The position numbers and the translations under genes are program-made. This document shows, piece after piece, positions 1 through 32,333 of a DNA stretch of 32,333 nucleotides. Position 1 is the stretch's first letter; every line of letters starts with the position of its first letter. The stretch covers positions 1 through 32,333 of the forward strand of contig NZ_WPCA01000015.1 of assembly GCF_009741825.1 (NCBI RefSeq), written 5' to 3'. Source of the stretch: Halapricum sp. CBA1109 (GTDB lineage Archaea > Halobacteriota > Halobacteria > Halobacteriales > Haloarculaceae). The notes under the pieces are model-generated. The model made no database searches and had not been told where the DNA came from. It saw nothing but the letters and a program-made list of their open reading frames with translations.

Positions 1-202
1 CGCCGAAGTCGACTTCGGCGGCGTACATCCCGACCGGCGGCGCGCGGACGCGCGTCCCGCCGTCTAGGTCGAGTCCGTACTGGAGGTTCGTCGGCCCGTC
101 GGTGTTTGCGAACGGTCCGGCGGGCACGAACATCACGACGCCGCTGACGATGAGGAATATCGCCAGCGCGACGATACGCCAGTTCTCCCGGAGGGCGCTC
201 AT
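1..202 (-). CDS. secD: SecD, protein-export membrane protein, N-terminal part (truncated by window edge)
   Basis: SecD partners SecF in the membrane complex that helps Sec-dependent protein export. Only the first 67 codons are present. They begin MSALRENWRIVALAIFL, giving one N-terminal membrane helix, followed by the start of the extracytoplasmic domain with the typical motif GLDLDGGTRV. The start codon (202-200) overlaps the secF stop in an ATGA, so the two are translationally coupled with secF first, the usual haloarchaeal order. The remainder lies off the left edge. Identification rests on the N-terminal motif and on the neighbour. Confidence 0.9.
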   Translation of the reverse strand, partial: MSALRENWRIVALAIFLIVSGVVMFVPAGPFANTDGPTNLQYGLDLDGGTRVRAPPVGMYAAEVDFG

Positions 203-1056
203 TTGGCCACCCCCTCGAACTTGTAGTAGCGAAGCAGGCTGAGGTTGAGCATATAGGTGTTCATCAGGTCAGCCGAGAGCCCGAACACGAGGATGATGCC
301 GATGTCGGGCAACAGCGGGACCCCCAGCGCGAACGAGACGATGGTCATCACGGTCATCGCCGCGAGCGACGTGAGCGTCATCGTCACACCGGTCTGCATC
401 GCGTTGTACGTCGACTCGTAGAACCCGCCGCGCCGGCGGAGGATATGGTTGTTCAACAGGATGTCGGAGTCGACCGAGTACCCGATCAACATCAGGAGGG
501 CGGCGACGGTCCCCAGCGTCAGGTTGATCCCGAAGATGTTCATCAGGGCGACGGGGATGACGATGTCGGAGAACGCCGAGATGACGACGGCGATGGAGGG
601 GATGAAGGTTCGGAACAGCGCGAACACGAGCAGCGCCATCCCGCCGAAGGCAACGGCGATACCGATCAGGGCGGTCCGCTGGCTGTCACCGCCGAACGAC
701 GCCGACCGCTCCTGTACCGATACCACCTCGTATCCGGCCGACTCGGCTGTCGACTCCAGTTGACTCGCGTCGGCCTCCTGTGTCTGGACGAGGTACTCGT
801 CGTCGTTCGAGATGGGCGTGACGGCGTCGTCCTGTACGTCGAAGGTGTCACGCACCTCGTCGATGGAGTCGCCCGTGGCGACCCGTAGTTCGGTTCCGCC
901 AGAGAAATCGAAACCGAGCTGTACCGGTGTGCCTGTGAGCACGAACGCGACTGCGATCACCAGCAGCGCCGCCCCCAGCACCCCTAAGGGTACTGCGGCG
1001 AGCTGGCGATTCGTGTACCGGTCGTAATCGATCTCCGGTACCTCGAACTCGACCAT
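199..1056 (-). CDS. secF: SecF, protein-export membrane protein
   Basis: SecF is the second RND-type subunit of the SecDF complex. The protein is 285 aa. It has one N-terminal helix, an extracytoplasmic domain beginning with the SecF motif LGFDFSGGTEL, and a C-terminal block of five helices that includes GYSVDSDILLNNHILR, the D-x-x-N region of SecD/SecF transporters. An upstream in-frame codon would add 13 residues. I chose the ATG at 1056 because the protein then begins MVEFEVPEIDY and a TATA-like TTATT lies about 25 nt upstream, as expected for a leaderless haloarchaeal transcript. The stop overlaps the secD start. Confidence 0.93.
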   Translation of the reverse strand: MVEFEVPEIDYDRYTNRQLAAVPLGVLGAALLVIAVAFVLTGTPVQLGFDFSGGTELRVATGDSIDEVRDTFDVQDDAVTPISNDDEYLVQTQEADASQLESTAESAGYEVVSVQERSASFGGDSQRTALIGIAVAFGGMALLVFALFRTFIPSIAVVISAFSDIVIPVALMNIFGINLTLGTVAALLMLIGYSVDSDILLNNHILRRRGGFYESTYNAMQTGVTMTLTSLAAMTVMTIVSFALGVPLLPDIGIILVFGLSADLMNTYMLNLSLLRYYKFEGVAK

Positions 1057-1122
1057 GGGCGAGGGTGGTAGACGCCCGTGAATAAGTCTTCCCAAGTATC
1101 GCCGCTACGTGGGGGGCTCCGC

Positions 1123-1596
1123 TCAGTTCGGCAGGTATCGGACGCTGACGACGCCGTCCGCGGCCCTGATCTCGACGCGGTCGACCCCGAGGCGTGCCGC
1201 CCGCGCCACCGTCTCCGGGTCCTCGCGCACGTCCGCGACGGCCTGTTCGGTCGTCTCCTCGGGGACCGTCAGGACGTGTATCTCGCCCTCTCCGGCCCGC
1301 TCGCGTCGGGTCAGCTCCCCGACGCCCTGCTCCGTGGCGATGTCCCGCTCCTGTTTGGTCGGCGGTTCGGGACTCTCCTCGACGGGGATCGACCGCCGGT
1401 CGTCGACGGCCCGGAGCCGCCACGCGACGTCGATATCGCCCGCCGATTCCAGCGTCGCTGTCAGCACCTCGCCCTGTTCTAGCGGCGGGTCGGCCTGTTC
1501 GGCCAGCGCGTGGACCTGCCGGTCGGATACGTCCGTCAGCGTCGCCGCTCCCTCGTCGCCGTGGGTCACGAGAAAGGTTCCCGTCTTCGTCTCCAT
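1123..1596 (-). CDS. Conserved haloarchaeal protein (probably DUF5812)
   Basis: A 157-aa acidic soluble protein with no signal peptide or membrane segment. It starts METKTGTFLVTHGDEG and ends with a beta-rich segment (VDRVEIRAADGVVSVRYLPN). From memory it resembles the haloarchaeal family named DUF5812, which is often found beside secDF; the name is not verified here. It lies 66 nt upstream of secF on the same strand and has a weak CAAACTT box about 27 nt before its own start. The function is unknown. The location suggests co-inheritance with secDF rather than a demonstrated role in export. Confidence 0.75.
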   Translation of the reverse strand: METKTGTFLVTHGDEGAATLTDVSDRQVHALAEQADPPLEQGEVLTATLESAGDIDVAWRLRAVDDRRSIPVEESPEPPTKQERDIATEQGVGELTRRERAGEGEIHVLTVPEETTEQAVADVREDPETVARAARLGVDRVEIRAADGVVSVRYLPN

Positions 1597-1635
1597 ACCC
1601 AGCGTTCGTGGCTCGGAAGTTTGGGACTTTCGAGT

Positions 1636-2181
1636 TCAGCGCAACACCCGGTGGAGCAGGTACATCACGAGGGCGACGGCCGCCGGCGGGACGAGGCCGT
1701 AGATGGGGTCCAGTCCGTAGAGGAACTCGACGACCGAGGCGGTCACGCCCGACCCCTCGGGGTCCCGCCGCAGACCCGACGGCGCGGATGCGACGAGCAA
1801 CACGTACAGCGATCCCAGATAGACGTACCCGACGGCCGCGAGTCCGAAGTCGTACCGCGACGGCGACGACCCCGTTCCCCGGCGGTGTCGGCGGGCGACC
1901 GACAGCACCGGCGCGATGATCGGAACCACCACCGCCAGCGCGACGACGATGTAGAAGCTTCGGGAGAAGGTGAACACGCCGGCTCCGGCGCTGGCGGTCG
2001 ATCCAACGAGGTTCACCAGCGCGAGGAGGAACGTGACCGCGATGGCCAGCGCCGCCAGTCCGCCGACGACGGCGTACGACCGGAACAGCCGCGACTCGCT
2101 CGCCCGGAAGGCATACGGGAAGGCACCGAAGATGCCGCCGTAGCTGTCGTCGCCGTCCGTCGCCGCCGCCGTCTCTGTCAT
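1636..2181 (-). CDS. Conserved haloarchaeal four-helix membrane protein
   Basis: A 181-aa integral membrane protein of unknown function. After an Ala/Thr/Asp-rich cytoplasmic start (MTETAAATDGDD) and a segment AFPYAFRASESRLFRSY there are four hydrophobic stretches, the last just before the C-terminal MYLLHRVLR. An in-frame extension to 2514 is rejected because it runs antisense through the neighbouring protease. The ATG at 2181 sits 27 nt downstream of a good TTTAATTC box (2204-2211), so the message is probably leaderless. It is divergent from the CPBP protease and 39 nt upstream of the DUF5812-like gene, so it may head that small operon. Confidence 0.75.
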   Translation of the reverse strand: MTETAAATDGDDSYGGIFGAFPYAFRASESRLFRSYAVVGGLAALAIAVTFLLALVNLVGSTASAGAGVFTFSRSFYIVVALAVVVPIIAPVLSVARRHRRGTGSSPSRYDFGLAAVGYVYLGSLYVLLVASAPSGLRRDPEGSGVTASVVEFLYGLDPIYGLVPPAAVALVMYLLHRVLR

Positions 2182-2203
2182 CGTCCGCTCTTGGACCGAC
2201 ACC

Positions 2204-2246
2204 GAATTAAACGGCGTGGTCGCGGCCGCATCACAGTCCATAACAA
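2204..2246. promoter_or_regulatory. Divergent promoter pair
   Basis: The 88-nt gap between two divergent genes contains one TATA-like box for each direction. TTTAATTC (minus strand, 2204-2211) is centred 27 nt before the ATG at 2181. CATAACAA (plus strand, 2239-2246) is centred 27 nt before the ATG at 2270. This spacing is what leaderless haloarchaeal transcripts show, and it fixes both starts. Confidence 0.6.
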
Positions 2247-2269
2247 CCGCCCAGCCCGGAGAGGTAGAT

Positions 2270-3085
2270 ATGGAAGCGGAATCGACGGGGCCGGGCGGCG
2301 TGCCGACGCCCGCCGACCGGGCCCGCGTCGTCGGACAGGTCCTGCTCGTCGCGCTGGCCGGACTCCTCGTGGGTTCGATACTGTACAGCGCTGTCGCAAG
2401 GATCGGGGCGTCGTTCGGGCTCGTCACGATCACCGATTCGGGACGACTCGACACCCCGGTCGTCGTCCAGTTCTCGGTCACCGTCGTCTTCTCCGGTATC
2501 GGACTCGCTCTCACGACCGCCGGCTACCTCTACGCCCGGTCGGAGCCGCTCTCGTTTCTCGACGTCTCCGTGCCGTCGCTTCGGGACGTAGGATACACCG
2601 TCGGCGGCCTCCTCGGCCTGTTCACGTTGTCGGTCGTCGTCTCGCTTTTGTTCCAGTTTCTCGGCGTCCAGTCCGCCCCGAGCGGCATCGAGACGACCGT
2701 TCGGGAGACGGGCGCGACCGGCGCGTTGCTCGTGCTGGCGGTGTTGTCGATACTGATCATCGGTCCCGGCGAGGAACTCGTCTACCGGAACGTCATCCAA
2801 AAGCGGCTGTACGACCTGTTCCCACGGGGACAGGCTATCCTCCTCGCCAGCGTCGTCTTCGCGGCCGTCCACGTCCTCCAGTATCTCAACTCCGATCCGC
2901 TGCAGACGCTGAGCGCGCTGTCGGTGGTGTTCGTCCTCGCGTTGGTACTCGGGTTCGTCTACGAACGCACGGAGAACGTCGTCGTCCCCGCCGTCGTCCA
3001 CGGCCTGTTCAACGCTACCCAGTTCCTGTTGCTGTACGTCCAGATCACCTACGACCTCCAGCCGGCGCTGTTGATGCCCGTCTGA
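2270..3085 (+). CDS. CPBP-family intramembrane metalloprotease
   Basis: A 271-aa membrane protein of the CPBP/Abi (CAAX-type) glutamic protease family, which cleaves membrane-associated substrates. The three family motifs are intact: EELVYR (E168, E169, R173), FAAVH (H201) and HGLFN (H244, N248). About seven to eight helices surround them. The ATG at 2270 is preferred over the in-frame start at 2216 because a TATA-like CATAACAA is 27 nt upstream and the protein then starts MEAESTGPGG. The natural substrate cannot be inferred; bacterial relatives serve in CAAX processing, bacteriocin immunity or protein secretion. Confidence 0.88.
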   Translation: MEAESTGPGGVPTPADRARVVGQVLLVALAGLLVGSILYSAVARIGASFGLVTITDSGRLDTPVVVQFSVTVVFSGIGLALTTAGYLYARSEPLSFLDVSVPSLRDVGYTVGGLLGLFTLSVVVSLLFQFLGVQSAPSGIETTVRETGATGALLVLAVLSILIIGPGEELVYRNVIQKRLYDLFPRGQAILLASVVFAAVHVLQYLNSDPLQTLSALSVVFVLALVLGFVYERTENVVVPAVVHGLFNATQFLLLYVQITYDLQPALLMPV

Positions 3086-3090
3086 CGGGG

Positions 3091-3098
3091 TTTTATGC
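3091..3098 (+). promoter_or_regulatory. TATA-like box for the 50-aa ORF
   Basis: TTTTATGC is centred 27-28 nt before the ATG at 3122 and immediately follows the stop of the protease gene. It supports independent, leaderless transcription of the very short gene downstream. Confidence 0.5.
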
Positions 3099-3121
3099 TA
3101 TGGCACAGCGTACCAAAGGGT

Positions 3122-3274
3122 ATGCCGACCCGGTACACGGTTGTCTGTGACGACGAGTCGGCCCAGGAGATAGCACGACTAGCCCGGGAGAACGATCTGA
3201 CGGAGGCCGCGGTGGTGGGCCAACTCGTCGACCTCGGGCTCGACGTGGCGCTGGCCGAGACGGAGTATCCCTAG
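3122..3274 (+). CDS. Small 50-aa protein, possibly ribbon-helix-helix-like
   Basis: A 50-codon ORF (MPTRYTVVCDDESAQEI... ending AETEYP). A short beta-like stretch (TRYTVVCDDE) precedes two predicted helices (AQEIARLARENDL and EAAVVGQLVDLGLDVAL). That size and order resemble CopG/ribbon-helix-helix DNA-binding proteins, although the family is not proven. Codon choice is haloarchaeal (GC-rich third positions) and a TATA-like box is correctly spaced, so I regard it as a real gene. Its TAG stop overlaps the TAG stop of the convergent nob1 gene through the palindrome CTAG. Confidence 0.65.
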   Translation: MPTRYTVVCDDESAQEIARLARENDLTEAAVVGQLVDLGLDVALAETEYP

Positions 3275-3729
3275 GCCGGGTTCTTCCGGGAGAGGGAACT
3301 CCCACAGACCGGACACCGGTCGCGGTTCTCGTCGAACTCCCGGCCACAGCCGGCACACTGGAAGCGCCACTCCCGCTGTTCGTCGATACCGTCCTGCGCG
3401 ATCACCTCGACGTCGACGTCGAGGTGCTGGGCGACGTTCTGCATCGCGTAGTCGTCGGTGACCAATCGGCCGTCGAGTTCGAACGCGGCGGCGACGAGGC
3501 GAACGTCGGTCCGGGAGAGCTCCGCGAGGTCTCCCGTCTCCTCGGCCGCGCGCTCGATTCGTTCGACCGCCTCCGCTTCGGGGATGTGGAGGTGCATCCC
3601 CGAGCCTTCCAGCGCGTCGAAGCGGTAGGAGGCTTCGCCTTCCAGTTCCTCTCGCACCAGCGGGATAGAGGCTATCTTCCGGTCGGTGTGGTACTCGTTG
3701 ATAAACGCCGAGGAGTCGAGGACGAACAT
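3271..3729 (-). CDS. nob1: NOB1-type ribosome-maturation endonuclease (PIN domain plus zinc ribbon)
   Basis: NOB1 cleaves the 3' end of pre-16S rRNA in the last step of small-subunit maturation. The 152-aa protein has an N-terminal PIN domain starting MFVLDSSAFI (catalytic D5), with further acidic positions around E28, D75 and D92-D93. A C-terminal zinc ribbon follows, with C125/C128 and C139/C142 (CAGC...CPVC). Length and order match archaeal NOB1. The start codon directly abuts the TAA stop of the upstream PRC-barrel gene, so the two are co-transcribed, as is common in archaea. Nothing looks damaged. Confidence 0.93.
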   Translation of the reverse strand: MFVLDSSAFINEYHTDRKIASIPLVREELEGEASYRFDALEGSGMHLHIPEAEAVERIERAAEETGDLAELSRTDVRLVAAAFELDGRLVTDDYAMQNVAQHLDVDVEVIAQDGIDEQREWRFQCAGCGREFDENRDRCPVCGSSLSRKNPA

Positions 3730-3969
3730 TTACCGGTCGATGATCATGTGGTCTTTGACGGCGCTGACGCGGCTGACCGGGATGAGCAACCGGCCGTTGT
3801 CGTTGTACTCGAACTCGGTGTCGCCGATGTGTTCGTCCGGTTCGACGACGAGGTTCGACAGCGCGCCGGATTCGAGGTCCATCGTGATGTTGTACAACAT
3901 CCCCAGTTCGGCACCGTCGCTCCCCATCACGGCCTTCCCCGAGAGGTTCTCCGCGAGTATCTCTGCCAT
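3730..3969 (-). CDS. PRC-barrel domain protein
   Basis: A 79-aa PRC-barrel protein (MAEILAENLSGKAVMGSDG...). PRC barrels are small beta-barrels found in photosynthetic reaction centre H subunits and in the ribosome maturation factor RimM. Short archaeal forms are commonly linked with RNA-processing or ribosome genes. The stop codon is immediately followed by the nob1 ATG, so the pair is an operon and a ribosome-maturation role is a reasonable inference. A CATATAAA box (minus strand, 3992-3999) lies 27 nt before the start, indicating a leaderless transcript for the operon. Confidence 0.88.
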   Translation of the reverse strand: MAEILAENLSGKAVMGSDGAELGMLYNITMDLESGALSNLVVEPDEHIGDTEFEYNDNGRLLIPVSRVSAVKDHMIIDR

Positions 3970-4066
3970 ACGGTCGGTTACCCAGTCATATCATATAAAC
4001 GCCACGGGCTTGTCTGACGCTCGGACCGTCCAAACGGTTTTTCGCGTGGAACCCCCATCGAGATTG

Positions 4067-4636
4067 ATGGACAGACGCACCTACCTCACGACCGGCCTCG
4101 CCGCCGTCTCGCTCGGCGTCGCCGGCTGTTCCGGTGGCGACGAGACGACGGACGGCGACGGGACGACGGCCGACGGGGCGGACCCGACCGAGACGCCCGA
4201 CGAGGTGACGGCACCCACGACGACCGACGACTCGACGCCCGAACCCACCGACGAGCCAACACCCGAACCGACCGACGAACCCACACCCGAACCGACTGCG
4301 GAGCCGACGGACACGGCCACGCCCGAACCGACGCCGGAGTCGGTCGCACAGGTCGTCACCGTCGCCGCGGACGGACAGCTACAGTTCGCGCCCGAGTCGT
4401 TCACGATCAGCGCCGGCGACACCGTCCGCTGGGAGTGGGCCGCCGGCGGGCACAACGTCGTTCCGGACGGGACACCGGCCGACAGCGACTGGAGCGGGTC
4501 TCCCGGCGCGCCGGGCGAGACGCTCTCGGGCGGGGACACCTACGAGTACACGTTCGACGTCGCCGGCGAGTACAGCTACTACTGCAACCCACACCGGAGC
4601 GCCGGGATGGACGCGTCGTTCACCGTCGAGGAGTGA
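4067..4636 (+). CDS. Halocyanin-type blue copper lipoprotein
   Basis: A 189-aa secreted lipoprotein carrying electrons outside the membrane. It begins MDRRTYLTTGLAAVSLGVAG followed by lipobox Cys21, a Tat-type signal for lipid anchoring. Residues about 25-92 form a Thr/Pro/Glu/Asp linker with the repeated unit TPEPTDEP. The plastocyanin-like domain (about 95-189) has all four type I copper ligands: H129 (GGHNVV), C173, H176 (YYCNPH) and M181. An in-frame extension upstream to 3686 is rejected because it runs antisense through the PRC-barrel and nob1 genes and would bury the Tat signal. The physiological partner is not visible nearby. Confidence 0.92.
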   Translation: MDRRTYLTTGLAAVSLGVAGCSGGDETTDGDGTTADGADPTETPDEVTAPTTTDDSTPEPTDEPTPEPTDEPTPEPTAEPTDTATPEPTPESVAQVVTVAADGQLQFAPESFTISAGDTVRWEWAAGGHNVVPDGTPADSDWSGSPGAPGETLSGGDTYEYTFDVAGEYSYYCNPHRSAGMDASFTVEE

Positions 4637-4649
4637 GCAACAGTCCTCG

Positions 4650-6113
4650 TCAGCGCGAGGAGATAGTGTTGACCGCCGGCACGAGGTTCGTGACACAGTT
4701 ACACTCCTCACAGTCCTCACATCCGGCCGCGAGACTGACTTGGACGATTGGGGTGTCTAAGGACACGACCGTCGCCTGCACCGACTCCGCGTCGGCGTCG
4801 ACGGACCCGTCGGCGAGTGCGACCTGCATCTCGCGCCCGGTCTGTGGGTTCCGTTCGCCGACGACCGTGGCGGCCTGCGCCGCCAACTCCTCCCGACCCG
4901 CTTCTCCGCGGTGATGGGCCGGCAGGAACGACAGCGCCCGCTCGCTCAGCTCGCCGTCGTAGACGAGCGAGCCGAGCCGGCTCCGCTCGCGGGTCAGCCC
5001 CGAACTGATCGTCCGGCGCATCTCCTCGACACTGCGGTCGTGCTCGACGCTATTGAGTTCGGGCGCGCCCTCGGCGACGAGCATCGTCACGGCGTTGTGA
5101 TACAGCGCGTTGTCGTCGACGACCCACCCGCCGGCGACGACGTACTGGTCGTCGTGACGGACCCGACGAACGTACAGCAACGCTGGCATCGCTACCGGGC
5201 AGTCCTCGGGCTTTGCCGCCACCGGCAGGACGACCGTCCCCGAGGCGTCGCTCTCGCCTTGGACCCTGTTGTCGCCCCACGCGTACAAGCCGCCGCCGTT
5301 GCCGCGGCTGACAGTCCCGTTGGCGATGTAGACTCCCTCGTCGGTGGTCCCGTTCCCGTCACCGTCGTCGTCGATTTCGCCGCGGACACTCGGGTCGAGG
5401 GCCGAACTGACGTTGCTGAACCGACCCTTGTATCCCAGCGCTAGCAACTGCTCGTTCGGGTTGTACGGGCCGGTCGTCCCCGACGGAAACGGCCACTCGA
5501 TGGTCGCCGCGAGTCTCGGTTCGTCGCGACCCCACGAGTACACCGTCCCCTCGGAATCGTCGGCTCGACCGGTGAGATACTGTAGGATCCGGTCGGGCGT
5601 CAGTTTATCCAGGAGACTGTCGCCGTCCTCGCCGAGTCGGGCGTCCGGCACGCTGAGGACGAACCGCTCGCCGATGGTGGCCTCACCGTCGAGGTAGGCG
5701 GCCAGTTCCGCTCCGTCGTCGATGCCGTCGCCGTCGCTGTCCTCGTCGTCGGCTATCGACCTGTTCGAACGGCCCGCGTTGTGGTTGGCCACCCGCAGTC
5801 GCGACGTGGTGACGTACGCCGAGAGGTCGACCGACGAGTCGAGACCCTCCCGCTCACCGGAGATCGTGATCGGAACGTGCGTGACGTCGTAGTCGGTTTC
5901 GACCCGACTCCCCTCCGGACGACTGTCTCCGCCGTAGAACGCGGCCGGCGTCGCAAACCTGTTCCTCACGGCCGCCGCCGCGGCGTCGTCGACCAGCCCG
6001 TCTATGGCGTCCGTACAGCCCGCTAGCCCGGCGAGACCCAGTCCCGCCCCCGTCGCGAGCACCGTTCGCCTCGTCACGTTCGGTTGTTTCTCCCCCAACA
6101 TATCATCTACCAT
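4650..6113 (-). CDS. Large Tat lipoprotein with calcium-loop motifs and C-terminal Cys cluster, function unknown
   Basis: A 487-aa protein I cannot assign to a family. The N-terminus (RRTVLATGAGLGLAGLAGC) is a Tat signal with a lipobox, so it should be anchored outside the cell. Two Asp/Gly-rich loops, DEDSDGDGIDDG near residue 125 and DDDGDGNGTTDEG near residue 250, look like EF-hand or thrombospondin-type calcium sites. The C-terminus carries a compact cysteine group (CEDCEECNC), which could be a disulfide or metal site. The ATG at 6113 lies 27 nt from a TATA-like box at 6136-6144, supporting this start over the later Met. It is convergent with the halocyanin gene, 13 nt away. Confidence 0.8.
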   Translation of the reverse strand: MVDDMLGEKQPNVTRRTVLATGAGLGLAGLAGCTDAIDGLVDDAAAAAVRNRFATPAAFYGGDSRPEGSRVETDYDVTHVPITISGEREGLDSSVDLSAYVTTSRLRVANHNAGRSNRSIADDEDSDGDGIDDGAELAAYLDGEATIGERFVLSVPDARLGEDGDSLLDKLTPDRILQYLTGRADDSEGTVYSWGRDEPRLAATIEWPFPSGTTGPYNPNEQLLALGYKGRFSNVSSALDPSVRGEIDDDGDGNGTTDEGVYIANGTVSRGNGGGLYAWGDNRVQGESDASGTVVLPVAAKPEDCPVAMPALLYVRRVRHDDQYVVAGGWVVDDNALYHNAVTMLVAEGAPELNSVEHDRSVEEMRRTISSGLTRERSRLGSLVYDGELSERALSFLPAHHRGEAGREELAAQAATVVGERNPQTGREMQVALADGSVDADAESVQATVVSLDTPIVQVSLAAGCEDCEECNCVTNLVPAVNTISSR

Positions 6114-6135
6114 ACTATCCCCGAAGACGCCGAAG

Positions 6136-6144
6136 TATGTATAC
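6136..6144 (-). promoter_or_regulatory. TATA-like box for the 487-aa lipoprotein
   Basis: GTATACATA on the minus strand is centred 27 nt before the ATG at 6113, inside an AT-rich stretch (6136-6170) that stands out from the GC-rich surroundings. It supports a leaderless transcript and the choice of the first Met. Confidence 0.5.
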
Positions 6145-6322
6145 TAGATCATTAATAATTGCAAATAGGCACGATAGTAGCGACACGCTACTCGGACTGC
6201 CGATTCGCCGTGGACTGGGTAGGGGATCACACAGCGGTCCGGCTCCGGCGGCGAATCGGCTATCATCGGTTTAAATGCCGGCGTCGACTCCCTACACACA
6301 AGATTCTCTCCGGGTGGTCACC

Positions 6323-8134
6323 ATGTCTGACACCGACTCCGACGCCGACGCGTCACCGACAGGCCAGCTTCGCACCCCCATCGTCGCCGTTCTCGGTCAC
6401 GTCGACCACGGCAAGACGACGCTGCTCGACACGATCCGCGGCTCCGCGGTCACCGAGGGCGAGGCGGGGGCGATAACCCAGCACATCGGCTCGACGGCCG
6501 TCCCGCTCTCGGTCATCTCCGAGTTGGCGGGGGACCTCGTCGACCCGACTGATTTCGACCTCCCCGGGCTGTTGTTCATCGACACGCCCGGCCACCACTC
6601 GTTCTCGACGCTGCGCTCCCGCGGCGGTGCCTTGGCGGACATCGCCATCCTCGTCGTCGACGTCAACGACGGCTTCCAGCCCCAGACGATGGAGGCCATC
6701 GACATCCTCCAGCGCACCCAGACCCCCTTCGTCGTCGCCGCGAACAAGGTGGACACCCTCCCCGGGTGGAACCCCGGCGAGACCGAACCCATCCAAGGGG
6801 CCATCGCCCGGCAGGCCGACCGCGTCGAATCCGACCTCAACGAGAACCTCTACGAAATCATCGGCCAGCTCTCGGACAACGGCTTCACCGCCGATATGTA
6901 CTGGCGCGTCCAGAACTTCCAGAACAACATCGGCGTCGTCCCCGTCTCGGCCATCACCGGCGAGGGCATCCCGGACCTCCTGACGGTCCTGATGGGCCTC
7001 TCCCAGCGCTTTCTCAAGGAGGGGATGGCCATCGACGTCGCCGGCCCCGGCGCGGGGACCGTCCTCGAAGTCACCGAGGAGCGCGGGTTCGGGACGACGC
7101 TCGACGCCGTCGTCTACGACGGCACCATCGCCGAGGGCGACCAGATAGTCGTCGGCGGCGTCACCGAACCCATCGTCACCGAGGTCCGGGCGCTGCTCAA
7201 GCCGCGCCCGATGGCCGAGATACGGACCGAAAAGCAGTTCGAGAAGGTCGACTCCGTCGCGGCCGCCGACGGCGTGAAGATAGCCGCACCCGACCTGGAC
7301 GACGCGATGGCCGGCGCGCCGATCCGCGTCGTCCGCGACCGTGATCTCGACGGCGTGATCGAGGCCGTCCAAGCCGAACTCGCCGAGATAGAGGTCACCA
7401 CCGAGGAGGAGGGCATCACCGTCAAAGCCGACACGCTCGGCTCGCTGGAAGCCATCTCCTCGACCCTCCAGGAGGAGGAGATCCCGATCATGCACGCCGA
7501 GGTCGGCGACGTGGCCCCGCGGGACGTCCGGATGGCCGACACCGCCGGCGAGGACACTAACCGCACGGTGTTGGCGTTCAACGTCGACGTCCTCGAAGAC
7601 GCGCGCACCTTGGCCGAACAGGAGGACGTCCGCCTCTTCGAGGACGACGTGATCTACCAGTTGATCGAGGACTACCAGCAGTACGTCGAGGAGGTAGAAC
7701 GCGCCCAGCAGGACCAGATTCTGGAGAACATCACGCGCCCGGCCCGCTTCGAGATTCTCCCCGACCACACCTTCCGCCAGTCCGGTCCCGCGGTCGTCGG
7801 CGTCGAGGTGCAGGGCGGCCTGCTCCGGCGGAACGTCAACGTCGGCCGCTTCGAGGACGGCGAGTTCGACCGCGTGGGGACGCTGAAGACCATCCAAGAC
7901 GAGGGCGAGGACGTCGACGAGGCCCGCCGCAGCGACCGCGTGGCCGTCTCCATCGAGGGCCCGACCGTCGGCCGACAGATCGAGGAAGGCGAACAGCTCT
8001 GGGTCGAGATTCCCGAGAAACACGCCAAGATCCTCGAACAGGAACTCCGCGAGGAGATCACGTCCGGCGAGCGCGAGACGCTCAAACAGTACCTCGACGA
8101 ACACCGGAAACGAGACCCGTTCTGGGGGAAGTAA
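6323..8134 (+). CDS. infB: Translation initiation factor aIF5B (InfB/IF-2 family)
   Basis: This GTPase promotes subunit joining in archaeal translation initiation. The 603-aa protein has all G-domain motifs: GHVDHGKT (25-32), DTPGH (87-91) and NKVD (141-144). Domains II-IV follow, including the C-terminal region ending KRDPFWGK. Length matches archaeal aIF5B, which lacks the long bacterial IF-2 N-terminus. I chose the ATG at 6323: a TATA-like GGTTTAAAT at about 6268-6276 would give a short leader of roughly 25 nt, with a GGTGG just upstream as a possible Shine-Dalgarno. The alternative start at 6275 overlaps that box. It is one of the few leadered genes here. Confidence 0.96.
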   Translation: MSDTDSDADASPTGQLRTPIVAVLGHVDHGKTTLLDTIRGSAVTEGEAGAITQHIGSTAVPLSVISELAGDLVDPTDFDLPGLLFIDTPGHHSFSTLRSRGGALADIAILVVDVNDGFQPQTMEAIDILQRTQTPFVVAANKVDTLPGWNPGETEPIQGAIARQADRVESDLNENLYEIIGQLSDNGFTADMYWRVQNFQNNIGVVPVSAITGEGIPDLLTVLMGLSQRFLKEGMAIDVAGPGAGTVLEVTEERGFGTTLDAVVYDGTIAEGDQIVVGGVTEPIVTEVRALLKPRPMAEIRTEKQFEKVDSVAAADGVKIAAPDLDDAMAGAPIRVVRDRDLDGVIEAVQAELAEIEVTTEEEGITVKADTLGSLEAISSTLQEEEIPIMHAEVGDVAPRDVRMADTAGEDTNRTVLAFNVDVLEDARTLAEQEDVRLFEDDVIYQLIEDYQQYVEEVERAQQDQILENITRPARFEILPDHTFRQSGPAVVGVEVQGGLLRRNVNVGRFEDGEFDRVGTLKTIQDEGEDVDEARRSDRVAVSIEGPTVGRQIEEGEQLWVEIPEKHAKILEQELREEITSGERETLKQYLDEHRKRDPFWGK

Positions 8135-8249
8135 CCCGCCGTTCTCTCGCCGTTCGCTTCCACCGCCCGGTAGCCGCCGCTGTCCGCCGCGCTCGCGTTC
8201 GCTTTCCGCTCGCTACCCACCCGTCCCCCGATATCTGCCCGAGTAATAA

Positions 8250-8259
8250 TATTTAATTA
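8250..8259 (+). promoter_or_regulatory. TATA-like box for the 62-aa membrane protein
   Basis: TATTTAATTA is centred 27 nt before the GTG at 8282. The preceding 8135-8249 stretch, downstream of infB, contains no ORF I would support. Confidence 0.6.
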
Positions 8260-8281
8260 GGCGGCGCGACACGGTTCAGAC

Positions 8282-8470
8282 GTGACCGACCTTCCGGCGG
8301 GAACCACGGCCGATTGGCTGCTCGCGCTCATCCCAGTGACGCTGCTGGGTGGACTGGCAGTCGGGTGGCTGTCGTCGCTGTCGCTGGCGCTCGGCGCCGT
8401 CGCCGGGTCGGTGCCGGCGTCGGGGCTCGTCGGGTACGCGCTGTTTTTCGCGGGAATCGGCGAGAAGTAG
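8282..8470 (+). CDS. Small two-helix membrane protein
   Basis: A 62-aa protein with two hydrophobic helices (roughly residues 13-35 and 40-58) after a short hydrophilic start, ending FFAGIGEK. It uses a GTG start, placed by a strong TATA-like box exactly 27 nt upstream. No family is recognised and no catalytic residues are visible. The stop is one base away from the stop of the next gene, which converges on it. Consistent haloarchaeal codon use and the promoter make it a credible gene. Confidence 0.65.
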   Translation: MTDLPAGTTADWLLALIPVTLLGGLAVGWLSSLSLALGAVAGSVPASGLVGYALFFAGIGEK

Positions 8471-8471
8471 G

Positions 8472-8846
8472 CTACTGTGCGGCCGCGCCGCCGCCGTCCT
8501 CGGGGAAGGCCTGTTTGACCTGTAGCGCCGCGCTCGCGGCCAGTCCCAGCGCGAGGTCCTCGCGCTCGTCGTCGGTGATGGCGGCGTCGTCGGCGTCCTC
8601 CAGAGCGTAGCCCGCACTGACGACGGAGCCGACCGGTGGCTGGACCGCGATGGTCGCCTCCGGACCGCCCGTCCCGCGGGTCAACTCCGAGCCGACGACG
8701 AAATCGCCCGGGAGCAACTCGCGGGTCCGGGCCGCGACGCTGGAGAGGTCACGCCGCAGTGTCCGGCGCTGGTCCGGCGTCAGCGTCGTCTCCGTCCCCT
8801 CCGGCCCACCACTGGTCGGCATATTTCCGTACATTGAGTTGGTCAC
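8472..8846 (-). CDS. Conserved haloarchaeal protein (probably DUF5811)
   Basis: A 124-aa acidic soluble protein with a disordered start (MTNSMYGNMPTSGGPEG). A domain follows containing PGDFVVGSELTRGTGGPEATIAVQPP and an Ala-rich C-terminal helix. From memory it matches the haloarchaeal family called DUF5811, but the name is unchecked. The function is unknown. It lies 36 nt downstream of the arginine decarboxylase gene on the same strand; an AT-rich stretch (ATAAAAAACC) in that gap could serve as its own promoter. A role linked to the decarboxylase cannot be claimed. Confidence 0.72.
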   Translation of the reverse strand: MTNSMYGNMPTSGGPEGTETTLTPDQRRTLRRDLSSVAARTRELLPGDFVVGSELTRGTGGPEATIAVQPPVGSVVSAGYALEDADDAAITDDEREDLALGLAASAALQVKQAFPEDGGGAAAQ

Positions 8847-8882
8847 TCCGTATGCGAGGCAGGGATAAAAAACCGCGGTTCG

Positions 8883-9368
8883 TTATTCGACTATCGGTCG
8901 GCTCTGTCCGTAGGCGGCGACGACGACGGCGCTCGCGTACGCCTCGGGGTCGGGGTCGGCACGGGACAGTCGGACCGTCGGGTCGTCCTCGAACTCCCAG
9001 TCCCGGAGCGCCTTCCCGGCGTCGAGGCCGTCGCGGATGGCCGCTTCGACGGCCTCGGCGTCGTGGCCTTCGGTCTCGTAGAACAGCCCCTGTCCGGACT
9101 CGCTGCGGACCCAGCCGATGCCGGCGACGGCCGGCCGGCGCGCGTCCGGTTCGACCGTCGACTCGCTCTGGACGACGGTGAGGGCGTTCCCGGTCGGTCC
9201 GAGGTCCGGCGCGGTGCCGGCCTCTTTCAGGTCCGGCCCGGCGGGAACGACCGACGAGACAGTGATCAGGTTGTAGTTGTGGACGTTCGCCGCCGCGAGC
9301 GCGCTGTCGTAGGCCGCCGTCTCGGTCGGGCCGGTCGCGTCGCCCCACACGACCCGAATCGTACTCAT
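8883..9368 (-). CDS. pdaD: Pyruvoyl-dependent arginine decarboxylase
   Basis: Converts arginine to agmatine, which archaea use for polyamines and for agmatidine in the tRNA-Ile anticodon. The 161-aa proenzyme has the self-cleavage motif NYNLITVSSVVPAGP. By analogy with characterised family members, cleavage between S38 and S39 would produce a small beta chain and an alpha chain with S39 converted to the pyruvoyl cofactor. The later GQGLFYETEG segment is also typical of the family. Length is normal. It sits between the broken solute-binding gene and the DUF5811-like gene, all on the same strand. Confidence 0.9.
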   Translation of the reverse strand: MSTIRVVWGDATGPTETAAYDSALAAANVHNYNLITVSSVVPAGPDLKEAGTAPDLGPTGNALTVVQSESTVEPDARRPAVAGIGWVRSESGQGLFYETEGHDAEAVEAAIRDGLDAGKALRDWEFEDDPTVRLSRADPDPEAYASAVVVAAYGQSRPIVE

Positions 9369-9407
9369 ATCTCCCCCTCGATTACCGCCACGGGATAAGG
9401 TTTCGTT

Positions 9408-10725
9408 TCACGCCGAGAGGACGCCGGTCAGTGTCTCCAGTACCGCGTCCTGGCGGTCCTCGTCGTCGAACCGGAACAGCGCTCCGAGGTACCGGACGTA
9501 CGCGTCCGGCGCGAGGACGAGCCGGTGCGTGATCGAGGGAAGACGGGCCGCGGCGGTTCGGTAGGCGTCGTACTGGTCGGCCGTCGGCGTCGGGAGGGCG
9601 GACGGGTCGCGTCGGTCCGAAGCGGGAACGACCCCGCCGCGACGCTGAACCGCCGCTGTGCCGGCGTCGACCCGACGAACCGGAGCCACCGCTCTGAGCG
9701 TTCCGGCGTCGGCGCCTCGACGGGCGCGCCAAAGGCCGTGGCACCGAACTGGACGGTCCCCGCCGTGCCCGGGAACGGCGTGACGGCCCAGTCGTCGCCG
9801 TAGGCGGCGTCGGGCCGCGCCGCGAGCCCCGACGTCGAGGCGGCCCCACCGACGAGTCGCCCGCCGGCAGCGACCATCGCCACGCGGCCGTCGAGCAGCG
9901 ATTCGACCGTCGGTCCGGGGTCGCGGTCCGAGCGACCGAACGCGGTGAGGTCCATGACTGTCCCGACCGCTCGTTCGACCGTCGCCGTGTCGAACCCTGA
10001 CTCCAGCGCCTCCCGGTAGCGTTCGGTGCCCATTCGGGCCAGCAACACCCCCTCCAGCAACCGCCCGACCTGCCACGGCACGTCGCCGGGCCACGACAGC
10101 GCCACGGCGTCGGTCTCCGCCTCGACGGTCGCTAAGGCTGTCCGGAGCGCCGCCGGGCCGCCGAGGCGTCCGGGTCGACGCCCGCCCGGTCGAGGACCGA
10201 CGGATTGTACAGCAGCGTGTTCACCCGCCGCCCCGTCCACGGGACGGAGATGTGGGTCCCGTCGGTCCGGACCGCGCGGCGCACGTCCGCAGGGTAGCCC
10301 CCGCCGATGTCGTCCCACACCGACTCGCCGATGTCACGGAGGTACGACGCACGGGCGAGCGACAGCAGCGCCGGGCCGGTCTCGGTCTGCCAGATGCCCG
10401 GCGGCGTGCCCCGGTCGGCCCGCCCTTCGAGCCCCTGTTCGATGCGGCTGATACCGTATGCGTTCACCGACTCGACGCGCACGTCGGGCCGCCGCTGTTC
10501 GAACAGGTCGACCATCGCGTCGTAGCCGGCGCTCTCGCCGTCTCCCGACAGCCAGTGGGCGACGCGCAACGGGTCCCCCGACTGCTCGTCGGGCGTCCGT
10601 TCGGTCGTCGGGACGGCCGCCGGCGTCACCGTCTCGTAGTCGCCGCCGAGGCCCGAACACCCGGCGAACAGTCCCGCGACGCCTGCCGCGCCGCCCAACA
10701 CTGCCCGCCGCGACCGGCGTTCCAT
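9408..10725 (-). pseudogene. ABC-type extracellular solute-binding lipoprotein, broken by two frameshifts
   Basis: The frame from 10725 encodes a Tat lipoprotein start (MERRSRRAVLGGAAGVAG...GC, lipobox Cys23) and an extracellular solute-binding domain (PLRVAHWLSGDGESAGYDAM). It stops at 10132. Homology continues in a second frame from about 10160 to 9613 (LRTALATVEAETDAVALSWPG) and in a third from about 9613 to 9408 (YDAYRTAAARLPSITH). Adding one base at each junction, in a GGCCCGGCGG run and in a GACGCGACCC run, restores a 439-aa protein of normal family length. The breaks are either assembly deletions or true decay. No ABC permease or ATPase gene is adjacent. Confidence 0.8.
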
Positions 10726-10799
10726 ACTCTACTACACGGGACCGACGCGCAAAAACCGTCGGTCGCCGGGGCCCGCGGCCTACCGACCGTCGGCCGCCC

Positions 10800-12692
10800 T
10801 CAGCGGCCGTGTTTTGTCACGCACGTCGACAGGCCGATCAACTCGACCGGTTCGGAGTTGTCCGGCGAGTAGACGACCATCTGGCCTTTCTCCATGTAGG
10901 GCACCTTCGATTCGAGGTTGCTCGGGATGTTGACCGCCGAGATGGCGTCCTCGTCGCCGAGGTTGAGAACGGCGGTCGTGTTGATCTGTTTGAACACCGG
11001 GTCGGCGATGTCCTGTGGGTCCTGCGTGATGAGAAAGAGGCCCAGTCGCTCCTTGCGGCCCTGTTTCGCGGCGTCAGTGAACTTCCCGATGACCTTCCGG
11101 GCCTGGACGGTGTCGGCGTCGGTGAGGAAGTTGTGGGCCTCGTCCATCCCGACGATAAGCGGCGTCTCCTCGATGCGCTCGTAGCGGGGGTCGTTCGACA
11201 GTTTCTCGTCGACGATCAGCGACGCCAGCGCCAATACCACCGTCTCGGTCGCCCGCGAGTCGTTGATGTGGTAGGTCGGGACGACCGTCAGGCCGCCGGG
11301 GCGGACGAACTCGTGGATGCGGTCGGTGATGGGCCGGGCGTCCTGATCGAAGACGTTCCCGAACCCCTGCGCGCGCCGTCGGACAGCGTCGAAGGTGGCC
11401 TCGTGGACCTTCCCGCTCTCGTCCAACTCCTCCCGCAGCGCCGGGTCGTCGAGGAAGGAGATGAACTGTTCGTAGGTTCCGTCCTCGCCCGCTTGGGCCC
11501 AGAACCGCGGGAGGAGGACGTTCACCAGCGCCGCGTACTGGTTGTCGTTGAGGCCGCTCCCGGCGATGAGCCACGGGTTGCCCCGCACCATGGAAAAGGG
11601 GATGGTGAACGTGACCTGCTCGGCGCGGTGGTGGTCGGCGGCGTACGTCGACCCTGCTACTTCGGGGACGAACGCGACGGTGTCGTCGTGGCCGCCGCAG
11701 GCCACCCCCTCACGTTCACACCGGCGCTGGAACGCCGCGGGCAGTTCGCCGTCGTCGTGCATCTGGGCGTACTCGTCTTGGGGGTCGAAGACGACCATCC
11801 CCGGGGACACCTCGCGGTCGCCGCCCGCCTCGACCGGGTACGTCCGGTCCTCGGCGAGGTACTGCCGGAGGATGTTCTTCGCCCCGTGGGTCTTGCCCGA
11901 CCCGGTTCCCCCGGCGACCAGCGTGTGCCGGAAGACCAGCGGGTCCCCCGACTCGTAGTCGTCCTTGAGGCGGTAGTCGATGGTCGGTGGCTCGGCGGCG
12001 GTTCGGACCTTCTCGCCGCCGACTGCGAGGTGCCCGAGGAAGACGCCCTCGCCGGGCATCTTCAGCCCCGTCTTGATTTCAGTCGGGTCGTCGGCCTGCC
12101 GGACGACCGTCTCCGGTTTCGGGACGCGGTCGGTCATCCGCCGCTTGAGTTCGCCTGCTCGCGGCTCGTCGCCGCTCGCTTCTTCGGAGGCGCGTGGCGC
12201 CTCCCTGTCCTCGTACAGCACCGCCACCGGTTCCAGCGTCGCCATAAACTTGAAGTCCTGCTCGTCTATCTCGCGAGAGCGCATCGCCCGCCGGGCGTGA
12301 ATCTCGGTGGCGTCGTCGGCCCGGAACTCCTGTGCGTACTCAAGCGCCGTGATACGGCAGAAGAGCTTCTCGCCGTCGGGGTAGGGGACGAGGAGGTACT
12401 TCCCGATGCGGACGGCCGAACGGTTCCCGACGGTGATGTACGCCCGCAGACGGGTGTCGTCTTCGTCCTCGCTGATCGTCAGCCCCTCCGCCGCCGAGAG
12501 GACGCCGATGCCCGCGTCGCTCCCGGCCGGCGTGACCTCGACCGTCTCGAAGTCGTCGTCTCTGTCCCGTTCGGGCGGGTCGTCGTCGAGCACCTCGGCG
12601 TCGTCGTCCGGTGTCGATCCACCGCCGTCGTCCGCCGAAGCCGCCTGCTCGTCGTCGCCGTCGAAATCAGTGAAATCCCCGAGGTCGGACAT
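10800..12692 (-). CDS. herA: HerA-like DNA-translocating ATPase
   Basis: HerA is a hexameric ATP-driven DNA translocase that works with the nuclease NurA in double-strand-break end processing. The 630-aa protein has a long acidic N-terminal tail (1-50) and a HerA-type barrel region with LRAYITVGNRSAVRIGKYLL. The ATPase core follows, with Walker A GGTGSGKT (261-268), Walker B GMDEAHNF (DEAH 517-520) and the sensor segment LFLITQDPQDI. The frame is intact. Its usual partner nurA is also present in this window, but about 8 kb away (20441-21703) rather than adjacent. Confidence 0.88.
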   Translation of the reverse strand: MSDLGDFTDFDGDDEQAASADDGGGSTPDDDAEVLDDDPPERDRDDDFETVEVTPAGSDAGIGVLSAAEGLTISEDEDDTRLRAYITVGNRSAVRIGKYLLVPYPDGEKLFCRITALEYAQEFRADDATEIHARRAMRSREIDEQDFKFMATLEPVAVLYEDREAPRASEEASGDEPRAGELKRRMTDRVPKPETVVRQADDPTEIKTGLKMPGEGVFLGHLAVGGEKVRTAAEPPTIDYRLKDDYESGDPLVFRHTLVAGGTGSGKTHGAKNILRQYLAEDRTYPVEAGGDREVSPGMVVFDPQDEYAQMHDDGELPAAFQRRCEREGVACGGHDDTVAFVPEVAGSTYAADHHRAEQVTFTIPFSMVRGNPWLIAGSGLNDNQYAALVNVLLPRFWAQAGEDGTYEQFISFLDDPALREELDESGKVHEATFDAVRRRAQGFGNVFDQDARPITDRIHEFVRPGGLTVVPTYHINDSRATETVVLALASLIVDEKLSNDPRYERIEETPLIVGMDEAHNFLTDADTVQARKVIGKFTDAAKQGRKERLGLFLITQDPQDIADPVFKQINTTAVLNLGDEDAISAVNIPSNLESKVPYMEKGQMVVYSPDNSEPVELIGLSTCVTKHGR

Positions 12693-12752
12693 ACACGGGC
12701 AAACGGCGGCGACCCCTAAGGTCCTTCGGGGCCGTTCGCCGCCAGCGGTACG

Positions 12753-12869
12753 TCAGTGGGCCGCGTCGAGCGTCGTCACGACGGCGGCTGTCGCCCACTC
12801 CGGCCCTCGGTAGCTGTCTTTCCCGATGGCTCCTCGGAGGTCATCCCGGACCTTCCAGCGGCGTGACAT
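12753..12869 (-). CDS. Possible 38-aa ORF overlapping the PEBP gene end
   Basis: This frame encodes MSRRWKVRDDLRGAIGKD and ends TTLDAAH. It starts inside the last codons of the PEBP-like gene and runs 84 nt beyond its stop. The residue mix looks protein-like (RDDLRGAIGKDSYRGPEW), but I recognise no family. It could be a small gene, the tail of a decayed gene or chance. A second frame beginning with an ATGA overlap of the PEBP stop encodes only 22 low-complexity residues and is less convincing. Confidence 0.25.
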   Translation of the reverse strand: MSRRWKVRDDLRGAIGKDSYRGPEWATAAVVTTLDAAH

Positions 12870-13428
12870 CGCCGGCGCGAGCGTAGCTGACCGTCGTCCG
12901 CGTGCTGGCGAGGACCCGTCCCTCGGTGGCTTCGACGGCGTCTTCGTTGGTCGTCCCGCCGTCGATATCGAGTCGCCGGTCGAGCGCGTAGATCTGAAAG
13001 TCGTAGTCGTAGGTCTCGCCCGGCGGCGGGCACGGCGCACGGTAGCCCACCTCGCCCAGACGGACCCGGCCCTGCCGGGCACCGTCGAGCGACCCGACCG
13101 TCGGCTCCCGGGGGAGGTCCTCGGGGATGCGCTCGGTTTCGGGAGGGACGTTCCACAGCGTCCAGAGCAGCGACTGGTTGGCGATGTTCGAGGTGACCGT
13201 CGCGGTGACCATCACCGATGCCGTCGGTTCGGGCACCGACGAGAGGGTGACGGCCGGCGAGACGCCGTCCCCGTCACAGGAGAACCGAACCGGCAGTCGC
13301 CCACCGTCGTCAAGCGCCGGTAGGTCGGCCGACAGCGGCGACGCCGACTGCCGGGAGACGGTCACACAGCCACCGACAGCGGCGACCGCGCTCGTTCCGG
13401 CCGCAGCGAGGAACTGGCGACGTTGCAC
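12841..13428 (-). CDS. PEBP-family (YbhB/YbcL-like) lipoprotein
   Basis: A 195-aa secreted member of the phosphatidylethanolamine-binding/Raf-kinase-inhibitor-like family. The GTG start at 13428 gives MQRRQFLAAAGTSAVAAVGGC, a Tat signal with a lipobox. The PEBP domain shows RFSCDGDGVSPAVTLSSVPE (the family's usual DG-x-x-SP region), then LWTLWNVPPET and APCPPPGETYDYDFQIYALD, which match the family's ligand-pocket blocks. Upstream TTG or GTG codons would extend it to 13482 but would move the twin arginines away from the N-terminus. It is divergent from the EEP gene. The ligand is unknown. Confidence 0.85.
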   Translation of the reverse strand: MQRRQFLAAAGTSAVAAVGGCVTVSRQSASPLSADLPALDDGGRLPVRFSCDGDGVSPAVTLSSVPEPTASVMVTATVTSNIANQSLLWTLWNVPPETERIPEDLPREPTVGSLDGARQGRVRLGEVGYRAPCPPPGETYDYDFQIYALDRRLDIDGGTTNEDAVEATEGRVLASTRTTVSYARAGDVTPLEGPG

Positions 13429-13516
13429 GCTCGCGCTTGGACCGGCAGCCACTTGGCGGCGTCGGGTCGCGCCGCTTCCCAAACAGACTCAAAGGGTGGC
13501 CCCCACACTCGAAGTG

Positions 13517-14317
13517 ATGACCGAGTGGCTGCGCGTCATGACGTACAACGTCCGGTACGACAACCCCGAGGACGGGGACCACGGCTGGGACCACCGCCGG
13601 TCGGCGGTCGCGGACACTATCCGCTTTCGGGACCCGGACCTGCTCGGCCTCCAGGAACCGTTGACTCACCAGTTGTCGTACCTCCGCGAGCAACTCCCCG
13701 ACTTCGAGTTCGTCGGCGCGGCCCGTATGGACGGCGGCGACGAGGGCGAGTTCTCGCCCATCGGCTACCGCCCCGACCGCTTCGAGTGCCTCGACTCCTC
13801 GACGTTCTGGCTCTCGCCGACGCCCGACGAAGCAGGGTCGACCGGGTGGGACGCCCGCTACCCACGCATCGTGACGTGGGCGCGCCTGCGTGACCGGGCA
13901 AGCGACACCGTCTTCGTCCACGCCAACACCCACTTCTCCCACGACGGGCCCGAGGCGCGCCGCCAGAGCGCGCAACTGGTCCGCGAGCGCATCGACACCA
14001 TCACCGATGCCGAGCCACTCCTCCTCACTGGCGACTTCAACGCCATCGCCGGCGAACCGGGCTACGAACCGCTGGTCGACCCCGACCGCGGCCGCCGGAC
14101 GCTGACCAACGCCATCGACCGCTCGACCTACGGCCACCACGGCCCGCTGACGAGCGTCACCGACTTCGAGCGCCTCGTCCCCAACCGCAAGATAGACCAC
14201 GTCTTCGTCACCGACGGCGTCGACGTCCGCCAACACGGCGTCTGTACCGACCTCCGCACCGCCGAAGCCTACCCCTCCGACCACTTCCCGGTACTGGCCC
14301 AACTGTCCGTGGAGTAA
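13517..14317 (+). CDS. Endonuclease/exonuclease/phosphatase (EEP) family protein
   Basis: A 266-aa metal-dependent phosphoesterase with the DNase I-like fold. Visible motifs in order are MTYNVRYDN (N11), LLGLQEP (E47), HANTHFSH, LLTGDFNA (D and N catalytic pair), KIDHVFV and the terminal SDHFPV (catalytic His). The substrate is uncertain: family members hydrolyse nucleic acids, inositol phosphates or sphingomyelin, and this form most resembles the small phosphatase-type members. There is no signal peptide, so it should be cytoplasmic. An upstream in-frame extension to 13127 overlaps the PEBP gene antisense and is rejected. The ATG at 13517 gives the conserved beginning MTEWLRVMTYNVR. Confidence 0.9.
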   Translation: MTEWLRVMTYNVRYDNPEDGDHGWDHRRSAVADTIRFRDPDLLGLQEPLTHQLSYLREQLPDFEFVGAARMDGGDEGEFSPIGYRPDRFECLDSSTFWLSPTPDEAGSTGWDARYPRIVTWARLRDRASDTVFVHANTHFSHDGPEARRQSAQLVRERIDTITDAEPLLLTGDFNAIAGEPGYEPLVDPDRGRRTLTNAIDRSTYGHHGPLTSVTDFERLVPNRKIDHVFVTDGVDVRQHGVCTDLRTAEAYPSDHFPVLAQLSVE

Positions 14318-14351
14318 CCGACCGGTTCTATCCGGCGTATACAAGGAGAAA

Positions 14352-14358
14352 ACATATG
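14352..14358 (+). promoter_or_regulatory. TATA-like box for the 168-aa membrane protein
   Basis: ACATATG is centred 28 nt before the ATG at 14383, which favours that start over the in-frame ATG at 14356 that lies within the box itself. Confidence 0.4.
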
Positions 14359-14382
14359 CCGCCCCCTCGGACAGAGACCTGT

Positions 14383-14889
14383 ATGGACAGCGACCGCGCC
14401 GCCACTGCGGCGGTCGTCGTCGGTCTCCTGCTGGTCGTCGCCGGAGTCGGGTCCGTCGCGCTCGGACTGGGCGGGACCGAGTACTATCACGATGTCTGGG
14501 ACGTCGAGGATTCGCCCCCGAATGTGTCCGACGGGAACACGACCGACCGGCCCGACGGCGTGTATGCCCTCTCGAACCTCTCCGACCGGGGCCAGACGGC
14601 GGTCAACCGGACGCTGGACGGCTATTGGACCAACGGGAGCGGATACACCATCACGGACGAGAAACAGCTCCCGCCGGAGTTCTTCTACGAGACTGATGCC
14701 CCGAGCCCCGGACACGGTATCTACTACGTCGAGTATCGCGGGATATACTACGAAATCGTGACGGGGTCGTCGTGGCAACCCCTCTCGCCGCTGGTTCTCG
14801 TCGGATTCCCCACTGCGCTGTTCGGCGTCGTCATCGGCTTGCTCGGCCTCGTATCCTCGGTCTTCCGCCGCGGTAGCAGCGAGGGCTGA
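14383..14889 (+). CDS. Haloarchaeal membrane protein with two flanking helices and an extracytoplasmic domain
   Basis: A 168-aa protein starting MDSDRAATAAVVVGLLLVV. One helix spans residues about 7-33 and a second about 131-158, with an extracytoplasmic middle of roughly 95 residues that is rich in Tyr, Asn and Asp and has several N-x-S/T sites (NVS, NTT, NLS, NRT, NGS). That region contains YALSNLSDRGQTAVNRTLDG, a segment I recall from other haloarchaeal two-helix proteins, without a function. It is the last ordinary gene before the repeat-bounded island. The function is unknown. Confidence 0.75.
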   Translation: MDSDRAATAAVVVGLLLVVAGVGSVALGLGGTEYYHDVWDVEDSPPNVSDGNTTDRPDGVYALSNLSDRGQTAVNRTLDGYWTNGSGYTITDEKQLPPEFFYETDAPSPGHGIYYVEYRGIYYEIVTGSSWQPLSPLVLVGFPTALFGVVIGLLGLVSSVFRRGSSEG

Positions 14890-14943
14890 TCGTCCCCCGC
14901 CACGCACCTCTGGAGGTCTATCGGCGCCCATTCCGCACTCGGA

Positions 14944-15075
14944 TCACTGTTCAAAGCCGTCCTCGAACCGGAAGGTCCCGTCGCGCTGGATCACCTCGCC
15001 GTCGACCTCGATGCGGGAGTCCTCGCTCATATCGACGATCATATCGGTGTGAATCGCCGAGTCGTTGCCCTCCCG
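14944..15075 (-). pseudogene. Orphan 3' end of an M29 aminopeptidase gene
   Basis: Forty-three codons plus TGA, in frame, encode the C-terminal end of an M29 aminopeptidase (REGNDSAIHTDMIVDMSEDS...), the same sequence found at the end of the full gene at 18930-20017. The copy ends FRFEDGFEQ, whereas the full gene ends FRFEE, so the last residues differ. There is no upstream part, so it cannot be a working gene. It is the left of two 116-bp repeats that enclose the AT-rich island. It is most simply the original gene end left behind when the island entered. Confidence 0.85.
14960..15075. repeat. Left copy of the 116-bp direct repeat
   Basis: Matches 18934-19049 in the same orientation over 116 bp with two mismatches (at 14991 and 14995: T/C and C/T). 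Similarity ends abruptly on both sides. It derives from the 3' end of the aminopeptidase gene. See the candidate island entry. Confidence 0.95.
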
Positions 15076-15183
15076 CCGCGGTGGCACCAAGGGCTGATTC
15101 CCGGCACTTCCCACCCGGCGTCAGTCGATCCAGTAGCGCTTGAGACGGGTTATCGGCCGATCTAACCTCGAAATATAATAGTA

Positions 15184-15208
15184 TATGGGTTGAATGAACC
15201 CCATTTAT
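15184..15208. repeat. Imperfect palindrome upstream of the peptide gene
   Basis: ATGGGTT and AACCCCAT flank a five-base spacer (GAATG) with one extra C, and AT-rich arms extend the symmetry. It lies just before, and partly within, the first TATA-like box of the peptide gene, where a repressor or activator could act. No binding protein is known, and chance symmetry is possible. Confidence 0.35.
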
Positions 15209-15246
15209 ATATACGTGCACTATTACAAATACTAAAATTTATATTT
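15202..15246 (+). promoter_or_regulatory. Two TATA-like boxes upstream of the candidate precursor peptide
   Basis: TTTATATATAC (15204-15214) and AATTTATATTTG (15236-15247) lie in tandem. The second is centred about 32 nt before the ATG at 15274, giving a leader of at most a few bases; the first would give a leader of about 40 nt. Both read toward the small peptide gene and away from the aminopeptidase remnant. Confidence 0.5.
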
Positions 15247-15273
15247 GATGTCGAACTACTGTTCTTTGCAGCA

Positions 15274-15381
15274 ATGGCAAAGAGTCACTTCAACCCTGAC
15301 CTAGAGCAGATTAATGAAGACGACGAACCGAAGAAAAACGAAGCGATGCGAATGACCCACAACGGCCACGTCGCTACGTAA
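15274..15381 (+). CDS. Small peptide, candidate RiPP precursor
   Basis: A 35-codon ORF starting MAKSHFNPDLEQINEDDEP and ending MTHNGHVAT. It is very hydrophilic, with seven Asp/Glu concentrated in residues 9-22 and Ser/Thr/Lys at positions 3, 4, 20, 21, 28 and 35. These are the two side-chain classes that graspetide ATP-grasp enzymes join as esters or amides. It has no Cys. A well-placed TATA-like box precedes the ATG, and strong hairpins follow the stop. An in-frame TTG upstream (15190) would add a hydrophobic segment, but it lies across the promoter elements and is rejected. It is convergent with the ATP-grasp gene, 91 nt away. The precursor role is inferred from size, composition and neighbours. 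Confidence 0.55.
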   Translation: MAKSHFNPDLEQINEDDEPKKNEAMRMTHNGHVAT

Positions 15382-15402
15382 CGACACTTAGACCGTCATT
15401 GT

Positions 15403-15437
15403 GGGGAGTACTTTGAATTCCTTCAAAGGCACTCCCC
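15403..15437. terminator. Strong hairpin between the peptide gene and the ATP-grasp gene
   Basis: The arms GGGGAGT-CTTTGAA (15403-15417) and TTCAAAG-ACTCCCC (15422-15437) form 14 base pairs with a four-base loop and a small A/GC internal bulge. It lies 22 nt after the peptide stop and 36 nt after the (corrected) stop of the convergent ATP-grasp gene. A second small hairpin with a T-run (ATCCG...CGGAT, 15442-15458) follows at once. This fits a bidirectional terminator or 3'-end stabiliser, although archaeal terminators often need only T-runs. Confidence 0.6.
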
Positions 15438-15472
15438 CCCAATCCGGATTTTTCGGATACATCTTCAGTACG

Positions 15473-16410
15473 TCACGAGGCGGGACTCGTGAGATACGTC
15501 GCAAGTGCTTCCGCTATCTGGAGATCAGTTGTTCGCTCCATCTCCCCGAAGTTCGGGGCTTCGTTGAGTTCTAACATCTTGAATTCACCGTCCGATTGGA
15601 GTCGAATATCGACACCGGCAACGTCAATCCGATCTCGTTAGTTGCTTCTTTTACAATTTTCTTGATGTGTGTCGGAACCGTGATGGACTCCTTCTGTACG
15701 TTCTCGCTCTCTGCAAGCTTGAAAGAGAATGAATCGCTCGTGTACTTTACCGCACCTACAACCGTTCCATCTACAACAAATACACGAACATCGTCGCCCG
15801 GAGCGAAGGCTTGGAACTGGACTGGAGCCGTTTCCAGGTGCTCTAATCGTTCTTGGGTCAAGTCCTCCTCTGTGAGTTCATATGGCTTACCCCCTCTAGT
15901 CACCGGTTTGTATATGACTCGAGTATGGTCTTCAACGAACTCTTTGACTGTACTCGGGTCCGTTGTGAACACTGTCTCAGGGGTCGGGACGTCCAGTTGC
16001 GCCAGTACCTCAAGCTGGTATGGTTTCCGATCCTGGAGGTAGTGATTCTGTAGTGGTACGATGACGTTCCGAGAACGGGAATCGAGGATTCCGCAGAGTC
16101 CTTCAAACATCGCTCGATATTCTCGAATCTGATTTAGCCCTGCATCAAAGTCGTCGAGAAGACGATCTCGAATCCTGTTTTCGAATGGATGTAACAAATG
16201 ATGTGGTACGATATACGCTCCTCTAACTGTCTCTAAATCTATTTCTTCGCCAAAGATAGCTGTTTCTTTTCCGGGTTCTAAAGAAAGCGGTGAACCACCC
16301 GGCCAATTTTGTACATTGATGAGAACGGCATCGTGTCCCTTCTTTTCTATCTCTTCGGCTAGTAAATCGAACTCACCAGCGTGTCCAATCCCGATGAGTA
16401 GTACCGTCAT
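15473..16410 (-). CDS. RimK/graspetide-type ATP-grasp ligase, one frameshift near the 3' end
   Basis: Enzymes of this class activate a carboxylate as acyl phosphate and join it to an amine or hydroxyl; graspetide members cross-link side chains of a precursor peptide. Visible features are the N-terminal domain (MTVLLIGIGHAGEF), the linker DRKPYQLEVLAQLDVPTPET, the ATP-binding YKPVTRGG (K168), the nucleotide-binding strand region VQFQAF and DDVRVFVVDG (R209). The first frame stops at 15571. One added base at about 15620-15626 switches it to VAGVDIRLQSDGEFK and the Mg-binding LELNEAP (E281, N283), ending at 15473 to give about 312 aa of normal family length. A minus-strand TATATAT at 16436-16442 places the start. 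Confidence 0.8.
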
Positions 16411-16435
16411 TCATAATTCTATTATAAATACCTCC

Positions 16436-16442
16436 ATATATA
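16436..16442 (-). promoter_or_regulatory. TATA-like box for the ATP-grasp gene
   Basis: TATATAT is centred about 29 nt before the ATG at 16410 in a very AT-rich 119-nt gap. A second box (TATTTATAA, 16422-16430) is too close to serve the same start. The gap implies that the ligase has its own promoter rather than depending on the methyltransferase transcript. Confidence 0.45.
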
Positions 16443-16529
16443 CCTTTAGAACATAAGTAAATCATAACTAATATTCTTTAATATTTATGCCGATAATAAT
16501 CTGGGGTAGGTGCTTCTCTTTCCCCATCC

Positions 16530-17309
16530 TTAGGAACTCTTTACGACGATTCCTGTCTGTAGACCGTGATCGTTGTCGCTGTGTCGCGCCGCCTCCAGTT
16601 CTATGTTTAGTATCTCTTCTTGATTATTGCTGAGTATGTCGTCCTGTCTATCCACGGGGACGTAGCCTAAGTAGCTAACTTTTGGATATATGTCTACTAG
16701 TTCGATGCCGGAGGCCTGTGTCAGATAGGAGCGTATCTCGTCGGTGTTCTGTGTCTGTATCGTGATGCTATCTGATGTCGTAAGCTCGTTTTCATCGACT
16801 ATTTTCTGGAACTGGTCCCACTGTCCGTTCCACAAACTAAACACTGCATACCGGTACGATGTTATGACTGAAATGAATCCGTATCCGTCATCGGTTACGC
16901 TATCTCGGACGATCTCGAAAATATCTAATGGAGTGGTCAAGTGAGACATCACACCACCCTCTGCAAGCACAACGTCGTATTGATCGGTAGCCTCGAACGA
17001 TTCGATATCTTGGTTTCGAACGGTGAAATCGTCTATCGGACTACTTTCGAGTAATCTTCTGGCGTGAGAAGTCATTTCTTCTGATGAATCTACTGCTGTC
17101 ACGTGGGTTACGTCTAGATCCATCGAAAGCCTACGGGTAACGCTGCACTTACCACACCCCAAATCAAGAATAGATAGCGAGGGAGCTCCCTCTGTGATGT
17201 AGTCTTTGATGCGTGATGTGGTCACTTCGAGATACAGTTTCCCGAGTGGTGATTGATAGAAGCTACCGTACTCTTCCGCAATATCCTCGTATGATGAACT
17301 ATCAGTCAT
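16530..17309 (-). CDS. Class I SAM-dependent methyltransferase
   Basis: A 259-aa Rossmann-fold methyltransferase. Motif I is LDLGCGKC (47-54), followed by VTAVDSSEEM (the acidic residue binding the SAM ribose), NQDIESFEA and YDVVLAEGGVMSHL (motif II region). The C-terminal half has no recognised family and may bind the substrate. It is unlike the PIMT-type O-methyltransferases that accompany some bacterial graspetides. The ATG at 17309 is preferred over the GTG at 17318 because a TATATAG box (17331-17337) lies about 26 nt upstream. It is 46 nt from the MFS gene on the same strand and has AT-rich codons. Inferred role: tailoring or capping a peptide, or self-protection. Confidence 0.82.
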   Translation of the reverse strand: MTDSSSYEDIAEEYGSFYQSPLGKLYLEVTTSRIKDYITEGAPSLSILDLGCGKCSVTRRLSMDLDVTHVTAVDSSEEMTSHARRLLESSPIDDFTVRNQDIESFEATDQYDVVLAEGGVMSHLTTPLDIFEIVRDSVTDDGYGFISVITSYRYAVFSLWNGQWDQFQKIVDENELTTSDSITIQTQNTDEIRSYLTQASGIELVDIYPKVSYLGYVPVDRQDDILSNNQEEILNIELEAARHSDNDHGLQTGIVVKSS

Positions 17310-17355
17310 TTCTCCCACTTTCTATATTCGCTATATACATTTAAATTACTAATCA

Positions 17356-18681
17356 TCACTTAGCAGTAGAATCGAACAGCTCTTGATTCGCATTAGTCAC
17401 TGCTGGCAACGATCGTATCTCGGAGCTGAGCCCAAAGTAGAGGCCAAGCAATACGAGTGACCCACCGGCCGTGTACATCACAGGAAGGACTCCAATCTGT
17501 GCGGCACCAATCCCGCCAAGTAGCGACCCCACGGGAAGCAGTCCACCCGAGAACGTCCGAAGGAGAGACATGACTCGTCCGAGAAGGGCATCTTCGACGC
17601 CTGCCTGTATCGTAGACACGAACAGCACCTCGAATATCCCAACTGGGACCATCGACAGGAACAATAGTGCTGCTGTTACCCCGAGTCCCGGTGCGGCGAT
17701 TGAGCCAATCCAGAGAACTCCAGCAGTCATCATACCGACAGTCGCGACCGTGCCCAGCGAGTAGTCTTCAACGAGGAACGACACCGCTGTTCCTAGCAGT
17801 GTTCCAGCCCCGAGAGCGCCCATCAAAACGCCGTACGCTGTCGGTCCACTCAGCGAATCCGCGAACGTCGGCATAATCGTTGTTCCAGCCATAATACCGA
17901 TGTTCGAGATCATCAGTCCAGCCATCATCGGCAGTAATACTGTCCCTCGAATGTAGGAGATGCCTTCCCTGAGATCTGTTCCGTACTGTTTTATTTTCTT
18001 CTTTCTGCTGGCTGTGTTCTTCTCTTCAGTAGCAGACTGTCCGGACCCTTGGTCTGTATTGGTTCGTGACGGAATCGTGAGAGTGAAAAACAATAGGAGG
18101 GCGATAGCGAACGTCCCCGCATTCAACAGGAACAACGATACGGCACCGATAACCGAAATAAGGACTCCGGCAATGGCGTTCGCCCCTGCGTCAACACCTC
18201 CAAGCGTCGTGCTGAACAAGGAGTTCGCTCTCGGTAGTTCTTCCTCCTCGACGATACGCGGCAGGACCGAATCTTGGGCCGGATACACGATTTCGTTCAC
18301 TAGCTGGAGAATCGGGATAAGGAGGAGAATCAGCCAGACAGACAGGACATCGAAACCGGCTGCGAGCGGCACGATCAACATACCGAGTCCGTTGATCAAC
18401 TGGGTACTGACGAGTAGTTTCCTGACCTCGATGACATCGATCAAGGGTCCATAGAGAAACGTAAAGAGGCGTGACACATTCACCAACGCCCCAGCGAGAC
18501 CAACGTAGAACGGGTTCTGCGTGAGATCCCAAACCAACCACATCGCTCCAATGTAGTAGAGGCTATCTCCGAAATCAGTGATTACACGTCCCGAGAACAT
18601 CTTCTGAAACGTTCTGTTTCGGAGGATCCACCGGAATCCGTCAACTCGGAGAGCGCCGGCCACTCGTGAACGAACACCCAT
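17356..18681 (-). CDS. MFS transporter, probable exporter
   Basis: A 441-aa major facilitator superfamily protein of the enterobactin-exporter-like (MFS_3) type. About 12 helices are visible. The first half contains SGRVITDFGDSLYYIGAMWLV and the conserved loop GPLIDVIEVRKLL, a central hydrophilic segment TDQGSGQSATEEKNTASRKK separates the halves, and the second half begins LREGISYIRGTVLLPMM. It is the first gene of the minus-strand set MFS, methyltransferase, ATP-grasp, and a TTTTTATT box lies about 30 nt before the ATG. Composition is intermediate between the AT-rich island core and the host. Export of the modified peptide is the natural inference, but relatives also export drugs and siderophores. 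Confidence 0.82.
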   Translation of the reverse strand: MGVRSRVAGALRVDGFRWILRNRTFQKMFSGRVITDFGDSLYYIGAMWLVWDLTQNPFYVGLAGALVNVSRLFTFLYGPLIDVIEVRKLLVSTQLINGLGMLIVPLAAGFDVLSVWLILLLIPILQLVNEIVYPAQDSVLPRIVEEEELPRANSLFSTTLGGVDAGANAIAGVLISVIGAVSLFLLNAGTFAIALLLFFTLTIPSRTNTDQGSGQSATEEKNTASRKKKIKQYGTDLREGISYIRGTVLLPMMAGLMISNIGIMAGTTIMPTFADSLSGPTAYGVLMGALGAGTLLGTAVSFLVEDYSLGTVATVGMMTAGVLWIGSIAAPGLGVTAALLFLSMVPVGIFEVLFVSTIQAGVEDALLGRVMSLLRTFSGGLLPVGSLLGGIGAAQIGVLPVMYTAGGSLVLLGLYFGLSSEIRSLPAVTNANQELFDSTAK

Positions 18682-18774
18682 CTGATACTCATAAGTCCTT
18701 GTCCATTCAAAGAATAAAAAACTCGTGAAAGGCGTTCAAAAAACTGGGCTGATTGCTCGGGTGGTATATCTCCT

Positions 18775-18929
18775 GCAGGGCTCACTCCGTTCACCCTGCC
18801 TCCCTCACGGGTCGCTTCGCTCCCCGTTCGTTCTTTCGTGGGCCTCACTCCGTTCGGCCCACCTATTGCTCGCGGTTCCCTACGGTCACCGCTCGCTTAT
18901 CCGTGGGCGCTCCTGGTGGTCGCGCCCAC
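18775..18929. repeat. Cluster of GC-rich hairpins at the right island edge
   Basis: Four inverted repeats stand in a row: GCAGGG/CCCTGC (18775-18780, 18794-18799), GTGGGCC/GGCCCAC (18838-18844, 18856-18862), GCGGT/ACCGC (18872-18876, 18888-18892) and GTGGGCGC/GCGCCCAC (18903-18910, 18922-18929). The loop sequence TCACTCCGTTC occurs in the first two. The last hairpin begins one base after the aminopeptidase stop, so it may terminate that gene. The 18682-18929 gap holds no gene I can support. Confidence 0.7.
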
Positions 18930-20017
18930 CTACTCCTCGAACCGGAAGGTCCCGTCGCGCTGGACCACTTCGCCGTCGACCTCGATGCGGGAGTCCTCGC
19001 TCATATCGACGATCATATCGGTGTGAATCGCCGAGTCGTTGCCCTCCCGGTCGGGGCCGACGCAGTCGTCGTAGGCCATCCCGAGGGCGAGGTGGACGGT
19101 GTCGCCCATCTTCTCGTCGAACAGCATATGTAGGTGAACCGGTCGATGTCGCGGTTCATCCCGATGCCCAACTCGCCGAGGCGGCGCGCGCCGTCGTCGG
19201 TCTCCAACATCGCGGTCAGGGTGTCCTCGTTCTTCTCGGCGCTGTGTTCGACCACTTCGCCGTCCTCGAAGAGGAGGTAGGCGTCGGTGATCTCGACGCC
19301 CTGGGTGATCACGGGCATATCGAAGGTCACCTCACCCGTGACGGAGTCGGGGACGGGCGCGGTGAACACCTCGCCGCCGGGGAGGTTGGTCTCGCCGTAG
19401 TCGTTGACCGCCTCCATCCCGTCGATGGACAGTTCGATGTCGGTGGTCTCCCCCGAGACGATGCGGACGGTGCTGGCGTCCTCGAGGATGTCGACGAGGT
19501 TCGACTGGAACTCCCGTTGGGCCGCCCAGTCTTTCGTGACGGCGTCGTAGACGAAGTCGGCGTAGGCGTCGGTGCTCATCTCGGCCTCTTGGGCGTTGGC
19601 GGGCGCGGGGTACTGCGTTCCGACCCACCGCTTGTCCATGATCTCGTTGCGGACCGGTTCGAGCATCGCCTGCAGGGCGGCGTGGGTCTCCGGCGGCACG
19701 TCGCTCATCTCGCGGGTGTTGGTCGCCGCCCGGACGCTGATGGCCGCGTCGACGTTGTCCGCGATGGCCTGTAGCGCCTCGGGTGGGTCGTCGTAGGCTT
19801 CGGGATCCATCGCGCTGACCAAGGCGCGGCCGGCCCGGCCCCCGCCGAGGAGGCTCGCCTGCACCGGAAACGCACCCTTCGCGGCTATCTGTTCGTTGAG
19901 GGCGACGAGGAGGTCCTCCGCCACCGGCGGGACCGAGACCAGCACCTCGTCCCCCGGTCCGATGTCCGCCGAGTGCTCTACGAGTATCCGCGCGTGTTCC
20001 TCGACACGTGGGTCCAT
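18930..20017 (-). CDS. M29-family metallo-aminopeptidase, one frameshift near the 3' end
   Basis: Thermophilic-type (PepS/AmpS-like) aminopeptidase that removes N-terminal residues from peptides using two metal ions. The N-terminal part starts MDPRVEEHARILVEHSADI. Family blocks are GEVFTAPVPDSVTGEVTFD, LGELGIGMNRDID, MLFDEKMGDTVHLALG and DSAIHTDMIVDM, which carry the usual Glu, His and Asp ligands. The main frame ends wrongly at 19013. One base added at about 19128-19131 (ACATATG read as ACAATATG) joins TY to NMLFDEKMG and carries the protein to FRFEE at 18930, about 362 aa. Its 3' end is the right copy of the 116-bp repeat. Confidence 0.85.
18934..19049. repeat. Right copy of the 116-bp direct repeat
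   Basis: The same sequence as 14960-15075 with two mismatches, forming the 3' end of the intact aminopeptidase gene. Past its right end the gene continues normally, whereas the left copy runs into unrelated DNA. Confidence 0.95.
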
Positions 20018-20100
20018 ACGTCATCAGGGTGACGCGGTACGGTGATAAAACTCGGTGGGCTGTCGGGCACTTTTTGCCCGGCGGCGACCTACACGGTGGT

Positions 20101-20439
20101 ATGCTTCTAGTCCGGGGTCACGCTGGCGGGACGGCGCTGACGGGCACGCTGTACGAACCCGGCGACGACCCGCCGTCCTACCGCGGTGCGCCCGACGAGG
20201 GCACGCCCTACGTCTGGGTGTGTGACGCCTTCTACGAGGTGGAAAGCGGCGGCCAGACACAGCGTATCGACGGCCGGGAGGTCAACGTCGCCTTCGAGTC
20301 GCCCAGTCCCCGCGGGTTCGAGGACCGCGACCGGGCGCTGTCGGCCGCCCGCGAGCACCTCCGCACGCAGTTCCAGCGGATCGGTGTCGACCCCGACACC
20401 GTCGACGTCGAACTGATCGAGGACGACGAGGCGGCCTGA
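20101..20439 (+). CDS. Conserved haloarchaeal protein (probably DUF7113)
   Basis: A 112-aa acidic soluble protein starting MLLVRGHAGGTALTGTLYEPG, with a conserved-looking core PYVWVCDAFYEVESGG and a C-terminal helix (EHLRTQFQRIGVD) ending in acidic residues. It resembles a haloarchaeal family I recall as DUF7113 (unverified). No function is known. An in-frame start at 20008 is rejected because the added residues look random and the conserved sequence begins at the ATG at 20101. Its TGA and the NurA stop are separated by one base in convergent orientation. Confidence 0.72.
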   Translation: MLLVRGHAGGTALTGTLYEPGDDPPSYRGAPDEGTPYVWVCDAFYEVESGGQTQRIDGREVNVAFESPSPRGFEDRDRALSAAREHLRTQFQRIGVDPDTVDVELIEDDEAA

Positions 20440-20440
20440 C

Positions 20441-21703
20441 TTAGACGCCCATATCCTCCAGCGAGACGCCCCAGCGCTCGTCGTTGTAGGTGCGCTGGCG
20501 CTCGCTGTCGAAGCGCTGTTCGATGGTCCGGGTGAGCATCTCCTTTCCCTGGCGGTCTATCTTCGCCAGTTCGTCGGCCTTGGCGACGGCCAGCGGCGGT
20601 CCTTGTTCGGCGGCCACGTCCCGCAGGACCTGCATCGTCAGTCGCTCGCGCAGGTCGGGGTCTGTGGTGAACGCCGCCGGGGCCTCCACGCGAAAGAGCA
20701 GGTCCGTCCGCGGGTCGTAGACGGCGAAGAACGTCACCTCGTAGGCCCCCCGGTCCAGCGGCCGGTCGTCCATATCGACGACGTCGGACCCCTGTTCGGA
20801 GAGCAGGCGGTCTGTTCCCAGCCGCGAGCGGAACCAGTTGGTGTAGGTCAGCACGTCCTCGCGCTGCTCACCGTCCTCGTAGCACTCGAGGATGCGCGAA
20901 AAGAGTGCGGTGTCGTTGGCCCACGGCGCGTTGGTCTTCGACCGGACCGCCCGCGTGATGGCGTTTGCGGAGCTGTTCTTGACGAATCCGATCAGCGGCA
21001 CGTCCCGCTCGACGAAGCGGTCGACGAGGTCGAGGTAATTCTCGACGACGGTCTGTGGCGTCTCGTGGTCGGCCAGCAGGTCCGCCAGTTCGGGGTGGCG
21101 GTCGGTCCACTTCAGGATGCCCGTAGGGTAGATGGGACCGTCGAGCACGAGGAGGTCCTCGACCACGTCGGCCTGCAGGAGGGCGTGGTGGCTCTCGGCG
21201 AGGTACAGCGCCAGTGCGTGGACGACGGTCTGGGCGTAGCGGTCGACCCGCGGGACCTGGAGGATGCGCCGGCGGGTGTACCCCTCGTCGAAGGGAATCC
21301 AGTCCTCGGCGCCCACGTCGACGGTCACGTCGTTGGCGTGGGCAGTCATCACCACCGTCCGGGCGCGGTGGAGTTCCATATCCGAGGGGACGGCGCTCAT
21401 CGCCGCTTGAGCCACGTCGAGCACGAGGCCGTTCTCGAAGGTGGTCGGGTTGATGGTCCCCGAGTCCAGTCCGTGCTGGGTCGGGAACGGCGACTCACGG
21501 AGGGCTACGTCCTGTACGTCGACCCGCCGGCGGACCTGCTCGTCCATCGGGGTCAGCACTGCTTGGTCGTCGACGTACAGCGGGTCGAGGAAGTCCTCCC
21601 AGACGGTTTCGGCCAGCGCCCGGTGGTCGGTGTCGGCGACTCGCTGGCTGATCAGCGTCGCCAACTGCGCGATGCCGTCGACGTGCACCGGGTCGAGTGT
21701 CAT
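20441..21703 (-). CDS. nurA: NurA-type 5'-3' nuclease
   Basis: NurA resects DNA ends together with the HerA translocase. The 420-aa protein has the two acidic nuclease blocks of the NurA domain: GLDSGTIN (D80) and LLVLDGPIYPTG (D188), the latter followed by the DRHPELADLLADHETP region. GFVKNSSANAI and a C-terminal AKADELAKIDRQGKEML segment complete the fold. Haloarchaeal NurA is of this length. The gene is intact and lies about 8 kb from herA, with a smaller conserved gene (21744-22133) 40 nt upstream on the same strand. The annotation is strong on motif order and on the presence of HerA in the neighbourhood. Confidence 0.87.
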   Translation of the reverse strand: MTLDPVHVDGIAQLATLISQRVADTDHRALAETVWEDFLDPLYVDDQAVLTPMDEQVRRRVDVQDVALRESPFPTQHGLDSGTINPTTFENGLVLDVAQAAMSAVPSDMELHRARTVVMTAHANDVTVDVGAEDWIPFDEGYTRRRILQVPRVDRYAQTVVHALALYLAESHHALLQADVVEDLLVLDGPIYPTGILKWTDRHPELADLLADHETPQTVVENYLDLVDRFVERDVPLIGFVKNSSANAITRAVRSKTNAPWANDTALFSRILECYEDGEQREDVLTYTNWFRSRLGTDRLLSEQGSDVVDMDDRPLDRGAYEVTFFAVYDPRTDLLFRVEAPAAFTTDPDLRERLTMQVLRDVAAEQGPPLAVAKADELAKIDRQGKEMLTRTIEQRFDSERQRTYNDERWGVSLEDMGV

Positions 21704-21743
21704 ACCGGCCTCTGGGAGGCCCCGAACAAAAAGCCTCGCGGGC

Positions 21744-22133
21744 CTACTTCTCGTGGTCGGCCAGCAGGCGCGTGACGGCCTCGGCTATCTCCTCGAAGTC
21801 GCCCATGCTCACGTCGTCGGTCGTGAGGAGGATGCCGACGCGCTCGGTCCCCACTCGGAGGAGGTAGCCGTTCGCGAACGCCCGGACGGTGAAGCGATAC
21901 TCGCCCAGTTCCGTCTCGGAGCTCTGGTAGGCGTTGTTGGTGTCCCGGAAGCCGCGCCACTCGTGGCCGACGAACGTGTCGAGGTCGGCGTCACGCTCTA
22001 GGTCCTCCCGCAGATACAACTGCTCGAAGTTCGACCGGCTGAAGTAGATCACCGACCGCAGACTGTCGCCGGTGGCCGTGCGTGCGACTGTCACAAGCTC
22101 CTCGGCCAACGCATCGGGCAGGATGTTCGCCAT
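21744..22133 (-). CDS. Conserved haloarchaeal protein (probably DUF7522)
   Basis: A 129-aa soluble protein starting MANILPDALAEELVTVART. It contains GDSLRSVIYFSRSNFEQLYL and a two-stranded stretch YRFTVRAFANGYLLRVG. I recall this arrangement from a haloarchaeal family of unknown function (DUF7522, unverified). The ATG at 22133 is chosen over the in-frame ATG at 22160 because conserved-looking sequence begins there. It lies 40 nt upstream of nurA on the same strand, so co-transcription is possible. Confidence 0.7.
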   Translation of the reverse strand: MANILPDALAEELVTVARTATGDSLRSVIYFSRSNFEQLYLREDLERDADLDTFVGHEWRGFRDTNNAYQSSETELGEYRFTVRAFANGYLLRVGTERVGILLTTDDVSMGDFEEIAEAVTRLLADHEK

Positions 22134-22322
22134 ATCTCGGCCGACACTCCCCACGCACATAACTCCGACGGGGCCCCGCTATCGCGCGGGAACGCTCCTG
22201 TCTATCGGGACAGTACACCGACCGTCAGTGTGTCCTAAATTTCCTTGTACTCTCCGGCGGCCCCTCTGAGCGTATGCACGCGTAACTTATACGTCTCCGA
22301 TTCAGCTTCTAAACTGGACAGA

Positions 22323-22727
22323 ATGAGTGAGATACCTCACATTAGTTCGAGTATCAGTAAAGAAATGGCCGAGGAAAACGACGAACAAGAAACAGGCGAG
22401 GAGACATCTTCTGTTCCACTAAGCCGTCGGTCGGCAATCGGGATGTTCGCGGCGCTGGGGGGTGCGGGGCTGTTCGGGACGCCCGGAGCGGCCGACGAAC
22501 ACGACCCGGAGGACGTCTCAGTCGAGGACGACCGGCCGGTCGGGACCGAGGCGCTCCTCCAGTTGATCGAGGACGAGTACGGGGATATGCTGACCGAGGA
22601 GGACATCGAACAACTGGAGGCGGAAGTCGCGTCCAACCGGGAGGTGGCGATGTCGGTCAGGGACTTCGACCTCGCCAACGGTGACGATATGGCGATGACC
22701 TTCCGCGCCTACCGGGGGTCGTACTGA
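22323..22727 (+). CDS. Tat-signal mini-protein coupled to an amidase
   Basis: A 134-aa protein with a hydrophilic start (MSEIPHISSSISKEM), a Tat motif SRRSAIG (34-40) followed by a hydrophobic stretch MFAALGGAGLFGTPGAA, and an acidic mature part of about 75 residues containing LLQLIEDEYGDMLTEEDIEQLEAE. There is no lipobox, so it should be released or stay attached through a partner. Its TGA overlaps the ATG of the amidase gene (TGATG), implying tightly coupled synthesis. The mature part has no recognised enzyme motif. It may be a small subunit that carries the signal-less amidase through the Tat system. A TATA-like CTTATACG lies about 32 nt upstream. Confidence 0.75.
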   Translation: MSEIPHISSSISKEMAEENDEQETGEETSSVPLSRRSAIGMFAALGGAGLFGTPGAADEHDPEDVSVEDDRPVGTEALLQLIEDEYGDMLTEEDIEQLEAEVASNREVAMSVRDFDLANGDDMAMTFRAYRGSY

Positions 22728-24087
22728 TGATTCCCGACGACGAGGTGCTGTTCGAGTCGGTCCCGGAACTCGGACAGCGACTCCGGGACGGCGAGTTCAC
22801 TTCTTACGAGTTGACGCTCGCGTACATCGACCGACTGATGCGTATCGGGCCGACGCTGAACGCCGTCCAGACCATCACCTACGACCGCGCTATCGAGGCC
22901 GCCGAACGCGCCGACGAGGAACTCGCCAACGGGACCGACCGGGGACCGCTCCACGGCATCCCCTTCGGCCTCAAGGACCTCATCGCCTTCGAGGGGTACA
23001 ACACGACGTGGGGGGCAAACCCCTACCGCGATCAGGAGTTCGACTACGACGCGACGGTCGCGGAGAAACTCTTGGAGGCCGGGGCGGTCCCGGTGGCGAA
23101 ACTGGCCAACGTCGAGTTGGCCGGCGGGATGGGCTACTCCCCGGAGACGATGACGTTCACCGGGAAGGGACACAACCCGTGGGCGCCGAACGACGAGGAC
23201 GAGTGGAGCGGCGGCTCCTCCAGCGGCTCCGGACAGGCTCCCGCCGCCGGTCTCGTCGGGTTCGCCATCGGGACCGAGACGTGGGGCTCTATCTTCTCGC
23301 CGTCGATAAACTGCGGGCTCGCGGGCCTGCGGCCGACCTACGGCGTCGTCAGCCGGTACGGCGTGATGGCGCTGTCGTACACGATGGACAAGATAGGTCC
23401 GATGTGCCGCACGGCGGAGGGTTCACAGGCCGTCTTCGAGGCTATCTACGGCCCGGACCCGATGGACCACACGACCTCAGAGCGGATGGAACTCATCGAG
23501 GAGGTGTCGCTCTCGGACCCGCCGGAACTGGCGGTCTTCGACGCCGACCCCGACGACGAACACTTCCAGGCGTCGCTGGACACCCTCTCTGAGTTCGCGG
23601 AGATAACCGAGATAGAGATGCCCGACCTGCCCGCCGCACAAGCGGCCCTGACCATCTTCCCCGCGGAGGCCGGCTCTATCTTCAACGAACTCATCGCCTC
23701 GGGCGAGGTCCAGGACCTGACCGACCCCGAGGGGAGCATCGGCGGCTACGCCTACGACAGCATCCTCGGGAAGGACTACGTCACCGCCCAACGGGTGCGC
23801 AAGCGGATTCAGGAGGAGATGGACGAACTACTCGAACCGTACGACGCGCTCGTCACAAACGGCCGACCGATCAGCGGGACGACGAACCTCTGTGGCCTCC
23901 CCGGGCTCACCCTCCCCAACGGCTTCGACGACAACGGCGTCCCGACGTCGCTGGTCTTCACGGGCCGCGCCTTCGACGACCAGAAGCTGTTCGAACTCGG
24001 GAAGATGTACGAGGAGCGGACGACCACATCGACCACTCGGACCTGCTCGGCACCTTCGGCGAGGACACCTTCGACCGCGCGCTGTAA
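22727..24087 (+). CDS. Amidase-signature family hydrolase, one frameshift near the 3' end
   Basis: Ser-cisSer-Lys hydrolase of C-N bonds. Catalytic Lys is K83 (GIPFGLKDLIAFEG), the Ser-rich loop is GGSSSGSG (161-168) and the nucleophile is probably S187 in GTETWGSI. There is no signal peptide. The open frame runs to 24184, but its last 50 or so residues are non-protein-like and overlap gpmI. Adding one G at about 24014-24018 changes the ending to ADDHIDHSDLLGTFGEDT and a stop at 24087, about 452 aa, which fits the family. The substrate is not predictable; relatives include indoleacetamide, glutamyl-tRNA and peptide amidases. Confidence 0.85.
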
Positions 24088-24165
24088 CCGTCCCGCCGGC
24101 CGGTCGGCGCTCCGCTCGCCACCGGATATGAAGAACTATTACGCTCCCGAGTCAATCTTTCCGGT

Positions 24166-25686
24166 ATGGACGTCGGACTCGTAATTCTGGACGGCTGGGG
24201 ACTAAACGACGACGAAGACACCCGCGACGCCGTTCGCGCCGCTGACACACCGAACTTCGACCGCTACTGGGACACCGGCGCACACAACCGACTGGAGGTG
24301 TCGGGTCGCCGCGTCGGCCTCCCGGAGGGCCAGATGGGCAACTCCGAAGTCGGCCACCTCAACATCGGCGCGGGCCGGGTCGTCAAACAGGACACCACGC
24401 GCATCACCGACGACATAGAGGACGGAAGCTTCGTCGAGAACGACGAACTCGTCGCGGCGATGGACTACGCCGACGACCACGACGGGAGCGTCCACTTCCT
24501 CGGCCTCGTCTCCGACGGCGGGGTCCACTCCCGACAGACCCACCTCCACGCGCTCATCGAGATGGCCGCCGACCGCGGCGTCGAGGCCGTCACCCACGCG
24601 TTCATGGACGGCCGCGACACCTCGCCGAAGGGCGGCGCGGGCTATCTCGGTGAACTGCAGGACGTGATCGACGAACACGGCACCGGCGATGTGGCCACCG
24701 TCACGGGCCGGTACTACGCGATGGACCGCGACCAGAACTGGGAGCGGACCAAGCGGGCCTACGACGCCATCGTCTCCCGCGAGGGCGACCACCACGCCGA
24801 GACGGCCGTCGAGGCCGCCGAGCAGTCCTACGCCCGCGACACGACCGACGAGTTCCTCGAACCGACGACCGTCGAGGGTGGCGCGACCCTCGAAGACGGC
24901 GACGCCGTGATATTCTTCAACTTCCGGTCGGACCGGGCCCGGCAGTTGACCCGGATGCTCAACGACATCCGGCCGGAGGACTGGGAGTACGACCTCACGC
25001 CGCCGGAGACGTACTACGTCACGATGACCCAGTACGACGAGACGTTCGACGTGCCGGTGGCCTACGCCCCGAATCAGCCCGAGAACACCCTCGGCGAAGT
25101 CGTCTCGGCGGCGGGGCTGACCCAGTTGCGCCTCGCCGAGTCCGAGAAGTACCCCCACGTCACCTACTTCCTCAACGGCGGCCGCGAGGTGGCCTTCGAG
25201 GGCGAACACCGCGAAATCGTCGAGAGCCCGGACGTGCCGACCTACGACCACCAACCCGAGATGTCGGCCGCAGGCGTCACCGATACTGCTATCGAGCACA
25301 TCGAGAACGACGACCCCAACGTCCTCGTCCTCAACTACGCCAACCCCGATATGGTCGGCCACACCGGCGACTTCGACGCCGCCATCGAGGCCGTCGAAGC
25401 CGTCGACGCCGAACTGGGGAAACTCGCCGACGCGATTCAGGCCGCCGGCGGCCACCTCCTGATCACCGCCGACCACGGCAACGCCGACGATATGGGCACC
25501 GTCGAGGACCCCCACACCGCCCACACGCTCAACGACGTGCCGATCATCTACCTCGACCCCGAGGGTACCGACGGCGGGCGCTCGGTCCGTTCGGGCGGGA
25601 CGCTGGCGGACATCGCCCCGACGATGCTGTCGCTGCTCGGCGTCGAGCAACCCGCCGAGATGACCGGCGAGACGCTGCTGGAGTGA
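24166..25686 (+). CDS. gpmI: 2,3-bisphosphoglycerate-independent phosphoglycerate mutase
   Basis: Interconverts 3- and 2-phosphoglycerate in glycolysis and gluconeogenesis in the cytoplasm. The 506-aa protein begins MDVGLVILDGWG (metal-binding D9) and has the phosphoserine site GQMGNSEVGHLNIGAGR (S60). Later blocks include FMDGRDTSPKGG, NFRSDRARQLTRM, NYANPDMVGHTGD and the metal site ADHGNADDM. Length and motif order match the bacterial-type iPGM rather than the shorter archaeal ApgM. The ATG at 24166 is well placed after a TATA-like ACTATTA at about 24135-24141. The frame is intact. Confidence 0.95.
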   Translation: MDVGLVILDGWGLNDDEDTRDAVRAADTPNFDRYWDTGAHNRLEVSGRRVGLPEGQMGNSEVGHLNIGAGRVVKQDTTRITDDIEDGSFVENDELVAAMDYADDHDGSVHFLGLVSDGGVHSRQTHLHALIEMAADRGVEAVTHAFMDGRDTSPKGGAGYLGELQDVIDEHGTGDVATVTGRYYAMDRDQNWERTKRAYDAIVSREGDHHAETAVEAAEQSYARDTTDEFLEPTTVEGGATLEDGDAVIFFNFRSDRARQLTRMLNDIRPEDWEYDLTPPETYYVTMTQYDETFDVPVAYAPNQPENTLGEVVSAAGLTQLRLAESEKYPHVTYFLNGGREVAFEGEHREIVESPDVPTYDHQPEMSAAGVTDTAIEHIENDDPNVLVLNYANPDMVGHTGDFDAAIEAVEAVDAELGKLADAIQAAGGHLLITADHGNADDMGTVEDPHTAHTLNDVPIIYLDPEGTDGGRSVRSGGTLADIAPTMLSLLGVEQPAEMTGETLLE

Positions 25687-25761
25687 CGCTACCTTCCGGG
25701 CGCTAACAGTCTCCCCGGCGGTCTTCTGGAGTACGTCGACGATCCACAGGGGTCCCGCGCT

Positions 25762-25772
25762 ACACTTATTTT
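25762..25772 (+). promoter_or_regulatory. TATA-like box for the REC-PAS regulator
   Basis: ACACTTATTTT is centred about 27 nt before the ATG at 25795, supporting that start over the in-frame codon at 25771. Confidence 0.5.
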
Positions 25773-25794
25773 GCTACTGACCGTACGGCCAGTG

Positions 25795-26553
25795 ATGACC
25801 TCCGATTCGTCGGCCTCTATCCACGTCCTCCATCTCGACGACGACCCAGCACTGGGTGATCTGGTCCAGCTATACATGGAACGCGAGGAGAGCGGGCTGG
25901 ACTGTCGGGTCACGACAGAGACCTCGGCCTCACGTGCGCTGGAACGCCTCGACGCGGACGAGGAGACGTTCGACTGCGTGATCAGCGACTACAATATGCC
26001 GGAGATGGACGGTATCGAGTTCCTCGAACGAGTCCGGGAGTGCCACCCGGAACTCCCCGTCTTGCTGTTCTCGGGCGCGGAGACGAACGAGGTGGCCTCG
26101 GAGATAATCGGCGCTGGACTGACCGACTACCTTCAGAAGGGAGTCGGCTCCGACCAGTACACGATGCTCATCCGACGCGTCGAGCACGCCCTCGAATCGG
26201 ACGGGCAGTTCGACGCGGACGTCGAGGCCCAACTCGACGGCGTCGGCATCGTCGGCGCGGACGAGTACTTCGACGAGGCCGACGACCTCTACGCGTCGCT
26301 GTACGGCTACGACCCCGAGGACGTCACGGGGAAACACTGGAGCGAACTCCACCCCGACGACGAGGTCGAACACATCCGCACGCACGTCCTCCCGGTGGTC
26401 GAGAGCGGCGGCGAGTGGCGGGGCCGGAGCGAGGGCCTCCGGTCCGACGGGAGTACGTTCACCGAGTCGAAACTCGTGACGGCACTGGAGGACGGCCGGA
26501 TGCTCATCGCCGTCTCGGAGATAGACGAGCGCGCCCTCGACACCGAGGAGTGA
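25795..26553 (+). CDS. Response regulator with REC and PAS domains
   Basis: A 252-aa signalling protein. The receiver domain (about 8-125) has the acidic pocket LHLDDDP, the phospho-acceptor D65 (VISDYNMPEMDG), the switch region PVLLFSGAE and the Lys of YLQKG. A PAS domain (about 150-245) follows, with LYGYDPEDVTGKHWSELHPDDE and GSTFTESKLVTAL. There is no histidine kinase, HTH or other output domain, so it probably acts through protein contacts or a phosphorelay, a common haloarchaeal architecture. No cognate kinase is adjacent; gpmI upstream and the convergent cupin do not suggest a signal. Confidence 0.88.
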   Translation: MTSDSSASIHVLHLDDDPALGDLVQLYMEREESGLDCRVTTETSASRALERLDADEETFDCVISDYNMPEMDGIEFLERVRECHPELPVLLFSGAETNEVASEIIGAGLTDYLQKGVGSDQYTMLIRRVEHALESDGQFDADVEAQLDGVGIVGADEYFDEADDLYASLYGYDPEDVTGKHWSELHPDDEVEHIRTHVLPVVESGGEWRGRSEGLRSDGSTFTESKLVTALEDGRMLIAVSEIDERALDTEE

Positions 26554-26560
26554 CCGCCGG

Positions 26561-27034
26561 TCACTCCCAGTAGTCGACGGTGCTGTCGATGTCGTAGTAG
26601 CCCTCGAAGTCACGCCCGCCGCGGCCGCCCGGCGGCGCGCCGACGTAGACGCCGAACGTCTCCTTCTCGGGGTAGATTGTCACGTCCGGTTCGACCATCG
26701 TCGAGACCATCAGGTACCGCAACGCGTCGTCGCTGTCGTTGACGATACGGTGGCCGCCGGACTCGTCGGCGGGGAAGTAACAGTAGTCGCCGGCCGAGAC
26801 GGTCACCTCGCCGTCCGGGCCCCGGACCTGTCCCTCGCCGGAGAGGACGTACATCGCCTCGGCGTTCGCGGTGTGGTAGTGGTAGGGCCACGAGCGCTCG
26901 CCGGCCGGCAGTTCGTAGAGGCTCGTCCCGAGCATCTCGGCGCCCGCGGCCGCCGACAACTCCCTGCGCCGGAAGGTCGCCGCCTCGGTGTCGTAGTCGC
27001 TCCACTCGACGTCGTCGCCGTCGACGTGTTCCAT
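26561..27034 (-). CDS. Cupin-domain protein
   Basis: A 157-aa single-domain cupin. Motif 1 is WPYHYHTANAEAMYVLSGEG with metal-ligand candidates H52, H54 and E59, followed by GDYCYFPADESGGHRIVN with H95 in motif 2. The protein is acidic and has no signal peptide. Substrates of small cupins vary widely (isomerases, dioxygenases, sugar-binding regulators), and nothing here decides between them. The ATG at 27034 is chosen over 27061 because MEHVDGDDVEW begins the conserved-looking part and a TAGTTTTT box lies about 27-30 nt upstream. It follows the PgsB-like gene on the same strand with 44 nt between. Confidence 0.85.
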   Translation of the reverse strand: MEHVDGDDVEWSDYDTEAATFRRRELSAAAGAEMLGTSLYELPAGERSWPYHYHTANAEAMYVLSGEGQVRGPDGEVTVSAGDYCYFPADESGGHRIVNDSDDALRYLMVSTMVEPDVTIYPEKETFGVYVGAPPGGRGGRDFEGYYDIDSTVDYWE

Positions 27035-27078
27035 AGCGGTGGATCGGGTCACAGCGGCCAAAAACTACCGGCGCCGTG

Positions 27079-28260
27079 TCACACCGTGTCGACGTGTTCC
27101 GGTACCCGAATACCGAGCGGTCGTTCGGTCCCCACGGTCCGTGATCGGATCACGTCCGCCAGTTCGCGCATAAAGTCGTCGACGGTGTTGCCCATCACCA
27201 CGACCCGCCCGCGGGCCGACAGTGCGTCGTCGAGCACGTCGGCTGGTGCCGTCGAGGTGTGATCGTACTGCCGGATGTCACCGTCGACGTTCGCGGCGAA
27301 GGCCTGACGCCCGCCGCCGACGACGTACACGCACTCCGCCGCCCCGTTGTCGAGGAGTCGCCCGAGATAGCGGACGAACGAGGCCGTGCGGCCCCGACGG
27401 TCGGCCCGCAGGAAGACCAGCGGAACGGTCGGCGGACCGTCGGGTCCGACCAGCGCCCGCCGGACGAGTTCGGTGCTCTGGACGTCGTTGACCGACGCGG
27501 CGTCGTGGACGTACCCGTTCGGCAGGACCCGCCACTCCGGAACCATCGTCCCCAGTTTCCGGTCGAGTTCCGACGCTGGTATCGGCGGTTCGTCGAGGAC
27601 GTCGAGGATGTCGCTCAGCCCGTAGACCAACTCGACGCCGGGGATGTCCGCGTCCGCCTCGGGCGGGTCGACGTGCGTGACGGGCGCGTCCCGGCGGCGC
27701 AGTTCCGCGGTGAGGTACGACTGCAGTCGCTCGTCGCTCTCCCCGCTGACGACCGGCGTCCCGCGGGGGACGGCGCGGGCGAGCGACCGTGCGATCTGTT
27801 GTCTGTCCCGCCCCATCGTGTCGAGGTGGTCCTCCCGGACGTTCGTGAGAAAGACCACGTGGGGGTCGACGAACGACTGGTTCACCAGCCGCGTCGTGTA
27901 CTGTCTGATCCCTTGGTTCTCGAAGATGGCGACGTCGACGTTCTCGACTCCTCGGAGTTCCCGCTCGTTCTCGTAGAGGCGGACCTGTTCGTCCCGTTTG
28001 ACGGCTCGCTCGGTGCCGTTGTACACCGACACCGGGTGGTTCCCGGTTATCTTCGCGTACGTGTCGTAGCCGCGTCGCTCGAAGACGTCGTGGAGCCACC
28101 GCGTCGCGGTCGATTTCCCCCTGACCCCGGAGACGACGATGCGCGTGTCGATATCACCGAGGCGACGGCGGTGGGCCACCCCCGCTCCCAGAGCGTTCGA
28201 GACGCTCGCCGCCAACTCCCCGAAGACGCGTCTGGCGGCTTCAGTGTCGGGCAGCTTCAT
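27079..28260 (-). CDS. pgsB: PgsB/CapB-like poly-gamma-glutamate synthase, Mur-ligase family
   Basis: ATP-dependent amide ligase that elongates polyglutamate in Bacillus and in some haloarchaea. The 393-aa protein has the P-loop VVSGVRGKSTATRW (GKST ends at 51), AKITGNHPVSVYNGTERAV, FENQGIRQYTTRLVNQS and VFLTNVREDHLDTMG, which are the CapB blocks, and the length equals bacterial CapB/PgsB. Reading frames longer than this (to 29472) are antisense-like and rejected. The ATG overlaps the stop of the PgsC-like gene by four bases (ATGA), showing a two-gene operon. No pgsA/capA gene is adjacent. Confidence 0.85.
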   Translation of the reverse strand: MKLPDTEAARRVFGELAASVSNALGAGVAHRRRLGDIDTRIVVSGVRGKSTATRWLHDVFERRGYDTYAKITGNHPVSVYNGTERAVKRDEQVRLYENERELRGVENVDVAIFENQGIRQYTTRLVNQSFVDPHVVFLTNVREDHLDTMGRDRQQIARSLARAVPRGTPVVSGESDERLQSYLTAELRRRDAPVTHVDPPEADADIPGVELVYGLSDILDVLDEPPIPASELDRKLGTMVPEWRVLPNGYVHDAASVNDVQSTELVRRALVGPDGPPTVPLVFLRADRRGRTASFVRYLGRLLDNGAAECVYVVGGGRQAFAANVDGDIRQYDHTSTAPADVLDDALSARGRVVVMGNTVDDFMRELADVIRSRTVGTERPLGIRVPEHVDTV

Positions 28261-29441
28261 ACCGTCTCGCCGTCCTGTCCCGGTGACGATGCCGGCCCGC
28301 GCTCGTCCGATCCGCCGGGGCGAATCCGCTCCAGACGTACCAGCTCCCACAGCCCCGGCACGGCCAGCACGACGCCGAGGGCGTAGTGCCACTCCCGAAC
28401 GGTCGACAGCAGCCCCGTCGCCGGCGGCGTGACGATGCTTCTCACGACGGCCGCAACGAGGATGAACACGGTGCCCGTCACGAGTACCGTCGCGCGCCGC
28501 TCGGCCGGCGGTACGACGTGGTAGTTGTACCCCGTTACGCCCCCGAGTATCCCGACGAAGAAGGGGAGCAGGCCGGTTCTGACGGGGATGACCGTCGTCA
28601 GCGACACCGCCGTGAGCAGACCCAAATTCACGCCGAGCGAGAGCAACACCCGACCGTACAGCAGCGTCCACCAGTGGGTGACCCTGATGCCGACGTAGGC
28701 AGCTCCCGCGGTGAGACACCACAGGGGGAGCATCCACTGGTTGCGGACGGCCGCCAGCACGACCAGCGGGACGACGACGACCCCAGCGATTCGGAGCCCG
28801 TACCGACTCCTGAGCAGTTCCGACAGCGCCATCCCGAACGCGAACACGGCGACGGTCACGACGCTCGACGCCACGGTCGGTACCGGCGGCCTGTCGACGG
28901 TCACCCCGAACCCGGCCGCGATATCCGACTGCGGCCCCAGCAACACGGGCGGGAGCACGTCGGCGAGCGGCGTCAGCCCGACGACTATCACGAGACCGAT
29001 CCCGACCACGGTGAGAAACAGCACGACGGTCAGACTCCAGACCATATCGAGTATTCGGCGCTCGCTGTCCATCCGGTGGTAGTTGTACGCCGCGATACCG
29101 GGCAGGACGCTCCCGAAGAACTCCACCGCCGAGAGCTGTCCGGAGAGGCCGACGGCAACCGCGAGCACCTCGAACACCAACACCGGGATGAGCGCACCGA
29201 TCAGCACGCTCGTCACGAACAGCGGCCGCCCGTACAGCAACAGCCGCCGCTTGATCACGTACAGCGAGACGTACGCGGCCGCCGTGCTCAACACGAACAC
29301 CGGGAAGGTCCCGAAGCTCCGCAGGAGGTACACCGATATCAGCGGGACCACCACGACACCACCCAGCCTGAGGTTCCCGACCTGCGTCCCGGCGATACCC
29401 ACGAGTAGCCCGACCAGCAACATCGCCGTGACGATCAGCAT
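28257..29441 (-). CDS. PgsC/CapC-like membrane protein, internally duplicated
   Basis: A 394-aa polytopic membrane protein with about 10-12 helices. The N- and C-terminal halves repeat each other: RLGGVVVVPLISVYLLRSFG aligns with RIAGVVVVPLVVLAAVRNQW, LLLYGRPLFVTSVLIGAL with TLLYGRVLLSLGVNLGLL, and AAYNYHRMDSERRILDM with TGYNYHVVPPAERRATV. A single PgsC/CapC is about 150 aa, so this looks like two fused copies. The ATG at 29441 is chosen because the membrane sequence begins at once (MLIVTAMLLVGLLVG) and a GGGGTGGG lies about 10 nt upstream. It is coupled to the pgsB-like gene downstream. It may form the membrane channel or partner of the ligase. Confidence 0.75.
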   Translation of the reverse strand: MLIVTAMLLVGLLVGIAGTQVGNLRLGGVVVVPLISVYLLRSFGTFPVFVLSTAAAYVSLYVIKRRLLLYGRPLFVTSVLIGALIPVLVFEVLAVAVGLSGQLSAVEFFGSVLPGIAAYNYHRMDSERRILDMVWSLTVVLFLTVVGIGLVIVVGLTPLADVLPPVLLGPQSDIAAGFGVTVDRPPVPTVASSVVTVAVFAFGMALSELLRSRYGLRIAGVVVVPLVVLAAVRNQWMLPLWCLTAGAAYVGIRVTHWWTLLYGRVLLSLGVNLGLLTAVSLTTVIPVRTGLLPFFVGILGGVTGYNYHVVPPAERRATVLVTGTVFILVAAVVRSIVTPPATGLLSTVREWHYALGVVLAVPGLWELVRLERIRPGGSDERGPASSPGQDGETV

Positions 29442-29598
29442 ATCCGCACGGCCCACCCCGCTGTCCGACCACACCCTGTCCACATCGTCTTGTTGTCCAT
29501 CAGACCACCGGGGGGTTAAGAAACACCCAAACAACGTTAGGTATCCTCGGCTCGCTGGCACTTTCGACTCCCCCGGGTGTGCCCGCGCCGCTAGTAGT

Positions 29599-30465
29599 TC
29601 ACTCTCCCGCCCGCGCCCGAATCAGCCCCGCCAAATCGTCCCAGAACCCGTCCTCGTACTTCTCGGCGCTGTCGATGGTCGGCCGGGCGTTGGTCTCGCC
29701 GACGAGCGCACGCTCCTCGGTCACCAGCAGGTCGACGCCGAGGTAGTCGATGTCCAGCACCGCGGCGGCCCGTTCGGCCAGTTCCCGCAACTCGGGGGCG
29801 AGGTCGACGGCCGACGCCTCGGCCCCGCGGTGGACGTTGTGCTTCCACTGGCCCCGGGCGCGGGCGTCGGCCGGGAGGCGACGCTCGACCGCGCCGACGT
29901 ACTCCCCGTCGAGGACCATCACGCGGTAGTCCCGCGCGTCGGGGAGGTACTCCTGAAGGAGGTACGACCGGTCGCCGGTCGCCCGGTAGTCCTGCACGAG
30001 GTCGAGGTAGTCGGTGACGCCCAACAGCGAGTCCAGATCGGACACCTTCGTCACGCCGGTCCCGCGGGTCGTCGAGTTCGGCTTGACCACTATCGGGGGG
30101 TCGAAGCGCTCGGCCGCGGCGGCGACGGCCTCGTCGTCGACGGGGTTCGAGACCATCGTCGTCTCCGGGACGGGCACGCCCGCTGCGGAAAGGCGCGTGA
30201 GCACGTCGGCCTTGTTCCGCGAGCGGAGAATCGCCTCGCGGTCGTTGACCCACGGTACGTCGAGCATCGCGTCGACGACGCCGCCCTCCATAATCCGCGA
30301 GGGGTAGACAAAGCCCACGTCGGCGTCGGGAAGGGGGTCGCCGCCGGTCAGCGAGAGCGTCCGCTCCTCCGGTTGGACCGCGACGGCGTCGATACCGCGC
30401 TCGGCGAGGGGGTCACCCATCCGCTCGAACGTCTCGGCCTGCGTGGTGATCGCGAGGGTGAGCAT
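29599..30465 (-). CDS. RimK-like ATP-grasp ligase
   Basis: A 288-aa member of the RimK/LysX/GshB ATP-grasp group, which form amide bonds to glutamate or similar acceptors. Features are WVNDREAILRSRNKADVLTRL, VPVPETTMV, the ATP-binding IVVKPNSTTRGTGV, LLQEYLPDARDYRVMVLDG, KHNVHRGAEAS and the Mg-binding LVGETNARPTIDSAE. It is intact, unlike the island ATP-grasp. The ATG at 30465 starts the conserved MLTLAITTQAE; an extension to 30498 is unsupported. It lies 157 nt upstream of the PgsC-like gene on the same strand, so a role in the same polyglutamate-type pathway is possible but not shown. Confidence 0.85.
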   Translation of the reverse strand: MLTLAITTQAETFERMGDPLAERGIDAVAVQPEERTLSLTGGDPLPDADVGFVYPSRIMEGGVVDAMLDVPWVNDREAILRSRNKADVLTRLSAAGVPVPETTMVSNPVDDEAVAAAAERFDPPIVVKPNSTTRGTGVTKVSDLDSLLGVTDYLDLVQDYRATGDRSYLLQEYLPDARDYRVMVLDGEYVGAVERRLPADARARGQWKHNVHRGAEASAVDLAPELRELAERAAAVLDIDYLGVDLLVTEERALVGETNARPTIDSAEKYEDGFWDDLAGLIRARAGE

Positions 30466-30609
30466 ATCCTGCCTTCGGGCGCCGACAGGAAAACACACCG
30501 CTTGGCGGCGACCCAGGGTGTCGGCCGGTTCGTACGGATATTCGCTATCGCTGAATGGGGAATCTCGTCAGTTTTGCGTATCATAGGAAGCTTCGAATGG
30601 ACTTCCTGT

Positions 30610-30710
30610 GCAAGTCTTGTCCGGACTTGCGTGCAAGATACAGGGCGCGAATCTTGCACAGATTCTTCGGATCAGTAATATTTATTCGATTGACAAATGT
30701 AGTCGAATAA
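30610..30710. repeat. Three tandem inverted repeats
   Basis: GCAAGTC/GACTTGC (30610-30616, 30624-30630), GTGCAAGAT/ATCTTGCAC (30631-30639, 30651-30659) and TTATTCGA/TCGAATAA (30682-30689, 30703-30710) follow one another closely. They lie in the 261-nt gap between the RimK-like gene start and the stop of the AT-richer membrane protein gene. The third is 17 nt past that stop and could be its terminator; the first two share the word GCAAG. No ORF in this gap is supported. Confidence 0.65.
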
Positions 30711-30726
30711 AGCACACTTCGGTAGA

Positions 30727-31524
30727 TCAGGTATCGTCGTAGTAAGTTCCCGGACCTCTGAGGTTGGGTGCGACGTCGAAAAGTTCTGGTTTCGTGTATT
30801 CCTCTCCGTGTCGGATTATTGAATCTACACCAAGGTGGCGTTGTACTTCCACTTTTCGTAGCTTGAGGAAGTGGCGTCCAGTATTTTTTGTTCTCATCAA
30901 ATGATCATAGTAAATCTCGATCTGGTACACGACCTCCTTAATGTCCCTGTCGTCAAGATCATTCATTAGGTAGCCGAGTCGGCTTTCACCCTCCCCGTCC
31001 AGCCGAGGTGTACGGATCGCTGCTGCAAGTTTACCTACCTGTCCCGGAGATAAGCTTCCGATTTCAGCTGCTTCTCCGGCAGGAACATCCACAGCGTCTG
31101 AATCCGCAGAATGCGTCAAACTATCGCCTTCCGAGTCAACAGTGATATTCTGATCTTCAACGTAGAAGTGTAGCCTGATACCCATATCCCTCATCGGCCC
31201 GTTTCCGATATTCCGCATCTTCGGCCACAGGAACTGACCGTAGGAATCAATATCAAGAACTTGCAATATCGGTTCGTGGCTGGCCTCCATTAACCTCTGT
31301 TGTCCTTTCTGGAGTTCATTCTGGCTGCCTTGCCTAACCGCCAGCACGCCGTAGACCCCGATCAGAAGTACGGAGGTGACGAAACTGAGCCCAATACTCA
31401 ATAGCTGGAGATTGTTCGAGGTATCCGCGTACGGGGACAGGCTATAGAGAAAAACCAGAGCGAGGAGGAGAAAAACTGCGGCACCGATCACAGCAACCGT
31501 CATCACGATTCTGTCTCGTTGCAT
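30727..31524 (-). CDS. Two-helix membrane protein with soluble C-terminal domain, unknown
   Basis: A 265-aa protein starting MQRDRIVMTVAVIGAAVFLL. Two helices (about 7-28 and 42-63) are followed by a polar segment QGSQNELQKGQQRLMEASHEP and a roughly 190-residue cytoplasmic-looking domain. That domain contains MRNIGNGPMRDMGIRLHFYV (a NxGxGP-then-beta pattern common in membrane-attached beta-sandwich domains) and a basic stretch near VYQIEIYYDHLMRTKNTGRHFLKL. Codon use is AT-richer than in flanking genes, suggesting an accessory gene. A TATAATT box (minus strand, reads AATTATA, 31551-31557) lies about 29 nt upstream. I recognise no family and assign no function. Confidence 0.7.
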   Translation of the reverse strand: MQRDRIVMTVAVIGAAVFLLLALVFLYSLSPYADTSNNLQLLSIGLSFVTSVLLIGVYGVLAVRQGSQNELQKGQQRLMEASHEPILQVLDIDSYGQFLWPKMRNIGNGPMRDMGIRLHFYVEDQNITVDSEGDSLTHSADSDAVDVPAGEAAEIGSLSPGQVGKLAAAIRTPRLDGEGESRLGYLMNDLDDRDIKEVVYQIEIYYDHLMRTKNTGRHFLKLRKVEVQRHLGVDSIIRHGEEYTKPELFDVAPNLRGPGTYYDDT

Positions 31525-31727
31525 ATCTTATCGGACTCATCCAGTAGCCCTATAATTCTTGATGAACTCCGAAGAAGTGCTTTTCATCCATACAAGGTAT
31601 ATCCTCTGTATCTTGACCTGCTCTTGTAATCATATCCAGTCTAGTATATTCTCTACCCGTTTGCATCCTTTCGAGACCGACGGTAACAGCTCTCTCACAC
31701 TCCAGCAGCTTGGCACAGCAGACAGTA
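31525..31727. other. AT-rich intergenic stretch
   Basis: Apart from the promoter of the 265-aa gene (31551-31557) I see no gene or clear repeat here. A plus-strand frame starting at 31559 exists, but its later half merely mirrors the glycosyltransferase gene. The sharp return to GC-rich sequence at about 31728 marks the edge of the accessory patch. Confidence 0.5.
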
Positions 31728-32333
31728 TCAGACCGGCGTCGCCGTCGGCAGGACCTGCGCGTACACCGAACAGAGGCGGTCGACGGCGTGTTCGACGCTG
31801 TTGGTGTCCCGCGTGTCGAGGCAGTTCTCGCTGAGTCGCTCCCGTTCGTCCAGCGCCCGTTCGAGCAACCGGCGGAAGGCGTCGATATCGCCGCGGGGAT
31901 AGTGATAGCCCGTCACGCCGTCGTCGATGGTGTCCGAGAGCGCGCCGCTGTCGACGCCGACGACCGGCGTCCCACAACTGTTGGCCTCCAGCGCGACCAG
32001 TCCTTGAGTTTCGACGGGGCTGGGGAAGGCAAAGACGTCGAGCACCGAGTAGAAGGCGGGCAACTCCTCGCGGTCGAGAAAGCCCAGGAATCGAACGTCC
32101 CGGTCACGGCGCTCGGCGCGGGCCTCCAGTTCCTCGCGGGCGGGGCCGTCGCCGCCGAAGACGACCGTCGCGTCCATTCCGGCGGTGGCGTCGAGGATGT
32201 CCGTGAGGCACTTCTCGAAGCCGTGGCGGCCGGTGTAGCCGACCAGCGGGCCCTCGCCGAGGTCGTACTTTTCGCGGAACTCCTCGGTGTCGACGGGCCG
32301 GAAGATATCGGTGTCGACGCCGTTCGGGACGAC
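31728..32333 (-). CDS. Glycosyltransferase family 4-like, C-terminal part (truncated by window edge)
   Basis: Transfers a sugar from a nucleotide-sugar donor to a glycan or lipid. The 201 codons present read through the right edge in frame. They begin VVPNGVDTDIFRPVD, the hinge typical of GT-B retaining enzymes, then LVGYTGRHGFEKCL, FGGDGPAREEL, VRFLGFLDREELPAFYSVLD and the donor-binding FAFPSPVETQGLVALEANSCGTPVV (E of the E-x7-E motif), ending at VLPTATPV. The acceptor is unknown. The N-terminal domain lies outside the window. Confidence 0.9.
   Translation of the reverse strand, partial: VVPNGVDTDIFRPVDTEEFREKYDLGEGPLVGYTGRHGFEKCLTDILDATAGMDATVVFGGDGPAREELEARAERRDRDVRFLGFLDREELPAFYSVLDVFAFPSPVETQGLVALEANSCGTPVVGVDSGALSDTIDDGVTGYHYPRGDIDAFRRLLERALDERERLSENCLDTRDTNSVEHAVDRLCSVYAQVLPTATPV

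Follow-up and report, generated by a model that had tools for sequence, protein, structure and literature searches.

The locus

The window considered here, the whole analysed stretch of 32,333 nt from the archaeon Halapricum sp. CBA1109, comes from a metagenome-assembled genome (MAG) that is 79% complete, and contains an AT-rich island of 41–56% GC between flanks of 64–70% GC. The first gene of interest within the island is an ATG open reading frame of 35 codons (15274–15381, plus strand) for a putative precursor peptide, MAKSHFNPDLEQINEDDEPKKNEAMRMTHNGHVAT, with a TATA-like box, TTTAT, at 15238–15242 on the same strand, 36 nt before the ATG. On the minus strand there follow an ATP-grasp ligase whose open frame is 279 codons long (15571–16410), upstream of it a class I SAM methyltransferase (16530–17306; Methyltransf_25, E 3e-13) and then an MFS transporter (17356–18681; MFS_3/MFS_1, E 1e-21). 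This inventory and its AT-rich setting are as the initial annotation had them, save that the ligase reading frame proves to be frameshifted.

The island is bracketed by a 116-bp direct repeat with 98% identity between its copies. The left copy (14960–15075) duplicates the 3′ end of a neighbouring gene, that for an M29 aminopeptidase, and the right copy (18934–19049) lies within that 3′ end, an arrangement on which the initial annotation was silent. Same-genus genomes keep NurA but not the HerA side, and because of this no clean empty site for the island is demonstrable in them.

A ligase related to graspetide synthetases

The best NCBIfam match of the window ligase is to TIGR04187, ‘ATP-grasp ribosomal peptide maturase’ (E 4e-14), followed by MvdC (2.5e-12) and Pfam RimK (1e-6), with NCBIfam scores far under the curated cut-offs (for TIGR04187, 52.5 against 350 bits). 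Its relatives are present in about 4% of Halobacteria and form a clade set off by a sharp score gap: members score E ≤ 1e-85, a single protein follows at 1e-33, and the RimK-type paralogues begin at 1e-27. A scan of genome contigs with the window protein alone gave one locus; a phylum-level search outside the class yielded weak matches alone (E about 1e-31), and among viral contigs, searched with a single protein, there was no relative.

The TIGR04187 and MvdC/MvdD models match all 20 of the aligned ligase members, and a profile of 18 members reached 245 bits against PDB entry 7drm, as compared with 85–97 bits for the MdnB/MdnC/CdnC-type entries and 9bou, approximately 63–69 for RimK-type enzymes and approximately 47 for LysX. 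Entries 7DRM–7DRP we take to be PsnB, the synthetase of the graspetide plesiocin. Among the enzymes compared, the haloarchaeal ligase is by its profile nearest to this graspetide synthetase; the grouping with small-molecule enzymes that had been named as a counter-outcome is thus the reverse of what the PDB comparison gives.

A family of short, leader-bearing genes

An unannotated gene of about 28–60 codons adjoins the ligase in 24 main-clade loci other than the window, L020 being the sole main-clade locus where no precursor was found. The initial proposal, that an archaeon has a short precursor beside a graspetide-type ATP-grasp ligase, is in this way strongly supported at family level, and the contrary pattern of homologous ligases consistently lacking the peptide is the opposite of what is seen. 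With the window the family has 27 precursors, the window's peptide included in the count, and it spans four GTDB families. In the records checked the precursor genes are missing from the annotation.

The precursors share a leader, HF[IV]E[DE]L..., ahead of variable C-termini; at L091 three of them have near-identical leaders and different cores. When 392 genomes were scanned blind for the leader as a DNA pattern, 12 matches came up, nine of which adjoin family ligases; the reversed-pattern control gave two. The precursor frame is conserved, contrary to the counter-outcome named initially, with pN<pS in 5/5 pairs. In 17 of the 27 precursors a TTTAW box stands at −33 to −40; among AT-rich background ATGs the share is 4.9%. 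Pairing of precursor and ligase, a conserved leader, variable C-termini, kinship of the ligase and a promoter signature are accordingly established features of the family at the level of sequence.

Does the window peptide belong? It fits the family in place, orientation, length and TATA spacing, and it is convergent with the 3′ end of the ligase, as are the precursors of L083, L085 and L022; L083 and L085 are also the nearest tree neighbours of the window ligase. Its leader, HFNPDLEQ, attains 8 bits with a leader-anchored matrix, as against 12–25 for the other precursors, a score matched by two of 2,134 background ATG open reading frames; none of those 2,134 combines such a score with a TTTAW box at −33 to −40, and the other candidate frames of the intergenic space in which the peptide lies all score 0.5 or less. 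The initial annotation had suggested a tBLASTn or HMM search for the peptide. A profile HMM built from the full length of the other precursors failed to detect it, both in the window and in the genome as a whole; recovery needed the leader-anchored matrix plus promoter spacing, and since the full-length search misses the peptide, the case for its membership is made by leader, position and promoter jointly. With moderate confidence, then, we assign the window peptide to the haloarchaeal precursor family, with a weaker fit than that of the others. That it is a chance reading frame beside a small-molecule RimK-type ligase might be argued from its shortness and from the failure of the profile HMM, but the family-wide pairing of peptide and ligase, the kinship of the ligase with graspetide synthetases and the statistic that combines leader and promoter leave that reading very improbable for the window, and at family level it is largely refuted.

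Neighbours: recurrent and otherwise

In graspimiditides such as fuscimiditide a TIGR04187-type ligase is accompanied by a TIGR04188 methyltransferase of isoaspartyl (PIMT) type. The window is similar in having an ATP-grasp ligase that matches TIGR04187 and an adjacent methyltransferase, and the MFS, methyltransferase and ligase genes are closely spaced on one strand in a single AT-rich island bracketed by direct repeats, from which it could be supposed, as it was initially, that peptide, ligase, methyltransferase and exporter act as one cluster. We consider this improbable. Unlike its graspimiditide counterpart, the window methyltransferase is a generic class I, Methyltransf_25-like enzyme with no TIGR04188 or PCMT match among the matches listed; neither it nor the MFS gene was found at any other family locus examined, and MFS relatives on haloarchaeal plasmids sit in unrelated contexts. 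(The methyltransferase had no haloarchaeal plasmid match.) For want of recurrence at the relatives' loci examined, the pair is rejected as members of the family's system, and that part of the initial proposal is not supported.

The conserved extra gene at family loci is instead that for a putative M50 membrane protease. This partner is a membrane protein with HExxH and NP..GDG motifs, the HExxH and P..xGDG residues being invariant in 14 aligned members (H141, E142, H145, P233, G237, D238, G239). Pfam Peptidase_M50 matches 12 of the 14 (best 3e-5), and the Halorussus salilacus partner is annotated as an M50 family metallopeptidase. An hhalign comparison of its N-terminus, as a possible PqqD-like RiPP recognition element, with haloarchaeal PqqD proteins gave a P of 4.7e-4 but a probability of 32%. 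The window lacks such a gene, and none was found in its incomplete genome. Knowledge of the protease that removes graspetide leaders has long been scant (PMC8939145, PMC12291112).

An interrupted ligase frame

The frame of the window ligase is not intact. A 1-nt frameshift, whose approximate site is put at 15620–15645 (minus strand) from the ...GL.F.GVD[IV]R... register held by relatives, leads the open frame into a non-homologous tail (...LPVSIFDSNRTVNSRC) that stops at 15571. The conserved C-terminus (ELNEAPNF...), recognized by comparison with the C-termini of relatives, is displaced to a different frame at 15473–15577 of the same strand (MLELNEAPNFGEME...). The stretch beyond the break includes conserved positions such as D270, E283 and N285 (numbered by the first sequence of the alignment), and with these removed a complete active site is absent as assembled.

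In a MAG of 79% completeness, the frameshift would be either an assembly error in an intact ligase gene or the mark of a recently inactivated, dying one. If the latter, the window copy would be a decaying remnant of a real family, its ligase a pseudogene and its peptide drifting, and the loss of conserved residues, the weak leader score of the peptide, the long end branch of the ligase in its tree (0.85) and the failure to find an M50 gene are all in keeping with that. However, the ligase C-terminus beyond the break is open and well conserved, so that any break is either of recent date or an error of assembly; a similar 1-nt break in the neighbouring M29 gene suggests indel errors in the MAG; and the peptide retains its promoter and start. 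To a decaying remnant we accord somewhat less than an even chance.

What might be made, and by which bond

The locus is probably a copy of a minimal haloarchaeal RiPP system, in which a small precursor gene is paired with an ATP-grasp ligase of graspetide-synthetase type and to which an M50-like membrane protease is usually added. In such a system the ligase would bind the N-terminal HF..DL leader of the precursor, phosphorylate a peptide carboxylate with ATP and join the activated carboxylate to a Ser, Thr or Lys side chain with loss of water. The membrane protease, which in the window would be missing or act from elsewhere in the genome, would then cut off the leader, and the small product may have an extracellular role, perhaps inhibiting proteases as known graspetides do.

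One subclade (L032, L034, L035, L091a and L091b) carries the core motif TTxxxxEE, presumably that of plesiocin, and plesiocin-like double esters would be its product; the core of L034, for example, reads TTLAVGEE. The subclade of the window does not carry the motif; the L021 core there reads PITWFGG. In known graspetides the nucleophile (Ser/Thr/Lys) precedes the acid (Asp/Glu) (PMC7823629). The predicted core of the window peptide after KKN, EAMRMTHNGHVAT, has no Thr, Ser or Lys followed by Asp or Glu, the leader/core boundary being itself a prediction, and classical graspetide cross-links in it are therefore unproven. It is possible, if the less likely course, that the RiPP system is as described but that the ligase of this subclade makes a bond other than Thr-to-Glu esters within the core: cross-links in acid-first order, running from the stretch rich in Glu and Asp to the core Thr; a bond through the activated C-terminal carboxylate of the peptide; or the addition of an amine or amino acid that is not part of the peptide. 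Besides the window core, with no acid after Thr, the predicted cores of L021, L025, L084 and L087 have no Asp or Glu after ExRxN, a conserved ExR(D/E)N(T) block sets acids ahead of Thr, and the C-termini are varied. Against such a departure, the ligases here and in the TTxxxxEE subclade belong to a single family, and L026, L083, L085, L086 and L089, which belong to the subclade of the window, do have Asp after Thr.

Relation to known systems

The ligase and peptide gene pairs of haloarchaea constitute a previously unnoticed family that resembles bacterial graspetides, which are peptides with cross-links between side chains. Its closest likeness is to the plesiocin type. Each relies on one ATP-grasp ligase, both ligases belonging to a common sequence group, and each has a short precursor with a conserved leader; the TTxxxxEE core is present in one archaeal subclade. 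The family differs in being archaeal, in precursors of 28–60 amino acids with mostly a single core, in the lack of that motif in the subclade of the window, and in loci where no C39/NHLM-type transporter is seen and an M50-like membrane protease is the partner. Microviridins (MdnB/MdnC, MvdC/MvdD) share with it the ATP-grasp macrocyclase family and, presumably, leader dependence, but the haloarchaeal ligase is more distant from their enzymes and the precursors have neither the PFFARFL leader nor the TxKxPSD core. Archaeal lanthipeptides and other known archaeal RiPPs (PMC12144867, PMC10105419) are likewise haloarchaeal, Halorussus being rich in both, yet their enzyme class is different. The archaeal RiPP classes described in the literature searched are of lanthipeptide, YcaO, radical-SAM and lasso type; archaeal graspetides, including any in Halobacteria, were not found there, and PMC12144867 makes no mention of graspetides or ATP-grasp.

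On a bolder and quite tentative view, haloarchaea would have a branch of their own among the leader-guided ATP-grasp peptide ligases. Within it the subclade containing the window would join the peptide in a way unlike that of bacterial graspetides (acid-first, C-terminally or between molecules, on cores without downstream Asp/Glu), and maturation would be by a membrane-embedded M50 protease and not a C39 transporter. Some cores of the family do depart from the order of residues usual in graspetides, and the family supplies a candidate, by predicted role, for a leader-cleaving membrane protease. It is compact and repeatedly sampled, and it offers ligase–precursor pairs that are directly testable.

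The ligase and its relatives

The initial annotation had described a 35-codon peptide gene (15274-15381, forward strand) beside an ATP-grasp ligase (15571-16410), a methyltransferase (16530-17306) and an MFS exporter gene (17356-18681, all three on the reverse strand), and all four lie in an island whose GC content is 41-56%, against 64-70% in the neighbouring genes. Its reading of the ligase as graspetide-type/RimK is borne out by best matches to graspetide-type maturases (TIGR04187, E 4e-14; MvdC, 2.5e-12) as well as Pfam RimK, and the other two products are indeed a Methyltransf_25-like enzyme and an MFS transporter. A second AT-rich stretch (30500-32000, 48-58% GC) lies near the end of the window.

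When the window ligase was searched against 392 genomes of the class Halobacteria, relatives appeared in 16. Profile searching sets the family apart: its matches at E<=1e-85 are followed by a single one at 1e-33 and by RimK-type paralogues, none of them stronger than 1e-27. Family ligases occur in 10 of 18 genomes of the genus of G147, which is Halorussus since one genome, G176, coincides with a Halorussus salilacus plasmid; further members were found in the window's own taxonomic family. Against solved structures an 18-member profile scored highest with 7drm (245 bits), which we take to be PsnB, the plesiocin synthetase (its database label is only 'ATP-grasp protein'), with MdnB/MdnC/CdnC-type enzymes and 9bou at 85-97 bits, RimK-type ligases at 63-69 bits and LysX at 47 bits.

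Three loci of Halorussus-type genomes (L026, L086, L089) have two tandem, divergent ligase paralogues and one precursor with a TFIEAL leader and a TQHTS/TMYTS core. Outside the main clade there are more divergent TIGR04187-like ATP-grasps in Halobacteria (L036, L037, L090), for which a precursor with the HF..DL motif was sought and none found.

A family of precursors

Precursors were sought in DNA beside the ligase relatives by means of the window peptide's HF..DL motif. Short ORFs with a common leader emerged, such as MKHFVEDLNESDVEDVENRTNTVVSTPITWFGG (locus L021), MDHFIEELGEDDVSEVESRKNTRVTCPLSC (L084), HFVEDLEERSNATTLGDVTTLATGECPEKCW (L027) and HFVEDLEERTNASIATPTTLAVGEEGGGGPITMACFETGC (L034), and a leader matrix added three more (L023, L024, L032); two plasmid records checked carry no annotation for these ORFs. 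There is at least one precursor at each of 24 main-clade loci besides the window, the sole main-clade locus where none was found being L020, a degenerate-looking MAG locus. At L091 (4710-5551) a single ligase is accompanied by three precursor genes in tandem, whose leaders are near-identical and whose cores differ. Independently of the ligase, the DNA pattern for HF[IVM]E[DE][LF][DENK][DE] gave 12 matches in the 392 genomes, nine of them adjoining family ligases, against two for the reversed pattern. In all five pairs of related precursors pN is below pS, and TTTAW stands at -33 to -40 relative to the start codon in 17 of 27 precursors versus 4.9% of AT-rich background starts. Leader conservation, C-terminal variability, ligase kinship and co-localisation are demonstrated.

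Among the openly available papers searched, none pairs 'graspetide' with 'Halobacteri-', though priority is not certain. No word starting with 'halo' occurs in PMC8939145, a graspetide survey covering 174 families, and graspetides go unmentioned in a survey of archaeal RiPPs (PMC12144867).

The window peptide very probably belongs to this family. It has HFNPDLEQ in its leader and a length similar to that of other precursors, TTTAT stands at -36 before its start, and it is convergent with, and just past the 3' end of, the ligase gene, as at L083 and L085, whose ligases are nearest to that of the window in the tree (support 89/91). Its leader score, though the lowest in the precursor set, is reached by 2 of 2,134 background ORFs, and by none with the promoter box as well; no other ORF in that gap scores above 0.5. 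Full precursor profiles do not detect it.

Neighbouring genes and the setting of the island

The recurrent neighbour in the family is a protein of ~300 aa in which HExxH and P...GDG are invariant, to judge by sequence an M50-type membrane protease and so annotated in Halorussus salilacus; its N-terminal domain is suggestively but not convincingly PqqD-like. Some ligase loci lack the gene and it is encoded elsewhere in the same genome (G394, G147, G453); G392 has only a weak match, and none was found in the window's genome, an incomplete MAG. Elsewhere in that genome there is a PqqD-family gene (L125, G000:C197:40117-40314, 74.5 bits), probably another PqqD-linked or RiPP-like locus. The remaining flanking genes scanned are mostly ordinary chromosomal ones. 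The proposal that methyltransferase and exporter are parts of the system is not supported: neither is present at any other family locus examined, relatives of the MFS gene are in unrelated contexts, and the methyltransferase has no match among plasmids.

A 116-bp direct repeat (98%; 14960-15075 and 18934-19049), missed by the initial annotation, brackets the island. Its unit is the 3' end of an M29 aminopeptidase gene, and the pair resembles the attachment repeats of elements inserted at gene 3' ends. An inserted cassette would be expected to have such flanks; between the copies no integrase could be recognised. In the window (10800-21703), L034, L035 and L091 the cassette of ligase and precursor genes is situated beside herA and nurA or between the two. 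Despite this common setting the window ligase is not the closest relative of the other three, and the site is possibly an insertion hotspot.

Also missed earlier was a break in the window ligase frame ~50 residues short of the natural end: the 279-aa ORF has a tail that is not homologous to its relatives, and the expected C-terminus, MLELNEAPNFGEMERTTDLQIAEALATYL, sits in a different frame at 15473-15577. A 1-nt frameshift near 19127 is likewise inferred in the M29 gene (18930-20017), making two such breaks within about 3.5 kb. The window is contig C260 in a MAG that comprises 266 contigs and is 78.65% complete; given this, and the similar break in the neighbouring gene, an indel error in assembly is plausible but not proven.

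Bond chemistry and mechanism

Precursors of L032, L034, L035 and L091 contain TTxxxxEE, which we take to be the plesiocin motif; by that analogy side-chain esters would therefore be their likeliest product. The window belongs to the Halorussus-type subclade, whose recurrent block is ExR[DE]N[T]xxxT. Several cores there have no acid C-terminal to Thr, contrary to the rule in known graspetides that nucleophiles come before acids (PMC7823629), and the bond may therefore be of another kind, acid-first or C-terminal ligation being the interesting alternative. For the family at large, ligation on the peptide would be leader-guided and ATP-dependent, a protease would then remove the leader, and the product may be extracellular.
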